From assembly GCA_937923575.1 (NCBI GenBank), contig CALDUL010000001.1, forward strand, positions 1 through 64,000: 64,000 bases of DNA. Direction: 5' to 3'. Positions 1-64,000 of the stretch are shown piece by piece. The notes under the pieces were generated by a model, which had not been told where the DNA came from, did not search any database, and saw nothing but the letters and a program-made list of their open reading frames with translations. This DNA is from an uncultured Algimonas sp. GTDB lineage: Bacteria > Pseudomonadota > Alphaproteobacteria > Caulobacterales > Maricaulaceae. Positions within the stretch are counted from its first letter, which is position 1, and the number at the start of each line of letters is the position of its first letter. Both the position numbers and the translations under genes were made by a program.

Positions 1-1521
1 GAGCCGATCCGCAGTGCCTTGGTCGAGGGCGCGCAGTGGTGGGTGGACGGATTTGCGGCGGCGGGCAAGGCTGGCGCCTACCGTGTGGCAATCCTGCCCG
101 AAGACGCCCATCCGCTCGATGTGCGCTATAATGTCGTGCAGTGGGTCCACCGGCAGACGCGCGGCTGGTCCTACGGCGGCGGTGTCGTCGACCCGCGCAC
201 GGGCGAGCGGCTGAAGGGCCACGTCAATCTGGGGTCGCTCAGAGTGCGTCAGGACCGCATGATCTTCGAAGGGCTTCTGGGCGCTGGGAAGACCGACAGC
301 GGCGAGGCGGATGATCCGGTGCAACTCGCCCTGATGCGCATCCGTCAGCTCTCCGCCCACGAGATTGGGCACAGTCTCGGCTTTGCGCATAATTTCGGCG
401 CGAGCTCCGACGATAAGGCGAGCGTTATGGACTACCCCGCGCCGGATGTGAGGATGGGCGAGGACGGTCTCGATCTCTCCAATGTCTACGGTGTCGGGCT
501 CGGCGCGTGGGATCTCGTAACGGCCGACTGGCTCTACGGCGACCATAGCGATGTGCAAAGAGACGCCATTCTCGCAGACGCGAAAGCCCGCGGTCTGTCC
601 TATGTGGCGGATAGCGACGGACGCAGTGCTGGCACCGCCAATCCAGAAGGCTCCGTCTGGGACAATGGGTCTGATCCGGTCGCAACGCTGCGCGAGGTCA
701 TGGCGGTCCGCGCCTACGCATTAGAGCGCTTTGGGCCGGATAATCTGCCGGGGTGTCGCCCGCAATCGGACCTCAACGCCGCTATCGTGCCAATCTATCT
801 CTATCACCGGTACCAGACGGCAGCTGCGGCGAAGGTGATCGGCGGCATGACGTTCGACTATGGTCTGGCTGGCGAAGCGGATGCGGCGCAGATCGTTTCG
901 CCCGCGCGCCAGCAGGAGGCGCTCGCCGCCGTGCTCGCCACGCTCGATCCCGACGCGCTGGACCTCTCCGATGATGTGCTGAGCCGGATGACCCCGCGCC
1001 TCGGCAGCTGGTCCTTCGCCGACAATGACCGCGAGCTGTTCCGCAAGACCGCCGCGCCCGCCTTCGATGTCGTGGCGGCGGCCGATACGGCGTCGTCGCT
1101 GACGTTCTCGGCGCTGCTCCACCCGCAACGCGCGGCGCGACTTGTCGAATTCAATCGCCGTGACGCCGCCAATCCGTCCCTAGAGAACGTGTTGGAAGCC
1201 ACCCGCCGCCAAGTGCTGCGCCCGGCCAGCGGACGCCGCGCGGAGATCGCGCAGGCCGTCAGGACACGCTACGCCTATGCGCTGATGGAGTTGTCGAGCA
1301 ACGCACAGGCCACGCCCATCGTGCGCGCCCATGCGGAGACCGAGCTGGGCAGTCTTGGAACGGAATTGTCTCGGCGCGCCCGTGTCAACGCGGCGGACGG
1401 CTGGCTCGCGCGGGAGATCGAACGCTATCTCGACCGCCCCGCCAGCGCGGCTGCCCCCGTCGTCCCCGCACCCGCCCTGCCGCCGGGCAGCCCGATTGGG
1501 AGCGATTGCTTCCACTGCTAG
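1..1521 (+). CDS. Zinc-dependent metalloprotease, C-terminal part (5' end outside window)
   Basis: The reading frame is open from base 1, so the true start lies upstream; 506 residues are visible. The zinc site is HEIGHSLGFAHN, the extended HExxHxxGxxH motif of metzincins, followed about 20 residues later by the Met-turn segment SVMDYPAP. The long region after the catalytic domain, the pattern EPIRSALVEGAQWW before it, and the overall arrangement fit the large DUF5117/DUF4953-type secreted zinc proteases of Gram-negative bacteria. The signal peptide and propeptide would be in the missing part. It ends 33 bases before the next gene on the same strand. The family call is good; the substrate is unknown. 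Confidence 0.85.
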   Translation, partial: EPIRSALVEGAQWWVDGFAAAGKAGAYRVAILPEDAHPLDVRYNVVQWVHRQTRGWSYGGGVVDPRTGERLKGHVNLGSLRVRQDRMIFEGLLGAGKTDSGEADDPVQLALMRIRQLSAHEIGHSLGFAHNFGASSDDKASVMDYPAPDVRMGEDGLDLSNVYGVGLGAWDLVTADWLYGDHSDVQRDAILADAKARGLSYVADSDGRSAGTANPEGSVWDNGSDPVATLREVMAVRAYALERFGPDNLPGCRPQSDLNAAIVPIYLYHRYQTAAAAKVIGGMTFDYGLAGEADAAQIVSPARQQEALAAVLATLDPDALDLSDDVLSRMTPRLGSWSFADNDRELFRKTAAPAFDVVAAADTASSLTFSALLHPQRAARLVEFNRRDAANPSLENVLEATRRQVLRPASGRRAEIAQAVRTRYAYALMELSSNAQATPIVRAHAETELGSLGTELSRRARVNAADGWLAREIERYLDRPASAAAPVVPAPALPPGSPIGSDCFHC

Positions 1522-1554
1522 ACAGCGGCCCGTCCCGCACCTAACCGCCGCGCC

Positions 1555-2403
1555 ATGGAAAAAAGCTTTCAACTCCTCGGTGGTCTCGGCGATATCGCGA
1601 CCGAATATGACGCGATCTTCTGTGATATCTGGGGCGTGGTGCATAATGGGCGTCGCCCGCACTTCGCGGCCTGCGGGGCGCTCGAGCGCTACCGGGAACA
1701 GGTCGGCCCGGTCGTGTTGATGAGCAACAGTTCGCGTCCCAGCGTGACCATCCCGGAGAGCTTTGCGGAGATCGAAATGCCGGACGGCTTTTTCGACGCC
1801 ATCGTCACGAGCGGTGACGCCGTGGTGAACGAGCTCGCGCGCCGTTCGCCCGGCCCCGCTTTCCTGATCGTGCCGGAAGGCCCCGGGAGCGAGGACGATG
1901 TCGGGCTGTTCGATCAGGTGCCCATGAACTTCGCCGATATGGATGACGCGGACTTCGCGATCTGCACCGGTCTCTATGCAGATGAGGACGAGGTGCGCAG
2001 CTATACGGGCATTCTGCGTGACCTTTTGGAGCGCGACATGCCGATGGTCTGCACCAATCCGGACGTGCGTGTGAAGGTCGATGGCCGCATCCTGTTCTGC
2101 TCCGGCGCGCTGGCGCAGATCTATGAGAAGATGGGCGGCGAGGTCGTTTACGGCGGTAAGCCGCATAAGCCGATTTACCGCTTGGGCCGCGCCTGGCTGG
2201 AGCAGGTCATGGGCTATGTGCCCGAGCGTATTCTGATGATTGGCGACAATCTGTTCACCGACGTGCTCGGCGCGCAGAACGAAGGCATTGACTGCCTGTT
2301 CATTCAGGACGGGCTTTACGGCGAAACGGAAGCCCGCTTCCGTGCGCTGTGCGAGGAGCACGGCGTGGCGGCGCGCTATCAGCTCTCGGAACTCGCCTGG
2401 TAA
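1555..2403 (+). CDS. HAD-superfamily class IIA hydrolase (TIGR01459-like)
   Basis: A 282-residue protein. Motif I is DIWGVVHNG (residues 22-30), where the usual second Asp of DxDGT is replaced by Gly-Val, as is normal in this alphaproteobacterial class IIA subgroup. Motif II is LMSNSSRP, the lysine motif is GGKPHKPIY, and motif III/IV is MIGDNLFTDVLGAQ. Together these form a complete haloacid-dehalogenase phosphatase core with a class IIA cap. Homologues often sit next to ribF, and here only the MaoC gene intervenes, so a role in clearing a phosphorylated cofactor or sugar is conceivable but not shown. Confidence 0.88.
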   Translation: MEKSFQLLGGLGDIATEYDAIFCDIWGVVHNGRRPHFAACGALERYREQVGPVVLMSNSSRPSVTIPESFAEIEMPDGFFDAIVTSGDAVVNELARRSPGPAFLIVPEGPGSEDDVGLFDQVPMNFADMDDADFAICTGLYADEDEVRSYTGILRDLLERDMPMVCTNPDVRVKVDGRILFCSGALAQIYEKMGGEVVYGGKPHKPIYRLGRAWLEQVMGYVPERILMIGDNLFTDVLGAQNEGIDCLFIQDGLYGETEARFRALCEEHGVAARYQLSELAW

Positions 2404-2473
2404 AATGTCCAGATAGTAAGCGTCCGGAAAGTTTAGCGTTCACGCGCCGCGCCCACCCTGCTAGTCGGCGCGG

Positions 2474-2914
2474 ATGAGTGACGTTAAATATTATCTGGAC
2501 GACCTGCAGCCCGGCATGCGCGCGGAAACCACCGCGACGATTACCGGCGAAATGATCGACACCTTTGGCGATATCACCGGTGACCACAATCCGATCCATA
2601 TGGACGACGCGGCCGCGCGTGCCGCCGGGTTCGACGGACGCATCGCCCACGGCGCGCTGTCGGCGAGCTTTATCTCCGCCGTGCTTGGCAATGACCTGCC
2701 GGGGCCGGGCGCGGTTTTCGTCGAGCTGAACCTGCGCTTTCGCAAGCCCGTGCTGATCGGCGCGGTCGTCACCGCCGTTGCCGTCGTCGACGATATCAAC
2801 GCGCGCACCGGCCGGGTAAAAATGAAATGCCATTGCGAGGTGGACGGCGTGAAAGTCTGCCGCGGCGATGCCGGCGTGTTCGTGAAAAAGCGGCCCGAAC
2901 CGTCCGAAGACTAG
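2474..2914 (+). CDS. MaoC-like (R)-specific enoyl-CoA hydratase
   Basis: A 146-residue single hot-dog domain. The hydratase-2 signature is present as ITGDHNPIH (residues 34-42), giving the catalytic Asp-His pair D37 and H42, and IAHG follows. The size and motif match the PhaJ/MaoC group, which hydrates trans-2-enoyl-CoA to (R)-3-hydroxyacyl-CoA and links beta-oxidation to other acyl pathways. It lies between a HAD phosphatase and ribF on one strand with short gaps. No polyhydroxyalkanoate synthase is visible in the window, so a PHA role is not supported. Confidence 0.85.
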   Translation: MSDVKYYLDDLQPGMRAETTATITGEMIDTFGDITGDHNPIHMDDAAARAAGFDGRIAHGALSASFISAVLGNDLPGPGAVFVELNLRFRKPVLIGAVVTAVAVVDDINARTGRVKMKCHCEVDGVKVCRGDAGVFVKKRPEPSED

Positions 2915-2930
2915 GGGCGCGATCACGCGG

Positions 2931-3872
2931 ATGCGCACCTTCACCACCTATACCGATCTTCCCAAGGGCGCGCGTGGCGCGGTCATTGCGCTCGGCAATT
3001 TCGACGGGCTGCACCGGGGGCATCAAGCGGTCATCACCCAGGTCCGCGCAATCGCGCGCGAGTACAATGCCCCCTCCGGCATCGGCCTCTTCCGCCCGCA
3101 CCCGAGGCGTTTCTTCAAGCCCGACACTCCGCCCTTTCGCCTGATGAGCGCGGGGCTGCGCGAAGGTATCCTCAACGAGCTTGGTGTGGACCTGCTGTTC
3201 GAGCTGCCGTTCGACGAGCAACTCAGGGACATGGACGACACGCAGTTCGTTGAGCGGGTGCTGCACCGCGGCCTCGGTATCCGCCATGTGGTCGTGGGGT
3301 CCGATTACGGCTTCGGGAAGAACCGCTGCGGTGATGTGGAGAGCCTGACCCGGCTCTGCGGAGAACGCGGGATCGGCGTTACGCCTGTCTCTCCCGTCGG
3401 TCTGCACGCGCTCTACGGCAAATATGGCTCGACCGAGATCAGAAAAGCGCTCGCGCAAGGCGACGTCTTCCACGCTCAACACATGCTGTCGCGCCCGTGG
3501 ATGGTCGACGGCGTTGTGCAGACGGGACAGCAACGCGGCCGCACCATCGGCTGGCCAACGGCCAATATCGGCTTCGGGGATCTCGTCCGACCCAAGGCGG
3601 GCGTCTATGCCGTGGAATGCCACGTCGCGGGAGTGTCAGACTGGCTCCCGGCTGTCGCGAATACAGGCACGCGTCCGACCGTGGGCGGCGAGGAGGCGCG
3701 GCTGGAAGCCCATATCTTCGATTTCGATCAGGACATCTACGACAAGCGCATGATGGTCCGCTTCCGCAGCTTCATCCGCGACGAGCGCAAATTCGACAGC
3801 TTCGAGCTGTTGAAGGACCAGATCGCGAAAGACGCCGCCGGCGCGCGGGCGATCTTCGGGATGCGGCGCTAG
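2931..3872 (+). CDS. ribF: Bifunctional riboflavin kinase / FAD synthetase
   Basis: A 313-residue protein that phosphorylates riboflavin to FMN and adenylylates FMN to FAD. The N-terminal nucleotidyltransferase domain has LGNFDGLHRGH (residues 21-31, the nucleotide-binding His loop) and GSDYGFGKNRCGD. The C-terminal kinase domain has GRTIGWPTANIGF and ends normally. The length is typical. Just after the stop, a 7-bp inverted repeat (3872-3878 with 3907-3913) could form a hairpin but has no T-run. The gene follows the MaoC gene by 16 bases. Confidence 0.96.
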   Translation: MRTFTTYTDLPKGARGAVIALGNFDGLHRGHQAVITQVRAIAREYNAPSGIGLFRPHPRRFFKPDTPPFRLMSAGLREGILNELGVDLLFELPFDEQLRDMDDTQFVERVLHRGLGIRHVVVGSDYGFGKNRCGDVESLTRLCGERGIGVTPVSPVGLHALYGKYGSTEIRKALAQGDVFHAQHMLSRPWMVDGVVQTGQQRGRTIGWPTANIGFGDLVRPKAGVYAVECHVAGVSDWLPAVANTGTRPTVGGEEARLEAHIFDFDQDIYDKRMMVRFRSFIRDERKFDSFELLKDQIAKDAAGARAIFGMRR

Positions 3873-3977
3873 GCCTTCACAGTTTCAGCGCAGCCGTTGC
3901 GGAAGCGAAGGCCGTGTGGCAGTCGCGGCAGATAGAAGCGAGCGCCAAGCCCGCACACGGACCAGGGGACCCAAGTC

Positions 3978-5663
3978 TTGACCACTTTTGTTTGGATATT
4001 GCTCGGCTTTATCGCCATCGGCTTGCTTAACGCGCTTTGGCAGATGCGGACGCATCCCAAGGGCCTTTACATTCTATTCTTCGCGGAGATGTGGGAGCGC
4101 TTTTCTTATTACGGCATGCGCGCGCTGCTGATCTTCTACCTCACCAAGCACTTCCTTTTTACCGATGGACAAGCCTACGGAATCTACGGCGCCTATACGA
4201 CGCTGGTCTATATCACGCCGGTCATCGGCGGCATGATTGCGGACCGATATCTGGGACAGCGCAAGGCCATTCTGGTCGGCGCTATCCTGCTCGTGCTCGG
4301 CCACGCCGGCATGGCGATCGAAGGCGCCCCAGTCACCGATCCGGCGTTCCGCGACGCGACCGTACTCAACATCTTCTACCTCAGCCTCGCGCTGATTATC
4401 GCGGGTACGGGCTTTCTCAAGGCCAACATCTCCGCCATCGTCGGTGAGCTCTATTCTAAGACGGACATCCGCCGGGATAGCGCTTTCACGCTCTTCTATG
4501 TCGGTATCAATCTCGGCGCTGCGGGCGGCGCTCTGCTCGCGGGTCAGATCGGCCAGACCTATGGCTGGTCCTACGGGTTTGGTCTCGCGGGTATCGGCAT
4601 GCTGGCGGGTTTGCTGGTCTTCGTCTTCGGCAAGCCATTGCTGAACGGCGCGGGCGAACCACCGAACCCGGCGTACCTACGCGAGAAAGTCGGCGGCTTC
4701 CTGAGCCGCGAATGGCTCATCTATATTCTGTCATTCGCCGGGATCGGCGTGATCTGGTATCTCGTCCGCGACGAAGGCACTGTCGGCCTTACGCTGCTCG
4801 TCACCATGGTCGGCATCTATGGATACATCCTCTACCGCGCTGTCGCGACTTTGCCCGCTCATGCGCGCAACCGCATTCTGGCGGCGCTGTTCCTGATTAC
4901 CGTACAAGTGCTTTTCTGGGCACTGTTTGAGCAAGCCGGCTCCTCGCTCAACCTGTTTACCGACCGTGCGGTCGATCTCACCATCCTTGGCGAGAAGCAG
5001 GAAGCCTCGATCTTCCAGTCGCTCAACGCGATCTACATCGTTTTCCTGGGGCCGCTCTTCGCAATTGCCTGGGCGTGGCTGGCCAAGCGGAATATGGACC
5101 CGTCGACGGGCGCGAAGTTCGGGCTGGGCGTGATCCAGCTGGGCCTCGGCTTCCTCGTGCTGGTCTGGGGCGCGAACTCCGCGGGTCTGGGCAACCTGAC
5201 GCCTGTGCTGTTCATCTTCCTGATTTACCTGCTGCACACGACGGGCGAGCTCTGCCTGTCGCCCGTCGGTCTGTCGGCGATGACACGGCTGTCCACGCCA
5301 AACATGGTCGGTTTGATCATGGGCGCGTGGTTCCTTGCCTCCGGCGCGGGCAATTTCGTCGCCGCGCAGATCGCCAAGCTGACCAGCTCCGAGGACAAGC
5401 TCGCGGGGCTGGACGCCGAAGCCGCACTGGCGGAGACGCAGCGCATCGTGCTGGACGTCTACTCCACTATTGGCTGGGTGGCCGTCGGGGTCGGCGTTGC
5501 GCTGATCGTGGTCTCGCCGCTGATCAAGCGCATGATGCACCTCGACACACTCGAAGCGGACATGGCAGATTACCATGCACGCATGGGCACGGCCGACCTG
5601 ACCATGGACGGCGGAGACATGGTCGGCGAGCGGATGAGCCCGACAGGTGACACGAAAATCTAG
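3978..5663 (+). CDS. POT/PTR2-family proton-dependent peptide transporter
   Basis: A 561-residue inner-membrane protein with many hydrophobic segments. It carries the POT signature EMWERFSYYGMR near residue 37 (ExxERFxYYG, proton coupling) and the second PTR2 signature FYVGINLGA. This family imports di- and tripeptides with protons. The start is TTG at 3978, chosen because an AGGGG ribosome-binding site lies 7-8 bases upstream and the N-terminus lines up with the family. The sequence is longer than a minimal 12-helix transporter, suggesting two extra central helices as in other bacterial POTs. It is followed by a strong terminator. Confidence 0.94.
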   Translation: MTTFVWILLGFIAIGLLNALWQMRTHPKGLYILFFAEMWERFSYYGMRALLIFYLTKHFLFTDGQAYGIYGAYTTLVYITPVIGGMIADRYLGQRKAILVGAILLVLGHAGMAIEGAPVTDPAFRDATVLNIFYLSLALIIAGTGFLKANISAIVGELYSKTDIRRDSAFTLFYVGINLGAAGGALLAGQIGQTYGWSYGFGLAGIGMLAGLLVFVFGKPLLNGAGEPPNPAYLREKVGGFLSREWLIYILSFAGIGVIWYLVRDEGTVGLTLLVTMVGIYGYILYRAVATLPAHARNRILAALFLITVQVLFWALFEQAGSSLNLFTDRAVDLTILGEKQEASIFQSLNAIYIVFLGPLFAIAWAWLAKRNMDPSTGAKFGLGVIQLGLGFLVLVWGANSAGLGNLTPVLFIFLIYLLHTTGELCLSPVGLSAMTRLSTPNMVGLIMGAWFLASGAGNFVAAQIAKLTSSEDKLAGLDAEAALAETQRIVLDVYSTIGWVAVGVGVALIVVSPLIKRMMHLDTLEADMADYHARMGTADLTMDGGDMVGERMSPTGDTKI

Positions 5664-5685
5664 CGGCTTGCCTTCGCAGACACGC

Positions 5686-5716
5686 AAAAGCCCGCTGGAG
5701 ACGGCGGGCTTTTTTG
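5686..5716 (+). terminator. Rho-independent terminator after the POT transporter
   Basis: A perfect 9-bp stem AAAGCCCGC (5687-5695) / GCGGGCTTT (5704-5712) with an 8-base loop runs into a T-rich tract. The preceding A-run means it could also work on the opposite strand for the convergent DUF937 gene. Confidence 0.9.
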
Positions 5717-5741
5717 TTTGGATGTTGCTGAGTTTAGCTCA

Positions 5742-5771
5742 TCCGGGCTCGACCCGGACTTCATGTCCGGG
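5742..5771. repeat. Three-arm palindromic element (REP-like)
   Basis: TCCGGG-CTCGA-CCCGGA (5742-5758) and CCCGGAC-TTCAT-GTCCGGG (5753-5771) are two perfect hairpins that share the middle arm, so they are mutually exclusive. The core resembles the CCGGGCTyGACCCGG intergenic repeats common in alphaproteobacteria. It lies between two convergent genes. Confidence 0.55.
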
Positions 5772-5783
5772 AGTAGGGCGGCG

Positions 5784-6452
5784 CTATCGCCTGTTCATCG
5801 CCATCCCAAGAATATCGTCGAACATGCTCCCGTCGCCATCCGCGTCGAGCAGTCCGCCGAGCATGCCCAGACCCTGCTGGTGTGCCTGCTGTTGTTGCGG
5901 GACCATCGGGGTCGCGCCGCCGCCGAGCAGGCCGCCGAGCATGGAGCCCAAGCCGCCCTTGGCAGAGGCCGCCTGACCGCCGCCGAGCAGCTGGTTCATC
6001 AGCGCGCCCTGCAGCATGCCCTGCAGGCCGGAGCTGCCGCGCTGTTGCTTGCCCATCGCGCCCATCGCCATCATCGCGACCACGGGCAGCATCTTCTTCA
6101 GCGCATCGACGGGCAGACCCGTCTGCTGGGAAGCGCGGCTGGCGACATTGCGGCTGACGTCCTTGGAGCCGAAGAGATGGCCGAGAATGCCGTTGCCTTC
6201 GGTTTGTGCGTTTTGTTGCAGTGCTCTTGGGTCGTCCAGATAACGGTCATGGCCGCCGTTCTGCAGCGCACCCAGTAGCCCGGCGAGTCCCTGCGGCGAG
6301 CTCGCGTTGCGCTTCATGGCCGAGCTGATGGCGGGCAGCAGCGCGCCGACAGCCTGTTGGCTCTGTTGCGGATTGAGGCCGTAGGGGCTGCCGGCCTGTT
6401 GCGCCGTTCCGCCTGCTGCCTGGGTAATCATGTCCATCAGGGTCATTGCCAT
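5784..6452 (-). CDS. DUF937-family protein
   Basis: A 222-residue protein rich in Gln, Gly and Met. It starts MAMTLMDMITQAAGG and contains the DUF937 features: an N-terminal helical segment with GLNPQQSQQAVGALLPAISSAMKRN, then GHLFGSKD, and low-complexity Gly/Leu/Met repeats (MLGGLLGGG-like) toward the end. An in-frame ATG lies 65 codons upstream, but the start at 6452 has an AAAGGA ribosome-binding site and matches the family. The last 30 residues include DADGDGSMFDDIL, which looks like a calcium-binding loop. No function is known for the family. Confidence 0.82.
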   Translation of the reverse strand: MAMTLMDMITQAAGGTAQQAGSPYGLNPQQSQQAVGALLPAISSAMKRNASSPQGLAGLLGALQNGGHDRYLDDPRALQQNAQTEGNGILGHLFGSKDVSRNVASRASQQTGLPVDALKKMLPVVAMMAMGAMGKQQRGSSGLQGMLQGALMNQLLGGGQAASAKGGLGSMLGGLLGGGATPMVPQQQQAHQQGLGMLGGLLDADGDGSMFDDILGMAMNRR

Positions 6453-6504
6453 GGTGTGTTCCTTTACTCTGGGGGTCTTGTGTGGGGTAAACGGGTGAGG
6501 CGGG

Positions 6505-7164
6505 TCAAGGGTTGCCGGGTTTATCCGGGCCGCAGACGTTTGCCGCTTCGGCCAGCGCGTCCATCGCGCGTTTGGCCGCCGTCGCGTCGTCCAGCGGTTT
6601 GCTCGCCGCATTTCTACGCCGCCACAACAGGGCCCAGCCATCGGCATCCGTCTGCGCGTTCAGTCCGAGCGATCCGGCCTCAGACACAAATACCAGCCTG
6701 ACCTGCCGCTCCGCCTCGCCGGCCATCGCGCGATTGGTCGCGAAACCGTCATTGTCCGATGCCGCGAAGACCTCCACCGGTCCCGCGCCGAAGTCGAGTG
6801 AGAAGGTGCAAACCTTATCCTGCGCTCCGCGCAAATTCGCCGCCCTGAAGGTGCGCTCGCCCATGCCGTCCGGCGCGCTCACCGGGTGGGTGATCAGCAC
6901 GGCGTGAGCCTTGTCCGCCAGTCGCGAAAAGCGCCGCCCGCTCGCGACTTCGACATGGCGCACGGACAGCACTTTGGTCGCCGTTTCCGAGACCGTCTCC
7001 ACCGCGCTTTCCGTCGTGTCCTGCGCCATGCGAACGGGCGCGGTGACAAAGCGGTAGGCGAAGAACAGCGCGCCGAGCACCAACAGCAGCGCAACCAGCC
7101 ACAGCCCCGCGCGCAAGGTCTTCTGCCGCTCGATGGCGTGCTGCTTGTCGAGGTCTTCGGTCAT
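6505..7164 (-). CDS. Membrane-anchored protein of unknown function
   Basis: A 219-residue protein with one hydrophobic segment near residues 17-38 (GLWLVALLLVLGALFFAYRFV), so probably a bitopic inner-membrane protein with a C-terminal periplasmic domain of about 180 residues. No recognisable motif; Trp, Arg and acidic residues are scattered. The ATG at 7164 overlaps the stop of the DUF2891 gene (ATGA), which fixes the start and suggests translational coupling. A longer in-frame ORF upstream is an antisense shadow of the DUF2891 gene. Confidence 0.7.
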   Translation of the reverse strand: MTEDLDKQHAIERQKTLRAGLWLVALLLVLGALFFAYRFVTAPVRMAQDTTESAVETVSETATKVLSVRHVEVASGRRFSRLADKAHAVLITHPVSAPDGMGERTFRAANLRGAQDKVCTFSLDFGAGPVEVFAASDNDGFATNRAMAGEAERQVRLVFVSEAGSLGLNAQTDADGWALLWRRRNAASKPLDDATAAKRAMDALAEAANVCGPDKPGNP

Positions 7165-8324
7165 CCGCCCGCACTTTTGTTCCAGCCACGATCCGTCATC
7201 AGATAGGTCGCAAAGCTGGCGAGCCAGTGGGAGCCGGAATAGTGTTCGTCCGAGACGGCGGCGACGCCGGCGTCCGCGTGGGCTTTGGCGGCGGCGACGA
7301 GCGCGGCGCGGCGACGGTCGTCTTCGGGCAGGGCGCGGGCGATATTGTAGAGGTTCCAGGCGCGGCTGGAGTTCACCCCATCCAGATGCACCAGCTTGCC
7401 GTCGCTGGCGTCGAGCACGATGGCGGGCGCGAGCCAATCGGCCGACCCGTCTGTCGGGATATTCGGCAGGAAGGCGGTGAGCCAACCACTATAGTCCTCT
7501 GGCGCCAGAACGCGGCGCATCAAGTCAGCCTCCATCAGGCAGGGCGAGAGAAAGTCCTCGCCAGACGGTTCATAGGACAGAGGGCAGTCGACATCGTCCG
7601 CGTGGTAGTCTCGCGCGCCGGACTTGATCAGCGCTGAGAATTGTTCATCGCCTGCCACCTCTGCCCAATCCAGCATCAGCGTCATGGCAAACGCGCTCTG
7701 GTTGTGGGTGCCGAGCCGGATGGGATAGGCGAGCTTGGGCAGCCATTCTTTCGTGGCCGCGACGATGTCGGCTTCCAGCGGCTCTAACTGGGCAAGCCAT
7801 TCGCGCGCTTCTGGCGAGTCCCATTCGCGCAACTCGGCTGTCAGCTGCAACAGCCACGCCCAGCCATAGGGCCGCTCCCAGGAACCGCGCTCCGCGCGCC
7901 GGAAATTGGCCAGCTCGCCCGCGACGTTCTCCGCCGTGATGTTCTCGTCCAGCTTGGCCAGCGCTTCCGCGCGTGCGTCTGGCGAGAGCGCGTCCAACCG
8001 CAGCAATCGCACGAGCAGCCAGTGGCCATGCACAGCCGAGTGCCAATCAAAACAGCCGTAGAAAACCGGGAAGAGTTCGCGCGGGGCACCGATCGACTCC
8101 GCATCATTGGTCGTGCGCGAAATCTTGTTCGGAAATTCCTGCTGCACGCAGTTCAGCGCGAGGCGCGAGAAGCGGTCGGCGAGCTCCGGCTCGATAGTGG
8201 TAGGAAAGGCGAGCGGCGCGGGTTGTGCGGCCGGAGCCGGCGTCAAGGGTGCTGTCTGTTCGGCGTCGGCCGCGCATCCCAGGAGCAGGGCGGCGGCTGT
8301 CAGTAAAAGCGTTTGGCGGATCAT
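7161..8324 (-). CDS. DUF2891 lipoprotein
   Basis: A 387-residue protein. The N-terminus MIRQTLLLTAAALLLGC is a lipoprotein signal with Cys17 as the acylation site, followed by an Ala/Pro linker and then the DUF2891 domain. Recognisable family stretches are FYGCFDWHSAVHGHWLL, GTHNQSAFAM, FLSPCLMEADLM and HLDGVNSSRAWNLY. The many conserved His and Trp residues suggest an alpha/alpha-toroid fold, but no activity is established for the family. It is downstream of the HAD hydrolase by 9 bases and coupled to the next gene. Confidence 0.87.
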   Translation of the reverse strand: MIRQTLLLTAAALLLGCAADAEQTAPLTPAPAAQPAPLAFPTTIEPELADRFSRLALNCVQQEFPNKISRTTNDAESIGAPRELFPVFYGCFDWHSAVHGHWLLVRLLRLDALSPDARAEALAKLDENITAENVAGELANFRRAERGSWERPYGWAWLLQLTAELREWDSPEAREWLAQLEPLEADIVAATKEWLPKLAYPIRLGTHNQSAFAMTLMLDWAEVAGDEQFSALIKSGARDYHADDVDCPLSYEPSGEDFLSPCLMEADLMRRVLAPEDYSGWLTAFLPNIPTDGSADWLAPAIVLDASDGKLVHLDGVNSSRAWNLYNIARALPEDDRRRAALVAAAKAHADAGVAAVSDEHYSGSHWLASFATYLMTDRGWNKSAGG

Positions 8325-8333
8325 GTGTTCACC

Positions 8334-8933
8334 CTAGGCGAGTAGCTCGAGACTTTCCAGCACCGGCAGAACGCCGTGACGGCGGTCCACTGGATGCACC
8401 GTCCAACCCGCGGCCCGAGCGCCCTCGATGTTGACCGTCGTGTCTTCGAAAAAGTGAATGTCGCCGGGCTGCACGCCGAGCCGCGCGGTTGCCATGCGGT
8501 AGATTTCCGCATGGGGCTTCGCGGCATGCATCTCGTGCGAGGCGAGGGCGATGTCGAACAGCGCGTTGCGGTCGAAATAGCCCTCGATATGTGCCCAGTG
8601 CAGTGCGTTGGTGTTGGACAGGCAGGCGGTGCGGTGGCTGCGCCGCAGCGCTGTGATGGCCTCGACCACGCCGGGAAAGGGCGGCAGGACCCAGCTGTTC
8701 CAAAGCGCTGGCACGTCGGCGGGTGCGATATCTAGACCGTAAACACGCGGCAGGGCGTCGCAAAACTCCGCCGTGGTCGAGCGGCCGGTCTCATAGTCAT
8801 GCAGCGCCGGGTCGGTCTGGAAGCGACGGTCGATAGTTTCTCGGTCCAGCCCGGTCATCGACGCCAATGCTTCGAACCCAATCCAAGGCACGACTACCCC
8901 ACCGAGGTCAAAAACCAGCACAGGCTTGCTCAT
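8334..8933 (-). CDS. HAD-family hydrolase (YihX/haloacid-dehalogenase-like)
   Basis: A 199-residue protein. Motif I is VFDLGGVVV, where the general-acid Asp of DxD is replaced by Gly as in the YihX-type subgroup. Motif II is CLSNTNALHW, the lysine motif is AKPHAEIY and motif IV is HFFEDTTVNIEGAR. The subgroup includes alpha-D-glucose-1-phosphate phosphatases, but the substrate here is unknown. The ATG at 8933 overlaps the stop of the upstream HD gene (ATGA); a longer in-frame extension has no support. Confidence 0.88.
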   Translation of the reverse strand: MSKPVLVFDLGGVVVPWIGFEALASMTGLDRETIDRRFQTDPALHDYETGRSTTAEFCDALPRVYGLDIAPADVPALWNSWVLPPFPGVVEAITALRRSHRTACLSNTNALHWAHIEGYFDRNALFDIALASHEMHAAKPHAEIYRMATARLGVQPGDIHFFEDTTVNIEGARAAGWTVHPVDRRHGVLPVLESLELLA

Positions 8934-9544
8934 AGGTTTTCCAATTCGGCTTGCAGATTGGCGCGCGCGGGCGCTTCCCACTCATCTGCGAGCGCGTCCG
9001 TCTTGTAGATGCGCGGCATGGCGAGGAAGTGGCGCAGCACGTCGGCGCGACCCTTGCGGTAGAGCGGCCCCGGCACCCACCGATATTCGCGCCGGATGCG
9101 CTGGGTGTAGTCGGAATAGACGTCCGGCGCGGTCGCGAGGATCGACAGGTCGATGTCCAGCATCAGCGCTGTGTCGGGATCGGTCGTATCGCCGTGGTTC
9201 GCGGTCAGGCGTATGGTCTCGTCGATCCAGTCCACCGCGTCCGGCTCCATATGCCCGGCGAGATATGCCCGCGCCATCTCCGCGCTGTCCGCCTCATTGG
9301 TCTTGCTCATCGGCTTGTAGACAGCGTCGTGAAACCAGATGGCCAGCTCGATGAGGTCCGGCCGCGCGGCCGTGTCCCGCCGCGCATCGAGATGGCCGAG
9401 CATGGCGTTGATGTGGGTGGCCGTGTGGTAGTGGCGATGGCGTTCAGAGTGGAGCGTCGCGAGGCGGTCAAACATGCCGTTGTCGGACAAGCCTTGGCGT
9501 GCCAGCAATGCATCCCAGCGGTTACGGTCTAGTCGCGCACTCAC
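8930..9544 (-). CDS. Predicted metal-dependent HD-superfamily hydrolase (COG4339-like)
   Basis: A 204-residue protein with the pattern HYHTATHI near residue 40 and IWFHDAVY about 35 residues later, giving the His...His-Asp metal ligands of the HD fold. Later family stretches are NEADSAEMA, LTANHG and MLDIDLSILA. Members are uncharacterised. The start is set at GTG 9544, which overlaps the TGA of the zinc-ribbon gene (GTGA); an ATG 13 codons upstream would lie inside that gene. Probably co-translated in the hemF-led operon. Confidence 0.83.
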   Translation of the reverse strand: MSARLDRNRWDALLARQGLSDNGMFDRLATLHSERHRHYHTATHINAMLGHLDARRDTAARPDLIELAIWFHDAVYKPMSKTNEADSAEMARAYLAGHMEPDAVDWIDETIRLTANHGDTTDPDTALMLDIDLSILATAPDVYSDYTQRIRREYRWVPGPLYRKGRADVLRHFLAMPRIYKTDALADEWEAPARANLQAELENL

Positions 9545-9894
9545 TCGCCCAGCCTCGCATGAGGTCGGCCACATTTGCGGCATAGATAGTCAATGGCGAG
9601 GATTGCCCCGTTCCAGTGGGTCACCGATGTTTGGCAATTGGGGCAATTGAGCGCCACCGCGTCGGCAATTCTAAGTTTGTCGGAACCAACGACAAACGCC
9701 GTAACCCCTGCGGCGAGGCCCCCGAACAGAAATGCGATCAACCCGACGATCGGGTTGAACATCATGGCCAGCATAACGCTGCCAGAGAGCACCGCGACAA
9801 TAAGGGCGATGGGCGCGAAAATAGAGACCCAAACGCTCCAGCGATCCATTCGCTTTCTCACGTCCAGATACGCCTCGTTCCAAGCTTCACTCAC
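9541..9894 (-). CDS. Small membrane protein with C-terminal zinc ribbon
   Basis: A 117-residue protein with two adjacent hydrophobic segments (about residues 23-43 and 47-69), then a four-cysteine ribbon formed by CPNC and CRKC about 22 residues apart. No family recognised. The GTG at 9894 overlaps the hemF stop (GTGA). The topology suggests a cytoplasmic zinc ribbon anchored to the inner membrane. It sits between hemF and an HD hydrolase with overlaps on both sides, so it is very likely a real, co-expressed gene. Confidence 0.72.
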   Translation of the reverse strand: MSEAWNEAYLDVRKRMDRWSVWVSIFAPIALIVAVLSGSVMLAMMFNPIVGLIAFLFGGLAAGVTAFVVGSDKLRIADAVALNCPNCQTSVTHWNGAILAIDYLCRKCGRPHARLGE

Positions 9895-10751
9895 GGCCAC
9901 TTCACCACCGGCGGCATGCTGCTGAGGATCGTCTTCACATTGCCGCCTGTCTTCAGCCCGAAGGTCGTGCCGCGGTCCCAGAGAAGGTTGAACTCGACAT
10001 AGCGGCCGCGCAGGATGAGCTGTTCTTCGCGCTCTGCCTCCGACCACGGCTCCATCATGCGGCGGCGGGCGATGGGGATATAGGCGTCGATGAAGGCGCG
10101 GCCGACGTCCTGGGTAAAGGCGAAATCGGCGTCCCAGTCTCCGCTGTTGACGCGGTCGTAGAATATTCCGCCGACGCCTCGGGGCTCGTCGCGGTGATGC
10201 AGGTGGAAATACTCGTCGCACCAGTCGCGGTAGCGTTCCCAGTCGCGGCCATGGGCGTCGCAGGGTGCGCGCATGGCGGCGTGGAAGTGGCGGGCGTCCT
10301 CCGTTTCCGGATTGCGCTGGTCGTGCTGCACGGGTGTCAGATCCGCTCCGCCGCCGAACCAGTCCTGCGTCGTCACGATGTAGCGCGTGTTCATATGAAC
10401 CGCCGGCATGCGCGGATTGCGCGGGTGACAGATCAGGCTGATGCCCGCCGCCCAGAAGCGCGGATCCTCATCCGCGCCGGGCACGCGGGCCGCCATCTCC
10501 TCGGTGAACTCGCCCTGGACCGCGCTGATATGAACGCCGCATTTTTCAAACACGCGCCCACGCAGCATGCCGCCGGTTCCGCCGCCGCCATTCTCGACTT
10601 TGCGCAACCACGGCTCGAAGGTGAAGCGGCCGGGCTCTCCGGGGTAGAGGTCGTCCGGCGCATCGTCTTCGACGCGCTGGAGCTCTCGGCAGATGTCGTT
10701 GCGCAGGTCCCTGAACCAGCCGGCGGCGCGTTGTTTTCGTTCGTCGAACAT
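9891..10751 (-). CDS. hemF: Oxygen-dependent coproporphyrinogen III oxidase
   Basis: A 286-residue enzyme that converts coproporphyrinogen III to protoporphyrinogen IX using O2 in heme synthesis. Family signatures include GGGGTGGMLRGRVFEKCGV, NPRMPAVHMNTRY, WFGGGADLTP and the C-terminal stretch WDRGTTFGLKTGGNVKTILSSMPP. Full length. It is the first gene of a tightly coupled run of mostly uncharacterised genes, with DUF3179 24 bases upstream on the same strand. Confidence 0.97.
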   Translation of the reverse strand: MFDERKQRAAGWFRDLRNDICRELQRVEDDAPDDLYPGEPGRFTFEPWLRKVENGGGGTGGMLRGRVFEKCGVHISAVQGEFTEEMAARVPGADEDPRFWAAGISLICHPRNPRMPAVHMNTRYIVTTQDWFGGGADLTPVQHDQRNPETEDARHFHAAMRAPCDAHGRDWERYRDWCDEYFHLHHRDEPRGVGGIFYDRVNSGDWDADFAFTQDVGRAFIDAYIPIARRRMMEPWSEAEREEQLILRGRYVEFNLLWDRGTTFGLKTGGNVKTILSSMPPVVKWP

Positions 10752-10775
10752 GCCGCCACGCTAGGCGGCGCAGAG

Positions 10776-12164
10776 CTATTTGACCAGTTCGCTATTCGGG
10801 TAGCTGGCATGCCATCCGAACCAGAAGGCGCGATGGTAGGGTAGGCGGGGCAACTCCGTGCCGTCCGGGCCGATCAGCTTGGACTCGGTCACGCGAAAGC
10901 TGCGACCATCGCGAGCTTGCGCGCGGTCCGCTCCGTCGAACCGGACCAGCGTCACACCCTTGGGATCATAGACGCGGTTGGCACCGGTCTCGTCGGTCAG
11001 CACGACATAGTCCTGATTTTGGGTGCGGCCGCGGTAGACCGGATTGGCTTGCAGAAATTCGGTCGAGATCGCCGTCGGCTTGCCCGGTCCCTTGAAGCGC
11101 AGGGCCAGGACTTCGGTCTTGTTGGCCAGGCGTGTGTCGGCAAACGGCGTGTTGAACATCAGGTCGTCATCGGCGAAATAGTCGTGATAGGCGACACCTT
11201 CGCGGTAGTCGCGGCGGTGGCCCGTATCGCGCGAGAGCACTTTGGTGTCGGGATGGCGGTCGCGCCACTTCCCCCATGTGGTGGTCACGACGCTGCGGTG
11301 CGGCAGCTCTATGTCTTGGTCGACGAGCGGACCCAGAACAGGCGCGCCCTGCAGCGTATTCCAGAGCGACTGCGTGTCCGCGTCATACATCAGCTTGTTG
11401 GAGCGGTAGAGAAAACCCGACGTGCCGAGCCCGTGGCCCTGCATGTCATAGAGGATGACTGTGCCGCACAGCGTGCAGTAGACGCCTGCGACTTCCACCC
11501 CGCCGACGCGGTCGGTAAACATCTCGTGCCAGGCGAGAATGCGCTTCGGGTAGGCGCGCACGTCGCCATTCACCTCTATGCCGAAGACGATGTCGCCGTC
11601 GTCAAGATAGGCGGCCTCATCGGCATGCAGCATTTTCGGTGCGCGGAGTGGCGGGATACCGTCCTGCCTCACGCCGCCCCAGCGGATCTCGTCCAATCGG
11701 ATGCGGGCGCTCCTTTGGCGGCCCGCGAAATAGCGCTCGAACCGCGGGTCGATGCGTTTGTAGAATTGCGCCTTGAAATCGGCATAGCCCGCGACCGAGG
11801 CTTCAGGCTCGTTCCACAGCCAGCGGTACCAGGCATTGATGTCGCGGCCATAATCCTGGCCGGTCGTCCGGCGCAGCCCGTCCAGGAGCTCCGCGCGCAA
11901 GTTCGGATCGCCGACGTGACCATAGAGCTCCAGCGCGGGCGCGACATAGGCGGCGGAGAAGCGCTCGCGCAGGGCTTGGGCCTTGCCCGCCCGATCACCA
12001 CGCTCAGTCAGCGATAGCAGCAGAGCAGTGTCGTCGGGGGTGAGCTGGTGGGCCGTGGCCGGCGCGGCATAGGCGGGCGCAGGCGAAGTCGCGCCGCTAA
12101 CGATCAGAAAGCCGATCGGAAGGGGCAGGGTGAGTAGCAGGGCAATGAGAGTTGTGCGGGTCAT
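10776..12164 (-). CDS. DUF3179 domain-containing secreted protein
   Basis: A 462-residue protein. The N-terminus is hydrophobic (LIALLLTLPLPIGFLIVSG) and acts as a signal peptide or anchor, with likely cleavage near AYA-AP. The DUF3179 domain includes GIPPLRAPKMLHADEAAYL, EVNGDVRAYP, ILAWHEMF and the cysteine pair VYCTLCGTVILYD, a possible metal or redox site. The later GHRRDYREGVAYHDYF is also typical. The function of the family is not established. It lies between trmL and hemF on the same strand. Confidence 0.88.
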   Translation of the reverse strand: MTRTTLIALLLTLPLPIGFLIVSGATSPAPAYAAPATAHQLTPDDTALLLSLTERGDRAGKAQALRERFSAAYVAPALELYGHVGDPNLRAELLDGLRRTTGQDYGRDINAWYRWLWNEPEASVAGYADFKAQFYKRIDPRFERYFAGRQRSARIRLDEIRWGGVRQDGIPPLRAPKMLHADEAAYLDDGDIVFGIEVNGDVRAYPKRILAWHEMFTDRVGGVEVAGVYCTLCGTVILYDMQGHGLGTSGFLYRSNKLMYDADTQSLWNTLQGAPVLGPLVDQDIELPHRSVVTTTWGKWRDRHPDTKVLSRDTGHRRDYREGVAYHDYFADDDLMFNTPFADTRLANKTEVLALRFKGPGKPTAISTEFLQANPVYRGRTQNQDYVVLTDETGANRVYDPKGVTLVRFDGADRAQARDGRSFRVTESKLIGPDGTELPRLPYHRAFWFGWHASYPNSELVK

Positions 12165-12238
12165 GCGTTCATAGTGAGCATGGATTGAAGGCGTCGCAAT
12201 TCACGCTCGCGGGTCGATCGGTCACGCCTGCGTGAAGC

Positions 12239-12676
12239 TTAATGTCCGGTTTGGCGCAGCGCTTCCCAAGCGGCGATCGCGACAGCGTTGCCGAGATTGA
12301 GCGACCGTGCGCCCGGCGCGAGCGGGATCAGCACAGCGGCGTCGCAGGCGGCATGCACGGCGTCCGGCACGCCACAGGACTCGGCTCCGAAGACGAGGTG
12401 GTCGCCGGGCTGGAATGAGAAGTCCGTCAATGCCGTCGCGCCACGTGTCGTGAACAGCACGCGGCGGGCGGGTGTGTGCGCATAGTCGTCCCAGCTCGCA
12501 TGGCGGGTCAGATCGACCGCGGCGCCGTAATCCATGGCCGCGCGGCGGACATCCTTGCGCGCGAGCGGAAAGCCGAGCGGCTCGATCACGCAGAGCGGCA
12601 GTCCGAAGCAGGCACATGTGCGCAGGATATTGCCGAAGTTCCCGGCGATTTCGGGTTGGTGGAGGACGATGCGCAT
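12239..12676 (-). CDS. trmL: tRNA (cytidine/uridine-34 2'-O)-methyltransferase
   Basis: A 145-residue SPOUT methyltransferase that modifies the wobble nucleotide of tRNA-Leu isoacceptors. It has PEIAGNFGNILRTCACFG at the N-terminus, LVFGAESCGVP (motif 2) and SLNLGNAVAIAAWEAL (motif 3, the knot-forming SAM site). The length matches TrmL. The start at 12676 gives the standard MRIVLHQPEIAGN; an in-frame ATG 23 codons upstream gives an unrelated extension. It is divergent from the hybrid sensor kinase. Confidence 0.93.
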   Translation of the reverse strand: MRIVLHQPEIAGNFGNILRTCACFGLPLCVIEPLGFPLARKDVRRAAMDYGAAVDLTRHASWDDYAHTPARRVLFTTRGATALTDFSFQPGDHLVFGAESCGVPDAVHAACDAAVLIPLAPGARSLNLGNAVAIAAWEALRQTGH

Positions 12677-12802
12677 GGTGCGCCTATGGGACCGAGTGAA
12701 GGAATGGGGAAGAGCGCGATGCCCAGGACCGCCCAACTTGCTCACTGTTGAGATAAATGCTTTGCCGCTTTCACCGGACCGGGCATCTTGTTAGGGCAAG
12801 CT

Positions 12803-15800
12803 GTGAGCGCTGTGGACCCCATCGAAGCCATGCAGGCAGATCCGCACTTCTGCCCCATCATCGGGGTGGGTGCGTCGGCGGGTGGATTGGAAGCCATCAA
12901 CGACATGCTGGGCGCGGTCGAAGAGGGCAGCGATCTCGCTTTCGTCATCGTGCAACACCTCGACCCCACCCATGTGTCTATGATGGCCGAGCTAATGGAT
13001 CGCCGCACGACGCTGAGCGTGCGCCAGATTGCGGGCGGCGAAACGGTGCAGCCGGGCTATGCCTATGTCATCCCGCCCGGCAATAGCCTCGTCATCAATG
13101 ACGGCGTGCTGACGCTGGAGGCCTTTGACGAGCCGCGCGGTGTGCGCCGTCCGATCGATGATTTCTTCTTCAGCCTCGCGCGCGACCAAGGCGCGAATGC
13201 GGCCTGCATCATCCTGTCGGGAACAGGTTCAGACGGTGCAGCCGGACTGCGCGCGATCAAGGAACGCGGCGGCATCTGCGCGGCGCAGCAACCCGATACG
13301 GCGCGATTCGACGGCATGCCCATGTCCGCGATCGGCACGGGATTTGTCGACTTTGTCCTTCCGCCGGAGAAAATCTGCGACCGCATCGCCAATTTCTTTT
13401 CCAACAAGGAAGACAGCGAAGGCCGCGCGGGCAGTATTGCCGATCATATCGATGCGATCTGCGAAGTGCTGAAGGAAACGGTCGGCCACGACTTCTCCGG
13501 CTACAAGCAGTCTACCCTGACGCGCCGGATCGAGCGGCGCATGTATGTTCTGGAAATCACGGAGCCGTCCGACTACCTCGCGCGGATCGAGAACGACACG
13601 CTGGAGTGCGAAGCGCTGCTGCGCGACGTGCTGATCAACGTCACGAGCTTCTTCCGCGACCCCGAGACCTTCAAGGCGCTTGACGAATACGCCGTGTCCG
13701 AACTGATTGAGCGGTCCGATGCCAAGCGGCCGATCCGGGTCTGGGTGCCGGGCTGCTCTTCAGGCGAAGAAGCCTATACCATCGCGATCCTGTTTGCCGC
13801 CGCGCTGGCTGAGCAGGACAAGGAGCGCCGGGTGCAGATCTTCGCGACCGATATCGATGAGCAGATGCTGACGCAGGCGCGTCTGGGTCAATATCCGCTG
13901 TCATCGCTCAAGCATATTCCGGACCATCTGCGCGAGCGTTACACCTTCGGGACAGATGGTCATTTCGAGATCGACGGTCGCATCCGCGACATGGTGCATT
14001 TTTCCTCGCATAGCCTGATCAAGGATCCGCCGTTTTCAAAGCTCGACCTGATCAGCTGCCGAAACCTGCTGATCTATTTCGGTGACGACATCCAGCGCGC
14101 GGTGATCCCGCTGTTCCACTACGCTTTGCGCGATGACGGCTATCTGTTTCTTGGCAGCTCGGAATCGATCGGCGCGAATGAGAAGTTGTTCGCCACGGTC
14201 GACCAGAAAGCGCGGCTTTATAAGCGGGAGCCCGGACGCGGCGCCTATCCCAAGAATTTTCCGGTCACGCGCCGCATCGTCGGCGACAGCTACCGCGCGC
14301 GCAAGGCCCGCCGCCGCGACTTCAACAGCAATGCCGACCCCGACGCGGCCATGGCGCGGCTGCTGGGCCGCTACGCCCCAGCGCATATCATTCTCGACCG
14401 CCATGGCGACATTCTCAGCTCCGCCGGCAAGCTGACGAAATATCTCGACTTCCCGTCCGGCACGCCGACACGTCAGCTCGCGTCGCTCGCGCGCAAGGAC
14501 TTCCGCGAAGCGGTGCAGCCGATGGTGCGCAAGGCGTCGGAGAGCGATCGCCGACAGGCACGTCAGGATGTCGAGGTCCGCTCGGATTACGGCGTGCAGA
14601 CGATCGACCTCGTCGTGGACCCGCTGAGTGACGGCACAAAGCTCGTGGTCATCACTGAGGCCGACGCCTTCCGCCAGGAAATCGCATCCGACATCAGCGA
14701 AGCCCCAGAAGCCATCGACGCGGTGCATGAGCTCGAAGAAGAGCTGCGCGTCACGCGCCTGCGCCTGCGCTCCACGGTCGAGGATCTGGAGACGGCCAAT
14801 GAGGAGCTCAAATCTTCGAACGAGGAGATGATGAGCATGAATGAGGAGCTGCAGAGCTCCAACGAGGAACTCACCACCGTCAATGACGAGCTGAAATCCA
14901 AGGCCGATCAGCTGTCGGGGCTGAACCTCGACATGACACATTTCCTGGAAAGCACGGAGCTGGCGCTGGTCGGGCTGGATTCGGATATGCGGGTGCGCAC
15001 CTTCACCGATAGCATCAAGTCGATTTTCCCGCTCTTATTGTCTGATCGTGGCCGGGCGCTGAGCGAGGTCCGCCAGCTGGTCTATGACGACAATATCATC
15101 CAGGATGCCAAGGCCGTGATGGAGACGGGCGAGAAGATGCAGCGCCTCGTCACCAGCAATGATGGCACGCGCACCTATTCCATGCAGATCCTGCCCTATC
15201 GTCCCAAACTGGGCGGTGTGCACGGCCCTATCGAGGGCGTGACGCTGACATTCTCCGACGTGACCAAATTGTCCGAAGTGCAGACCGAACTGCGCGCCCA
15301 GACCGAAAAGCTGCGCGTTGCGCTGTCGGCCGCGGGGATGGGCGTATGGGATTTCGAGACGGAAACGGGCGTCACCCATGTCGACGGCGTGGTGCGGGAG
15401 TTCTTTTCGATCCCGAAGGACAAGACGGCAGATTTCGACGACTTTATGAACGCCATCCATGAGGATGATCGGGATGATATGGTTGCGTCCCTGGAACGCG
15501 CCGGTGAGACGGGCAAACAGTGGAAGCGAGAATTCCGCGTGCCAAAGCCCGATGGCTCCATCATGTGGCTGGCTGGCGCAGGCCGTGTGCTCGATTCCGA
15601 CGCTGAGAATGCGCGCATGTTCGGCGTGAATTTCGACATCACCGAAGCCAAGGAAGCGCTCGCCGCGCGCGACCTGCTGCTGCAGGAGATGAACCACCGC
15701 GTGAAGAACCTCTTTACCGTCATCATCTCCATGCTCAGCCTGGCTGCGCGCGAAATCCCCGACAGCAAGGAGCTGGTCAAGAAGGTCCGTTCGCAGATCA

Positions 15801-16276
15801 CCGCTCTGGCCGGGGCGCATAACATCACCCAGCGCCGGACCTCGATCCAGAGCGTGTCGTTGGTCGAGCTGATCACCACGCTGATGAAGCCCTACACCTC
15901 GACGCATGATGTCACCTGGCAAGGCCCTGAAATCGATGTGCCAACCGGATCGATCACGCCGCTTGGTCTGATCATGCATGAATGGTCGACAAACGCGCTG
16001 AAATACGGGGCTCTGTCCAGGGACGGCGGCTCACTGATGCTGCAATGGTCGATGCAGCCGGCGGGTGACGGGGAGTCCGAGCTTGTGCTGGAATGGCGCG
16101 AGCAAGGCGGAGATGTGGAACCACCCAAGGACGAGGACGTTGCAGGGTTTGGGTCGAGGCTTGTATCGCTATCGGCACAACAGCTGCGCGCGCGCGTGGT
16201 ATCGGAATGGGAAAAGTCCGGCGTTACTCACAGTCTGTTCATGCCTGTGCCGGATGCTGAGGCCAAACAAGCGTAA
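12803..16276 (+). CDS. CheB-CheR-coiled coil-PAS-HWE hybrid sensor histidine kinase
   Basis: A 1157-residue protein. Domains in order: CheB methylesterase (about 15-190; GVGASAGG, VQHLDPTH, SGTGSDGAAG supply the Ser-His-Asp triad); CheR methyltransferase (205-475; PGCSSGEEAYTIA SAM loop, FATDID); a linker with a weak PAS-like part; a long heptad coiled coil of NEEL/NEEM repeats (640-700); a PAS domain (710-820); a PAS_3/PAC domain (835-950); and an HWE kinase with MNHRVKNLF (phospho-His about 965), HEWSTNALKYGAL and LEWRE. The start is GTG 12803 with AGGG 6 bases upstream; TTG 12788 has no such site. It is followed 27 bases later by a single-domain response regulator, its likely partner. Confidence 0.94.
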   Translation: MSAVDPIEAMQADPHFCPIIGVGASAGGLEAINDMLGAVEEGSDLAFVIVQHLDPTHVSMMAELMDRRTTLSVRQIAGGETVQPGYAYVIPPGNSLVINDGVLTLEAFDEPRGVRRPIDDFFFSLARDQGANAACIILSGTGSDGAAGLRAIKERGGICAAQQPDTARFDGMPMSAIGTGFVDFVLPPEKICDRIANFFSNKEDSEGRAGSIADHIDAICEVLKETVGHDFSGYKQSTLTRRIERRMYVLEITEPSDYLARIENDTLECEALLRDVLINVTSFFRDPETFKALDEYAVSELIERSDAKRPIRVWVPGCSSGEEAYTIAILFAAALAEQDKERRVQIFATDIDEQMLTQARLGQYPLSSLKHIPDHLRERYTFGTDGHFEIDGRIRDMVHFSSHSLIKDPPFSKLDLISCRNLLIYFGDDIQRAVIPLFHYALRDDGYLFLGSSESIGANEKLFATVDQKARLYKREPGRGAYPKNFPVTRRIVGDSYRARKARRRDFNSNADPDAAMARLLGRYAPAHIILDRHGDILSSAGKLTKYLDFPSGTPTRQLASLARKDFREAVQPMVRKASESDRRQARQDVEVRSDYGVQTIDLVVDPLSDGTKLVVITEADAFRQEIASDISEAPEAIDAVHELEEELRVTRLRLRSTVEDLETANEELKSSNEEMMSMNEELQSSNEELTTVNDELKSKADQLSGLNLDMTHFLESTELALVGLDSDMRVRTFTDSIKSIFPLLLSDRGRALSEVRQLVYDDNIIQDAKAVMETGEKMQRLVTSNDGTRTYSMQILPYRPKLGGVHGPIEGVTLTFSDVTKLSEVQTELRAQTEKLRVALSAAGMGVWDFETETGVTHVDGVVREFFSIPKDKTADFDDFMNAIHEDDRDDMVASLERAGETGKQWKREFRVPKPDGSIMWLAGAGRVLDSDAENARMFGVNFDITEAKEALAARDLLLQEMNHRVKNLFTVIISMLSLAAREIPDSKELVKKVRSQITALAGAHNITQRRTSIQSVSLVELITTLMKPYTSTHDVTWQGPEIDVPTGSITPLGLIMHEWSTNALKYGALSRDGGSLMLQWSMQPAGDGESELVLEWREQGGDVEPPKDEDVAGFGSRLVSLSAQQLRARVVSEWEKSGVTHSLFMPVPDAEAKQA

Positions 16277-16303
16277 GCTTGGGGAACTGACACAGGATTG
16301 TTC

Positions 16304-16666
16304 ATGAAGACGTTGGCCAAGCGACGCATCCTGCTCGTGGAAGATGAAGCCTTTATCGCCATGGAGCTCGAAGACATGCTGCTCGATGCGGGCGCGGAAG
16401 TCGTCGGTCCGGTGGCTGACCTGCCGACCGCGCTGGCCGCCGCCGAAGGCGAAGAAATCGACGCCGCCATCCTCGACATCATGCTGGGCCGCGAAGAAGT
16501 CTTTCCAGCCGCCACTGTGCTCGCCACGCGGCAGGTACCCTTCGTCTTCCACTCCGCTCATGCGGAAGCCGATAAGCTCCGCAAGCGCTATCCCGATGCA
16601 GCACTTTACTCAAAGCCGGTTGATACGGAGGCTCTGCTCTCCGGGCTGGCTGAACTGCTGGCCTAA
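16304..16666 (+). CDS. Single-domain response regulator
   Basis: A 120-residue receiver domain only. The acidic pocket is VEDE (residues 12-15), the phospho-acceptor is Asp58 in AILDIMLG, the switch residue is Ser/His in FVFHSAH and the conserved Lys is in YSKPVD. There is no output domain, as is common for partners of HWE kinases. The start is ATG 16304 with AGGA 6 bases upstream. It probably carries the phosphate from the preceding kinase to another protein or acts as a sink. It converges with DUF1289, three bases apart. Confidence 0.92.
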   Translation: MKTLAKRRILLVEDEAFIAMELEDMLLDAGAEVVGPVADLPTALAAAEGEEIDAAILDIMLGREEVFPAATVLATRQVPFVFHSAHAEADKLRKRYPDAALYSKPVDTEALLSGLAELLA

Positions 16667-16669
16667 ACC

Positions 16670-16930
16670 TTAGCTCCGACGCCGGTTCGTCCGCCGCCGC
16701 TTGCGCCGTTCTTCCAATTTCGCGGTCAACTCGGGCATGCGCGCGGGCAGCTCGGCCAGTACGGCCTTGCGTTCTTCTGGCGTTTTCACCGTCCAATAGG
16801 CGATCTCGTCGCGCGTTCGGCCGCAGCCGAAGCAGCGGTCGGTGTCGCGGTCCATCGCGCAAATCAGCACGCAGGGACTGTCCACGGGCTCCAGCGCCTT
16901 GATCTGCTCGGGTGTCATGTCATTGGCCAT
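16670..16930 (-). CDS. DUF1289-family protein
   Basis: An 86-residue protein with the four-cysteine pattern CVLICAMD...CFGCGRTRDEIAYW typical of DUF1289, probably a small zinc or metal-binding module. The C-terminus is strongly basic (ERRKRRRTNRRRS), suggesting contact with nucleic acid. A clear AGGAGAG ribosome-binding site lies before ATG 16930. It is divergent from the cobalamin operon across an 82-base gap that contains an AT-rich palindrome. Confidence 0.88.
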   Translation of the reverse strand: MANDMTPEQIKALEPVDSPCVLICAMDRDTDRCFGCGRTRDEIAYWTVKTPEERKAVLAELPARMPELTAKLEERRKRRRTNRRRS

Positions 16931-16957
16931 GCCGCTCTCCTAGCTGCGGCAAAAGAG

Positions 16958-16979
16958 GATATAAAGGTTTTTTTATATC
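16958..16979. promoter_or_regulatory. AT-rich palindromic operator candidate before the cobalamin operon
   Basis: A perfect 8-bp inverted repeat GATATAAA (16958-16965) / TTTATATC (16972-16979) with a 6-base spacer. It stands out in a GC-rich background and lies 34 bases before the start of the corrinoid gene. The ATATAAAG half-site resembles operators I recall for SahR-type ArsR-family regulators of methionine metabolism; that assignment is an inference. Without a following T-run it is unlikely to be a terminator. Confidence 0.55.
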
Positions 16980-17012
16980 GACTATTAACCCTCTTCTGAC
17001 TATGGCGTTCGC

Positions 17013-17699
17013 ATGAGTGATGAGCCCGAACTGATCCTGCGTGATTTGAACGACGACGACCTCGTCGAGCAGATGAAGGACGACCTCTATGACGGGATGA
17101 TCCCGGAAGTCACAGAGGGCACGCAAATCCTGCTCGAACGCGGATGGGACGCCAATCAAATCCTGACCGAGAGCCTGGTCGAAGCCATGCGCATCGTCGG
17201 TCTCGACTTCGCAGATGGCGTGTTGTTCGTGCCCGAAGTGCTGTCGGCCGCCAATGCGATGAAAGGCGGAATGGGCCTGCTGCGCCCGATCCTGGCGGCC
17301 AGCGAGAACCAGGTTACGGCGGGCCGCGTGGTCATTGGCACCGTCAAGGGCGACATCCACGATATCGGCAAGAACCTCGTCGGCATGATGCTGGAGGGCG
17401 CGGGCTTTGAAGTCTTCGATCTCGGCATCAACACCTCGCTGGACGAGTTCTTGGAGGCCATCGACAAGCACGATCCGCATATTCTCGGCATGAGCGCGCT
17501 GCTCACGACGACCATGCCCTATATGGGCGTGGTCATCGAAGACCTCGAAAAGCGCAATATGCTGAAGAACCTGCCCGTGATGGTCGGCGGCGCGCCGCTC
17601 AACCAGGAATTCGCCGACGCTATCAATGCCAATGCTTACGGCCCCGACGCCGCGACGACGGCCGAGCTCGCCAAGACCATCGTCGGCATCAACAGGTGA
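17013..17699 (+). CDS. Cobalamin (corrinoid)-binding methyl-carrier protein
   Basis: A 228-residue protein with two modules: an N-terminal helical cap (residues about 15-100, B12-binding_2 type, with FVPEVLSAANAMKGGM) and a Rossmann-like B12 domain with GDIHDIGKN (residues 113-121; His116 is the expected lower cobalt ligand), then GMSALLTTTM and VGGAPL. This equals the cobalamin module of MetH or the MtbC/MtgC corrinoid proteins. It carries the methyl group between the pterin methyltransferase downstream and an acceptor enzyme. It is the first gene of a four-gene operon; its stop overlaps the next start (GTGA). Confidence 0.93.
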   Translation: MSDEPELILRDLNDDDLVEQMKDDLYDGMIPEVTEGTQILLERGWDANQILTESLVEAMRIVGLDFADGVLFVPEVLSAANAMKGGMGLLRPILAASENQVTAGRVVIGTVKGDIHDIGKNLVGMMLEGAGFEVFDLGINTSLDEFLEAIDKHDPHILGMSALLTTTMPYMGVVIEDLEKRNMLKNLPVMVGGAPLNQEFADAINANAYGPDAATTAELAKTIVGINR

Positions 17700-18301
17700 G
17701 CACGCTCGACGCTCCCGCGAGGACTTTGGTCATCGCTTGCGGCGCTGTCGCGCGCGAGGTGAGGGCGGTCGCAGACCAGATCCCCGCGTTTGAGCTGCGT
17801 TGCATTCCCGCCACGCTGCATAACGTGCCGGCGAAAATCGTGCCTGCCATCGAAGCAATATTGGACTCTGAAGTGTCCGGGGGCGGCTATGACCGCACTC
17901 TGCTTGCGCTAGGTGACTGCGGCACAGGCGGGGGGATCGACCGACTGTGCGCACGCCGCGGCGTGACCCGCCTGCCAGGCGCGCATTGCTACGCCTTCTT
18001 TGCCGGATTGCCGGAATTCGACGCCATGATGGAAGAAGAGCTCGGCACCTTTTTCCTGACGGACTTCCTCGCACGACAGTTTGACACCATGGTCATGCAG
18101 CCGCTCGGTCTCGACCGCAAACCTGAACTGCGCGACATGTATTTCGGCCATTACAAACGGCTCGTTTTCCTGAGCCAACAGCCGGACGCCGCACTGCTCG
18201 CCAAGGCCAAGGCGGCCGCCGATACGCTGGGTCTGGCTTTCGAACACCGCCCGACTGGCCTCTCCCCCTTCGCGCGCGAACTCGCGCAACTCGCCGCATA
18301 A
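17696..18301 (+). CDS. DUF1638-family protein
   Basis: A 201-residue protein. Family features are VIACGAVAREV at the N-terminus, LPATLHNVP-like CIPATLHNVP, and LLALGDCGTGGGID followed by GAHCYAFFAG. Several Cys and His residues are conserved, consistent with a metal site. DUF1638 proteins recur next to corrinoid methyltransferase genes, but no biochemical role is established. The GTG start at 17696 overlaps the corrinoid protein stop (GTGA), so it is translationally coupled to it. It is probably an accessory factor of methyl transfer or of cobalamin loading. Confidence 0.85.
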   Translation: MSTLDAPARTLVIACGAVAREVRAVADQIPAFELRCIPATLHNVPAKIVPAIEAILDSEVSGGGYDRTLLALGDCGTGGGIDRLCARRGVTRLPGAHCYAFFAGLPEFDAMMEEELGTFFLTDFLARQFDTMVMQPLGLDRKPELRDMYFGHYKRLVFLSQQPDAALLAKAKAAADTLGLAFEHRPTGLSPFARELAQLAA

Positions 18302-18311
18302 GGAGCCCCCA

Positions 18312-19235
18312 ATGGCCCGCACCGTTCTCACCTCTGCGACGCAGGAAGTCATCATCGGCTTCGATCAGCCCTTTGTCATGATAGGCGAGCGCATCAATCC
18401 GACCAACCGCCCGAAGTTCTCCAAGGAGCTGAAGGACGGCAATTACTGGCGCGTCGTGAAAGAAGCCAAGACACAGGTCGAAGCGGGTGCACAAGTGCTC
18501 GACGTCAATGTCGGCGTGCCGCTCTCGGACGAAGCCAAGATCATGAGCGAAGTCATCACCCTGCTGCAGACCGAAGTGCAATGCCCGCTCGTCATCGACA
18601 GCTCCGTCAAACCCGCGCTGGAGTCCGGCCTTGAAGCCTATCAGGGCCGCCCGCTGGTCAACTCCGTGACAGGCGAGGAGGAGAGCCTCGAGTTTGTCCT
18701 GCCGCTGATCGCCAAACATGACTGCGCGGTCGTAGCCATTTCCAATGACGACACAGGTATTTCAGAGGATCCCGATGTCCGCTTCGAGGTTGCCAAGCGC
18801 ATAGTCGAGCGCGCGGCGGATTACGGCATCAAGCCGGAGGACGTCGTCGTCGATCCGCTTGTCATGCCGGTCGGTGCGATCAATTCGGCTGGTCGAGACG
18901 TGTTCAAGCTTATCCGCCGTCTTCGCGAAGAGCTCGGAGTCAACACGACTTGCGGCGCGTCCAACGTCGCCTTCGGCCTGCCCAACCGCCACACCGTCCA
19001 CAACGCCTTTCTGCCCATGCTCCAAGCCGCTGGCATGACCAGCGCAATCCTCAACGTCTATGACGAAGGCCTCGTGCCTGCGATCAAAGCCGGCGACATG
19101 CTCGCGGGCAACGACCCCGACTGCGCAAACTGGATCAACGCCAACCGTCCCAAGCCCGCTCCTGGTGAAGAAGCCGGTGGGCGTCGCGGTGGCGGCCGCC
19201 GGGGTGGCCGCGCGGGTCGCGGGCGTCGCGGCTAG
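18312..19235 (+). CDS. Methyltetrahydrofolate:corrinoid methyltransferase (pterin-binding domain)
   Basis: A 307-residue protein with a TIM-barrel pterin-binding domain: MIGERINPTNRPKF, GAQVLDVNVG, PLVIDSSVKPALESGL, PLVNSVTGEEE, DPLVMPVG, and TTCGASNVAFGLPNR. This is the MeTr fold, equal to the folate module of MetH, which moves a methyl group from methyltetrahydrofolate to Co(I)-cobalamin. A strong AAGGAG ribosome-binding site precedes ATG 18312. The last 25 residues are an Arg/Gly-rich tail (GGRRGGGRRGGRAGRGRRG) outside the fold; a similar tail ends the next protein. Confidence 0.93.
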   Translation: MARTVLTSATQEVIIGFDQPFVMIGERINPTNRPKFSKELKDGNYWRVVKEAKTQVEAGAQVLDVNVGVPLSDEAKIMSEVITLLQTEVQCPLVIDSSVKPALESGLEAYQGRPLVNSVTGEEESLEFVLPLIAKHDCAVVAISNDDTGISEDPDVRFEVAKRIVERAADYGIKPEDVVVDPLVMPVGAINSAGRDVFKLIRRLREELGVNTTCGASNVAFGLPNRHTVHNAFLPMLQAAGMTSAILNVYDEGLVPAIKAGDMLAGNDPDCANWINANRPKPAPGEEAGGRRGGGRRGGRAGRGRRG

Positions 19236-19249
19236 GCGCCTCCGCCTCG

Positions 19250-21163
19250 ATGACCCACACGCTGATCTTCACGCCGTCTGGCGTTCAGACGACTGCCGAG
19301 CCCGGTGAGTCCGTCTATGACGTTGCCTTGCGCGCAGGCGTGGACATCAAGTCGATCTGCGGCGGCACGGGGTTGTGCCACCGCTGCCAGTGCAGCTTGC
19401 AGACGGGAGACCACGCGAAGTTCAAGCTCTCCGTGACAGACGACGCGCTGTTCAAGCTGCGCCCGGCAGAGAAGAAGGCGATCCATGACGGAGACATGGC
19501 GGAAGGCCTGCGCCTCGCCTGCCGCGCCAAGGTCATGGGCGATGCCGTCATAGATATCCCGCCGCATGCCCGCCACACGCAGAGCGCTATTCGCAAGGCC
19601 GCGTTCGATCTACCGGGACCCATCGCCCCGCCGGTCAAGCTCCACATGGTACAGCTGCCCGAACCGACGCTGGAGGACCATATCTCGGATACGGAAAGCC
19701 TGTCCGAACGGCTTGGTGGCTTGCGCGTTTCGCCAAACGTCACACTGAAGATTCAGCCGCTGCTGGCCGAGCACAAACGCAAGCTCATCGCCGTCGTGCG
19801 CGACGAGGCCGAGGTCATCGACGTCTGGGCGCCGGACCGCGAGGGGCTTTTCGGTGCGGCGGTGGACATCGGCTCCACATCGGTCGCGCTTTATCTCTAT
19901 GATCTGGTGACTGGCGCGCTGGTCCACCAGTCGTCGGCCATGAATCCGCAGATCCGCTACGGCGAAGACGTGATGAGCCGGGTCAGCTACGTCATGATGA
20001 ACAAAGACGGTCGCGAGAAGCTGGCCGGTGCCGTGCAGGGACAGCTGCGCGACATGCTGTCTGATGCGCGCGAGGCTGTCGGCGCAGAGGTCGATCAGGT
20101 GCTGGAAATGGTCTGCGTCGGCAATCCGATCATGCACCACACACTCATCGGCGTGGACCCGACGCCGCTGGGGCAGTCGCCCTTTACGCTGGCTGTGAAG
20201 GACTGGCTCGACCTGCCGGGCGATCAGCTCGATCTCGGTATGGCGCGGCACGCTCGCGTGTCGCTACTGCCGCTGATCGGCGGGCATGTCGGCGCGGACA
20301 CGGCAGCCGCCTATCTCACCCAGATGGACCGCATGAAAGACCGCTCCGTTCTGCTGGTCGACATCGGGACCAATGCGGAGATCGTGCTGACCCACAACGG
20401 ACGGGTGGCCGCGGCCAGCTCACCGACAGGCCCGGCGCTGGAAGGCGCGGAGATCAGCTGCGGTGTGCGCGCGTCCGAGGGTGCGATCGAGCGACTGCGC
20501 ATCGACCCCGTTTCCTTCGCCGCCAAGGTCAAGATCATCGGCCACGACGAATGGCTGACGGACGAGACGATTGGTGATCACGCTGTGCCCGGTCTGTGTG
20601 GCTCCGCCATTTTCGAGGTCATGGTAGAACTGGCCCGTGCTGGGCTTATCGACCGATCCGGTCTGTTCCGCCCAGAAACCGCACCCGACCGCTTTACCCA
20701 GGACGGCAATGTCCAGACCTACCGCGTGATCGGCGACATCACCCTGCGCCAGACCGATATCCGCGCCGTGCAGCTGGCTAAGGCCGCGCTTATGGCAGGC
20801 GCGCGCCTGGTGGCCGAAGAGCTCGACTGCGAGGCATTTGACGAAGTGCTGCTGGCTGGCGCTTTTGGCACGCACCTCGACCCGGCCTATGTCGCGGAGA
20901 TTGGCATCATCCCGCACAACGGCGCAGACACGATCGAGGCGGTTGGCAACGCAGCCGGCATGGGCGCGGCCATGTGCCTGACGGACGTCGCCGCACGCGA
21001 CCGCATCCGCGCCGCCGTCGAAGATGTGGTCAAGATCGAGACCGCGCTTGAACCGCGCTTCCAGGACTACTTTGTGGAGGCCATGGCCTTTCCGAGCGCA
21101 CCGGAAGGCACGTCGAGCTCGCGCGGTGGTGGTCGTCGCGGAGGGCGACGTCGGCGAGGTTAG
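19250..21163 (+). CDS. Corrinoid reductive reactivase (2Fe-2S ferredoxin plus ASKHA/DUF4445, RamA/RACo-like)
   Basis: A 637-residue protein. The N-terminal plant-type ferredoxin domain holds cysteines 37, 43, 46 (CGGTGLCHRC) and 91, ligands for one 2Fe-2S cluster. After a linker, an ASKHA ATPase fold starts near residue 200 (AVDIGSTSVALYLYD) with a second phosphate loop VDIGTNAEIVL and GLCGSAIFE, then the DUF4445 region. Such proteins reduce inactive Co(II) to Co(I) with ATP hydrolysis and reset corrinoid methyltransferases. The C-terminus is a short Arg/Gly tail (SSRGGGRRGGRRRRG). It is the last gene of the operon; its stop overlaps the convergent glnE stop. Confidence 0.93.
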   Translation: MTHTLIFTPSGVQTTAEPGESVYDVALRAGVDIKSICGGTGLCHRCQCSLQTGDHAKFKLSVTDDALFKLRPAEKKAIHDGDMAEGLRLACRAKVMGDAVIDIPPHARHTQSAIRKAAFDLPGPIAPPVKLHMVQLPEPTLEDHISDTESLSERLGGLRVSPNVTLKIQPLLAEHKRKLIAVVRDEAEVIDVWAPDREGLFGAAVDIGSTSVALYLYDLVTGALVHQSSAMNPQIRYGEDVMSRVSYVMMNKDGREKLAGAVQGQLRDMLSDAREAVGAEVDQVLEMVCVGNPIMHHTLIGVDPTPLGQSPFTLAVKDWLDLPGDQLDLGMARHARVSLLPLIGGHVGADTAAAYLTQMDRMKDRSVLLVDIGTNAEIVLTHNGRVAAASSPTGPALEGAEISCGVRASEGAIERLRIDPVSFAAKVKIIGHDEWLTDETIGDHAVPGLCGSAIFEVMVELARAGLIDRSGLFRPETAPDRFTQDGNVQTYRVIGDITLRQTDIRAVQLAKAALMAGARLVAEELDCEAFDEVLLAGAFGTHLDPAYVAEIGIIPHNGADTIEAVGNAAGMGAAMCLTDVAARDRIRAAVEDVVKIETALEPRFQDYFVEAMAFPSAPEGTSSSRGGGRRGGRRRRG

Positions 21164-23592
21164 CTCCAGATGACGGGGTCCATGGACTGGCTCGCGTCTC
21201 CGGCGTAGCCATCCGTGATCTTTGTAACAGCCGCTTCCAGCTCTACGAAATTTAGCTCCGGCATGCGCTCCCGATACAAATTCGGCACGTCATCGACCGA
21301 CCGACCACTAAGCCCCAGCAGCCGTTCCCAATACAAATGTGCCGTCCAGTCCATGCGCAAGGACTGCATCGTCTCGCCGCCGCACAGCACCCCGACCGCG
21401 CCCCAATAATCGGCTTGCATCAGCCCGCCCTCGCGAAGTTTGGTGCCGAACACGTCCGGTGCGATCGGTCGGATACGCTCGGCTTTCAGCAATTCCCACA
21501 TGTGATGCGCGTCGGCGAGAAGTTGCTCCCGATCGCGTGGTCTGGCCAGAACGGAGGCGCGGGCTTGCGCGACCCGCTCGCCCAGCGCCCGATCGCCTGC
21601 CACTACCCGCGACGGGACGAGCGCGATGTGCTCCCATGTCCGAGCGGAATGTGCGTGGTGCTTTTCAAATGCCGACAGCGTGACCGCGGGAGGTCCGGAG
21701 CGCCCGGACGGACGCAGCCGCATGTCCAGCTCATAGGCGATCCCCTCGCGCAGCCGGGCCGTCAGTATGGTGCGCAGGCGACGGACGACCTTGCTGGCCA
21801 CATCGCGGTCCACCGCGTCATCGAAGAGGAAGATCAGGTCGAGATCGGATTGCGGCGCCATGCGGCGCTCGCCCAGCTTACCGAGACCCAGCACGGCGAT
21901 GGGCAGCTCCGGCACGTCGAGATCGTCGCGCGCGATGGTCAGCGATGTCTCGATGGCGCTTTCCGCGAGCGCCGTCAATGCGCAGGCGAGGGCCGGGGCA
22001 TCGCCGCCCTGCAGGAAAGCATGATAGGCGAGAAACAGCCCTTCGTTCACGAAGCGCCGCAACCGCTCCAGCCGGGTTTCATAGTCGCTTTCCGACAGGA
22101 CAAAGGCCGGGTTCGGTTGCACGGGTGAGATGAAGCTGTCGATGATATGCGGGCTCTGCTCCAACAGGACAGACATATGCGGACTGTAGAGCAGCGGCTC
22201 GACCAGTGCGTCGAGCAAGGACGGATTGGCCGCCAACAGCGATAGATACTGCTCCGAGCGTGACAGCTGGCCAAGATAGGCGTCGATGCGCAGGGTTGCA
22301 GCGTCGGGATCAGACGCAGCGGCGACACGCTGCTGCAGGGCGAGGCCGAGAGGTTTCAGTCGATTGGCTTCGCGCGCGCCGTAGCGTTGAAATCCGGCCC
22401 GCCAGTCGGACAGAATGGCCTCTGTGCCTGATTGCACGGCCGGCATGGCGGGGCGTTTCGGCTTCGGCGTATCGGGCGCGGCAAAGATTTCGGCAAAGCG
22501 GGCGTGGACGCGGCGGCGGCGCTGGGTTGTCGTTTTCATGAGCTCTTGAGCATTCTCGCCAAGCAGTTCCGCGATTGGCGCCCATCCGTCCGTATCGGCA
22601 GGCAGCACATGCTCCTGCCCGTCGCGCATCATCTGCAGCGCGTTCTCCAATCTGCGCAGCGCGATGTAATCGGCCTGCAACCCCTCGCTATCGGAAAGCC
22701 AGCCGCCCGCTCCGAGCGCGTCTAGCGCCTCCAGCGTATTGGTCGTGCGCAGGCTGTACGCCTTGCCGCCCCAGATCAGCTGTTGGGCATTGGCGATGAA
22801 CTCGATCTCGCGAATACCGCCCGTGCCGAGCTTGACGTTGAAGCCAAACGGGATCGCTGCGATCGGCTCGCGCTCGTCGCGCTCGCGGCGCAGGTTCGGG
22901 TGTTCCAGATTGATGCGCGTTTTCAGCTCGCCGAGCTGATCGATGGTGCGGAAGTCCAGATTCTGTCGCCAGATATAGGGCGTAAGTTCGCTGAGGAACG
23001 CCTCGCCCGCCGCCCGGTCTCCGCCGACCACCCGGGCCTTCATCATGGCAAGGCGGTGCCAGGGCAGGGCGCGGAAGAAGTAGAAATCCTGCGCGCGCAC
23101 CGTGCTCATGGCGAGGCCGGAGACAGACGCTTCGGGCCGCAACCGCCAGTCGACGCGGTAGACCATCCGGCCCACGCGTGGCTGCAGCGTCTGGGTCAGT
23201 CGGCGCATGATCTGACCTGCCACATGGGCCTGGCCGCGTGAGGCGGAGACGGGGAAGGTCGCGGGGTCGAAATAGGCGATGAGGTCGATGTCGGAGGAAA
23301 AGTTGAGGTCATCCCCGCCCAGCTTGCCAAGGCCGAGGATAAAGAGGCCTGTCGGCGCGCCAGATAGATTCGCGCCGCTCCAAGCCTCTTGCAGCGCGCA
23401 GTCGATGGCGGCGTGGGCGAAGCCCGATTGCAGGCGGCCCAGCGTGGGGAACGGCGCATCAGATGCCAGCGCCAGATGCGCCCATCCCAGGTTGAAGCGT
23501 GCCTTGTCGCCGGCGAGTTCAGCGGCCTCGCCCACTGCCCCTATAGCCTCTTGCGCGGTCCCGGCCTCAGGCGCGCCGAAGCGCTCCAGCAA
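21160..23592 (-). CDS. glnE: Glutamine synthetase adenylyltransferase/adenylyl-removing enzyme, unusual short N-terminus
   Basis: An 810-residue frame from a TTG at 23592. It has both nucleotidyltransferase domains: the adenylyl-removing domain (GLGKLGGDDLNFSSDIDLIAYFD, near residue 84) and the adenylyltransferase domain (GLGKLGERRMAPQSDLDLIFLFD, near residue 580). It tunes glutamine synthetase to nitrogen status. The family is usually about 930-980 residues, so roughly 50-70 N-terminal residues are missing. The frame upstream of the TTG still encodes family-like SPYLSDL, back to about 23628, but no ATG/GTG/TTG occurs before it runs into the end of the autotransporter gene. The start is therefore uncertain. 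Confidence 0.9.
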   Translation of the reverse strand: MLERFGAPEAGTAQEAIGAVGEAAELAGDKARFNLGWAHLALASDAPFPTLGRLQSGFAHAAIDCALQEAWSGANLSGAPTGLFILGLGKLGGDDLNFSSDIDLIAYFDPATFPVSASRGQAHVAGQIMRRLTQTLQPRVGRMVYRVDWRLRPEASVSGLAMSTVRAQDFYFFRALPWHRLAMMKARVVGGDRAAGEAFLSELTPYIWRQNLDFRTIDQLGELKTRINLEHPNLRRERDEREPIAAIPFGFNVKLGTGGIREIEFIANAQQLIWGGKAYSLRTTNTLEALDALGAGGWLSDSEGLQADYIALRRLENALQMMRDGQEHVLPADTDGWAPIAELLGENAQELMKTTTQRRRRVHARFAEIFAAPDTPKPKRPAMPAVQSGTEAILSDWRAGFQRYGAREANRLKPLGLALQQRVAAASDPDAATLRIDAYLGQLSRSEQYLSLLAANPSLLDALVEPLLYSPHMSVLLEQSPHIIDSFISPVQPNPAFVLSESDYETRLERLRRFVNEGLFLAYHAFLQGGDAPALACALTALAESAIETSLTIARDDLDVPELPIAVLGLGKLGERRMAPQSDLDLIFLFDDAVDRDVASKVVRRLRTILTARLREGIAYELDMRLRPSGRSGPPAVTLSAFEKHHAHSARTWEHIALVPSRVVAGDRALGERVAQARASVLARPRDREQLLADAHHMWELLKAERIRPIAPDVFGTKLREGGLMQADYWGAVGVLCGGETMQSLRMDWTAHLYWERLLGLSGRSVDDVPNLYRERMPELNFVELEAAVTKITDGYAGDASQSMDPVIWS

Positions 23593-23632
23593 GTCGGAGA
23601 GATAGGGGGAGGCTGCGAGCCGGGTCAGCAGA

Positions 23633-26600
23633 TTAGAACAGCATCCGTACCACGATGCGGCCCGTGTGACGCACGAATCCGTTGCGGATGTCGCTGTCGA
23701 AATCGAAGCCGACGGAGCTGTAGCCAGAACCCGCCGCGAGCGAGAAGCCGAGCAACACGCCGGAGTTCGGGAAGTTCGCGCTCTGCGTATCGGCGAGCAG
23801 TGCGTTCTCCACGCCGTTGAAGCGATAGGATGTCAGCACGGGATCGCTGAGGAATTCATTGCGGTAACCGACGCGGAAGCTGGGCCGGATCCAAGTGCGC
23901 TTGCCCTCGAAATTCATGCCGAAATTCAGCAGGCCCGAGACCGAGCCTATGTCGGAGGTGCGGTCTTCGACCGACAGCGCGACGCCCAGCGGGCCGCTTT
24001 CGGTGTAAGCGGATTCGGACAGTCGCAGATAGTCGAGGCTGGCGACCGGGCGGACCCAATAGCGTTCGCCCAGCGCAATATCGTAGCCTGCGCGCAAGCT
24101 GGCATTGATGTGCGAGCCGTCCCATTCGCCTTCGGTGTCACCGACGAAATCGCCGATGACGACGCGGCGGTTCTGCTCGAAATTGTTGAAGCCACCACCG
24201 ACATAGCCGTCAATGCTCAGCGCACCGCTCTGGAAGCCTGCGTAGGCGCCGAGCTGAATCGTGGTGACATCCAGCGGTTGGTCGACGCCGACCACGTCCT
24301 CGATCTCTGTCGAGGCAAATCCGAGGTTCACACCGACGGCGTGGAATGGACCGATCGCCGTGTCCAGACCGGCGGCAAAGCCGAAGCCCTGTCCGCGATA
24401 TTGCTCGGACAGGCCTGCCAGGCTGCGGTCCGCGAAATAGGCAAACTCCTGCAGCCACGCGCCGCCCGGCTTGTCGGGGGAACGGCGTGCGCTGTCGAGA
24501 TGGTTGCCGACCGCGCCGACCGCGCCGTCCGTATTGGCCAGCACGAATTGGCGGGACGCAGCGGCGAATTCCGGCAGCAGCTGGTTGTAGGCCGCGTAGA
24601 ATTCACCGGCCGTGTCGAGATTGGCAAGCTCATTGCCGAGCACGCCGTTCGCCTGCAGCGCTTGCAGCGTGGCATTGTAGACGGAGGACTGAACGCCTGT
24701 CTGCGAGACGTCGAGGCCGAGCTGTTCGGCATTGCGCAGATCGACGGTCACGACCAGCGTCTCGCCGATTTGCTGGAATTCCGTGTCGAACAGGAAGCTG
24801 CCGTCGTCGGCCGCGTTGAGCAGTTCCAGATCGCCAATGGTGAGATCGCTCGCCGAAGCGATTTCGAATTGCGAGCTGCCCTGGTCCACCGACAATAGAT
24901 TGTTCAAGCGTGGGTTGATGATCGAGCCCGCCGCGAAGCTGATGGCGCCCGAGGCCTGCAGGGATGAGGCCGCGCCGGTCGCGCCGTCGATGGTCGGGGC
25001 GAAGACGGATGTCTCGTCGAAGCTCGCCGAGGTTATCGAGACGGCTTCGGTCCCCCGAAGCGACAGCGTCGAGCCATCGGTCGCGGTGATGCTCAGCCCA
25101 CCCTCATTGGTGATCGCGCCGTCATATTCCGTCGATGCGATAGAGAGGACGTCGTCGCCGGCGCCGAAGTCGATGTCGCCGCGAATTGTGCCGTCGCTGG
25201 ATGTAACCGTGTCGTCGCCGGAGCCGAGAAGGATGTCGCCGCCAATGCTCGGCGTGATCGGATCGACGCCGTCATCCGGAATGGGATCGACAGCGCGGCT
25301 TTGGGTGATCGTGACGCCCGATGTGTTGGCGGACAGATCGAATGCGATGAGTTGAAAGTCGGTTTCGGCCGTGCCGTCCGGGTCGCTACTGCCCGCAACC
25401 GCTGTGATGACGCCCGTGTTCTCGACATTCGTCAGCGTGCCGGAGGCGTCGCGCAGGACTGTGGCGGTGCCTTGGCGCGCGGAAATGACGACCGAGATGA
25501 TGCCCTCGTTCACCAGGCTTTCCAGAGACGCGTTTTCGCCAATGTCGATTGCAGTGGCATTCACCTGGCGCGGAGCCGGAATGTTATCGCGGTCGAAATA
25601 GACCTCGTCGGCGGCCTCGCTCGCCGTGGCGATGATAAAGCCGGAATTGTTCAGACGCTCGGCGACCGCATTGTCGCCCAGAACGATCACGCGGGCCTCA
25701 CCCGTGCCGAAGTCAACACCCTCGATGGACGGCGCCGTGCCGCCGACGAAGGTTGTGGCCGTCATCGTGCCAGTATTGCGAATGCCGCCGTCCAGCGTGG
25801 CGTCGGCGATGGAGAGTGTCGTGGCGTCGAAATCGTCGATGATGCCGTTCGCCGTCAGCCCGCCGCGGTTGATGAAGGCGTAGAGTCGGTCTTCGTCAAA
25901 GCCGTCAGCTTCGGGATCGGTGATCTCCGCGACTGTTCCGATCATGATCGGCGTGCCCTCGCCGTCGATCAAGATGGCGGGGGCTTGGCCGTTCTGCTGC
26001 ACGGAGGACACGCCGACGACAATATCCGTCGTCGTGCCGTCTTCGTTTTCCGTCGTGACGACGCGCTGGCCAAACTCGATACCGCCCGCGACATTGCCGG
26101 AGATCGCGACAGCGGAGGCCGCGTCGCGCACGTCCTCGATGCCCAGCGAACTGCGCGGAAAGGCATTGCTGGGATCGAACGGACGACGTTCGTTGAACCG
26201 CAGGGCCGAGTTGTTGATATTGCCCGAGTTGAAGAACCCGCCGCCCAAATCGCCGTCGATATCGAAGGCGCCGGAACCTTCGCCCGTCACGGCGATGGTG
26301 CCGGAGTTGATCACGTCACCGCTGACACCGCCTGCGATTCGAAATGCCGATCCCTGATCGCCGACCAGGCTGACGCTGCCTGCATTGGACAATGTTCCGT
26401 CCAGCGCGACGCCGACGGGCGTGTTTGACAGATCGACACCATAGGACTGGTTGCCCTCGACCAGAATGGAGGACGCCTGCTCTAGCGTGATATTGCCAGT
26501 AAAGGGCGACGCACCGGAAACGAGGATGCCACGGCGGCCCGTCCCGGAGGCAAAGGGCGTGTCCTGGGCGGGGTCGTCATCCGTATTCTCTTGCGCGAAG

Positions 26601-26953
26601 TCCTCGACGACGCGAATTGCGCCGGAATTTGTGAAGCCGCCCTCATTGCCGCCCTGGATCTCCACGCCGGTGGCGTTGTCGACATTGTTGATGGTGATCG
26701 TGCCCGCATTGTTGACCGTGTTGGAACTGTCGATGACGAGAGCGGGGCCAGCCGTGTCCAGCGTGATGGAGCCCGCGCTTGTAATGTTGATATCGGTCGC
26801 TTCGCCATCGTCCTCATCCGAGGTATTGACCGGTGCTGTGCGCGCGTCCGCGATTTCCAGCGGATCGGAATCTTGCGCATGGACGGCGCTTGGCAGCACG
26901 GCCGTGCCGAGCAACAGGGCGAGCGAAAAGCGGATCAAGGTCGGCTGGTTCAT
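23633..26953 (-). CDS. Autotransporter (type V secretion) with C-terminal beta-barrel
   Basis: A 1106-residue protein. The signal peptide is in the first 27 residues (LALLLGTAVLPSAVHA). The passenger (about 30-830) is built of repeated Asn/Gly/Ala/Val strands typical of a beta-helix, such as NNAGTITI, NSGTIAVTGEGSG, NTGVITAVAG. The last 270 residues form an autotransporter barrel starting near GAWLQEFAYFADRS and ending in Phe (VVRMLF), the outer-membrane sorting signal. The start at 26953 was chosen for the canonical signal peptide; an in-frame extension of 64 codons upstream has no such support. The passenger function is unknown. It lies 40 bases upstream of glnE. Confidence 0.9.
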   Translation of the reverse strand: MNQPTLIRFSLALLLGTAVLPSAVHAQDSDPLEIADARTAPVNTSDEDDGEATDINITSAGSITLDTAGPALVIDSSNTVNNAGTITINNVDNATGVEIQGGNEGGFTNSGAIRVVEDFAQENTDDDPAQDTPFASGTGRRGILVSGASPFTGNITLEQASSILVEGNQSYGVDLSNTPVGVALDGTLSNAGSVSLVGDQGSAFRIAGGVSGDVINSGTIAVTGEGSGAFDIDGDLGGGFFNSGNINNSALRFNERRPFDPSNAFPRSSLGIEDVRDAASAVAISGNVAGGIEFGQRVVTTENEDGTTTDIVVGVSSVQQNGQAPAILIDGEGTPIMIGTVAEITDPEADGFDEDRLYAFINRGGLTANGIIDDFDATTLSIADATLDGGIRNTGTMTATTFVGGTAPSIEGVDFGTGEARVIVLGDNAVAERLNNSGFIIATASEAADEVYFDRDNIPAPRQVNATAIDIGENASLESLVNEGIISVVISARQGTATVLRDASGTLTNVENTGVITAVAGSSDPDGTAETDFQLIAFDLSANTSGVTITQSRAVDPIPDDGVDPITPSIGGDILLGSGDDTVTSSDGTIRGDIDFGAGDDVLSIASTEYDGAITNEGGLSITATDGSTLSLRGTEAVSITSASFDETSVFAPTIDGATGAASSLQASGAISFAAGSIINPRLNNLLSVDQGSSQFEIASASDLTIGDLELLNAADDGSFLFDTEFQQIGETLVVTVDLRNAEQLGLDVSQTGVQSSVYNATLQALQANGVLGNELANLDTAGEFYAAYNQLLPEFAAASRQFVLANTDGAVGAVGNHLDSARRSPDKPGGAWLQEFAYFADRSLAGLSEQYRGQGFGFAAGLDTAIGPFHAVGVNLGFASTEIEDVVGVDQPLDVTTIQLGAYAGFQSGALSIDGYVGGGFNNFEQNRRVVIGDFVGDTEGEWDGSHINASLRAGYDIALGERYWVRPVASLDYLRLSESAYTESGPLGVALSVEDRTSDIGSVSGLLNFGMNFEGKRTWIRPSFRVGYRNEFLSDPVLTSYRFNGVENALLADTQSANFPNSGVLLGFSLAAGSGYSSVGFDFDSDIRNGFVRHTGRIVVRMLF

Positions 26954-27183
26954 GACTGGAACGGTCCCTGCGGCTGCGCGGCCAGTGTGTGCCGGAAGGT
27001 CGAACTCCCCCCACGACACGATCGAGCGGCTGCGCTCTGTTGAAAGAGGCATAGCGCTGCCCGCCCCGCCCGCCAATGAAAACATGGTCAGGAATGCAGT
27101 TGCGCTGCGTTTCATGGGGTGAGGGTCGTTCCCGCGTTTTTGCACGCTTGAGAACGCGCTCAGCCCGTGGCAGTCGCGCCGCC

Positions 27184-27744
27184 ATGAGCGTTAAATCTAC
27201 CTTGCGGGCGATCCCGACTGTATGGGGCGGGCTGCTGCCCCTCATCGTCGTCGCCGCTGACCAGATCACGAAATGGGCGGCGGCCAAGGCTTTTGCGCTG
27301 CCGATGAATATCTGCGCGACCAATCCTGATATCCATCTGGAGCGACTGCGTATCGAGATCTCGCCCATCGCGGACCTCACGCTCTATTGCAATCAGGGCA
27401 TCAGCTGGGGGCTATTGCAGGGCGACTCGGCCCTTAAGCGCTGGGCGCTGCTGGGTTTCGCGCTGATTATGGTTGGCGTGCTCTACAATCTGCTGTCATC
27501 GGCACAGGATCGTTTGACCAAGTTCTTCCTTGGCCTGCTGATCGGCGGCGCGATCGGGAATGCCATCGACCGGGCGCTGTTCGGCGCCGTCACCGATTTC
27601 ATCGACGCCAGCGATGTCCGCTTCAACTACGTATTCAACGTGGCCGACAGCGCGATTACGGTCGGGATCATCGGGCTTTTTGCCATGATGGCGCGCGATA
27701 GCCTGCGCGAACGCAAGGCTGCCAAGGCGGCCAAGACCGATTGA
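27184..27744 (+). CDS. lspA: Prolipoprotein signal peptidase II
   Basis: A 186-residue inner-membrane aspartyl protease that cleaves diacylated prolipoproteins before Cys. The catalytic Asp motifs are NAIDRALFGAVTDFID and FNVADSAI. There are four hydrophobic segments, the first at PTVWGGLLPLIVVAADQITKW. An insertion after the first helix (NICATNPDIHLERLRIEIS) makes it a little longer than E. coli LspA. The start is ATG 27184; upstream in-frame codons lie in the intergenic region. Lipoproteins in this window (DUF2891, BamF, M23) would be its clients. Confidence 0.95.
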   Translation: MSVKSTLRAIPTVWGGLLPLIVVAADQITKWAAAKAFALPMNICATNPDIHLERLRIEISPIADLTLYCNQGISWGLLQGDSALKRWALLGFALIMVGVLYNLLSSAQDRLTKFFLGLLIGGAIGNAIDRALFGAVTDFIDASDVRFNYVFNVADSAITVGIIGLFAMMARDSLRERKAAKAAKTD

Positions 27745-27834
27745 CCGGGCTGCCAAATAACGAAACGCTCACTTGGCGAGTGCAGTGCGCGCCGCTAGGG
27801 CGTGACAACGACATGTTTAATCTCAAGTGATCTT

Positions 27835-28377
27835 ATGACTCGCTCTTCAATTCCTGTTCTGATGGCTGCCGCCTCGCTGCTCGCGCTTTCGGGCTGTGCG
27901 TCCGCATCCAATGCGCTGGGCCTGCGCAAGGATGCGCCTAATGAATTCAACATCCTGACCAATGCGCCGCTCGTCGTGCCGCCGGAATATGGCCTGCGTC
28001 CACCGTCTGCGAATGAGGCCGGACGCGACAATAATTATAGTCAGGAAGCCGCCCGCAAGGCGCTGATCGGCGATGTCGACCCCGCCGAGCCAACCCGTGC
28101 GGAGATCGTCTTTTTGACCCGCGCCGGGGCCGGTCGTGCCGATCAGGAGATCCGAATGAAGATCGACGGTCAGAATTCTGTGGAGCGCAAGACCGAGAGT
28201 TTTGCGGACCGCGTGCTCTTTTTCCGAGACGGCCAGCCCTATGACGCCGACGGCAATATCGTGCCGCTGGACAGCGAGGCCGAGCGCTCGCGACTGGAAT
28301 CGGTGCAGCGCGTGACCGGCGGCGGCGAAGTGACCGTCACCCGTCGCCCCGGCCGCGGCAAGCTCCCCGGGCTCTAG
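27835..28377 (+). CDS. BamF-type lipoprotein (DUF3035)
   Basis: A 180-residue protein. The N-terminus MTRSSIPVLMAAASLLALSGC is a lipoprotein signal with Cys21 acylated. The DUF3035 core is DAPNEFNILTNAPLVVPPEYGLRPP. In alphaproteobacteria such as Caulobacter this family is a subunit of the BAM complex that inserts beta-barrels into the outer membrane. The lspA-DUF3035 neighbourhood is typical. The ATG at 27835 was preferred over one 11 codons upstream because it starts the signal peptide cleanly. Confidence 0.87.
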   Translation: MTRSSIPVLMAAASLLALSGCASASNALGLRKDAPNEFNILTNAPLVVPPEYGLRPPSANEAGRDNNYSQEAARKALIGDVDPAEPTRAEIVFLTRAGAGRADQEIRMKIDGQNSVERKTESFADRVLFFRDGQPYDADGNIVPLDSEAERSRLESVQRVTGGGEVTVTRRPGRGKLPGL

Positions 28378-28406
28378 GCGGCTTGAGCTAACCCCAGCTA
28401 ATCAGG

Positions 28407-28436
28407 AGCCTCGGCTGGAAAGCCGGGGCTTTTTTG
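28407..28436 (+). terminator. Rho-independent terminator after bamF
   Basis: AGCCTCGGCT (28407-28416), loop GGAA, AGCCGGGGCT (28421-28430), a 10-bp stem with one wobble pair, followed directly by six T counting the stem end. It separates bamF from mutL. Confidence 0.88.
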
Positions 28437-28450
28437 CTTAAAGGTGCGGC

Positions 28451-30319
28451 TTGACCGCTCCGACCCGCACTCGCCCCACGATCAATCGCCTGCCCGAGCA
28501 GACGGTCAACCGCATTGCGGCCGGCGAAGTCGTGGAGCGTCCGGCGTCCGTGATTAAGGAGCTGGTCGAGAACGCCATCGACGCGGGCGCGCGACAGATC
28601 GATATCCGCTATGAGGACGGGGGCCGCTCGCTGATCGTGGTAAGCGACGACGGCCACGGCATGAGCCCAGACGACATGCCCATCGCGCTCGAACGCCACG
28701 CGACGTCGAAACTGCCGGCGACCGTGACGGGGCCGGTCGATCTGCTCAATATCAACAGTCTCGGTTTTCGCGGCGAAGCGCTGCCGTCCATAGCCTCGGT
28801 CTCACGCCTATCCATGATCAGCCAGACAACCGATTCGCGCGAGGCGGCAGAGATTCGCGTTGACGGCGGCTCGAGCTCCGGCGTGCGTCCCGCGCCGCGG
28901 CTCGGTGGTCATGGGCTCGGCTCCGGCACGCGCATCGAAGTGCGCGATCTGTTCTACGCCACGCCCGCGCGGCTGAAATTCCTGAAGTCGGAGCGCTCCG
29001 AGACCATGGCGATTTCCGACATCGTCAAACGTATCGCCATGGCCAATCCGACTGTGGGTTTCACATCCGGCACGGCCGCGCGGACGTCGCTCAAGCTCGC
29101 TGCCAAATCTGAGGATGATGACGGACGACTGGAGCGCTTGGCGGCGGTCCTCGGCGAGGCGTTCGGGTTCAACGCCGTGCCCGTCGATCAGACCCGCGAC
29201 GAGATCCGCCTATCCGGCTTTGCGGGCCTGCCGACCTATTCACGCGGCAATGCGCAGCACCAGTTTCTATTCGTCAACGGCCGCCCGGTGAAGGACCGCT
29301 TGCTGCTCGGGGCAGTCCGGGGAGCCTATCAGGACTTCCTCGCGCGCGACCGCCATCCGGTGCTCGCGCTGTATCTCGACGTTCCTCCGGAGCTGGTCGA
29401 CGTCAACGTCCACCCCGCCAAGACCGAAGTCCGATTCCGTGCGCCGGGCGTGGTCCGCGGGTTGATCGTGTCCGCGCTGCGCCACGCGCTGGCCGAAGCC
29501 GGACACCGCGCCTCCACGACCGTGTCCGACTATGCGCTGGGCCGCATCCAGACGCAGAACCACGCGCATCGCTATCAGCAGAGCTACGCGCCCACACAAC
29601 GCGGCGCACCACCGCCCGGCATGCAGCCGCTCATCGATGGGCAGAGCGCGCGCGTGGAAGCGCATGAGGCCCCGATGACGTTTGGCGGTCCCGTGCCATC
29701 GCCGATGGATCAGGTCGTCCCGCAAGCCCCCAGCCAAGACTACCCGCTCGGCCTCGCGCGTGCGCAGCTGCACGAAACCTATGTCGTCGCGCAGACGGCT
29801 GACGGCATCGTCATCGTCGACCAGCACGCCGCCCATGAACGCCTCGTGTATGAGCGGATGAAGCGCGCGATGGAGGGCAGGGGCGTCGAGCGCCAGGCCA
29901 TGCTCATCCCCGACATCGTCGAGCTCGGCGAGATGGACGCCGCGCGCGTGCTGGCACGGGCGGATGAGCTGTCAGAGATGGGCCTGATCATCGAGCCCTT
30001 CGGCGTCGGCGCCGTGCTGGTCCGCGAAACGCCGGCCCTGCTCGGCAAGCTGGACGCGCAAGGCCTGCTCCGTGATCTCGCCGACGACCTGTCCGAATAT
30101 GACGAAGCGCTGAGCCTTAAGGAGCGGTTCGAGCACGTCTGCGGCACGATGGCGTGTCATGGCAGCGTGCGGGCCGGGCGAATACTGACGGGACCGGAAA
30201 TGAACGCGCTGTTGCGCGAGATGGAAGCCACCCCGCACTCAGGCCAATGCAACCACGGCCGCCCGACCTATGTGGAGCTGAAGCTCGCGGATATCGAGCG
30301 GCTGTTCGGGCGGCGCTAG
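28451..30319 (+). CDS. mutL: DNA mismatch repair protein MutL
   Basis: A 622-residue protein. The N-terminal GHKL ATPase has [13 protein letters not shown] (motif I), VSDDGHGM (II) and [14 protein letters not shown] (III). The C-terminal dimerisation domain carries the complete endonuclease motif [12 protein letters not shown] (DQHAx2Ex4E) plus ACHGSVRAG and CNHGRPT, so this MutL is predicted to nick DNA itself and to work without MutH. The start is TTG 28451 with AAGGTG upstream. Its stop overlaps the stop of the convergent orphan gene at a CTAG. Confidence 0.96.
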
Positions 30320-30822
30320 CTCACAGCCGTCCTCCATCGCATTTCGATATACTTCAGGTCTTCATTCCATTCGCGGCCAGCTTTGATGAGATTGCTTTCA
30401 TTTGGGTCTTGAAAGCTCTTCGAGCTGGTCGCGAAAGATTGCAAAACACGATGCAATTTCCTGTACCGGGTCACCGAGCGCGGTGTGCCCCACTCCGCGT
30501 AATGTGCGGGTGTTCCAACCGGGGGCAGTATACCCGTCATAATGAAATCAAGTAGGTCTCTACGAAGTTCCTCCTTTACCCCGTTTCGCTCGCCAACGTG
30601 GTATCCGACCGCGCTCAGAATACCATTTTTTGGCGAAGGCGCTTTGTAGGAGCCTGCTTCAAATTGCAAAAGCTCCTCAGCCCAAACTTCCTGTAGTGCC
30701 TCGATTACTCGCGTTGCTTCTTCGATTTTTTGTCCACTGCGGATGTATCCCAAAGCGTTATGGAACAACCGCAAACGGCCGTCCGAGTCCATTGCTGGTA
30801 TAGCTTTGAGTACTTTAGACAT
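30316..30822 (-). CDS. Orphan protein of unknown function in an AT-richer patch
   Basis: A 168-residue soluble, mostly helical protein with no signal peptide and no motif I can place. Distinct stretches are [33 protein letters not shown] and [15 protein letters not shown]. The start at 30822 has a GGGAG site 8 bases upstream; 13 extra codons upstream look spurious. Base composition is clearly lower in GC than both neighbours (mutL and rsmD), and the 200 bases upstream are also AT-richer, suggesting acquisition by transfer. It converges with mutL. Confidence 0.6.
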
Positions 30823-31020
30823 AGTCAGCTCCCAAACATACAATGCAAGGTAGCAGACCATCGTTACCGGGCAAGCCCATTCGAAGCTCAGTTTCTCATT
30901 ATACCAGCTAGCTCGCGTTCGGGTGCTCGTGCCGCTGAACTTCCTCTGTTACTGGAGGAATAGAACAACGAGTTGTCGCGGTATTTAGTTGGGATTGAAC
31001 CTGCGAGATGCGGCAGCCTG

Positions 31021-31581
31021 TCAATCCCGAGCCACCCGCAAAAACGCCACCCGCGCCGCACCCCAATTCTTGTCGGACAGCACCTCCCAGCCTTTCGGCG
31101 CGATCTCGACGTCGGCGCTGTCCTCGACCATGACGACGGCATCATCCGCCAGATAGGGCACGATGCGGCGCAGGACGGGTTTCCACAGGCCTTTGCCATA
31201 GGGCGGGTCCATGAAGACGTGGGAGAAAGGGGCGGGACGATTGGCAGGGGCGAGTTTCAGTTTGGTCGCGTCGAAACGGTGAATGCGCGCTTCGTCTCCC
31301 AGTTTGAAATGGAGGATGTTCTTGCGGATCGCTTTCAACGCTTCGGGGTGGCGCTCCACAAACACACAGAAGGCCGCGCCGCGCGATAGCGCTTCGAGGC
31401 CCAGCGCGCCAGAGCCTGCGAAGATATCCATGACATGCGCGCCGTCGAGCTCCGGTGCCCAGTCGGCGTGGTCGAGGATGTTGAAGACGGACTCACGTGT
31501 CTGGTCTGACGTCGGCCGCGTATTGCGGCCTGCGGGCGTGGCGATGTTTCGCCCGCGGTGTGAGCCGGACACTATGCGCAT
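31021..31581 (-). CDS. rsmD: 16S rRNA (guanine-966-N2)-methyltransferase
   Basis: A 186-residue SAM-dependent enzyme. It starts MRIVSGSHRGRNIATP, with RPTSDQTRESVFNIL, the SAM loop VMDIFAGSGALGLEALSRGA and the catalytic motif IV MDPPYGKGL. It methylates G966 of 16S rRNA in assembled small subunits. The longer frame upstream (48 codons) reads into the intergenic and rluB region and was excluded. It lies 34 bases downstream of rluB, the usual alphaproteobacterial order. Confidence 0.95.
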   Translation of the reverse strand: MRIVSGSHRGRNIATPAGRNTRPTSDQTRESVFNILDHADWAPELDGAHVMDIFAGSGALGLEALSRGAAFCVFVERHPEALKAIRKNILHFKLGDEARIHRFDATKLKLAPANRPAPFSHVFMDPPYGKGLWKPVLRRIVPYLADDAVVMVEDSADVEIAPKGWEVLSDKNWGAARVAFLRVARD

Positions 31582-31615
31582 GGCTTTGGCTCGCTGATCT
31601 CCGCCGTCGCAGCCA

Positions 31616-32572
31616 TCACCGCCCCTTGCCCGGTCCGAATTTCTGCCCGCCGCGCGAGCCGTTTCCGCGTGGAGGCCCGCTCTTGCGGCCGCCTTGTGCC
31701 TTCTTGGGTGGCGGCCGTTTGGCATTGATCTGCTTGCCGGGTTGATTGCGCTTGGCGCTGGCGTGGCTGCCGCGCTTGGGTGGGCGGCGCTTGGGTGTCA
31801 CGGGCTCGGGAATGTCGACGAGATGGCCGAGTTGGTCGCGCAAGGACTTGGCCTTTACCTCTTCCACCGCGCCGCGTTTGAGCGAAAGCAGTTGAAACGG
31901 ACCATAGCTGGTGCGGATCAGGCGGTTCACTTTCAGGTCGAGCGTCTCCAGCGCACGGCGGACCTCGCGGTTCTTGCCCTCGCGGATCATCACCTCGACC
32001 CAGACATTGTCGCCGCGCGTCGTCTCCAGCGTCGCCTCGATCGGCCCGGTCTTCACGCCTTCGATCTCGATGCCGGCTTTGAGCGTGTCGAGCCGCTCCT
32101 GTGTCGTGCGGCCATAGGCGCGCGCGCGATAGCGACGGGAGAAACCGGTGGAAGGCAGCTCCAACTGCCGCGCCAACTCGCCATCATTGGTGAGCAGCAG
32201 GAGGCCTTCGCTGGTCAGATCGAGCCGCCCGACGGAGATGACCCGGCCGAGCTCTTTGGGCAGGGTTTCGAACACGGTCTTGCGCCCGCGGTCGTCACTA
32301 TGGGTCGTGATCAGCCCGGGCGGCTTGTGATAGCGCCAGAGGCGGGGTGGTTCCTTTGCGGCCAGCGGCTTGCTGTCGACTTCGATGGAGTCGCGCTCGG
32401 TCACGGTGAAAGCGGCAGTGGTCAGTACGCGGCCATTCACGCTGACGCGACCCGCTTCGATCATGCGTTCGGCCTCGCGCCGCGACGCCACGCCGGCGCG
32501 CGACAGCCGCTTGGCGATACGTTCCTTCGCCAGCTCGGGCTTGTTTTCGGCCTTTGGGTTAGGCTTGACCAT
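31616..32572 (-). CDS. rluB: 23S rRNA pseudouridine synthase (RluB/RsuA family)
   Basis: A 318-residue protein: an N-terminal S4 RNA-binding domain (RIAKRLSRAGVASRREAERMI, about residues 18-60), then the RsuA-type catalytic domain with Asp in VGRLDLTSEGLLLLTNDG and REGKNREVRRAL. The C-terminal 70 residues are a disordered Lys/Arg/Pro/Gly tail. Specificity for U2605 of 23S rRNA is inferred from family, not shown. The start at ATG 32572 was chosen because upstream codons are antisense to tadA. It is divergent from tadA. Confidence 0.92.
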   Translation of the reverse strand: MVKPNPKAENKPELAKERIAKRLSRAGVASRREAERMIEAGRVSVNGRVLTTAAFTVTERDSIEVDSKPLAAKEPPRLWRYHKPPGLITTHSDDRGRKTVFETLPKELGRVISVGRLDLTSEGLLLLTNDGELARQLELPSTGFSRRYRARAYGRTTQERLDTLKAGIEIEGVKTGPIEATLETTRGDNVWVEVMIREGKNREVRRALETLDLKVNRLIRTSYGPFQLLSLKRGAVEEVKAKSLRDQLGHLVDIPEPVTPKRRPPKRGSHASAKRNQPGKQINAKRPPPKKAQGGRKSGPPRGNGSRGGQKFGPGKGR

Positions 32573-32599
32573 GAGGGAGTCCGGGGCAAAGGCGCGGCC

Positions 32600-33061
32600 A
32601 TGGATGATTCCGCGGCAGACACGGCACATATGGACCGGGCGATCACGCTCGCGCAAGCCGCGGCTGCGGGTGGCGAAGTTCCGGTTGGCGCAGTCGTCGT
32701 GCTGGACGGCGCGGTCATCGGCGAAGCGGGCAATGCGCCCATTGCGCGCAATGACCCGACCGCTCATGCCGAAGTGCTTGCCATCCGTGCGGCGTGTGAG
32801 CAGCAGGGGAACTACAGGCTGCCCGGCGCGACGCTCTATGTAACGCTGGAACCTTGCACCATGTGTGCCGCCGCCATCGCAAATGCCCGGATTGCCCGCG
32901 TGGTCTATGGGGCCAGCGATCCCAAGGGCGGTGCGGTGGAGAGTGGCGTCCGGTTTTTCGAGCAGCCGACCTGCCATCACCATCCGGAGGTGGTATCCGG
33001 GCTTCAGGCCGACATCTCGTCCGACATGCTCCGCAGCTTCTTCCGCGCGCGGCGCAAGTGA
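32600..33061 (+). CDS. tadA: tRNA-specific adenosine-34 deaminase
   Basis: A 153-residue deaminase that makes inosine at the wobble position of tRNA-Arg(ACG). The zinc site is DPTAHAEVLAI and TLEPCTMCAAAIANARI, the HAE and PCxxC pattern of cytidine-deaminase-fold enzymes. A much longer in-frame ORF begins near 31694 but that part is the antisense shadow of rluB. Its stop overlaps the next start (GTGA). Confidence 0.95.
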   Translation: MDDSAADTAHMDRAITLAQAAAAGGEVPVGAVVVLDGAVIGEAGNAPIARNDPTAHAEVLAIRAACEQQGNYRLPGATLYVTLEPCTMCAAAIANARIARVVYGASDPKGGAVESGVRFFEQPTCHHHPEVVSGLQADISSDMLRSFFRARRK

Positions 33062-34068
33062 AGGCGTCGTTCCGGGAGGTCGCGGGTGAGGCGGTGAGCG
33101 ACAGCGCGCCGCCTCGGCTCGACGGCATCGGGATCGCGCTCGGCATGAGCGGTGCGGCGCTCTACTCGATGAAGGCGGTGTTCGTGAAGCTCGCCTATGC
33201 CGTGCAGCCGGACCTGCCTGTCATCACGCTGATGGTGCTGCGCATGGGGCTCAGCCTGCCCGCCTATCTCTTCATCCTGTGGCTCGCCCGGCGCGCTGGG
33301 GAAGGGCGCATCGGCCTACGCGAAACTGCGCTCGCCATGGCTGCGGGCGTGCTGGCTTATTATGTCTGCACCTTTCTCGACTTCGAGGGGCTAAAGCACA
33401 TCACCGCCCAGCTGGAGCGGCTGTTGCTCTTCACCTATCCCGCCTTCGTCGTGATTTTCGGTGCGCTGTTCTTTGGCGGGCGCGTGACCGCGGCGGGGCT
33501 GGCGGCTGTGGCGCTGGCCTATTCCGGACTGGCCGTGGTCTTCATCGGCGGCGACATCACGGAGTCGGACAATCTCTGGCTCGGAGCGGGACTGGTGCTG
33601 GCCTGCGCCATGCTGTTTGCGGTCTTTCAGCTGCTCGCCAAGCATTTTGTCGACCGCATCGGCGCGCGGGTGTTCACATGTCTGGCCATGATCGGTGCGG
33701 CAACGGTGATCTTCCTGCACTTTCTTATCAGCAGCGGCGGTCCGGTCGGCGTGGTGAGCGCGCTGTCCGAATTGCCCGCCGGTGTCTGGCTCTGGGCATC
33801 CGTCATTGCGTTCTTCTCCACCCTGCTGCCGAGCTTTTTCATCAATATCGCTATCCAGCGCATCGGCGCGCAGCTCGTCGCCATCCTCGGCATGGTCGGG
33901 CCGCTCGCGACCATCATCGCAGCGATCATGGTGCTGGGCGAGCCGTTCGGGCTGTGGGACGGAGTCGGCACGGCGATCACCCTGTCCGGCATCGCCCTCT
34001 ATACATGGCTCAGCAAGGCCAAGCCCGCAGCCGCGCAGCCCGTCCGGACCGGACCTGAGTCGGAATAG
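33058..34068 (+). CDS. EamA/DMT-superfamily membrane transporter
   Basis: A 336-residue inner-membrane protein with about ten hydrophobic segments in two EamA repeats (first repeat ending near GLAVVFIGG, second ending near GIALYTWLS). Family features include the stretch TAQLERLLLFTYPAFVVIFGALFFGG and the final VLGEPFGLWDGVGTAITLSGI. Such proteins export metabolites or drugs; the substrate is unknown. The GTG at 33058 overlaps the tadA stop (GTGA); a GTG at 33094 is an alternative start with a shorter cytoplasmic tail. Confidence 0.88.
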   Translation: MKASFREVAGEAVSDSAPPRLDGIGIALGMSGAALYSMKAVFVKLAYAVQPDLPVITLMVLRMGLSLPAYLFILWLARRAGEGRIGLRETALAMAAGVLAYYVCTFLDFEGLKHITAQLERLLLFTYPAFVVIFGALFFGGRVTAAGLAAVALAYSGLAVVFIGGDITESDNLWLGAGLVLACAMLFAVFQLLAKHFVDRIGARVFTCLAMIGAATVIFLHFLISSGGPVGVVSALSELPAGVWLWASVIAFFSTLLPSFFINIAIQRIGAQLVAILGMVGPLATIIAAIMVLGEPFGLWDGVGTAITLSGIALYTWLSKAKPAAAQPVRTGPESE

Positions 34069-34203
34069 GGCGCAAATTGGGCAAAAAAGCCGACGGGTTC
34101 GCCGCGCATAAACGCGCCATTAACCACATCATCCCTAACCGACCTTAACGAATTGGGGACTTGGCGTAGCCGATTCCCCGATGAACTTGGGATGGAGTTC
34201 GCC

Positions 34204-35358
34204 ATGAAAATTTTCCGCAAGCAGCCGAGCCTCGCCGGCGAACAGGATGCGTCGGCTGCGTCTGATTCGATTGCCGCGCTGTCGTCCGCGCTGACAGAAG
34301 GCGCCGCGCAGCAGGAAATCGCCGCGCGTCGTCTGGCCGGACTGTCCGATACCATCGCCCGCCTCGACGCCAGCCGGCGCGAAGCCAAACGTCTCGATGC
34401 GGAAGTGACGCGACTGACCGCAACGCTGTCTGAAGTCGAGCGCAAGTTTTCAGCCAAATCCGCATGGGCTGCCGAACAGTCCGCGAAATATCTCAACGTC
34501 AAATCCGAACGCGACGAGCTGCGTCAGGAGTTGGAGGCCGCCAAGGCCGCGCGCGCCCAACTCGCCGACAAGCACACGGCGCTGAGCCAGGATCACGCGA
34601 CACTGGAGCTGGAATTGTCCTCCACGCGCGCGCAACGCGACGCGGCAGCGCAGAAGGCCGAGCTCGCGGAGATGGCCAAGGCCAAGCTCGCCGAGACCGA
34701 CGCCAAGCGCGCGTCTGCCATGAAAGCCCAAGCTCACCGCATCACCGAATTGTCCAGCGCGACAGAAGACCTGACCGCGCGGCTCGCCGACAAGACGGGT
34801 GCTCACGACCAGTCGCTGACGTCCCTGCGAGAGCTGCGGACCGAACACGCCCAGACCAAGGAAAAGCTGATCGAGGGGCTGAACGCGCTGCAGACGGCCG
34901 AATATCAGCTGACTCAAAAGGACGCCGCCCATCAGGACGCGATGAGCCGCCGTGCCGATGAAGTGACCGCCCTGCGCCGCCAGGTCGAGCAGCTCTCCGC
35001 CGAGCTTCGCATCAAGGACGGCATGGGCGAGCATTACGGCCGCGATCTCGGTGAGCTGCGCACGGCTTTGCAGGCGGAACGCGAACGGGTCGGCGCGACC
35101 GAAGCCCGGCTGCGCGATGCGAGCGATACAGAAACTCGCCAGGCCAGCGCACTGGCGCAGGCCAAGATCGACTATGACGGGCTGGCGGAGAAATTCTCCG
35201 ACGCGCTGCGCGACATCGAAGCGCTGCGCAAAGTCAACCAGATGCAGCGGAAGACGCTGGAGCGCTATGCCGAGCTGGGCGCTGCGCCGCAGGGGCGCGG
35301 TACGGGCGCTGTCGATCCGGCTCGCCCCGTCCGCATTGTGCAGCAGCGGAGCGCTTAG
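34204..35358 (+). CDS. Long coiled-coil protein (filament/crescentin-like in architecture)
   Basis: A 384-residue protein, almost entirely alpha-helical heptads from about residue 25 to 355, rich in Ala, Glu, Lys, Arg and Gln (for example EVERKFSAKSAWAAEQ, LRRQVEQLSAELRIKDGM). The N-terminus MKIFRKQPSL is a short basic head and the last 30 residues are non-helical. No transmembrane segment or enzyme motif. Rod plus short head and tail recalls intermediate-filament-like crescentin proteins of alphaproteobacteria, but coiled coils are poor evidence of homology. The start has a GGAG site 6 bases upstream. Confidence 0.75.
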   Translation: MKIFRKQPSLAGEQDASAASDSIAALSSALTEGAAQQEIAARRLAGLSDTIARLDASRREAKRLDAEVTRLTATLSEVERKFSAKSAWAAEQSAKYLNVKSERDELRQELEAAKAARAQLADKHTALSQDHATLELELSSTRAQRDAAAQKAELAEMAKAKLAETDAKRASAMKAQAHRITELSSATEDLTARLADKTGAHDQSLTSLRELRTEHAQTKEKLIEGLNALQTAEYQLTQKDAAHQDAMSRRADEVTALRRQVEQLSAELRIKDGMGEHYGRDLGELRTALQAERERVGATEARLRDASDTETRQASALAQAKIDYDGLAEKFSDALRDIEALRKVNQMQRKTLERYAELGAAPQGRGTGAVDPARPVRIVQQRSA

Positions 35359-35381
35359 TCACTTACACATTTTTGAGAGCT

Positions 35382-35402
35382 CCCGCCGATTTGATCGGCG
35401 GG
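35382..35402 (+). terminator. Possible terminator hairpin after the coiled-coil gene
   Basis: A perfect 9-bp stem CCCGCCGAT / ATCGGCGGG with a 3-base loop, 24 bases after the stop. The following bases (TCTATCTC) are a poor T-tract, so termination efficiency is uncertain. It is the first member of the hairpin series that follows. Confidence 0.5.
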
Positions 35403-35462
35403 TCTATCTCCAGAGCGCTCGGTGGGATGCGGGGGTGCTGACTACGACCGCTTTGCGCTCGT

Positions 35463-35567
35463 CCCGGCTCATAAGCCGGGGTTCCAGCTGCGCTGGAAGG
35501 TCCTTCGGACGCTAACGAATGAACCACTACAGCCCCTCCGCTTCGCTGCGGAGCGGGTTTATTCGTT
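35463..35567. repeat. Series of adjacent hairpins upstream of xseA
   Basis: Four further inverted repeats stand in a row: CCCGGCT/AGCCGGG (35463-35480), TTCCAGC/GCTGGAA (35482-35498), GTCC/GGAC (35500-35510), and a nested element with a 12-bp outer stem AACGAATGAACC/GGTTTATTCGTT (35514-35525 with 35556-35567, one wobble) enclosing CTCCGC/GCGGAG (35536-35553). The block ends 41 bases before the xseA start and has no coding potential I can support. Confidence 0.65.
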
Positions 35568-35607
35568 GTGGGCGAGGGGAGCGATCCGGGTTAGAGCAAG
35601 GTTTCCT

Positions 35608-37170
35608 ATGTCCAACGCCCCCGAATTCACTGTCTCCGAGCTGGCCAATGGCATCAAGCGGACGATCGAGGACACTTACGGCCGTGTGCGCGTGCGGGGC
35701 GAGCTGGGGCGTGTCACCATCGCCAAGTCCGGGCATTGCTATCTGGACCTGAAGGACGACCGCGCGGTCATCAATTCGATCATCTGGAAGGGTGCCATGG
35801 CGCGGCTGGCGATGCGTCCCGAGGAAGGGATGGAGGTCATTGCGACAGGCAAGATGTCGACCTATCCGGGTCGTTCCAACTACCAGCTGGTGATCGACCG
35901 CATGGAGCTGGCAGGCGAGGGCGCGCTGATGGCGCTGTTGGAAAAGCGCAAACGGGCGCTGGCCGCCGAAGGGCTGTTCGCTGAGGACCGCAAACGCGCT
36001 TTGCCTTTCATGCCAAAGACGATTGGCGTCGTGACATCGCCGACGGGTGCCGTCATCCGCGATATTCTCCACCGCATCGAGGACCGCTTTCCGACCCGTG
36101 TGCTGGTCTGGCCCGTGCTGGTCCAAGGAGACCGCGCGGCGCAGCAAATCGCAGGCGCGATCACGGGCTTCAACAATGCGGATGGCTTCCCGCGTCCCGA
36201 CGTGCTGATCGTTGCGCGCGGTGGCGGCTCGCTCGAAGACCTCTGGTGTTTCAACGAGGAAGTGGTCGTGCGCGCCGCTGCCAATTCGCGCATCCCGCTT
36301 ATCAGCGCGGTCGGGCACGAAACCGACACCACGCTGATCGACTATGTCTCTGACAAGCGTGCGCCGACGCCCACGGGCGCGGCCGAAGTGGCTGTGCCGG
36401 TGAGGGCGGACTGGCTGGAAACGGTCGATGATTACGGCCTGCGCATGATGCGGGGGCTGCGCCGCTCCGTCGCGGACGCCACGACGCGCCTGCGTGCGGC
36501 TCGCCTGCCGAGCCTCGACGGTGTTCTGGCAAATCCGACGCTGCGGCTGGAGGCAGCACGGCTACCGCGGTTCGAGACGTTTGTGGCGCCCAAGCGTGCG
36601 CAGCTCTCGCGCCTGCATCTCACAAGCCCCGCCAGCCTGATCCGCACCAAGTCGGCCCAGCTGTCTGCGGCGCGCCTGCCGATCCCCGCGCGTCTGCTGG
36701 AGTCGTCACAGTCGCGTCTGCAACGCACGACGGAGCGGCTAGGCGCAGCGGCGATGCGCCAGACGGAGCGCCAGCGTAACCAGCTCGCACGGGTCACGCT
36801 TTCCGCTCAGCCCATCCGCCGCGATATCGATGCAAAGTCGGACCGGCTCGCGCGTATTACGGCCTCGCTCGGGCGCGCAGGCCGCAGTGCGCTGGAGGCT
36901 GATCGCGCGCGGTTGGATCGCGCGAGCTCCTTGCTCGATGCGCTCTCCTATCAGGGTGTGCTCGCGCGCGGCTACGCCATGGTGACCGATGCAGACGGTG
37001 CCGTCGTGCGCTCTGCCGAGCAAGCTATGCCGGGACAGCCCGTGACGCTGACCTTCGCCGACGGAAAACGCGCCGCCGTGATCGACGGGGCGACAGCAAA
37101 GAAGCGCAAGGCGTCCAAGCCCAAGGCATCCAAGTCCAAATCTGCGACAGATCAGGCCAGCCTGTTCTGA
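35608..37170 (+). CDS. xseA: Exodeoxyribonuclease VII large subunit
   Basis: A 520-residue protein. The N-terminal OB-fold (about 6-105; [30 protein letters not shown]) is followed by the catalytic domain ([62 protein letters not shown]) and a long helical region. With XseB it degrades single-stranded DNA from both ends. The tail is Lys/Ser-rich ([14 protein letters not shown]). The start ATG 35608 has AAGG 7-8 bases upstream; a longer frame runs back through the hairpin region and is not credible. xseB is not in the window. Confidence 0.96.
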
Positions 37171-37214
37171 TGCCACCTGTTTCAATCGCGCGTCTGCCCC
37201 GCTAGACAAGGTCC

Positions 37215-37427
37215 ATGAACATGTTCTTCCAACGCTCAGGCCTCGCCAAGCTTCATTACGGCGCGTCCGATTTCACCATCCTCGAAGGCGGCGCGCATGT
37301 GCTGTGTGCCGTGACGGGCGACGAGATCCCGCTCGAAGAGCTGCGCTACTGGAATGACGACCGGCAGGAAGCCTACCGCGACGCGGGCGCGGCGCTGCAG
37401 GGCTTCCAACGCGCGGGCGTGGTATGA
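37215..37427 (+). CDS. DUF2093-family small protein
   Basis: A 70-residue protein matching DUF2093: LHYGASDFTILEGGAHVLCAVTGDEIPLEELRYW and RQEAYRDA. This family is restricted largely to alphaproteobacteria and usually sits beside xseA, as here. Function unknown. Its stop overlaps the next start (ATGA). Confidence 0.88.
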   Translation: MNMFFQRSGLAKLHYGASDFTILEGGAHVLCAVTGDEIPLEELRYWNDDRQEAYRDAGAALQGFQRAGVV

Positions 37428-38398
37428 GACGGCTCGCGATTATTGGCGCGATGCTGCTGGCCGCGTGTAGTGCGCAGCCGGAGGCGGACGCTCAGGACGA
37501 TGCCGCTTCAGGCGGTGAATATTCGGAGACGTTTGCCTTGGTCTGTGCAGACGGCGCGGATTGCACGCTTCCGACCTCTGTCGATCTACAAGATAGCCAT
37601 CAGAAGCTATTGGCCGAACGCAAACCCCCTTCATTGTCCTGCACTGGAATCGCGCAACAGGGCGGGCTGGTCGTGTGCAACACGCTACCCAATGCCAAGG
37701 TCGAAGTCGGGCGATCGGAGACCGACACCTATACTCAGACAGCCGATGGCAACGGCGTGCTCATTGTCGGGTTTGACCGCGACGAGCCGGCGGCCTTTGT
37801 CCGTACGGGCGAGCACCGCGTCGATTTCGACATCACCCCGCGTGACTACGACACGTCCCGCATCAACGGCCTGCCGAAGAACATGGTCAGCGAATATACA
37901 GAGGACGAGCTCAAGCGCATTCGGGCCGCTTCGGCGCGCAAGAAAGTCGGCTTCGCATCCAAGGTGGAAGAGATCGGCTTTGCGGATGGCTTCATCTATC
38001 CGGTCGCAGATCACATCAAGACGACCAATTTCGGCGCGCAGCGCATATTGAACGGCGATCCCAAGCGCCCGCATTTCGGCGTCGATCTCGCCGCGCCCAA
38101 GGGCACACCGATCCTTGCGCCCGCCGACGGTATCGTCAGCCTCGCCGATGAGGACATGTATTTCGAAGGTTCGCTCATCATGATCGACCACGGGCAGGGG
38201 CTGATCAGCTATTACCTGCACAATGAAGAGGTGATGGTCGAAGCGGGTGAGCGTGTGGTGCAGGGACAGCAGATCGGCACGGTCGGTTCGCGCGGGCGTT
38301 CCACGGGCCCGCATCTGTGCTGGCGGCTGAAATGGCGCGGGCGTAATCTCGATCCCGAACTGCTTACGCGCTGGCAAGACGAGGCGGTCGCGCAATGA
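37424..38398 (+). CDS. M23-family peptidase-like lipoprotein with altered zinc site
   Basis: A 324-residue protein. MRRLAIIGAMLLAAC is a lipoprotein signal (Cys15). The LytM/M23 domain is at about 195-315: H217 and D221 in HFGVD are the first two zinc ligands, H266 lies in YYLHNEE, and the final motif is GPHLCW, so H297 is kept but the third zinc ligand position (normally His of HLH/HxH) is Cys299. Cys can bind zinc, so the enzyme may be active or a regulator of other hydrolases. It overlaps both neighbours by ATGA, coupling it to DUF2093 and the chorismate mutase gene. Confidence 0.88.
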   Translation: MRRLAIIGAMLLAACSAQPEADAQDDAASGGEYSETFALVCADGADCTLPTSVDLQDSHQKLLAERKPPSLSCTGIAQQGGLVVCNTLPNAKVEVGRSETDTYTQTADGNGVLIVGFDRDEPAAFVRTGEHRVDFDITPRDYDTSRINGLPKNMVSEYTEDELKRIRAASARKKVGFASKVEEIGFADGFIYPVADHIKTTNFGAQRILNGDPKRPHFGVDLAAPKGTPILAPADGIVSLADEDMYFEGSLIMIDHGQGLISYYLHNEEVMVEAGERVVQGQQIGTVGSRGRSTGPHLCWRLKWRGRNLDPELLTRWQDEAVAQ

Positions 38399-38703
38399 CG
38401 CCGGCTCCCGAAGACTGCCGCACCATGACCGATGTGCGCGCGGGCGTGGACGCGCTCGACCGTGAATTGGTGCGGCTGCTGGTCATCCGCCAAGGCTATA
38501 TGAATGCAGCCGCGCGCATCAAACCGAACCGCGACGCCGTCTATGACGAGGCGCGGATCGAGGATGTCGTGGCCAAGGTGCTGACCGAGTCGGAGCGGCT
38601 CGGGCTGTCTGCGGACATTGCCGAACCCGTCTGGCGCAAGCTGATCGAGCGCTGCATCGCGCATGAATTCGACCGCTATGACGCAACGCGGGGCGCGGCT
38701 TAG
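38395..38703 (+). CDS. AroQ-type chorismate mutase / isochorismate-pyruvate lyase-like protein
   Basis: A 102-residue all-helical protein. MTDVRAGVDALDRELVRLLVIRQGYMNAAARIK is the first AroQ helix, and AVWRKLIERCIAHEF-like PVWRKLIERCIAHEF is the third. The pattern CRTMTDVRAGVDALD...AARIK is closer to the PchB-like subgroup, so chorismate mutase or isochorismate lyase activity are both possible; the neighbours do not decide. It overlaps the peptidase stop (ATGA). An internal ATG in CRTMTDVR is a weaker alternative start. Confidence 0.82.
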   Translation: MTPAPEDCRTMTDVRAGVDALDRELVRLLVIRQGYMNAAARIKPNRDAVYDEARIEDVVAKVLTESERLGLSADIAEPVWRKLIERCIAHEFDRYDATRGAA

Positions 38704-38761
38704 CGAAGAGCGGAGGCCGACCGGAACCGGGGCGCTGTTGGCTCGGCCGACCCCCTAACCG

Positions 38762-39187
38762 TTAGCCCTTCCAGTCGCCGGTCACCATGCAGGTGCCATT
38801 GCTCTGGGCCGTTGTTCCGGACGGGCACGAGACGGGAGCTGTCTGTGCCTGTGTCGGAGCCGGGGCGGGCGTTTCGGATATGGGGGTGCTCATGACAGCG
38901 TCCTTGCCGTCCATGGTCGTTACGGGTTTGACGGTGCCGTCCTTCATGGTCGCTTCGCCGCCCATCATGGCATCGTCGGCCATCACGGGTTCGGCTGTCG
39001 TGTCGGGCGCGTTCAGTTCCTCGGCGGCCTCCATGACCTCCTCGGCTGACTCCATCGTCTCTTCGGCGGCATCCATGACGGCGGCTTTGTCCTCGCTCAT
39101 GCTGTCTTGAGCATAGGCCGGAGCGGCGGCGAGTGCGAAGCCGAGTGCGGCCACCGCGGTGATCGCGGGAAGAATTCTATTGGGCAT
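38762..39187 (-). CDS. Small secreted Met/Ala/Glu-rich protein
   Basis: A 141-residue protein. A signal peptide (ILPAITAVAALGFALAAAPAYA) is followed by a low-complexity helix of repeated EETMESAEEVMEAAEEL type, a Met/Gly segment (ADDAMMGGEATMKDG), a Pro/Thr linker and a short C-terminal module with two Cys (SCPSGTTAQSNGTCMVTGDW) that could form a disulfide loop. No family recognised. Start at 39187 or 39199 cannot be separated; the difference is four residues. Convergent with the chorismate mutase gene. Confidence 0.68.
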   Translation of the reverse strand: MPNRILPAITAVAALGFALAAAPAYAQDSMSEDKAAVMDAAEETMESAEEVMEAAEELNAPDTTAEPVMADDAMMGGEATMKDGTVKPVTTMDGKDAVMSTPISETPAPAPTQAQTAPVSCPSGTTAQSNGTCMVTGDWKG

Positions 39188-39288
39188 TGGATCTCTCATT
39201 CCGTGCCCCCCATTGCGATCACACTGACGGGCGAATGGGGCAGGAATTTGGCGCACCTGTGGAGAGCGGATTAAATCGGTAGCCCCAG

Positions 39289-39783
39289 CTAACGCCGGAA
39301 GCCAGGCGCATAGACAATCTCGCCCACGCGTGGCCGGCCGTCGAGCCACAATCCCTGCACCGCAGGCGACGGCACGCTGCCATGGGTCAGCCCGCTGTCG
39401 CCGACAAAGCCGAAGCGCGCGTAATAGTTCGGATCGCCGACCAGCACGCAGGCCTTGGCGTCCAGCGCCCGCAGCCGCGACAGGCCTTCCTTGATGAGCA
39501 TGGTGCCAATTCCGGAATTCTTCCGCGACGGCTCAGCGCAGACTGGGCCGAGACCATAGAGACGGTCGACCTCACCTGCGATGGACACGGGCGAGAACGC
39601 AACGTGCCCGACGATCTCTCCCGCATCGTCTGCCACGAGCGAGATCGTCAAATCGCCGTCCTCGCGCAGGCGCTCGATGATCGGTCCCTCCGTCCCGGAT
39701 GAAAATGGCATAGGCGCGAAAGCGGCCTGAGTGACGGCGTAGATCGCCGCAATATCACCCGGCTGTTCGCCGCGGATGATCAC
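39289..39783 (-). CDS. GNAT-family N-acetyltransferase (YhbS-like)
   Basis: A 164-residue GNAT domain: IIRGEQPGDIAAIYAVTQAAF at the N-terminus, the acetyl-CoA loop in GLGPVCAEPSRKNSGIGTMLIKEGL (Q/RxxGxG/A variant KNSGIG), then VLVGDPNYYARFGF typical of the YhbS group. The acceptor is unknown. The GTG start at 39783 overlaps the lpxL stop (GTGA), placing it last in the lipid A operon, but such coupling does not prove a role in lipid A. Confidence 0.88.
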   Translation of the reverse strand: MIIRGEQPGDIAAIYAVTQAAFAPMPFSSGTEGPIIERLREDGDLTISLVADDAGEIVGHVAFSPVSIAGEVDRLYGLGPVCAEPSRKNSGIGTMLIKEGLSRLRALDAKACVLVGDPNYYARFGFVGDSGLTHGSVPSPAVQGLWLDGRPRVGEIVYAPGFRR

Positions 39784-40664
39784 TTATAGTGCTTTCGCGG
39801 CCAGCGACGATGGACCCAGAACCATTGTGCTGGCGCTTCGCGAATCCGGTCCTCGATAAATCGGTTCACGGCGCGCACACCCGATTCCACATCCGTATCA
39901 CGCGCGCCGATGCGCTCCCATTCCAGCGGCGGGTAGAAGCGCACATGGAACCGGTCGCGGTCGCGGGTAACGCCCATGGGAATGATGGGGCGCTTGGTTT
40001 TCAGTGACAGCCGAACAGCGCCCTGCGCCGTCATGGCGGCCGCGCCGAAGAGCGGCAGCTCCAGCCCTGTATTGAACTTCTGGTCATTGAGAATGGCGAT
40101 GCTCTCGCCGCTCCGAAGGGCCGTGAACAGCTCCCGCCCGCCGCGGTGCGTGCTCTTCTGAACGAGAAATTGTGTGCCGTAGGCTTCGCGCTGTTCGCGC
40201 ACGCGGCGGTCGATTAGCGGGTTGTTGATCTTGCGGTAGGTGACGCGGACCGGTTGCTCACTCTGCGTCAGCACAGTCGCCATGACCTCCCAATTGGCGA
40301 AGTGACCGCTGATCAGAATGGCAGGCGCGTGGGCGTAGAAGATGTCCAGGCCTTCGACCGTGACGCGGGCGTCACTCTCGAAGGCTCGGATGCGGTCGGT
40401 CAGCGCAAACTCGCCGAAGGTCCGGCCCAGATTATCCCACTGGTCTCGCAGTAGCCCTTTGATCTCAGGCTCGGACGCGTCCGGGAAAGCGATGCGCAGA
40501 TTTGTGCGCGCGACATGTTGCTTGGAGCTAAGCGGGCCGAGCAGACGCAGCAGAAAGCCGCCCGCAGCGCTCACCCAAGCGAAGGGCAGACGGCGCAGCA
40601 GGCCGGTCACCGCATCGTAGAAAAAGGCTTCGACGCGGTGGCTGAATTTGATGTCATCGCTCAA
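39780..40664 (-). CDS. lpxL: Lipid A biosynthesis acyltransferase (LpxL/HtrB family)
   Basis: A 294-residue inner-membrane-associated acyltransferase that adds a secondary acyl chain to Kdo2-lipid IV-A. The catalytic HxxxxE motif is SGHFANWE (near residue 120), followed by YRKINNPLI and ILNDQKF. An N-terminal hydrophobic region (FAWVSAAGGFLLRLLGPL) anchors it. It overlaps the lpxK stop (ATGA). Only one late acyltransferase is visible here, so the final acylation number cannot be judged. Confidence 0.92.
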   Translation of the reverse strand: MSDDIKFSHRVEAFFYDAVTGLLRRLPFAWVSAAGGFLLRLLGPLSSKQHVARTNLRIAFPDASEPEIKGLLRDQWDNLGRTFGEFALTDRIRAFESDARVTVEGLDIFYAHAPAILISGHFANWEVMATVLTQSEQPVRVTYRKINNPLIDRRVREQREAYGTQFLVQKSTHRGGRELFTALRSGESIAILNDQKFNTGLELPLFGAAAMTAQGAVRLSLKTKRPIIPMGVTRDRDRFHVRFYPPLEWERIGARDTDVESGVRAVNRFIEDRIREAPAQWFWVHRRWPRKHYK

Positions 40665-41659
40665 GGGGTGGCGGCGCTGATAATGGGGTGGAGAAGGCGG
40701 CGCAGGGTCAGCTCGTCCTCGAACCGGACTTCAACCGGGAAAGCATGGATGCCGCGTCGGTAACCGCCCGGCAGGCGGACATAGTCCTTTTCCGTCGTGA
40801 TCAGCGCGGCGTCATACTCGGATGCCAGCACGAAAAGCCCCTCGACCTCGGTATCAGTAAATTTGTGATGGTCGGAAAATGGAACGGCCTCGACCAGATC
40901 AGCCCCCATGCGGCGCAGGCTGTCGAAGAACTTGTCAGGCCGCCCGATGCCCGCAAAGGCGTAGAGCTTGCCCTTGGGTGGCTCCGACTTCGGCGCGAGA
41001 TAGGCGGGTATGACGGTCAGACCGGACAGCTGTTCGCGCAGGCGGTCGCTGATCCGGTAGGTCGGCTCGGGCTTCATCAATATGACGGCGTCCGTGCGCT
41101 CCAATGCGTCCGCAAGCGGTTCGCGCAAGGGTCCAGCCGGCACGACGCAGCCATTGCCAAAGCCCACTTCCGCATCGACGACCAGCAGCGAAAGCGTCTT
41201 CTTCACCAGCGGGTTCTGGTGGCCATCATCCAGCACGAGGCAGTCCGCGCCCGCGCTCACGGCCGCTACCGCTCCTTCGTCACGGGCGGCAGCAACCCAG
41301 ACGGGTCCGGCACGGGCGAGCAGCAGCGGTTCGTCGCCGACGTCTTCCGCGCTGTGGCCGCGCGAGACCGGGACGGGCCCCTTCAACTGCCCGCCATAGC
41401 CGCGTGTGAGCGCATAGGCATCGACACCCATGCGGCGCAGGCTTTGCAGCAGGTAGATCGCGACTGGCGTTTTGCCCGTTCCGCCCAGCGTCGCATTGCC
41501 GACGCAGATCACGGGTACGCCAGGGTCGAGCGGATTGGCCTTGGCGCGCCGACGGCGGCCCGCCCAAGTGTAGATGGCGCCCAGCGGACGCAGCAGCAGG
41601 CGCAGCAGCGGCGCACCCTCCCGGCCATCGGGTGAGTTCCAGAATTCCGGTGGTCTCAT
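40661..41659 (-). CDS. lpxK: Tetraacyldisaccharide 4'-kinase
   Basis: A 332-residue kinase that phosphorylates the 4' position of the lipid A precursor. It has an N-terminal hydrophobic helix, the Walker A loop NATLGGTGKTPVAIYLL (near residue 56), LTRGYGG, GDEPLLLA, and LDDGHQN (Walker B-like, catalytic DDGxQ), plus the C-terminal TTEKDYVRL. The start MRPPEFW at 41659 is standard for the family. It follows waaA by 10 bases. Confidence 0.95.
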   Translation of the reverse strand: MRPPEFWNSPDGREGAPLLRLLLRPLGAIYTWAGRRRRAKANPLDPGVPVICVGNATLGGTGKTPVAIYLLQSLRRMGVDAYALTRGYGGQLKGPVPVSRGHSAEDVGDEPLLLARAGPVWVAAARDEGAVAAVSAGADCLVLDDGHQNPLVKKTLSLLVVDAEVGFGNGCVVPAGPLREPLADALERTDAVILMKPEPTYRISDRLREQLSGLTVIPAYLAPKSEPPKGKLYAFAGIGRPDKFFDSLRRMGADLVEAVPFSDHHKFTDTEVEGLFVLASEYDAALITTEKDYVRLPGGYRRGIHAFPVEVRFEDELTLRRLLHPIISAATP

Positions 41660-41669
41660 GGGGCAGGCC

Positions 41670-42878
41670 TCACAGCAAAGCCTCCAGCTCGGCGACCGTG
41701 CGGTCCAGCGCGCCCGACTGCTTCGCCGCAAATTCGGATGCACGCGCGGCCATGTCCGACAATGTGCCGTCCAGCCCGGCACGTATATGCGCGGGCGCGG
41801 TCATCTCATCGACGGCCATCACCGCGTTGCTTTGGAGCATGTCGTCATAGAGCGGCTTGAAACTGAGGCGGTGCGGTCCTGTCAAGACCGGCACACCGGC
41901 GCGCGCAGCCTCCAGCGGATTATGGCCGAGCAGGCTCTCGTCGAACGAGCCGCCCATGACGCAGACTTCGCTGGCTGCCAATGCAAGACCCATCTCTCCC
42001 AGAGTGTCCATGATATAGCCGTCCGCGCTGGCCCGTTCCCCGCGCGAACGCAGGGGCAGTCCGGTCGCGGCGGCAATTGCAGGGCCGCGCGCGGGGTGAC
42101 GGGGGACCCAGATCACGGGTGCTTCGATCTGCGCGCGGATGCGGTGAATCGCGTTTTCTTCTGCCTCGTGCGTCGAGGCGGCGAGCCAGGCTTTGCCGCG
42201 CAGTTGGGCGCGGATCGACTCGGCAGCTTCTGCATCGAAAGACAGAGCGGAGGCATCCAGTTTTAGGCTCCCGACATCCGGCACATCGCGCATGGCAATA
42301 GACGCGAGCGCATCGGCCGTGCTCCTGTCGGCGGCCAGAATTGTGTCGAAGGCGCCGAAGACCGACTCGGCCAGTTTCTGCCGCTTTCGCCATCCTGCGA
42401 CGGACTTGGCGTTCATGCGCGCATTGATCAGCGCGAGTTTTGCGCCGGATCGCTGCGCCGTCCAGATCAGGTTGGGCCAGATCTCGCTCTCGGCCAGCAC
42501 CATCAGATCGGGTCGCCAATAGGCCATGAACCGCGCCGTCGCGTGCGGCGTGTCGGCCGGGAGATATTGGTGGATCGCGCGTGCGGGCAGCTGCTTGGCC
42601 AGCAGTTCGGCGGATGTCTTCGTGCCGGATGTGACCAGCACGTGTCGGCCCTTGGTTTCCAGCAGGCGGTCGATCAGCGGGCGCAGCATCTGCGTCTCGC
42701 CCACGCTCGCGCCGTGCAGCCAGATCAGTTGTCCGGGCGGACGGTCGGCGTCGGTGCGCCCGAAGCGCTCACCCAACCGCGCAGGATCTTCCTTGCCCTG
42801 TGCAGCCCGTCGACGCAGCCACAACGGCAGGACGAGCGCGGCCAGGGAACTGACAAATCGATAGAGCAGCGGGCTCAT
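41670..42878 (-). CDS. waaA: Kdo transferase
   Basis: A 402-residue GT-B glycosyltransferase that attaches Kdo to lipid IV-A. N-terminal membrane helix (LLYRFVSSLAALVLPLWL), then IWLHGASVGETQ (active-site Glu), SGTKTSAELL, AESEIWPNLI, NARMN and the C-terminal GGSFDESLLGHNPLEAARAGVPVLTGPH (nucleotide-sugar site). Full length. It overlaps the upstream acyltransferase stop (ATGA). Confidence 0.96.
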   Translation of the reverse strand: MSPLLYRFVSSLAALVLPLWLRRRAAQGKEDPARLGERFGRTDADRPPGQLIWLHGASVGETQMLRPLIDRLLETKGRHVLVTSGTKTSAELLAKQLPARAIHQYLPADTPHATARFMAYWRPDLMVLAESEIWPNLIWTAQRSGAKLALINARMNAKSVAGWRKRQKLAESVFGAFDTILAADRSTADALASIAMRDVPDVGSLKLDASALSFDAEAAESIRAQLRGKAWLAASTHEAEENAIHRIRAQIEAPVIWVPRHPARGPAIAAATGLPLRSRGERASADGYIMDTLGEMGLALAASEVCVMGGSFDESLLGHNPLEAARAGVPVLTGPHRLSFKPLYDDMLQSNAVMAVDEMTAPAHIRAGLDGTLSDMAARASEFAAKQSGALDRTVAELEALL

Positions 42879-43585
42879 GCCGGCAGCACTTCCGGTCGTC
42901 CGAGAGCGGTGTCCGCACTGGCGAGCAGCGCGTTCATCTCGGCTTCAACACGCGCGCGCGCGGACTCCAGGGCGGCGTCATCGGCGTCCGGTGCGAGCCG
43001 TTCCGGTGTGCCCCAGATGATCCGACCGCGGCCAAAGGGCAGGGGCAGCACAAAGCGGTCCCAGCTATTGAACTGCTTCGCCTTGGACACGGCGAAAGTG
43101 CAGGGCAGAACGGGTGCGCCGGTCATCCGCGCGAGGCGGAACGGACCCGCCGGGACGCGCTGACGCGGACCTCTCGGCCCGTCCGGTGTGATGACCACGC
43201 AGCCGCCGCCCGCAATGGCTTCGACGATCTCTCGCCCCGCCTTGCCGCCGCCCTTGACCTTGGTCTTGGCTGCATTCCTGGCCGATCCGCGCACAACGTC
43301 GAGCCCGAGCCAGCGGCAGGTCCAGGCGACGACCGCGCCGTCGCGCGAGCGCGAGATCAGCACATGCGGCTGCTGATAGCCGCGCCGCCATGCGGAGGTC
43401 AGCAGCAGGAAGCGCGAATGAAAGGTCAGCGCGATCAGGCCCTGACCGCCGTCGATAATCGGCTGAGCGCGCTCCGGGTGCTCAACCTCCCAGCGCGTCG
43501 TGTATTTAACGAGTGTCATCCAGAGCGCGACGAGCCCGCCAATGACAGCCTGCATGGGTGTGGAGCGCATTGCGCGTTTGAACAC
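42875..43585 (-). CDS. DUF374-type lysophospholipid acyltransferase-like protein
   Basis: A 236-residue protein of the DUF374 branch of the PlsC/LPLAT fold. The key pieces are LTFHSRFLLL (His-x4-acceptor region; the usual Asp/Glu after His is not obvious), LISRSRDGAVVAWTCRWLGLDVVRGS and VVITPDGPRGPRQRV. Members sit next to waaA in many alphaproteobacteria and are thought to act in lipid A or lipoprotein lipid metabolism. The start is set at GTG 43585, which has GGGAG about 8 bases upstream. Confidence 0.85.
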   Translation of the reverse strand: MFKRAMRSTPMQAVIGGLVALWMTLVKYTTRWEVEHPERAQPIIDGGQGLIALTFHSRFLLLTSAWRRGYQQPHVLISRSRDGAVVAWTCRWLGLDVVRGSARNAAKTKVKGGGKAGREIVEAIAGGGCVVITPDGPRGPRQRVPAGPFRLARMTGAPVLPCTFAVSKAKQFNSWDRFVLPLPFGRGRIIWGTPERLAPDADDAALESARARVEAEMNALLASADTALGRPEVLPA

Positions 43586-43620
43586 GTGAGCTCTCCCTGT
43601 TAGCGGCGCACGCACACGCC

Positions 43621-44292
43621 ATGGACTACAAACCTCTCAATCTCAACGACCCGGCTGACCGGAAACAGGCCCGCTACGATCTGACGTGGGGGGATCACGG
43701 TTTTCTGCGCAAGCGCTTCGCCAATCGCCACGACATCGGCGGCGGCATGTTTCGCGAGAATCAGCCCTCACCCGAGCGCATAGCGACGCTGGCCAGCGAG
43801 GGCATCAAGACCATCGTCAATCTGCGCGGGCCGAGCCCCAAGGGCTTCTACCTGCTGGAGAAGGAAGCCTGCGAGGCGCATGGTATCGACCTGGTGAACT
43901 ACCGCATGTATTCGCGCGACGTTCACTCCAAGGAGCGCATCCTTGGCACGCGCGCCCTGTTCGAGGAGATCGAATATCCGGCTATGATGCACTGCAAATC
44001 GGGCGCGGACCGCACCGGGATCATGGGCGTGCTCTACCGCCACTTTCGAATGGGCGACACGATCGAGGAAGCGCTGGATCAGCTCTCATTCAGCTACCTC
44101 CATGTGCGCCATGGAAAGACCGGCATGCTCGACTATTTCTTCGAGCAATATCTGAAATATGACAAAGAGCATGGTCCGATTACCTTCACCGAATGGGTCG
44201 AGGGGCCGTATGATCCGGCGACGGTCAAGGCTGGCTTCATGTCGCATTGGACCGGTAATGCGCTGACCGAGTGGATATTGCGCCGGGAGTAG
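43621..44292 (+). CDS. Dual-specificity/tyrosine phosphatase-like protein
   Basis: A 223-residue protein with the PTP loop HCKSGADRTG (Cys125-x5-Arg131) and a general-acid region around YSRDVHSKER. The fold matches short DSP-type phosphatases that in alphaproteobacteria lie beside lipid A or Kdo genes. Substrate could be a protein or a lipid/sugar phosphate; neither is proven. It is divergent from the DUF374-waaA operon with 35 bases between the start codons, so the two promoters overlap. Confidence 0.88.
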   Translation: MDYKPLNLNDPADRKQARYDLTWGDHGFLRKRFANRHDIGGGMFRENQPSPERIATLASEGIKTIVNLRGPSPKGFYLLEKEACEAHGIDLVNYRMYSRDVHSKERILGTRALFEEIEYPAMMHCKSGADRTGIMGVLYRHFRMGDTIEEALDQLSFSYLHVRHGKTGMLDYFFEQYLKYDKEHGPITFTEWVEGPYDPATVKAGFMSHWTGNALTEWILRRE

Positions 44293-44307
44293 CGTAGCTC
44301 TTTTGCC

Positions 44308-44718
44308 ATGAAGTCGCTGCTCGTCACATTGCTGTTGTTCGCCGCGCCGCCGGCAGACGCGGACGTCGAGGACCGCGCCCGCGCGCTCGGCAAGACGCTG
44401 CGCTGCGTTGTCTGCCAGAACCAATCCATCGAGGAGAGCGATGCGGAGCTGGCCGAGGATATGCGTGAGCTCGTCCGCGAGGAGCTTGCATCCGGCAAGT
44501 CGGAAGCCGAGGTCACCGCTCTGATGCGTGACCGTTACGGCGACTATGTGCTGCTCAAACCACCTGTGCAGCGCAACACGCTGATCCTCTGGTTTGCGCC
44601 GCTGCTGCTTGTCGGTGGGGCGCTGATCTGGATGGTGAGAGCGCGTGGGAGCCGCGCCGATGTGCCTGCGCCGCTGTCAGATTCGGAGCGTGCGCGGCTC
44701 GACGCATTGCGGAAGTGA
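44308..44718 (+). CDS. ccmH: Cytochrome c biogenesis protein CcmH (thioredoxin-like subunit)
   Basis: A 136-residue protein. Signal sequence, then the redox motif LRCVVCQNQSI (Cys33, Cys36), an acidic helix, and one transmembrane helix (TLILWFAPLLLVGGALIWMV). It reduces apocytochrome c for heme ligation in System I. The other ccm genes are not nearby, so ccmH is separated from its usual operon here. Its stop overlaps the next start (GTGA). Confidence 0.93.
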   Translation: MKSLLVTLLLFAAPPADADVEDRARALGKTLRCVVCQNQSIEESDAELAEDMRELVREELASGKSEAEVTALMRDRYGDYVLLKPPVQRNTLILWFAPLLLVGGALIWMVRARGSRADVPAPLSDSERARLDALRK

Positions 44719-45053
44719 GCCGATTTCCGCACACGCCGGATGGGCGCTATTTCGTTTCCAAGGGTCGGCTCTGGCGCAAGACCAATCCAAATTTGGCTGA
44801 GAATGAGCGCAAGGGGCTGGTGAAAGACCTCATGGACGCGCGCCGCGATGTGCACCGCTTTCGGGATGATGCGGAGGCGCTCGCGGCCGCACGGTCCCGG
44901 GTTCATGCGGCCAAGGTCGCACTCGGCGAACGCGGGCCCGTCTGGTGGACAGACGGCAAAGAGGACGTGCTGCGGAAGGCGCCGAAGAACACCTATTACG
45001 CGGAGTGGTGGGACGGCCTGAGCGAGGCCGAGCGAGAGGCGGGAACCCGCTAG
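44715..45053 (+). CDS. Small conserved protein of unknown function
   Basis: A 112-residue basic protein with the pattern PDGRYFVSKGRLWRKTNPNL at the N-terminus, RRDVHRFRDDAEALAAARSRVHAAK in the middle and RGPVWWTDGKEDVLRKAP later. I know similar short proteins from other proteobacteria but no DUF name or function. The GTG at 44715 overlaps the ccmH stop (GTGA), which fixes the start. Its stop overlaps that of the convergent gene at a CTAG. Confidence 0.72.
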   Translation: MSRFPHTPDGRYFVSKGRLWRKTNPNLAENERKGLVKDLMDARRDVHRFRDDAEALAAARSRVHAAKVALGERGPVWWTDGKEDVLRKAPKNTYYAEWWDGLSEAEREAGTR

Positions 45054-46243
45054 CGCGCCGCTGTATAGAGCGCGAACATGTCGCGCACGGGCTTGCCCAT
45101 GGCGGCTTCGAACTCCGCCTGGTCGCCTTCGCCCGCGATCACTGCCGTGTCGCTCTGGCGCAGATTGCTTCGGAAGATGCCGGCTGCGGAGACGGGGAGG
45201 AAATCCTCATAGGTGAGGGGAGCTCCGTCGGCGCCGAAATAGGCGAGCCCGTCGTCGCGCATCACGTTCCAATCATCCGGGAAGGCGGCGAAGGCATCCG
45301 ACATGGCGCGGTCATGTTCGCGCTCGGACTGCTTGGCTTCCGCTAGGCACTGATCATAGAGCGCACGGCCCTTGGGCGTCAGCGCGGCGCCGCGCTGTTC
45401 GATCTCGCCGAAGCGCGCAGTATGGTCGGCCTTTTCCCAGCCGTCCGCCGTCTTGAACGAGACAGGCTCGGACAGTGCGCGAAAGGCCGTCTGGCGCAGC
45501 AGGATCGGGCAGCGGCGCGCGGGCGGGCCTTCGATGATCTCTTTCGCCTCTAGCCCCGAGTCGCGCATAGCGACTTGCGCGGCGTCGATATCGGCGACCC
45601 GCGGCGTGAGGTGGTTCATATGCGGCCCGGCGAAGCTGACGATGTCTGCGATCAGCGGGTGAGTGTCGAGCAGCTGACGATAGAGCGACAGGTCCACCCG
45701 CGCGCGCGGTCGCCAGGCGAAGACGGCCACCGCGCCGTGCGCGAAGTCATGCGCATCGCTGTCGCGTAGCCCGCCATCGGACTCAGACTTCTCCAGCAGT
45801 TCGCGGGTGCGTTCGGGCAGCACGTCGCGCCCGCGCAGGGCCTCGCGCGCTGTCTCGCGCAGGTCCTCGTTCCGGATCATCTCCAGCCGCAGAAGGCTGG
45901 TGAACATGCGAAAGGGGCTGACGGCAAAAGCGTCTTCAGTGATCGGGCGGAATGCGGTGGAATGCACCGGCAGTCCCGCCACGCCCAGATCGTAATAGCC
46001 GACGGGTTCCATGCCCATCGCGCCGAAGAGACGGGCGATATCGGCGAGCTCGGAGGCTTGCCCCAGCCGTATGGCGCCGTGGCGTTCGCTCCCGAGTCTT
46101 GGGTCGTGTGCCTCGCCATTGATGTCTGCGACGATGTCGAGAAGCGTGCCATAGGCGGGCACTTCCTCGCGGTAGAGACGTGAGAGCGCTGCGCTGAACT
46201 CGGCGCGGATGTGATCAGAGGGTACGGGGTTGAAAGCAGGCAT
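45050..46243 (-). CDS. 2-oxoadipate dioxygenase/decarboxylase family protein (HglS/YdcJ, DUF1338)
   Basis: A 397-residue protein of the DUF1338 family. Metal-site pieces are SERHGAIRLG near residue 60 and FAGPHMNHLTPRVADIDAAQ near residue 207 (the His pair). HglS members convert 2-oxoadipate to D-2-hydroxyglutarate in D-lysine catabolism. No other lysine-degradation gene is in the window. The start at 46243 follows the family; 66 upstream codons are not credible. Confidence 0.85.
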   Translation of the reverse strand: MPAFNPVPSDHIRAEFSAALSRLYREEVPAYGTLLDIVADINGEAHDPRLGSERHGAIRLGQASELADIARLFGAMGMEPVGYYDLGVAGLPVHSTAFRPITEDAFAVSPFRMFTSLLRLEMIRNEDLRETAREALRGRDVLPERTRELLEKSESDGGLRDSDAHDFAHGAVAVFAWRPRARVDLSLYRQLLDTHPLIADIVSFAGPHMNHLTPRVADIDAAQVAMRDSGLEAKEIIEGPPARRCPILLRQTAFRALSEPVSFKTADGWEKADHTARFGEIEQRGAALTPKGRALYDQCLAEAKQSEREHDRAMSDAFAAFPDDWNVMRDDGLAYFGADGAPLTYEDFLPVSAAGIFRSNLRQSDTAVIAGEGDQAEFEAAMGKPVRDMFALYTAAR

Positions 46244-46314
46244 GGGACTGACGTGGCGCAGACGGACAGTGGTGTAAATGTTTCTCCCTTGGCGTGTCGT
46301 TGCCTGTTCGCTAT

Positions 46315-46974
46315 ATGTTCCGTGTGTCCGACTATGATAAACAGCAGTGGCAAGCCGAGCAGGCAGCGCGTGACGCTGCGCTGGACAAGCAGCGCGAGAA
46401 AGAGCGTAAGGCGCGCGAACGTTCCGCTCGCAATGCCGCACGCAAGCTCGAACGCCTCCGCCGCACGCTGGAGGAAAAGGGCGAGATCAGCGAGTTCGAG
46501 GCCGAGTTCTCTGAAAGCGTGTCCGAGCGGCTCGACAAATTCGGCTCTGCCTTTGGCAATCCCGAGCTCGGCCGCCCCGGCGATGCGCTCTCATCCGCGC
46601 AGAAACGCGTCGTGGCGGGTATGAACCGCAAGGTGAAAGATCTGCGCAAGAGGCCGAAGGTGGAGGCGGAGGGGTCTGAGCCTGAGGACGACTTCGAAGA
46701 GGAGATCTCCCGCCCACGCTACGATCGCAAGGCCAGGCCGCGCTCGTCCTTCAAATCGAAAAAGCAGAAGTGGACGCCTCGCGTGCGTCAGCTGGATGAG
46801 GATTTCGAGAATGACGTGACGGATGCTGTTCCGGAGCCAGAACCGGAGCGTCCGCCAGTTGGTAAGCCATTCCTGCGCGTGCTGGAGGAGGCGCCGACGC
46901 AACCAGTCTCCACGCCACAGCCGATTGCTCGGCCACAGGCTCCCTTTCTACGGGTGGTTTCCTCGAACGACTAG
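46315..46974 (+). CDS. Charged, partly coiled-coil protein of unknown function
   Basis: A 219-residue hydrophilic protein without signal or membrane segment. Residues 5-60 are a charged helix rich in Lys, Arg, Glu and Gln (DKQREKERKARERSARN), followed by a disordered acidic/basic middle and a Pro-rich C-terminus with the repeated short motif PFLRV (KPFLRVLEE and APFLRVVSS). No family is recognised. Start could be ATG 46315 or GTG 46324; no clear ribosome-binding site. It is divergent from the DUF1338 gene. Confidence 0.62.
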   Translation: MFRVSDYDKQQWQAEQAARDAALDKQREKERKARERSARNAARKLERLRRTLEEKGEISEFEAEFSESVSERLDKFGSAFGNPELGRPGDALSSAQKRVVAGMNRKVKDLRKRPKVEAEGSEPEDDFEEEISRPRYDRKARPRSSFKSKKQKWTPRVRQLDEDFENDVTDAVPEPEPERPPVGKPFLRVLEEAPTQPVSTPQPIARPQAPFLRVVSSND

Positions 46975-47043
46975 GCAAGGGTTCTCGCGGCGTAGGCTTT
47001 GCCACGGGGTAGCCGCAAATGCAGAGTACAACGCTCATGGGCC

Positions 47044-47078
47044 AAGAAAAAAGGCCCGCCGCTTGCGCGACGGGCCCC
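47044..47078 (-). terminator. Rho-independent terminator of the EF-hand gene
   Basis: Read on the minus strand: GGCCCG arms (47053-47058 with 47071-47076) enclose a further short CGC/GCG pairing, followed by TTTTTTCTTGG. It lies 25 bases after the stop of the EF-hand gene. Confidence 0.8.
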
Positions 47079-47102
47079 TAACTCGTTGAGCGTATCGACC
47101 GC

Positions 47103-47888
47103 TTACAGGCGCGGCTCTGAGCGGAAGTAGCCGCGGTTGAGCACGTCTTCGCTGGCTGCGATCTGAAAGCGGATTTCGTCGAAGTCGCTTTGGCCGTTGG
47201 TGAAGCGGATGAACTCCTGCGCGGCGGCGGTCGTGGTGATGCCGGTCTTGCTGCGGGCCTTGCGGTACTCGTTGAAGTCCACGCGACCATCGCTGTTCAT
47301 GTCGTAGTCGCCAAAAACGCCGTAGTCGTTCGAATAGCTAAGGCTGACCGGGCTGCTGACGGTCATGCTGTCCGTCGTGATGGTCGAGCCTAGGACGGCG
47401 GATGGCTGGGTCGTCATGACGGGCTCTGTCGTCATGGTGGTCGTCATGCCCATGGCGGCCGACTGCGTGTCGTCCATGTTGTGCACTGTGCCGTCGTCCA
47501 GATGCTTGTGCGGCATATTGGCGATGTCCACGCCCGCAAAGGTGCGGTCCGTGATGACGTCGCTCGATCCGCCGGTCAGCTTCACATACTCTTTGGCGGA
47601 GTCGGTCGCGTCATAGCCCTTGGTCTCCATGAAAGTGGAGAACTCGGTGAAGTCGACTTGGCCGTCGGCATTGGTGTCGATCATGTCGAATGGACCGCCG
47701 TCGGTCGCATATTTCGCCGCCATCATATTGGTCGTCTTCATGTCCATGGCCTGCTTTTTCTGCATTTTGGCGTCCATGGTCATGGTCGCGGCCGTGTCGA
47801 CCATGTCGCTCTTGTCCTGATCGCCGGCGAGCGCGGGGGCTGCGGCGGCGACGAGCATGGCTGTGGTTGTGGCTAGAATGGTTCTCAT
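47103..47888 (-). CDS. Secreted EF-hand, methionine-rich protein
   Basis: A 261-residue protein. The signal peptide is MRTILATTTAMLVAAAAPALA. Two canonical EF-hand loops are present, DTNADGQVDFTEF (near residue 72) and DMNSDGRVDFNEY (near residue 203), so it should bind calcium in the periplasm or outside. Between them lies a Met/Thr-rich region, and a Met-rich stretch precedes the first loop (MTMDAKMQKKQAMDMKTTNMM). The function is unknown. It has its own terminator. Confidence 0.82.
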   Translation of the reverse strand: MRTILATTTAMLVAAAAPALAGDQDKSDMVDTAATMTMDAKMQKKQAMDMKTTNMMAAKYATDGGPFDMIDTNADGQVDFTEFSTFMETKGYDATDSAKEYVKLTGGSSDVITDRTFAGVDIANMPHKHLDDGTVHNMDDTQSAAMGMTTTMTTEPVMTTQPSAVLGSTITTDSMTVSSPVSLSYSNDYGVFGDYDMNSDGRVDFNEYRKARSKTGITTTAAAQEFIRFTNGQSDFDEIRFQIAASEDVLNRGYFRSEPRL

Positions 47889-48014
47889 GATGTTTCCTTT
47901 CGAAACTGGTGGCGCGCGCCTGGACGTTGCGGTCATCGCGACGAGGCGTCCGGCGCCGATTTGGCGCAAATCCGCGCGAGATCCGTCTTGAAGAGGGAGG
48001 GTTGGATCGCGCGC

Positions 48015-48087
48015 GGACTTGCGGGGTTTAAACGGGGCCAGCTCGGGAAATGTTGCATGAACATTCCGTCACGGACCCCGCAAGTCC
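48015..48087. repeat. Long perfect inverted repeat between two secreted-protein genes
   Basis: GGACTTGCGGGGT (48015-48027) and ACCCCGCAAGTCC (48075-48087) are a perfect 13-bp inverted repeat with a 47-base interior that contains a smaller ATGTT/AACAT palindrome. It lies in the 219-base gap downstream of the acidic protein gene and upstream of the EF-hand gene, both on the minus strand. It could be a transcript-end hairpin or an operator; there is no T-run beside it. Confidence 0.6.
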
Positions 48088-48107
48088 CTGATGAAGCGAG
48101 GGTGTCG

Positions 48108-48581
48108 CTAGTCGAGCGGATCTTCGTCGAGCTTGTCGGACGCTTCGTCTTCATCGGTCTCCAGCTCAGAGTCCGTCTCCTCGCCTTCACCGACCGAATA
48201 ATCGGTTTCCGCGTCGTCCTCGGACGTCTCGACCTCGCCCTCGATGATGAACTCGCCCGGTTCGGTCGTCTCCAGCGACGTGCCATATTCGTTCAGGCCG
48301 GGCTCGAATATTTCGACTTCGCCTGCGACGTCGGAATTCGGCGTCGTCGTCAGCGCGTCTTCGCTCGTGTCCTTCTCGACCTTTTTAGTCTCCAAAGTCG
48401 TTTCAGGAGGCGTCGCGGTCGAAGACGCAACCTCGGTCGGCAGCATGGCCACATAGGTTACGGCCGATGCGTTCTGCAGCTTGGCCTGATCCGTCTTGTC
48501 GCACGCGAAAGCCGGGGCGGCGAGTGCCAGCGGCAGGGCGGCGGCAAGCGAAATCGCGAGTGCTTTTTTGGTCTTTGTCAT
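48108..48581 (-). CDS. Secreted strongly acidic protein of unknown function
   Basis: A 157-residue protein. Signal peptide to about residue 25 (ISLAAALPLALAAPAFA), then a mature chain dominated by Glu, Asp, Thr and Ser with long acidic runs (TSEDDAETDYSVGEGEETDS). One Cys follows the signal (FACDKTD). Probably disordered and possibly calcium or metal binding. The start at 48581 has GGAG upstream. No family recognised. Confidence 0.68.
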   Translation of the reverse strand: MTKTKKALAISLAAALPLALAAPAFACDKTDQAKLQNASAVTYVAMLPTEVASSTATPPETTLETKKVEKDTSEDALTTTPNSDVAGEVEIFEPGLNEYGTSLETTEPGEFIIEGEVETSEDDAETDYSVGEGEETDSELETDEDEASDKLDEDPLD

Positions 48582-48798
48582 TGTGTCTCTCCAGTTGTGG
48601 CGGCTTGTGGGTTTTTGGGAAACGCCGCCGGGAGACACAGAAGGCCGTCCAAATCGGGCGGCAAAGGGGCAAGACTGGGGCGGTTGCCTTTCGGCTATAT
48701 GACCGTTTCCTCATCCTGCGGTAGGACTTGGCGATGCTTCCCGGTGTCGCCGCCTATTTCGCTTGAATATCGAAAAACGATAAGGCACGAGACAGCTC

Positions 48799-49758
48799 AT
48801 GACTGTTGCCCGATCCATCCTGTCTATGGACTCCGTGTCCAAAACCTTTGGGGGAGTCCCGGCAGTAAAAGGCGTCAGCTTCGATGTGGCGCCAGGCGAA
48901 ATCGTCGGCTTTCTGGGCCCCAACGGCGCCGGCAAAACGACGAGCCTGCGTATGGCGCTGGGCTATGTGAAACCCGATAGCGGCTCCGTCAGCCTGTTTG
49001 GCGGCCAACCGGGCGAGGCCACATTTGGGCGGATCGGTTTCCTGCCCGAAGAGCGCGGGCTCTACAAAAAGCAGAATGCGCGCGAATCGATTGCCCATAT
49101 GGCGCGGCTCAACGGCATGACGAAACGCGATGCCTTCATGACGGCGGATCAGCTGCTGGACCGCTACGGCCTCGGCGATGCCAAGCGGAAGAAGAACAAG
49201 GACATGTCCAAGGGCATGGCGCAGAAGGTGCAGCTGCTGTCCGCCATCGCCCATGACCCAGAGTTTTACGTGCTCGACGAGCCGTTTTCCGGTCTCGACC
49301 CGGTCAATCAGAAAGTGCTTGAAGAAATGGTGCGCGAAATCGCGGATCGTGGCCGCACTATCCTGTTTTCCACCCATGTCATGGAACACGCCGAGCGTCT
49401 GTGCGACCGCATCGTGCTGATGGCGCGCGGGGAGAAGGTTTTCGACGGCACCGTTGCCGAGGCGCTCGACCACGCCCCGCGCCGCGTCGTCATGGACAGC
49501 GAGAACTCCGGATTGATGGACGCCGTTCGCCCATTTGCGGAAGAGTTGGAGCGCACGGAAAACGGCGCGCTCGACCTGCTGCTCACGCGGTCGGCCCAAG
49601 TGCCGGATATTCTTGAGACCTGTGTGCAGGCCGGTGTGCGGCTGACGCGGTTCGAGCCGATGCGCGCGAGCCTGCATGAGGCCTTCGTCGCGCTTGTCGG
49701 CGAAGAGGTGCGTGCGGAGCTCGAGGCGAGCGCGCCCGTCGTTGAGGAGGCCGCCTGA
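48799..49758 (+). CDS. ABC transporter ATP-binding protein (ABC-2 exporter, NatA-like)
   Basis: A 319-residue ATPase. Walker A is GPNGAGKTT (residues about 40-48), the signature is the SKGMAQKVQLL variant typical of NatA-type exporters, Walker B is FYVLDEPFSGLDP and the switch His is in FSTHVMEHAE. The last 80 residues form a DUF4162-type accessory domain. It pairs with the permease that starts within its stop codon. Likely exports sodium, a drug or a lipid; the substrate is not evident. Confidence 0.93.
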   Translation: MTVARSILSMDSVSKTFGGVPAVKGVSFDVAPGEIVGFLGPNGAGKTTSLRMALGYVKPDSGSVSLFGGQPGEATFGRIGFLPEERGLYKKQNARESIAHMARLNGMTKRDAFMTADQLLDRYGLGDAKRKKNKDMSKGMAQKVQLLSAIAHDPEFYVLDEPFSGLDPVNQKVLEEMVREIADRGRTILFSTHVMEHAERLCDRIVLMARGEKVFDGTVAEALDHAPRRVVMDSENSGLMDAVRPFAEELERTENGALDLLLTRSAQVPDILETCVQAGVRLTRFEPMRASLHEAFVALVGEEVRAELEASAPVVEEAA

Positions 49759-51290
49759 TGGATATCGCAGTCAAGAGAGACGCCCCTGTCGATATCCCCG
49801 TCGGTGAGCCCAACCCCACCAGCCCGCTGCCGCGCATGCGCCGTGTCTGGCTGATCGCGATGCGCGACTTCGTTGGCTATGTGAAGACCTGGGGTTTCTG
49901 GCTGTCCTTCCTCTTTCCCGTCATCTTCGCCGTCGGCGGATTTCTCTACGCGCAGTCGGATATCGACCTGTCGCCACCGAAATTTGAGACCATACTGGAT
50001 CAGACCAACTACCACGGCGAAAAGCTCATCGAGTTCGAGCAGCGGGAATATGAGCGTCGGCGAGAGCTTGCCGTATCTGCGCTCGGCATGTTGCTGCCGA
50101 AGTCGGAGCAGGAGGCGTTCGAGGCGTTCGTCGAGGACAACGGCGCGGATGCCGGGATAGAGGAGCTGCGACGTCGAAATGCGGCCGGCGCCGACCAGGT
50201 CGATCTGCCGGAACGCTCTCTGTTCCTGGTCGATCCGCCCGCGAATACGCTCGCAGATCTGCGTCCCTATCTCGACGGGGACAAGACTGTGTCCTTTGGC
50301 GAGAAGACCGTGCCGCTCAACGGCGTCATCGTGATCAAGGGGACGCAAGATGCGCCCATCACGGAATATTGGACGCGCAACTTCAATAACGCGCCCGCCG
50401 AGCGCCTGCTCAATCGCTATCTGCGCGACCTCGCGGAGACGCGCTTCTTCGCGCAGACGGATCTGACCAAGGCCGACTATGACGAAGCCCTGAAAGACCG
50501 GGTCAGGGTCGCGGTTTTCGACCCCACCAAGGCGTCGGAGGACGGCGGGGAAGATCAGGCTGTCTCCATGTGGGACCGGGCTCCCTATATCGTCGGCGCG
50601 GCGCTCGGAATCTTTCTGCTGATGACCATCTTTGCCGGGTCGCTCGCCCTGCTGACCTCGATGATCGAGGAGAAGATGAACAAGCTGCTGGAGATGATGC
50701 TGGCCAGTGCGAAGTTTTCCGAGATCATGTTGGGCAAGATGCTCGGTGCGGCCATGCTGACCCTGGCGAGCCTCGCGCCCTATTTTTTGGTCGGGATAGC
50801 CGCCGTTATAGGCTTTCTATTCTTCGGCAATGCTGAGCAGGTCGAGGCCATTCGCGAAGCCTTCCCGTTGAGCACGATTATAATCAGCATCGTCTATCTG
50901 GTGCTGGGCTATATGCTCTATGCGACGGTGCTGATCTCGTTGGGTGCACTGGCGCAATCGATGCAGGACGCGCAGACTTTGTCCCTGCCGATCATCATGT
51001 TGATGTTTGCGGGTATGCTGACGATCCAGTTCGGCTTCCTCGCGCCGGACAGCCCGCCCATCGTGTTCGCGTCGATCTTCCCGCTGACCTCGCCCTTTGC
51101 GATGATGATCCGTCTGGCGAGCGATCCGCCGCTCTGGCAGATCCTGCTGTCGCTGGCGTTGCTGCTGGCTTCGGTCGTCGGCGTGATGTGGCTCTGCGCG
51201 CGCATTTTCCGCTTCGGCGTGCTGTCGGGCGGCGGGGTCGGCGTGATCAAGAATTGGTTCAAGCGGACCATTCTGCGCCGTGCTGCGTAA
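49758..51290 (+). CDS. ABC-2 transporter permease (NatB-like)
   Basis: A 510-residue protein. One N-terminal transmembrane helix (GFWLSFLFPVIFAVGGFLY), a large extracytoplasmic domain (about 55-280), then five or six helices from about 285 onward with the typical SMIEEKMNKLLEMMLASAKFSEIMLGKMLG loop. This is the ABC2_membrane_3 architecture. Its ATG overlaps the ATPase stop by one base (TGATG). It forms the exporter with the preceding ATPase. Confidence 0.92.
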   Translation: MDIAVKRDAPVDIPVGEPNPTSPLPRMRRVWLIAMRDFVGYVKTWGFWLSFLFPVIFAVGGFLYAQSDIDLSPPKFETILDQTNYHGEKLIEFEQREYERRRELAVSALGMLLPKSEQEAFEAFVEDNGADAGIEELRRRNAAGADQVDLPERSLFLVDPPANTLADLRPYLDGDKTVSFGEKTVPLNGVIVIKGTQDAPITEYWTRNFNNAPAERLLNRYLRDLAETRFFAQTDLTKADYDEALKDRVRVAVFDPTKASEDGGEDQAVSMWDRAPYIVGAALGIFLLMTIFAGSLALLTSMIEEKMNKLLEMMLASAKFSEIMLGKMLGAAMLTLASLAPYFLVGIAAVIGFLFFGNAEQVEAIREAFPLSTIIISIVYLVLGYMLYATVLISLGALAQSMQDAQTLSLPIIMLMFAGMLTIQFGFLAPDSPPIVFASIFPLTSPFAMMIRLASDPPLWQILLSLALLLASVVGVMWLCARIFRFGVLSGGGVGVIKNWFKRTILRRAA

Positions 51291-51298
51291 GTAAAGTC

Positions 51299-51997
51299 AT
51301 GAGCCCCACTGACGCCCGCAACGCCATCCTCGACCGTGCCCTTGGCGCGGCGGCCTTCGACGGCTGGACCGACGCCATGATGGCCAAGGCGGCCACCGAT
51401 GCCGGATTGCCGGACGGCGCGGATGCGCTCTACTTTCCGGACGGCGCTGTGGAACTCATCGCCTACTGGTCCGGCCGCATGGACGCCGAGGCGCGCGTCC
51501 AGATCGAAGCGCTCGATCTTGCCTCCATGAAAATCCGCGAACGCGTGACCGAAGGCGTCGCCATCCGCCTTGATCAGATCGGTCGCCATGAGGAAGCCGC
51601 TCGCCGCGCACAGGGCCGGCTTAGCTTGCCGGATGGTCTCGGCACGGCGGCCAAGGTGACCTGGGCAGCCGCTGACATGATCTGGGGTGCCATTGGCGAC
51701 ACCAGCACAGACGCCAACTTCTATTCCAAACGCGCGGTGCTCTCAGGTGTGCTCGCGTCCACCGCGCCGATCTGGCTGAACGATAGCCTGCCGGACAAGC
51801 CGGACGGCCGTGCGTTCCTGAACCGCCGCATCGAGAACGTCATGCAGTTCGAAAAGGTGAAAGCGACCGTGCGCAAGGCGTCGGGCGACCTCCCCAATCC
51901 CGCCGAAGTGCTCGGGCGGATGCGCTATGGTGGCTTGCGGCAGAAGGGCGTGCCGACGCGGCGCGAGAAGCGCCGGATCAGGCGAGGAAGCCTCTAG
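51299..51997 (+). CDS. COQ9-family ubiquinone biosynthesis protein
   Basis: A 232-residue protein of the COQ9 family: an N-terminal helix-turn-helix-like TetR-related fold (DGWTDAMMAKAATDAGL), then LYFPDGAVELIAYWSGRMD and AADMIWGAIGDTSTDANFYSKRAVLSGV, the hydrophobic lipid-binding surface. It helps the COQ7-type hydroxylation of a ubiquinone precursor. It follows the exporter by 8 bases; the connection may be only transcriptional. Confidence 0.92.
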   Translation: MSPTDARNAILDRALGAAAFDGWTDAMMAKAATDAGLPDGADALYFPDGAVELIAYWSGRMDAEARVQIEALDLASMKIRERVTEGVAIRLDQIGRHEEAARRAQGRLSLPDGLGTAAKVTWAAADMIWGAIGDTSTDANFYSKRAVLSGVLASTAPIWLNDSLPDKPDGRAFLNRRIENVMQFEKVKATVRKASGDLPNPAEVLGRMRYGGLRQKGVPTRREKRRIRRGSL

Positions 51998-52000
51998 GCG

Positions 52001-53323
52001 TTATTTTTTCGCCCGTGTCCCCGCCGGTCCCTTGTAGACCGTGCCGCCTTTCATAACGAAATCGACGCTCATCAGCTCGGCGACGTCATCCAGCGGATTG
52101 CCGTCCAGACCGATGATATCGGCATATTTGCCAGCTTCCAGCGTGCCGATGACGTCGGATAGTTGAATGTGCTTCGCCGCGACCGTGGTGGCGCTTTCGA
52201 TGGCTTCCATCGGGCTCATGCCCGCTTTGACCATATATTGGAATTCCTTGGCGTTCTGCCCGTGAGCCGAGACACCGGAGTCGGTGCCAAACGCGATGGT
52301 CACACCGTTGCGGAAAGCCAGCGTTGCCATGTCCTGCATGGCGGGGCCGACTTCGCGGGCTTTTCTGACCTGATTAGGCGTGAGGAAAGTGTCGGGGTCC
52401 TCCGCCCATTCCGCGACGGTCATGCCCGCGAGCACGGTCGGGACCAGCACGGCGTCGTTTTGCTTGAACAGCCTTGCGGTCTCCCGGTCCATGAAGCTGC
52501 CGTGTTCGATGGAATCGATGCCCGCGCGCAGCGCGGCGTCGATACCGTCCTTGTCATGGGCATGGGCCGTGACCTTGCGGCCCATCGTGGCAGCGGTTTC
52601 GACGATGGCGGCGAGTTCGTCGTCTAGCAGCTGCTGTCCCGTGCCGGCATTGGTGTCGGAGAGCACACCGCCCGTTGCCGTGATCTTGATGACGTCCGCA
52701 CCGTTCTTTACCGCCTGGCGCACCGCGCGGCGGCAGTCAGCGGGTCCGTCGCAGATCGTCTCCGACTGATACATCTCCAAAATGTCGTCCTTGAAGCCAT
52801 GGAAGTCGCCGTGCCCGCCGGTCGCTGCAATCGCGGACCCTGCCGCACGAATATGCGGACCGGGCACCAGCCCCTTGTCGATTGCGCGGCGCAGGGCGAA
52901 TATCTCCTTCGGCCCGCCGACGTCCTGCACAGCGGTGAAGCCCGCCATCAGCGTCGTCTTGGCGTGGGCAGCCGCCTGCAATGCCACATCTCCGGCTTCC
53001 AGTCGTACCGCATCGTCCGGCTTGCCGGTCGCGCGGTCAGAGCGCAGGTGTACATGACTGTCGATCAGCCCGGGCAGGAAGAACATCCCGCGCCCGTCGA
53101 TGATCATCGCCTCGTCGTCCTCCAGATAGCCTGGCTCGATGCCGACGATCTCGCCGCCGTGGATAACGATAGTCTGGCGCTTTTCCGCGGCGCGTCCGGG
53201 AACAGCCAACACGGTACCGGCATGGATCAGCGTGTAGTCGGAGCGGTCATGCGCGCTGTGCATATCCGCAGACGCGACGACGGGCAGGGCGGCTATGGCG
53301 GCGGTCAGGAGCAGGCGTTTCAT
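52001..53323 (-). CDS. Secreted amidohydrolase-family metallo-hydrolase
   Basis: A 440-residue protein. Signal peptide LLLTAAIAALPVVASA, then an amidohydrolase TIM barrel: HVHLR near residue 95 (first metal pair), Lys in GADVIKITATGG (carbamylated ligand), HAH (AHAHDKD), IEHGSF, and Asp in AFGTDSG. The C-terminal strand region (GTLEAGKYADIIGLDGNPL) is standard. The group includes Xaa-Pro dipeptidases and imidazolonepropionase-like enzymes; the substrate is unknown. The start at 53323 gives the signal peptide; upstream codons reach into the next gene. Confidence 0.9.
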   Translation of the reverse strand: MKRLLLTAAIAALPVVASADMHSAHDRSDYTLIHAGTVLAVPGRAAEKRQTIVIHGGEIVGIEPGYLEDDEAMIIDGRGMFFLPGLIDSHVHLRSDRATGKPDDAVRLEAGDVALQAAAHAKTTLMAGFTAVQDVGGPKEIFALRRAIDKGLVPGPHIRAAGSAIAATGGHGDFHGFKDDILEMYQSETICDGPADCRRAVRQAVKNGADVIKITATGGVLSDTNAGTGQQLLDDELAAIVETAATMGRKVTAHAHDKDGIDAALRAGIDSIEHGSFMDRETARLFKQNDAVLVPTVLAGMTVAEWAEDPDTFLTPNQVRKAREVGPAMQDMATLAFRNGVTIAFGTDSGVSAHGQNAKEFQYMVKAGMSPMEAIESATTVAAKHIQLSDVIGTLEAGKYADIIGLDGNPLDDVAELMSVDFVMKGGTVYKGPAGTRAKK

Positions 53324-53406
53324 GGGCGGTCTCTTGCAAAAGTCGTAGATCGGGGCTGCCGCGAAAGCGGCGCGTGGTAAAGAGAGTTCGTGCGCCGCGC
53401 GAGTTC

Positions 53407-53784
53407 TCAGGATGGACGCGACCGCATCGCAAACAGGATGAGGATCACGACGAAGATTTCGATAATGATCGGCTGCAGCTCGCCTGCGCCCATCCCGGTG
53501 AATAGCACATCGATGATCCGCCCGATGGCCGCCAAGCCGTAGAGCGACGCCGCCGCCCAAAGCCAGTGACGTTTGCCCGCGAATAGCGCGCCGAGAATGG
53601 CAATGGCTGCGGTCAGGAAGAAGGCCGAGAGGTCTGCGCGCAAGGTCGCCGCGCCCAATTCCGTTGATCCGCTAAAGCCGCCAAGCGCCTCTGCGGCGCG
53701 GTCCGGCGCAAACAGATTCATGAGCCCCATGAGCAGCGAGAGCAGCAGCGGCGGCACGAGTGCAATCTTGGCAGCGAGTTTCAT
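53407..53784 (-). CDS. Small four-helix membrane protein (DUF4345-like)
   Basis: A 125-residue integral membrane protein with four hydrophobic segments: PPLLLSLLMGLMNLF, FFLTAAIAILGALF, WLWAAASLYGLAAIG and IIIEIFVVILILFAM. The arrangement, with LRADLSAFFL after the first helix, resembles DUF4345. Function unknown. It lies 83 bases upstream of the amidohydrolase on the same strand and is divergent from the quinone-oxidoreductase-like gene. Confidence 0.72.
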   Translation of the reverse strand: MKLAAKIALVPPLLLSLLMGLMNLFAPDRAAEALGGFSGSTELGAATLRADLSAFFLTAAIAILGALFAGKRHWLWAAASLYGLAAIGRIIDVLFTGMGAGELQPIIIEIFVVILILFAMRSRPS

Positions 53785-53884
53785 AGTCTTTCCCCAATTT
53801 CTGCGATCTTGTGATCGTCTGTCGTCTCGCTAGCAAAGGCGCAGGGACCACGCTAGGCACGGCGAAACATCACCAAGGATACTC

Positions 53885-55003
53885 ATGTCAGATCTGCCTA
53901 AAACCTACCGTCAGCTTGTTTCCACCGTCACCGATGGGGAGCTCCGCATGGAGATCGTCGAAAAGGACATGCCGACGCCTAAGGGCGACCAGGTCCTGAT
54001 CCGCGTCGAAGCCTCCCCGATCAATCCGTCGGACCACGGCGTCATGTTCGGCTATGCCAGTATGGACGGTGCGAAGAATGATGGCGACGCACTGGTCGCG
54101 CCGGTCGGCAAGCTCGGCATGCGCATGATGAAAGGGCGTCTCGGTCAAGCGCTGCCGCTGGGCAATGAAGGCGCGGGCACGGTCGTCGCGGTCGGTGACG
54201 GCGACATGGCAAAGCCGCTGTTGGGCCGCACGGTCGCGGCAATGGGCGGCGGCATGTATGCGGAATACCGCGTTGTCCACGCCACGCAGTGCTTGCCGAT
54301 CCACGACGGCAATACGGCCAAGGACGGCGCGTCGAGCTTCGTCAATCCGCTGACCTCGCTCTGCTTCCCGGAGACGATGCGCCTCGAAGGTCACAGCGCC
54401 ATCGTGCACACGGCGGCGGCGTCAAACCTCGGCCAGATGCTGGTCCGTATCTGCGCGGCCGACAATGTCCCGCTGGTCAATATCGTGCGCAAGAACGCGC
54501 AGGCGAAATTGCTCAAGGACATGGGCGCGGAACATGTGGTCAACAGCTCGGATGACGACTTCATCGCCCAGCTCACGGACGCGGTCCACGCCACTGGTGC
54601 AACGCTGGCGTTCGATGCGACGGGCGGCGGCAAGCTGGCGTCAGACATTCTCACCGCCATGGAAGGCGCGGCGGCGCGCACGCCGGGTGCCTATTCGATC
54701 TACGGCTCGGTACATCACAAGCAGGTCTATCTCTACGGCGGGCTCGATACATCGCCGACGGTGCTGTCCCGCGGCTACGGCATGGCGTGGGGTGTTGGCG
54801 GATGGCTACTGCCGAACTTCCTCGCCAAGAACCCGGACATCGTCCCGCGCCTGAGGCAGCGCGTGGCAGACGAGCTGACCACGACTTTCGCGTCTCACTA
54901 CACGGATGAGATTTCGCTGGATGACGCGCTGAAGGCGGACGTCGTGGCGATCTATAACGCCAAGAAGACCGGGCAGAAGTTTCTCGTCACGCCGCACGGC
55001 TAG
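53885..55003 (+). CDS. Zinc-independent MDR-family (quinone oxidoreductase-like) dehydrogenase
   Basis: A 372-residue medium-chain reductase. N-terminal GroES-like domain (VLIRVEASPINPSDHGVMFG, GNEGAGTVVAVG), then a Rossmann domain (IVHTAAASNLGQMLVRI and LAFDATGGG). The zinc-binding Cys residues of alcohol dehydrogenases are absent, so it resembles NADPH:quinone oxidoreductase and enoyl reductases. An AAGGA site precedes ATG 53885. It is first in an operon with two SDR genes (gaps 6 and 5 bases). Confidence 0.88.
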   Translation: MSDLPKTYRQLVSTVTDGELRMEIVEKDMPTPKGDQVLIRVEASPINPSDHGVMFGYASMDGAKNDGDALVAPVGKLGMRMMKGRLGQALPLGNEGAGTVVAVGDGDMAKPLLGRTVAAMGGGMYAEYRVVHATQCLPIHDGNTAKDGASSFVNPLTSLCFPETMRLEGHSAIVHTAAASNLGQMLVRICAADNVPLVNIVRKNAQAKLLKDMGAEHVVNSSDDDFIAQLTDAVHATGATLAFDATGGGKLASDILTAMEGAAARTPGAYSIYGSVHHKQVYLYGGLDTSPTVLSRGYGMAWGVGGWLLPNFLAKNPDIVPRLRQRVADELTTTFASHYTDEISLDDALKADVVAIYNAKKTGQKFLVTPHG

Positions 55004-55009
55004 GAGGCG

Positions 55010-55741
55010 ATGAACGGCCAGCGCATACTCGTCACCGGGGCCAGTTCCGGTCTCGGACGCGCGGCCTGCGAGCGGCTGGCGCAAGACGGCGCGACCGTGC
55101 TGGCCTGCGCACGGCGAGAGGAGAGGCTGCTGGAGCTCTCCAAGCGATGGCCGACTATCGAACCGCATGTGCTGGATGTTTCGGACGCCGCCGCGGTCGA
55201 TACGTTCTGCGCCGCGCTCGGCCCGCTCGACGCGGCGATCCTGAATGCGGGCGTGACGGAGGTCGGCCCGTTCACCAACGGCACGGCGGAGCGCGACGCG
55301 CAGCTGATCGCGACGAATGCCACGGCGAACACGCACCTCGCGCGCGGCTTGCGCCGGCCGCTCCAAGGTGGCCGCCTCATCTTCGTCGGCAGCATGGCCG
55401 GCATGGTGCCGCTACCCTACCAAGCCGTCTATTCCGGCACCAAAGCCTTCCTCCACCACTTCGCGCTGGCCCTGCGCGAGGAGTGGGCGGGTGAGGTCAG
55501 CGTCGGTGTATTTGCGCCGGGCGGTATTCGAACAGAGATGACCGACGTGGCCGCGCTGAAGACGCTGGACAGCCATCTTGCCGATGTGGGCGAGGTTGCC
55601 GACGCGTTGCTCGCTTTCACCGCTTCGACTCGCGCGCTGTCCGTGCCGGGCGGCGCCAACAGGGCGGCCGCAACCCTATCGCGTGTCGTGCCGCGCAGTT
55701 GGGCGGCGAAGTTAATGGAGCGCGTCTACCGAGAGGACTGA
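55010..55741 (+). CDS. Short-chain dehydrogenase/reductase
   Basis: A 243-residue classical SDR. Cofactor motif is VTGASSGLGRA (residues 8-18), the structural NAG is ILNAGV, Ser is in IFVGSMAG, and the catalytic Tyr-x3-Lys is YSGTKAFL. The C-terminus has no special extension. The basic residue in ACARREERL suggests NADP preference. Substrate unknown. Confidence 0.9.
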   Translation: MNGQRILVTGASSGLGRAACERLAQDGATVLACARREERLLELSKRWPTIEPHVLDVSDAAAVDTFCAALGPLDAAILNAGVTEVGPFTNGTAERDAQLIATNATANTHLARGLRRPLQGGRLIFVGSMAGMVPLPYQAVYSGTKAFLHHFALALREEWAGEVSVGVFAPGGIRTEMTDVAALKTLDSHLADVGEVADALLAFTASTRALSVPGGANRAAATLSRVVPRSWAAKLMERVYRED

Positions 55742-55746
55742 AGACT

Positions 55747-56649
55747 ATGGACATGGACCAGATGATGTTCCGCGAGGGGCTGATGAGCGGCGAGCGTATT
55801 CTCGTCACGGGAGGCGGCACGGGGCTTGGGCGCGAGATGGCGGAGGGCTTTCTGTCGTTAGGAGCCGAAGTGCACATCTGCGGACGGCGCGGTGGTGTGC
55901 TCAAGGACACGGCCGACGCACTCATGGACATGCACGGCGGCCACGTCTTCACCCACCCTTGCGATATCCGTGTGCCGGACGTGATTTATGAGATGAACGA
56001 TCTCATCTGGGCCAAGCACGGCCCGCTGACTGGGCTGGTCAACAATGCGGCGGGCAACTTTATTTCGAGGACAGAGGATATCTCCATCCGCGGGTTTGAT
56101 GCCATCGCCAACATCGTCTTTCGCGGCACATTTGCCATGACGCACGACATCGGCAAGCGCTGGATCGCGGCCGGCGACAAGGGCTCGGTGCTGTCCATTC
56201 TCACCACATGGGTCTGGAACGGCGGGCCGTTCACCGTGCCGTCGGCCATGTCCAAGGCCGGCATCAACGTCATGACGCAGAGCCTGGCGGTGGAGTGGGC
56301 GCGTTACGGGCTCAGGCTGAATGCGATAGCGCCAGGGCCTTTCCCGACCGAAGGCATGACCAAGCGCCTCGCGCCGGATGCGGACTCGACGGACGAGATG
56401 GCGGCGGACGGGTCCAATCCCATGGGCCGGATTGGACGCATGCACGAGCTGGTCAACCTCGCCGTTTTCCTGATGGGACCGGGCGCGGAATATGTGAACG
56501 GCCAGACCATCGGCATCGACGGCGCGGCGTTCAATGCCAGTGGCGGCAACTTCGCTGCCCTCGCTAGCTGGGGCGATGAACAATGGGACGCCGCCGCCAA
56601 GGCCATCAAGGCGACCAATGCGGCGGACCGCGCCAAACGGACGGTTTGA
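55747..56649 (+). CDS. SDR of the 2,4-dienoyl-CoA reductase-like type
   Basis: A 300-residue SDR with the cofactor loop VTGGGTGLGREMAEGF and NNAAGNF. The usual Tyr of YxxxK is Ser in PSAMSKAGI (Lys retained), and the stretch that follows, SLAVEWARYGLRLNAIAPGPFPTEG, matches 2,4-dienoyl-CoA reductases, which use a different catalytic residue. It may finish oxidation of unsaturated acyl-CoA. The start at 55747 is 5 bases after the previous stop. Its stop codon lies inside an 18-bp tandem duplication. Confidence 0.87.
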   Translation: MDMDQMMFREGLMSGERILVTGGGTGLGREMAEGFLSLGAEVHICGRRGGVLKDTADALMDMHGGHVFTHPCDIRVPDVIYEMNDLIWAKHGPLTGLVNNAAGNFISRTEDISIRGFDAIANIVFRGTFAMTHDIGKRWIAAGDKGSVLSILTTWVWNGGPFTVPSAMSKAGINVMTQSLAVEWARYGLRLNAIAPGPFPTEGMTKRLAPDADSTDEMAADGSNPMGRIGRMHELVNLAVFLMGPGAEYVNGQTIGIDGAAFNASGGNFAALASWGDEQWDAAAKAIKATNAADRAKRTV

Positions 56650-56676
56650 CCCCAGAGTACGGTTTGACCCCAGAGT
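56641..56676. repeat. Tandem duplication of 18 bp over a stop codon
   Basis: ACGGTTTGACCCCAGAGT occurs twice in a row (56641-56658, 56659-56676). The first copy encodes the last two codons and the TGA stop of the dienoyl-CoA reductase-like gene. The motif resembles short sequences sometimes found at the edges of small mobile elements, but no element is present. Confidence 0.85.
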
Positions 56677-56711
56677 ATTGACGCCTCGTTTCGCAAGTGT
56701 GACGAGACCAC

Positions 56712-57512
56712 GTGAGAGGGTTTTGCGCAGCGTGTGTGGCGGCGGTCTGGCTCGGCACGGCGTCTGCCGCGTCCGCCAGCGCATGGAATCCTGCCCAATG
56801 GGACGGCGAGTTGATCAGCGGCTATGTCGTCTCGACCGCCAGCGAGGCCGTCGATGAGTTCGGCGAGACGGTCGCGCTCGACATCTACAAAAAGCAAATC
56901 GTTCAGAACTACGGCAATCTCGGCCTGACCGACCGCATTGCACTCGTCGGCGCGTTTGATTGGCAGGATACGCAGATCATCGCGCCCGGACTCGAGGCGG
57001 CGTTCAGCAAGCCCTCATCGGTATCGGCGGGACTGCAATATCAGCTCTCGCGCCGGGAAGGCCACGCGACGGCGATCAGCGTCAGCTATATCGACGGGAT
57101 CGATCTACCCGTGCAGCTGCTGACGCTGGAAAGCCGCAAGCCGTCGATCGAGGCGCGGGCGCTCTGGGGAGAAAGCCGCAGCGTTTTCAGTCGCAATGCT
57201 TTCGCCGAACTGCAGGTGGCAGGCCGGATGGAGCTCGACGGCCGCTACGCCAGCTCCCACGCGCAGCTCACCCTTGGCATGGACCCGACGGCGCGGACCA
57301 AGTTGCTGGCCAAGGGCCGCTATGCGCGCGTCGAAGCCGGCACGTTCGAGCGCATCCCCATCGCGCGGCAGGAGCGCTGGGAGGTCGAAGCCAGCGCCGT
57401 CTGGCGCGCGTGGCGGCAGAATTATGTGGAGCTCGGCTATGTCGGAACGGTCAGCGTGCGCAACGGCGTGCGAGAGAGCGGGTATAAGATTGGGTATTGG
57501 ACGAAGTTCTAG
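56712..57512 (+). CDS. Outer-membrane beta-barrel-like protein of unknown function
   Basis: A 266-residue protein starting with GTG 56712. The signal peptide spans about residues 1-24 (AACVAAVWLGTASAASASA). The mature part alternates hydrophobic and polar residues in strands of about ten (VSAGLQYQLSR, ATAISVSYIDG, FAELQVAGRMEL, AQLTLGMDP, YVELGYVGTVSVRNG) and ends in Phe (YKIGYWTKF), the usual outer-membrane barrel ending. No family recognised; porin-like or transport role is possible. Confidence 0.72.
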   Translation: MRGFCAACVAAVWLGTASAASASAWNPAQWDGELISGYVVSTASEAVDEFGETVALDIYKKQIVQNYGNLGLTDRIALVGAFDWQDTQIIAPGLEAAFSKPSSVSAGLQYQLSRREGHATAISVSYIDGIDLPVQLLTLESRKPSIEARALWGESRSVFSRNAFAELQVAGRMELDGRYASSHAQLTLGMDPTARTKLLAKGRYARVEAGTFERIPIARQERWEVEASAVWRAWRQNYVELGYVGTVSVRNGVRESGYKIGYWTKF

Positions 57513-57522
57513 GGGCGGCCCT

Positions 57523-60500
57523 TCAATGAAAGTCCCGGCTCGGGAATAGCTTGTTGGCCTGTGTCCTTGGGTGGTTGCCGCCGCCTGCGTAGAAGGCCGT
57601 CACCGTGCGCGCGCCGCTCTTCTGCTCTTCCGCCTTGCGCTTGGCGCGCTCGGCCCGTGTCTCCGCTTTTGGGTTGGCCAGCGCCTTGCGCCGCGTGCCG
57701 CCATTGCGGACGGTTTCCTTCGCCGGGATGGGGCGGCGGGCTTCGTCGGCATTGTCGTGGGTCGGGTCGATGATCTCCCGCCCGCCGGAGTCGCCGAGCG
57801 TCTCCAGCAAGTATGACACGTCCTCGATCCGGTCGGCGATGACGTGCACGACAATGCCTTCGCGCTGCATCTTGCCGTGAATGCGCAGCAGGCGGCCGCC
57901 CATCACGGCGGGTCGGTTCTCCTGCATCAGCGCGTTCCAGACCACGACATTGATGGTACCGTGTTCGTCCTCCAGCGTCAGGAAGACGACGCCCGACGCC
58001 GTTCCGGGCTTTTGTCGCGTGACGACCAGGCCTGCCACGGTGACGCGGCTATTGTTGTTTCGCCCGCGCAGACTGTCGGACTTGGCTGTGCTGCCCAGCG
58101 CGTCATTGAGGAATGTCAGCGGGTGTTCGCGCAAGGTCAGCCGCGTGCTGATATAGTCCTCATAGACTTCCTCGGACGCGCGCATCAGCGGCAGGTTGAC
58201 CACGCCCTCGACAATACCTTCGCCGGCTTGGGCAAAGAGCGGTAGCGGCTTGGCCCCGCCCAGTCCTTTGACCTCCCACAGAGCCTGCCGACGGTTCATG
58301 CCGGTGAGGTGAAAGGCGTCGGCTTCGGCCAGTTTCGTGAGGCCGCGACGGCTCACCCCGGCCTTGCGCCAGACGGCCTCGACCGAATGGTAGCCATTGC
58401 CGCGGCAGGCGCTGATCCAGTCGGCCTCGGCCTGGCGCAACCCCTTGATCTGCCGGAAGCCCAGCCGCACGCCCAGCCGCCCGTCGCGGCCCGGCTCCAG
58501 CACATTGTCCCAATAGCTGTTCTCCACGCAGATCGGCATGATCTCGACATCATGGCGGCGCGCGTCCTGCACGATCTGCGCGGGCGCGTAGAAACCCATG
58601 GGCTGGGAGTTGAGCAGCGCGCAGCAGAACACCTCCGGGTGGTGGCACTTCAGCCAGCACGACGCGTAGACGAGGATGGCGAAGCTGGCCGAATGGCTCT
58701 CCGGGAAGCCGTAGCCGGAGAAGCCTTCGAGCTGGGAGAAGACCAGCTCCGCAAACGCCTCGTCATAGCCCTTGGCGAGGCAGCCTTCCATGAACCGCGC
58801 CTTGAAGGTCGCGATCTTGCCAGGTGCGCGAAACGCGCCCAGCGCGCGGCGGAGCTGGTCGGCTTCCGACGGGCTGAACCCCGCTGCCACCACTGCGATC
58901 TGCATCGCCTGTTCTTGGAACAGCGGAACCCCCAGCGTGCGGCGCAGCACGGGCTCCAGCTCGGGGGACGGATAGTTGACCGCTTCCTTGCCGTGGCGGC
59001 GCTTGAGGTAGGGATGGATCATCTCGCCCTGGATCGGGCCGGGGCGGACGATGGCGACCTCCACCACCAGGTCGTAGAAGCGCCGCGGGCGCATGCGTGG
59101 CAGGAAGTTCATCTGAGCGCGGCTCTCGATCTGGAATACCCCGAGGGTATCTGCCTCGCAGATCATGTCGAACGTCACCGGATCGTCCGCCGGGATATCG
59201 GCGAGCGTGTGGCGTATGCCCTTCCATTGCGACAGCAGATCGAAGCATTTGCGGATGCAGCTCAGCATGCCGAGCGCCAGCACGTCGATCTTGAGCATGC
59301 CGATGGTGTCGATGTCGTCCTTGTCCCACTCGATGATGGAGCGGTCTGCCATGGCCGCATTCTCGACCGGGCACATCTCGTCGAGCCGGTCGTCGGTGAG
59401 AACAAACCCGCCGACATGCTGCGACAGATGGCGTGGGAAACCGATGATCTCCTCGGCCAGTTTCATGGTCAGGGCGAAGCGGCGATCGACCGTTCGGTAT
59501 CCCAGTTTTTCCGTCCGCTCCATGTCGAGACCGCGGTTGGAATGTCCCCAGACAGTCCCGGCCAGCTGCGCCAGCGCGTCCTGGCTCAGCCCCATCGCCT
59601 TGCCGACTTCGCGAATGGCGGAGCGCGCGCGGAAGTGGATCACGGTGGAGCAGATACCCGCGCGGTGCCGCCCGAATTTGTCGTAGATATACTGGATGAC
59701 TTCCTCGCGCCGCTCATGCTCGAAGTCGACGTCGATGTCCGGCGGCTCGTCGCGCGCGTCCGACACGAACCGCTCGAACATCATGTTGAGCGTGTCCGGC
59801 CCGGCGGATGTGATGCCGAGCGCGTAGCAGACAATGGAATTCGCCGCCGAGCCGCGGCCCTGACACAGGATACCGCGCCCGCGCGCATAGTCGACGATAT
59901 CCTGCACGGTCAGGAAATAGCTGGCGTAGTCCTTGGCCTCGATCAGCGCGTATTCCTTCTCGACCAGCGCGCGGTTGGCTTCGCTTACCCCGTCGGGGAA
60001 ACGCCAGCGCAGGCCGTCCTCGGTCAGCCGCCGCAGCCGGTCCATCGGTGCCTCGCCCTCCAGCACCTCGTCGGGATAGTTGTATTTCAGCTCGCTTAGA
60101 CAGAACCGCGCACGGGCGGCAATCGTCTCGCTGGCCTCCACGGCGTGCGGATAGTCGGCGAACAGCCGGCGGATCTCCAGCGGTCCGCGCAGGCGGCACT
60201 CGGCATTGAGCTGCGCGCGGCGGCCCAATTTGTCGATGGTGCATTTCTCGCGGATGCAGGACAGCACATCGGCCAGCGGGCGTCGGCTCGCGCGGTGCAT
60301 GATGACATTGCCGAGTGAGGCGAGGGGCAGGCCGTGGGTGGCCGCCAGCTCGGCCAACTGCGCGAACCTCTCCTCGTCGCGGCCATCGAAATGCGGGGCG
60401 AGGCCCACATGCAGCTCCGGCAGATCTCCGAGTGCATCCAGCGCAGCAGGCGTCGCGTCCCGCATGATCCAGATGATCTCGCGCGCCCAATGCAGCACGT

Positions 60501-60852
60501 CCTCCAGCCCCAGATCGCATTGCCCCTTGGCCACGCCCTCCTTCAGCTTGCCCGCGCTCAGCAGGCGGCAGAGCCGGGCATAGCCGCGCTTGTTGCGCGG
60601 ATAAGCCAGCAGCGTCGTGCCATCGCGCAGCACAACCCGGCTCGCCACGATGAAGCGCGTAGGCGGCGTCTCGCCCGCGTCGGTGATCTCCTTGATCGGC
60701 TCCCAGCCGCGCACGATCCCCGCCACGCTGTTGACGTCGGCAATGGCGACGGCCTGCAGCCCCAGCTCCATCGCACGCTCCACCAGTTCGCGCGGGTGGC
60801 TGGCTCCGCGCAAAAAAGTGAAGTTGGACATGATGTCGAGTTCGACGCTCAA
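57523..60852 (-). CDS. dnaE2: Error-prone DNA polymerase (ImuC/DnaE2)
   Basis: A 1109-residue C-family polymerase used for damage-induced mutagenesis with ImuA and ImuB. PHP domain at the N-terminus (NFTFLRGASHPRELVERAMELG), palm motif DEPPDIDVDFEHERRE, and the C-terminal OB domain (RVTVAGLVVTRQKPG). The TTG start at 60852 gives MSVELDIMSNFTFLRG, matching the family N-terminus (xYAELxxxSNFSFLRG), and has GAGAG upstream. A longer in-frame ORF upstream is the antisense shadow of imuB. It lies 10 bases after imuB. Confidence 0.95.
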   Translation of the reverse strand: MSVELDIMSNFTFLRGASHPRELVERAMELGLQAVAIADVNSVAGIVRGWEPIKEITDAGETPPTRFIVASRVVLRDGTTLLAYPRNKRGYARLCRLLSAGKLKEGVAKGQCDLGLEDVLHWAREIIWIMRDATPAALDALGDLPELHVGLAPHFDGRDEERFAQLAELAATHGLPLASLGNVIMHRASRRPLADVLSCIREKCTIDKLGRRAQLNAECRLRGPLEIRRLFADYPHAVEASETIAARARFCLSELKYNYPDEVLEGEAPMDRLRRLTEDGLRWRFPDGVSEANRALVEKEYALIEAKDYASYFLTVQDIVDYARGRGILCQGRGSAANSIVCYALGITSAGPDTLNMMFERFVSDARDEPPDIDVDFEHERREEVIQYIYDKFGRHRAGICSTVIHFRARSAIREVGKAMGLSQDALAQLAGTVWGHSNRGLDMERTEKLGYRTVDRRFALTMKLAEEIIGFPRHLSQHVGGFVLTDDRLDEMCPVENAAMADRSIIEWDKDDIDTIGMLKIDVLALGMLSCIRKCFDLLSQWKGIRHTLADIPADDPVTFDMICEADTLGVFQIESRAQMNFLPRMRPRRFYDLVVEVAIVRPGPIQGEMIHPYLKRRHGKEAVNYPSPELEPVLRRTLGVPLFQEQAMQIAVVAAGFSPSEADQLRRALGAFRAPGKIATFKARFMEGCLAKGYDEAFAELVFSQLEGFSGYGFPESHSASFAILVYASCWLKCHHPEVFCCALLNSQPMGFYAPAQIVQDARRHDVEIMPICVENSYWDNVLEPGRDGRLGVRLGFRQIKGLRQAEADWISACRGNGYHSVEAVWRKAGVSRRGLTKLAEADAFHLTGMNRRQALWEVKGLGGAKPLPLFAQAGEGIVEGVVNLPLMRASEEVYEDYISTRLTLREHPLTFLNDALGSTAKSDSLRGRNNNSRVTVAGLVVTRQKPGTASGVVFLTLEDEHGTINVVVWNALMQENRPAVMGGRLLRIHGKMQREGIVVHVIADRIEDVSYLLETLGDSGGREIIDPTHDNADEARRPIPAKETVRNGGTRRKALANPKAETRAERAKRKAEEQKSGARTVTAFYAGGGNHPRTQANKLFPSRDFH

Positions 60853-60862
60853 GTGACATCTC

Positions 60863-62389
60863 TCACGCAAACACGCCCGCCACCGACCAGTCGCGTTCGT
60901 GCGGCAGGGTGGGGCGGGAGGAGAGCCAGAGGGTCTGACCCTGGTGGGTCGCCACTCGCCAGTAATCGCGCAAAGGTCCGGGCCGGTCGGACCACCATTC
61001 CGGCGCGATGCGCTCAGGCGCGGACACAGACGCGCGGTCATAGACGGTGCGTCGCCATTCAAACCGGCGCGGCGGATCGCCGGGCTCCAACGTGTGGATG
61101 CGCTCGGGCGCGAAGAGGCGCAGCGGGCGGTGCGCGCGGCGCGCGGGCCAGTCCGGCGTGTCGACGCCCGCCATGGTCACGCCGACGCTCGTGCATTCGC
61201 GCTCCGGCAGATGGCTCTGGCTCGGCGAGGGCGTGCGCACGGAATCAAACCCGACTCGGTTGCCCAGCAGGGTAATCAACCGGTCCATCGCATCCTGCGC
61301 CGCGCCGTTTTCGTCCAGCACGCCTTGGCGCGGATGGGTCGCCGCCACTGCGCAGGCCTGCAGCCGCAAGCGCTCTACCCCGAACGGCATTTGCAGCGCG
61401 TCCAGCGGCCGGGCGAACTGGCGGGCGACGGCGCGCACATTGTGGGTCGGGCGGGCAAAACCGGTCTCCAGCGTTTTGCAATCCTCGTCCGGCCCCCAGA
61501 CCGACAGCGCAAATCCCCGCGCTCCCAGCCCCTCGCGCTCCAGCCGCGCCAGCAGCGAGGTGCAAAGCCGGGTCAGCAGCGCTTGGACGGATTCGGTGTG
61601 CATGATCGGTTCGGGCAGGGTCATGCGGGTGGCGAAGGGGCGGCTCATGGCGAGCAGGCGCAGCGGCTCCGGATGGCGACCGAGCATCTTGTCGAGCCGG
61701 GTGCAGACATCCAACCCGAAACGGCGGTTCAGCTCGATGGATTTGATGTCGTAGAGCTGACCGATTGTTTGCAGTCCCGCCCGGCGCAAGTCGTAGGAGG
61801 CGCTCGACTCCAGTGCTTCGACGGGCAGCTTCGCGCAGTAAGCCTTGGACTCACCGACAGGGATAGACGTGCTGCGTCCGTGCTTGGCCCCAAATTTCGC
61901 CCAGGCTTTTGCCGCGCTCGGTGTATCGGCGACGGCGAGGCGGGCAGACAGTTGCAGGTCCGCCAGCCCTGCGGCCAGCTCGTTCAGCAAGCCGTCCTCA
62001 CCGCCGAACAGATGCGTTGCGCCGGAGACGTCGAGTTGCAGCCCGTCCGGATTGTCGCCTTTAGTCAGGGGTGCCTCATCCACCGCCACACTCGGCGTGA
62101 AGCGGTCGCACCAGCGCCTGAGCGCGCGCAGCAGGGCTACTTCCGATTGCGGATCGACGGGCTCGGACAGCAGGTCGGGGCAGAGCGCGCGCGCATCCGC
62201 CAGGCTCGCACCCGGACCAATGCCTTGCTCGCGCGCGGACGGGTTGGCGTTGACCACGCGAAACGCCCCGCGCTCCTCTCGGCAGGTCACGAAGGGACCG
62301 TTCAGCCGCACGTCCTCTGCGCGCGCCAGCCGGTCCAGCGACAGGCGCGGCAACCAGATATAGAGATAGCGTTTGCTGGGCGCGCTCAT
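60863..62389 (-). CDS. imuB: Y-family-like polymerase accessory protein ImuB
   Basis: A 508-residue protein. The N-terminus RYLYIWLPRLSLDRLARAED shows the Y-family fold with the catalytic acidic residues lost, as in ImuB proteins, which act as a non-catalytic hub between the beta clamp, ImuA and DnaE2. Other pieces are DVSGATHLFGGE and a long C-terminal extension. The start at 62389 overlaps the imuA stop (ATGA), coupling the two genes. Confidence 0.93.
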   Translation of the reverse strand: MSAPSKRYLYIWLPRLSLDRLARAEDVRLNGPFVTCREERGAFRVVNANPSAREQGIGPGASLADARALCPDLLSEPVDPQSEVALLRALRRWCDRFTPSVAVDEAPLTKGDNPDGLQLDVSGATHLFGGEDGLLNELAAGLADLQLSARLAVADTPSAAKAWAKFGAKHGRSTSIPVGESKAYCAKLPVEALESSASYDLRRAGLQTIGQLYDIKSIELNRRFGLDVCTRLDKMLGRHPEPLRLLAMSRPFATRMTLPEPIMHTESVQALLTRLCTSLLARLEREGLGARGFALSVWGPDEDCKTLETGFARPTHNVRAVARQFARPLDALQMPFGVERLRLQACAVAATHPRQGVLDENGAAQDAMDRLITLLGNRVGFDSVRTPSPSQSHLPERECTSVGVTMAGVDTPDWPARRAHRPLRLFAPERIHTLEPGDPPRRFEWRRTVYDRASVSAPERIAPEWWSDRPGPLRDYWRVATHQGQTLWLSSRPTLPHERDWSVAGVFA

Positions 62390-63078
62390 GGGGCGGCGAC
62401 CTCCGGCCCACCAACATTTGGAATGGCCCATTCACCGACGGGTCCGGTCTTGTTCTTCACCGCGCGCCAGACATCCGGCGTGTCGCATTCCCAGCGGGTC
62501 TGGCAGGTCGAGCTATGCGCGCGGCCCGCGATAAGGATGAGCCCCATGGAGCGGCCGGCTTCAGATGCCACTTGCAGGCGGCGGCTCTCCGCGAGGTTCG
62601 GACCTTGGGAGAGCTGCACGACGCACACGGTCTGCGCAGGCGCGCGCAGGATCTGCTCGGCCGCCCAGAGGATGTCGGCGCGGCGGCCCGCATCCACAAG
62701 CGTCAGCGAGGCGGGCGGGATGAACGCGCCCAGCGCTTCGGGCCGCAGCGTATAGACATCGCGCGAGCGGCCGACCCAGACCGGCGGGTGGGGCGAGAGC
62801 AGACGGTGCGCGGCGTTCAGCACACCCAGCGCAAAGCGGTCCGCACCCCAGCCCATGACCTCGTGCGTGCGTCCCCATTCCAGCGTCGGCGCGCCCGCAT
62901 CCGGCAGGATCGACAGCGCATGGCTCGGCGCGGGCTCATCCGCCAGCCGCACTTGCCTGCGCACGCCCGCGGGCAGGGAATGCAGCACTTGCAGGCTCGG
63001 CCGCGGGCGCGACGGGCGCGCATAAGACACACCCGACACGTCGTTGAACGCAGTGCCTCTGGCAGGCTGATCAGCCAC
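62386..63078 (-). CDS. imuA: Damage-inducible mutagenesis protein ImuA
   Basis: A 230-residue RecA-related protein lacking a clear Walker A loop: FALGVLNAAHRLL..., then VWVGRSRDVYTL, ILWAAEQILRAP, and VASEAGRSMGLILIAGRAH. It cooperates with ImuB and DnaE2. The GTG at 63078 has GGAG about 8 bases upstream. First gene of the cassette, 68 bases from the preceding gene, where a LexA box is found. Confidence 0.9.
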   Translation of the reverse strand: MADQPARGTAFNDVSGVSYARPSRPRPSLQVLHSLPAGVRRQVRLADEPAPSHALSILPDAGAPTLEWGRTHEVMGWGADRFALGVLNAAHRLLSPHPPVWVGRSRDVYTLRPEALGAFIPPASLTLVDAGRRADILWAAEQILRAPAQTVCVVQLSQGPNLAESRRLQVASEAGRSMGLILIAGRAHSSTCQTRWECDTPDVWRAVKNKTGPVGEWAIPNVGGPEVAAP

Positions 63079-63127
63079 AATTCGACTCCGAAGTTACCGT
63101 CACTCACATGCGGGGAGCCGTCCGCTT

Positions 63128-63142
63128 GTTCCTATTTTGTTC
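63128..63142 (-). promoter_or_regulatory. LexA (SOS) box of the imuA-imuB-dnaE2 cassette
   Basis: GTTC-CTATTTT-GTTC on the plus strand (GAAC-N7-GAAC toward imuA) is the direct-repeat LexA box of alphaproteobacteria. It sits 49 bases before the imuA start in the only gap, and the cassette is a known SOS target in this class. Confidence 0.82.
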
Positions 63143-63146
63143 TAAT

Positions 63147-63458
63147 TCAGAGCGCGGAGTCAACCCAAATAGGAAAAGAGTCCTGTGGTCTTTCGTTGAT
63201 AGGCGTTAGGGAACGGCTTCCGCCCATCTGGTTTGAAGACTTCAACACACGCTTGGTGCTGGCCGGAAACTTTGCAAGGGTTGTGCCCGTGCGGGTCGGA
63301 CGGATGACCAGCTGGCCCGCGCAATTGGGACACACGCTATTCATGCCGTCGGAACAATCCGCGCAGAAGGTGCACTCGAAAGAGCAGATGCGTGCGTCGC
63401 TCGATTCCGGTGGCAGGTCAGTGTCGCAGCGTTCGCAATTCGGGCGCAGCTCAAGCAC
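63147..63458 (-). CDS. DUF1272-family zinc-ribbon protein
   Basis: A 103-residue protein with six cysteines in CERCD, CSFECTFCADC and CPNC, the DUF1272 ribbon, starting LELRPNCERCDTDLPPES. The GTG at 63458 gives the standard start (V/M-LELRPN) and avoids a 23-base overlap with the SDR that an ATG at 63485 would cause. The C-terminal 35 residues extend beyond the usual domain. It lies 4 bases downstream of the SDR gene. Confidence 0.83.
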   Translation of the reverse strand: MLELRPNCERCDTDLPPESSDARICSFECTFCADCSDGMNSVCPNCAGQLVIRPTRTGTTLAKFPASTKRVLKSSNQMGGSRSLTPINERPQDSFPIWVDSAL

Positions 63459-63462
63459 GCGA

Positions 63463-64000
63463 CTACCGATTCTGCTGGCCGTCATCGACGATGACCACGG
63501 TGCCGGTGACGGCGTGGCTGTCGGGGTCGACGAGATAGAGCAGCGTGCTGTCCAACCAGTCGGGTGTGGGAACGCGGCCGCGGCGGGTGACTTTGGAAAA
63601 GCCGTCGGCGTCGTCTCCGACCTTCATGCGCTGGGCCATGTCATCGGTCATTTCTGAGGCCACAATGCCGGGCGCGATGGCGTTGACATTGACGTGGAAG
63701 CGCGACCATTCAACGGCGAGCGTTTCCGTCATGCGCGCAATCGCGGCCTTGGAGGTCGAGTAGAGCGCCGCGCCATTGCCGTCATATTGATAGGCGGCGA
63801 CCGAAGCGATGTTGACGATACGGCCAGGGCGCTTGGCCTTGATCAGGCGCTTGGCGACCTCACGGGCGAGCAGGAAGGGCGCGGTGAGGTTGATAGTCAT
63901 CAGCCGCTCCATGAACTCCGGCTCCATGCGCGTGGCGAGCTGTCCGTCAGCGATGCCGGCGTTGTTGATGAGGATCGTCGGCATGCCCAGCTCGGCTTCC
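63463..64000 (-). CDS. SDR-family oxidoreductase, C-terminal part (5' end outside window)
   Basis: Only the last 178 residues are visible, because the frame stays open to base 64000. Visible SDR pieces are INNAGI (structural NAG), NIASVAAYQYDG (Ser) and YSTSKAAI (Tyr-x3-Lys catalytic site), followed by NAIAPGIVASEM and the C-terminal TGTVVIVDDGQ. The sequence is FabG-like, a 3-oxoacyl reductase or related dehydrogenase. The cofactor-binding part is beyond the window. Confidence 0.88.
   Translation of the reverse strand, partial: EAELGMPTILINNAGIADGQLATRMEPEFMERLMTINLTAPFLLAREVAKRLIKAKRPGRIVNIASVAAYQYDGNGAALYSTSKAAIARMTETLAVEWSRFHVNVNAIAPGIVASEMTDDMAQRMKVGDDADGFSKVTRRGRVPTPDWLDSTLLYLVDPDSHAVTGTVVIVDDGQQNR

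Follow-up and report, generated by a model that had tools for sequence, protein, structure and literature searches.

Arginine-rich terminal tags on the enzymes that act on the corrinoid protein of a split B12-dependent methionine synthase, and their possible role in docking

In this study, we show that a short end cluster of basic residues, mostly Arg, is a conserved property of the enzymes that act on MtgC, the stand-alone corrinoid protein of a split B12-dependent methionine synthase. Among the families tested, this tag is confined to four corrinoid-partner families, namely the pterin methyltransferase MtgD, the corrinoid reactivase, the homocysteine methyltransferase MtgE, and the betaine/trimethylamine methyltransferase MtgB. 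Moreover, we find that the tags and an acidic N-terminal extension of MtgC occur together by clade, a pattern that may go back to a single event. It is probable, in our judgement, that the tags are disordered, Arg-rich electrostatic docking tags which mark the enzymes that act on the shared corrinoid protein.

The split synthase operon and its two basic tails

The window, by which we mean the whole 64,000-nucleotide stretch of DNA analyzed from an uncultured Algimonas sp., encodes on the + strand, in this order, the corrinoid protein, a DUF1638 protein, a pterin methyltransferase, and a reactivase. MtgC, the corrinoid (B12-binding) hub protein (17013..17699, +; 228 aa; PF02607 and PF02310), is 59-89% identical to 30 orthologues, and its nearest NCBIfam models are MtgC/MtbC, with scores under their cut-offs. 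The DUF1638 protein (17696..18301, +; PF07796) has no Arg tag. It is followed by MtgD, the pterin-binding methyl-THF:corrinoid methyltransferase (18312..19235, +; 307 aa; PF00809), which scores 337.8 bits against NF005719 (cut-off 259), and by a RACo/RamA-like ATP-dependent corrinoid reactivase (19250..21163, +; 637 aa; PF14574, PF17651, PF17650) with the solved relative RACo 3zyy. The operon, composed of MtgC, DUF1638, MtgD, and the RamA/RACo-like reactivase, is that of a split B12-dependent methionine synthase: MtgD is stand-alone and over the NF005719 cut-off, MtgC is stand-alone with its cap and B12 domains, and the reactivase and DUF1638 lie alongside. The stand-alone, Bhmt-like homocysteine methyltransferase MtgE is unlinked to the operon (G000:C97) and is over the cut-offs of both PF02574 and NF005718. 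In this genome, a fragmented assembly that is 85% complete, searches found neither MetE (PF01717) nor a full MetH, MtgE was the only PF02574 protein, and MtgB (PF06253) had no match either here or in two Algimonas genomes. The split synthase may be the sole methionine synthase of this organism, unless the incomplete assembly misleads, and the likeliest reading is a methionine-only version of the system, the absence of MtgB being provisional at this completeness.

The original prediction had claimed that MtgD and the reactivase end in nearly identical Arg/Gly-rich tails, and re-reading both ends bears this out. The MtgD tag (19164..19232, +) ends in GEEAGGRRGGGRRGGRAGRGRRG at the stop codon and the reactivase tag (21113..21160, +) ends likewise in SSSRGGGRRGGRRRRG, the final stretches of the two proteins being GGRRGGGRRGGRAGRGRRG and RGGGRRGGRRRRG, respectively. 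In the structural model the MtgD tail is predicted to be disordered (pLDDT < 50 at residues 289-307). The nonapeptide RGGGRRGGR is exactly common to both tails in this genome, and the local alignment of the two peptides exceeds that of composition shuffles (P 0.001). Such ends are rare, since only 3 of the 47 called genes of the window reach at least 5 Arg per 14 residues within their last 30, the third being a DUF1289 protein. As a background, 20 stretches of 20 kb (400 kb) were taken from a sampled genome that carries the tag (G271), where 9 of 295 closed genes (3%) reach 5 Arg and none reaches 6; these counts, as well as the N-terminal counts given below, rest on a simple gene caller.

The DUF1289 protein (PF06945; 16670-16939, - strand) is small, lies just upstream of mtgC on the opposite strand, and has the basic tail EERRKRRRTNRRRS. 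DUF1289-like proteins are also present near the operon in three other loci (L004, L007, and L014).

It had also been proposed that the likeness of the tails arose by duplication of the 3' end of one gene into the other, for which the exactly shared nonapeptide would speak. However, the DNA of the two tails shows no likeness beyond that expected from codon choice, and it scores below sequences resampled with synonymous codons (16, null mean 22; P 0.99). Moreover, both tails are found in orthologues across two phyla, with differing sequences. We therefore rejected gene-to-gene copying, which we regard as extremely improbable. When the 23-residue MtgD tail peptide was used as a query against the genome, it matched MtgD alone and missed the tails of the reactivase and MtgE; because known tags were missed, this search is no guide to the number of tagged proteins, and others may have escaped it.

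Distribution of the tags among orthologues and families

Orthologue sets were gathered by their folded cores, using tail-less queries or profiles, and one protein per genome was scored for at least 5 Arg in a 14-residue stretch after ORFs open at an end, with less than 80% query coverage, or under a core bit-score floor had been left out. By this rule the C-terminal tag is present in 114 of 119 MtgD orthologues, in all 40 MtgE sampled, and in 88 of 99 reactivases, a figure which rises to 99 of 99 if at least 5 Arg plus Lys are counted. In MtgB the tag is at the N-terminus instead (84/87), and one of the sub-threshold proteins (N060) has a misplaced start. None of 67 DUF1638 orthologues is tagged, and the opposite termini of all six families never reach 5 Arg. 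The tagged MtgD and reactivase proteins are nearly all proteobacterial. The 80 named loci returned by an initial tail-less MtgD search gave the same picture: every MtgD tail was Arg-rich, and each reactivase tail with a covered end had an abundance of Arg or of Arg and Lys.

Whether both tails co-occur in orthologues had been put forward as the check on a shared function. In the 99 genomes in which MtgD and the reactivase were both scored, the two tails are found together in 84 (at least 5 Arg), in 96 (at least 5 Arg plus Lys), or in all 99 (at least 4 Arg plus Lys), and random loss of a single tail was not seen. Four MtgD proteins of Rhizobiaceae have fewer than 5 Arg plus Lys in the stretch scored.

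The prediction was made beforehand that the unlinked MtgE would carry the tag as well, and the sole PF02574 protein of the genome, on contig 97, ends in AEGAVGRRGARGGARGGRRRG. We then sampled 299 genomes from the phylum and found 39 (the Algimonas genome included) to be over the MtgD profile cut-off. By reading, an Arg-rich tail is present on MtgD in 39 of 39, on the reactivase in 39 of 39, and on MtgE in all 38 genomes that have it, the remaining one (G086) having only MetH; none of 12 PF02574 paralogues from the drawn genomes has an Arg tail. Twenty further genomes yielded 30 PF02574 loci, 5 of which were missed by the motif filter. The 25 that were read comprise 11 MtgE-type proteins, all Arg-rich, and 14 MetH pieces or MmuM-like proteins that show no tag in the portion read (4 run off the locus). 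The original prediction was right about MtgD and the reactivase as far as it went, but it had missed the split methionine synthase and at least two more tagged families, MtgE and MtgB.

MttB-family proteins number up to nine per genome. We read 135 non-redundant members from the named loci and the drawn genomes, with identities to the seed as low as 25%, and every one has 5 Arg or more in the segment of up to 45 residues that precedes the fold, though this count may take in residues upstream of the true start and the stricter figure is the 84 of 87 given above. One tagged MtgB, that of Sinorhizobium meliloti, corresponds to the solved chain 4yyc along its full 524 residues.

Short basic tails can address proteins to the membrane, to the nucleoid, or to other acidic partners, so that the tags might serve a destination unrelated to the corrinoid. 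The tagged families, however, are the partners of the corrinoid protein, and of the folate-pathway neighbors that the same operons encode, just one protein is tagged at the C-terminus (MetF2, 0/61; MTHFR_C, 1/47). N-terminal Arg matches in these two families (9/61 and 6/47, respectively) were judged to lie inside the fold. Addressing of this kind seems to us improbable. A scan for more tagged families reduced 4434 non-family ORFs to 552 candidates, and the best 60 of the candidates with tagged kin elsewhere look like wrong-frame ORFs or tag-less genes, with the exception of DUF1289-like proteins.

It could also be argued that the tails are functionless ballast, compositional or inherited, in the form of CGC and GGC codons that run together where genes of GC-rich genomes end. 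The window is indeed GC-rich, CGC and GGC are its most frequent Arg and Gly codons, and the tails vary in sequence and length among orthologues. Against this, the tails persist below 45% GC, where Arg is still favored over Lys (Arg 0.83 in the MtgD tag compared with 0.51 in the core); only the 3% of background genes mentioned above reach the threshold; paralogues of the same fold are without tails; and no loss is seen among the 57 tagged MtgD proteins of the tree described below. We consider ballast very unlikely. What does follow base composition is Gly, whose share of the tag drops with GC (MtgD, 0.26 to 0.10; reactivase, 0.19 to 0.03), the basic residues being retained. An RGG motif as the conserved feature, of the sort expected in RGG/RG RNA-binding proteins, was therefore rejected, given that Gly is lost in low-GC orthologues and the basic residues are kept.

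The acidic extension of MtgC and the proposed docking

MtgC begins with a conserved acidic stretch of the kind MSDDEIILSELSDDELVQQMHDDLYDG. In the Algimonas protein this extension comprises residues 1-13, MSDEPELILRDLN (17013..17051, +), which in the model precede the first long helix (residues 14-26) and appear flexible, with low pLDDT at residues 1-10. The net charge of the first 26 residues lies between -7 and -13 in 80 of 80 orthologues. The solved corrinoid proteins 1y80 and 4jgi match MtgC from residues 19-20 onward, with 4-8 chain residues ahead of the match. However, the whole of MtgC is acidic (median pI 4.35), so that the extension need not be the binding site. The net charge of the extension varies with that of the tails in the expected direction when raw values are compared (rho -0.25 to -0.39), but with phylogenetic contrasts within the tagged clade the correlation is not significant (r about -0.16, P 0.17-0.21). 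On the Paracoccus methylovorus plasmid p1 (L404), the MtgC start is milder (-5) and the MtgD tag is weaker than most, which makes it a possible natural case of joint weakening of the tag and the acidic extension.

The association by clade was followed in a second phylum, the Actinomycetota, taken as the phylum of an Acidimicrobiales MAG; of 246 genomes searched there, 108 have an MtgD-like match. Thirty loci were read there, and the 16 nearest to the MtgD of the window have an Arg-rich tail while the 14 more distant ones have none. Wider stretches from 20 of these genomes fall into 15 with tags and an acidic MtgC and 5 without tags in which the same genes lie together. In the tagged genomes, the tag is present on MtgD in 15 of 15, on the closed reactivases in 14 of 14, and on MtgB in 11 of 12 with at least 5 Arg (the other has 4), and the MtgC start has a charge of -8 to -13. 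In the untagged genomes, none of the 5 MtgD and none of the 5 reactivase proteins reaches the threshold (highest counts 3 and 4), MtgB is without a tag in two genomes and ambiguous in a third, and of the MtgC starts two could be aligned, with charges of -1 and 0, two were not alignable at the start, and one MtgC was not found. On an MtgD tree of 71 rows, built without the tails, the tag is a single change with a support of 98, and none of the 57 tagged rows has lost it. Since there is one change on this tree, the co-occurrence of tag and extension may go back to a single shared ancestor. The tags are old and are kept even where MtgB was not found.

Some loci of this set have features of their own. 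An Arg-rich stretch ahead of MtgB in L378 was tentatively judged to lie outside the gene. L334 and L377 (the latter being G391) have a long, odd extension beyond the MtgD tag, which in L377 may reflect a frameshift or an assembly error. Several of the distant MtgD-like matches (e.g., G390:C10 and G519:C172) have an in-frame stop codon (TAG, TAA, or TGA).

Tails with such an Arg/Gly-rich composition are frequent among RNA-binding and phase-separating proteins, and one could therefore suppose that the tags drive co-assembly into a cluster or condensate via RNA, polyphosphate, or multivalent contacts, with MtgC as a client rather than a specific receptor. One tag on several proteins of a pathway would fit a scaffold of this sort. 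Nevertheless, the loss of Gly as GC falls, with the basic residues kept, speaks against it, as does the lack of C-terminal tags on the possible clients DUF1638 and MetF2, and it leaves unexplained why the acidic extension of MtgC accompanies the tags. We hold co-assembly to be rather unlikely, yet the least so of the alternatives to docking that we weighed.

Docking on MtgC is the explanation that we prefer. The original suggestion that the common partner is the acidic corrinoid protein gains from the presence of tags on four families that act on the corrinoid, from their absence on DUF1638, and from their co-occurrence by clade with the MtgC extension; that the tags bind MtgC, at its acidic extension, and so speed methyl transfer or reactivation, we infer. 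Most bacteria make their B12-dependent methionine synthase as a single large protein, MetH, in which the homocysteine, folate, B12, and reactivation modules are tethered in one chain. In the split system these modules are separate proteins, which would have to find each other without a covalent tether. Each enzyme would do so by its short basic tag, C-terminal on MtgD, MtgE, and the reactivase and N-terminal on MtgB, which would bind the acidic N-terminal extension of MtgC weakly and reversibly. Such binding would raise the local enzyme concentration at the hub while letting the partners exchange, and could thereby stand in for the tether of MetH. In other species, the same docking may serve the demethylation of betaine or methylamines.

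Relation to known systems and significance

The split synthase itself has already been described, in 2018 and 2025, and it is the tags on corrinoid-partner enzymes for which the literature searched holds no description. In Phaeobacter inhibens, MetH is split into three proteins accompanied by a RamA-like reactivase and a DUF1638 protein, and mutants in the split synthase are rescued by methionine (Price et al., 2018; PMC5764234). That system agrees with the present one in all five parts (the homocysteine and pterin modules, the corrinoid protein, the RamA-like reactivase, and DUF1638), and the passages on its domains and fitness make no mention of Arg-rich termini (PMC5764234). Work on Ruegeria pomeroyi introduced the names MtgC for the corrinoid protein, MtgD for the pterin module, MtgE for the homocysteine module, and MtgB for the glycine betaine methyltransferase (PF06253), and it showed that the synthesis of methionine and the demethylation of betaine have MtgC and MtgD in common (Mausz et al., 2025; PMC12478193). 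The MtgBCDE system of that organism belongs to the same gene families, with MtgC as a shared hub, and differs in that MtgB was not found in the 85% complete Algimonas genome; a keyword look at the main text of PMC12478193 gave no 'arginine', 'tail', or 'disordered'. Literature searches on corrinoid and trimethylamine methyltransferases combined with arginine-rich, in which the coverage of subscription journals was partial, likewise found no description of Arg tags.

Proteins of the same folds have been solved from anaerobic corrinoid systems (1f6y, 3zyy, 2qne, and 1y80). Anaerobic corrinoid systems carry out the same kind of reaction as the split synthase. The MeTr (1f6y) and RACo (3zyy) chains end 6-11 residues past the match, and the chain of Desulfitobacterium hafniense MtgB (2qne) begins 15 residues before it, which leaves little room for a comparable tag, although this comparison takes the crystallized chains as they stand and they may have been cut; the corrinoid protein 1y80 is without the acidic extension. 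Canonical MetH performs the same chemistry as the split synthase with its modules covalently tethered. MetH-type PF02574 proteins from the same genomes have no Arg tags at those ends that were read, several full-length MetH proteins running off the locus. Short disordered charged segments that bring enzymes to a hub are known from CsoS2 and Rubisco in alpha-carboxysomes and from polyketide docking domains. The present case differs in that one type of tag recurs on four unrelated enzymes belonging to a single soluble pathway.

More tentatively, and with less confidence than we place in docking itself, the tag could be a transferable charge address, such that any enzyme bearing a short Arg-rich tag, whether N- or C-terminal, would join the pool of one acidic corrinoid protein. 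If true, aerobic bacteria would be able to connect a large number of methyltransferases (MttB paralogues reach nine per genome here) to a single methyl carrier and a single reactivase, and the split enzyme would be a dynamic, competitive metabolon and not a fixed complex. This bears on how a split B12 enzyme gives its unstable Co(I) carrier the right partner, in a pathway through which abundant marine bacteria process glycine betaine and methionine (PMC12478193). It is possible that the common tag, of about 20 residues, predicts which uncharacterized proteins use the hub, and it may serve as a small, portable label with which enzymes could be recruited to a cofactor carrier.

Follow-up and report, generated by a model that had tools for sequence, protein, structure and literature searches.

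A multicopy array of paired but variable hairpins near gene 3′ ends in Algimonas

The gap upstream of xseA

The window analyzed here is a 64,000-nucleotide stretch of an uncultured Algimonas genome. Within it, a gap of 249 bases separates the stop codon of an upstream gene (35356–35358) from the ATG of xseA (35608). An initial annotation described inverted repeats in this gap, and every one of them was found again in place. The features are as follows.

34153–35358, + strand: upstream gene, likely encoding a coiled-coil protein (no family above its cut-off)
35382–35402, + strand: separate short palindrome, CCCGCCGAT-TTG-ATCGGCGGG, with 9-bp arms (35382–35390/35394–35402)
35445–35583, + strand (model orientation): composite hairpin-array repeat (match to covariance model R1 at 35445–35580, 145 bits)
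35445–35461, + strand: S1 stem, CGA-c-CGC/GCG-c-TCG (96% of cells paired in 23 copies)
35463–35480, + strand: S2 hairpin, CCCGGC-TCATAA-GCCGGG (arms 35463–35468/35475–35480; 6 bp, or 7 with a G.T)
35482–35498, + strand: S3 hairpin, TTCCAGC-TGC-GCTGGAA (arms 35482–35488/35492–35498, 7 bp)
35500–35510, + strand: S4 hairpin, GTCC-TTC-GGAC (arms 35500–35503/35507–35510, 4 bp; 98.9% of cells paired)
35514–35525/35556–35567, + strand: S5 outer stem, 12 bp with one wobble, variable among copies
35536–35541/35548–35553, + strand: S5 inner stem within the type-1 core, 6 bp
35568–35583, + strand: tail GTGGGCGAGGGGAGCG, the side that meets a stop codon in other copies
35608–37170, + strand: xseA, exodeoxyribonuclease VII large subunit (PF02601, E 1.5e-100)

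The five hairpins first recognized had been read as one series. Four of them do belong together, in the composite repeat at 35445–35583, along with the S1 stem that had been overlooked; the first, at 35382–35402, is a separate REP-like palindrome. When the block was compared with its own genome by BLAST, 27 matches were returned, most of which start at window position 35445 and extend over as many as ~145 bases; a few cover the first hairpin alone. These boundaries define 35445–35583 as one repeat unit and 35382–35402 as a different one. The short palindrome has 15 exact pattern matches, distributed over 4 of 10 genomes. On the minus strand, 35381–35402 also matches the abiF RNA (20.7 bits, E 0.19, below the Rfam gathering threshold of 37), most likely by chance.

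The composite unit spans ~140 bases and carries five hairpins, which in the model orientation follow the fixed order S1, S2, S3, S4, S5; they vary between copies yet stay paired. Consensus stems are CGAnCGC/GCGnTCG for S1, CCCGGC/GCCGGG for S2, CCAGC/GCTGG for S3 and GTCC/GGAC for S4, the S4 loop being short or long depending on the copy. S5 consists of a variable outer stem around one of two cores, either type 1 (CACTACAGCCCCT..GGAGCGGGT, as in the window) or type 2 (CCGTGCTC..CGCGCGCCG). A palindrome of the CCCGCCGAnTTGATCGGCGGG type is nested in the S5 loop of several copies and closely resembles the first hairpin of the window. Folding of the gap beats dinucleotide shuffles on either strand, with −114 versus −96.5 kcal/mol (z −3.1) on the plus strand and −102 versus −83 kcal/mol (z −4.2) on the minus strand, the latter corresponding to the gene-sense orientation of most other copies. 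Searched against Rfam at gathering and permissive thresholds, the block gave no match at gathering and nothing convincing below, and thus falls into no known Rfam family by that threshold.

Copies, genomes and placement

Covariance model R1, built from 23 copies, detects about 24 strong copies in this genome, plus weak ones, and 21–22 in a congener (G011), where several contigs end within copies, so that the copy counts are lower bounds. Of the three readings that the initial annotation offered, a composite repeat element is borne out by the ~24 copies, the modular hairpins and the additional nested palindrome. The remark that this was not one repeat multiplied holds for the arms inside the block; the block itself is a multicopy repeat, present at dozens of gene ends within a small group of marine alphaproteobacteria.

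Among 137 family genomes, G014 alone adds R1 matches at E ≤ 1e-5, and apart from a few diverged Algimonas and Litorimonas copies the remaining genomes lack the repeat. A scan of the genome collection with the S5 core matched Hellea sp. MAG-189, one Algimonas and one Litorimonas record, and no others. The same pattern had no match in viral contigs, and a viral origin was rejected on that basis. G014, G017 and G013 contain diverged copies that keep the core and differ in their arms. Two of these lie upstream of xseA in G014, ~680 bp apart (L061, 1501–2303), and no Rfam family was found in the long stretch between them. In G017 a copy overlaps the stop codon of a gene that, read by eye, is presumably infC, and in G013 a copy follows tRNA-Ser. 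Type-2 cores in G014 and G017 (L129, L132 and L136) follow a different block that they have in common, near GGGCTTTCGCTGCCGCTC, which suggests a sister subfamily. A literature search for repeats in Algimonas and its relatives found nothing.

The S5 end typically adjoins the stop codon of an opposite-strand open reading frame, mostly at −14 to +25 nt (33 of 34 distances, compiled by hand). Copies also stand next to the 3′ ends of stable RNAs, namely tRNA-Ser(TGA), tRNA-Ser(CGA), tRNA-Ser(GGA), which is itself cut by a contig end, tRNA-Ala and the SRP RNA. About four copies, including the one at xseA, are exceptions located before a start codon; judged by eye from their first codons, we take the genes behind the others to be efp (L043), hsp20 (L047) and rpsF (L050). 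Divergent pairs of copies are frequent, with a spacing of roughly 100–420 bp.

Several recurrent features accompany the copies. Three different tRNA-Ser genes (TGA, CGA and GGA) precede elements (L046/L107, L051/L063 and L064), and the pairing of tRNA-Ser(CGA) with an element is present both here and in a Litorimonas-type genome. Copies that follow tRNA or SRP RNA genes (L046, L054, L107, L114, L130 and L064) have in common a motif close to TCGAGATCACGCC in gene sense, ~20 nt before S5. The spacers beside other elements (L009, L011, L012, L014, L018 and L019) carry another recurrent palindrome, CTCCCTCnAGGGAG, and a REP of the CCCGGGnTTGACCCGGG type occurs in the spacers of further copies.

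Just past S1, about 9 of the 17 congener copies with flanking sequence have a canonical gene-sense intrinsic terminator (GGTCGGGCTnnCGCCCGGC followed by a T-rich stretch), as do two copies of this genome. Placement and terminator together indicate that the array is usually read as a 3′ UTR in the S5-to-S1 direction, corresponding to the minus strand in the window. The same two features, and the parallel with REPs found close to stop codons, make it plausible that the array could act as a 3′ transcript boundary. Some E. coli REPs lie ≤15 nt from a stop codon and are reported to stall ribosomes there (PMC12306157).

These observations bear on the suggestion that the block is a leader, terminator or antiterminator acting in cis on xseA. 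The element does immediately precede the start of xseA, and two diverged copies lie upstream of this gene in G014. Nearly all other copies, however, adjoin the 3′ ends of unrelated genes, tRNAs or the SRP RNA, most relatives have no copy before xseA, and the G011 contig is cut at the corresponding spot; the intrinsic terminator that follows many copies also reads opposite to xseA. We therefore regard control of xseA as highly improbable, and this copy does not appear to be a dedicated switch for that gene.

Covariation and turnover among copies

In a plain MAFFT alignment of 23 copies, not model-fitted and with the structure written from one copy, pairing is kept in 93% of cells and covariation scores 0.308, compared with 0.092 in shuffles. 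For 52 matches, in an alignment fitted to R1 and hence leaning towards that model, the score is 0.358 versus 0.096 in shuffles, and changes on both sides occur in 24 of 31 pairs and in 212 cells; because the copies are related and come from one or two genomes, the cells do not count as independent events. Six pairs each in S3 and in the S5 outer stem are changed on both sides among the 23 copies, and one S2 pair is G-C in 11 and C-G in 10 of them. S1 barely varies in this set, and its double changes are seen in the 52-match set. One-sided standard changes are rare (about 18 cells). The block had been expected to be a plain repeat if it combined many copies with no covariation; the copies are indeed many, but covariation is strong and without strand asymmetry.

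Selection on one RNA strand should favor G.U on that strand. The 44 mismatched cells of the model strand comprise 23 GT/TG and 21 AC/CA, with no departure from 1:1, an equality that gives no indication of selection on a single RNA strand.

Nine copies could be paired with orthologous positions in G011, where the gene-side flanks are 86–94% identical. Across these nine pairs, orthologous copies are no more alike than random ones, with mean identities of 0.75 in S1–S4 and 0.70 in S5 compared with 0.78 and 0.66 for random cross-genome pairs. Several orthologous pairs have very different yet complementary S5 arms (AACAGAAATACC versus AGCCGATATACC) or the other core type. Mean identities within and between genomes are similar (0.73, 0.79 and 0.76), and G011, G014 and G017 lack the element at several further orthologous sites. 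Across copies, the types of S2, S3, S4 and S5 arm are not significantly associated (p 0.2 to 0.9), whereas S5 arm and core are linked (p<0.0005), in a test of limited power that covered 35–44 copies in crude classes, two type-2 copies being labeled type 1. The position, partly conserved between species, is inherited more faithfully than its content, the hairpins assort as units and the stems are paired without strand bias.

One explanation is that the array is a functional structured RNA, a conserved 3′ UTR module for stability or termination whose fold is under selection in the RNA transcribed from the adjoining gene. The strict orientation and distance to stop codons, the copies at stable-RNA 3′ ends, the conserved gene-sense terminator and the strong stem covariation all accord with it. 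It nevertheless appears unlikely to us, as G.U is not enriched over A.C on either strand, orthologous copies are not more alike than random ones, and the repeat is lacking in most relatives and at several orthologous sites.

Relation to known repeats and a mosaic interpretation

We compared the repeat with known systems. It works like a BIME/REP mosaic and lacks the features that define REP/RAYT systems, CGTC-tagged REPs and CIR. REP, BIME and REPIN elements of E. coli and Pseudomonas are likewise extragenic palindromes near gene 3′ ends that form inverted pairs and mosaics, and the repeat shares with BIMEs its divergent pairs, its 3′-end placement and its nested or adjacent palindromes. It differs in unit size (~140 bp and five hairpins, compared with 20–40 bp and one hairpin for a REP), in having tens rather than hundreds of copies, and in its lack of a RAYT/Y1 transposase. 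The Y1 transposase (RAYT, PF01797) was found in none of nine genomes, the window genome being 85% complete, while control genomes matched; a RAYT-driven REP was rejected accordingly.

CGTC-tagged repeats are also alphaproteobacterial, dimeric and without a dedicated transposase, and consist of a CGTC tag, an 8–9 bp stem starting with A-T pairs, a 4–5 nt loop and a CCA tail (PMC3733652). The short palindrome at 35382–35402 is similar to them in the length of its stem and in its loop and tail. The composite element, in contrast, is not a single CGTC-tagged 8–9 bp stem opening with A-T pairs: CGTCC precedes S2 in 36 of 46 copies, but the S2 stem has 6 bp, starts with C-G, encloses a 6-nt loop and has no CCA tail. 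The CIR repeats of Caulobacter, from the same bacterial order, are similar in size, copy number and intergenic folding (about 110 bp, about 20 copies, intergenic, with two-arm RNA folds; PMC2229807). Identity with CIR was rejected, as the GANTC (CcrM) site conserved in a CIR loop occurs in 2 of 46 copies. An integron attC site was considered because a variable-arm hairpin follows stop codons, and was rejected by inspection: the feet do not fit RYYYAAC/GTTRRRY, AGC/GCT is found in many copies, and the copies are dispersed rather than arrayed.

MITEs such as RUP, ERIC, Correia/NEMIS and RPE resemble the repeat in being non-coding, dispersed, strongly folded and 100–170 bp long. Unlike them, it has a nearly fixed orientation to gene 3′ ends and no recognized terminal inverted repeat or target duplication; no inverted repeat spans the block, and the empty sites are too divergent to define a duplication. 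That the repeat is a non-autonomous, selfish or neutral mobile palindrome of the MITE or REP type, functionless and merely tolerated at gene ends, would fit its patchy distribution, its high copy number in two genomes only, its presence or absence at orthologous sites and its REPIN-like divergent pairs. We nonetheless consider this quite improbable in view of the near-fixed orientation, the lack of a recognized terminal repeat or target duplication, and the nine genomes free of Y1 transposase.

The block is probably one copy of a REP/BIME-like mosaic of palindromes, a dispersed repeat restricted to this lineage, whose hairpins are exchanged between copies and which may serve a function at 3′ ends. 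Hairpins would be swapped by short-tract recombination or gene conversion acting at the conserved joints between stems. Perfect stems could be maintained in the DNA itself, through a process such as replication template switching, which has been described as both creating and preserving hairpins (PMC8794818); selection on one RNA strand would then not be the main cause. Inherited position, assortment of units and unbiased pairing would all be accounted for by hairpin exchange combined with palindrome perfection in DNA; among the copies compared, no recombination tract, exchange tract or mobility was seen directly. Transcribed from the adjoining gene, the array might set a strong 3′ limit to mRNAs and stable RNAs by blocking 3′ exonucleases and read-through, and the strict stop-codon orientation and conserved terminator suggest a role in RNA beyond upkeep in DNA alone.

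More tentatively, we propose a gene-3′-end element with interchangeable hairpin cassettes, in which the position is inherited, hairpins may repeatedly give way in the DNA to different versions that remain complementary, and RNA-style covariation could arise largely without RNA selection. Covariation commonly counts as proof that an RNA is functional, and here strong covariation coexists with symmetric mismatches, independent hairpin assortment and orthology that is lost within positions otherwise conserved. Searches for new RNAs with covariance models can return such repeat families, which calls for caution, and this family makes RNA selection directly testable against palindrome upkeep and exchange in DNA.
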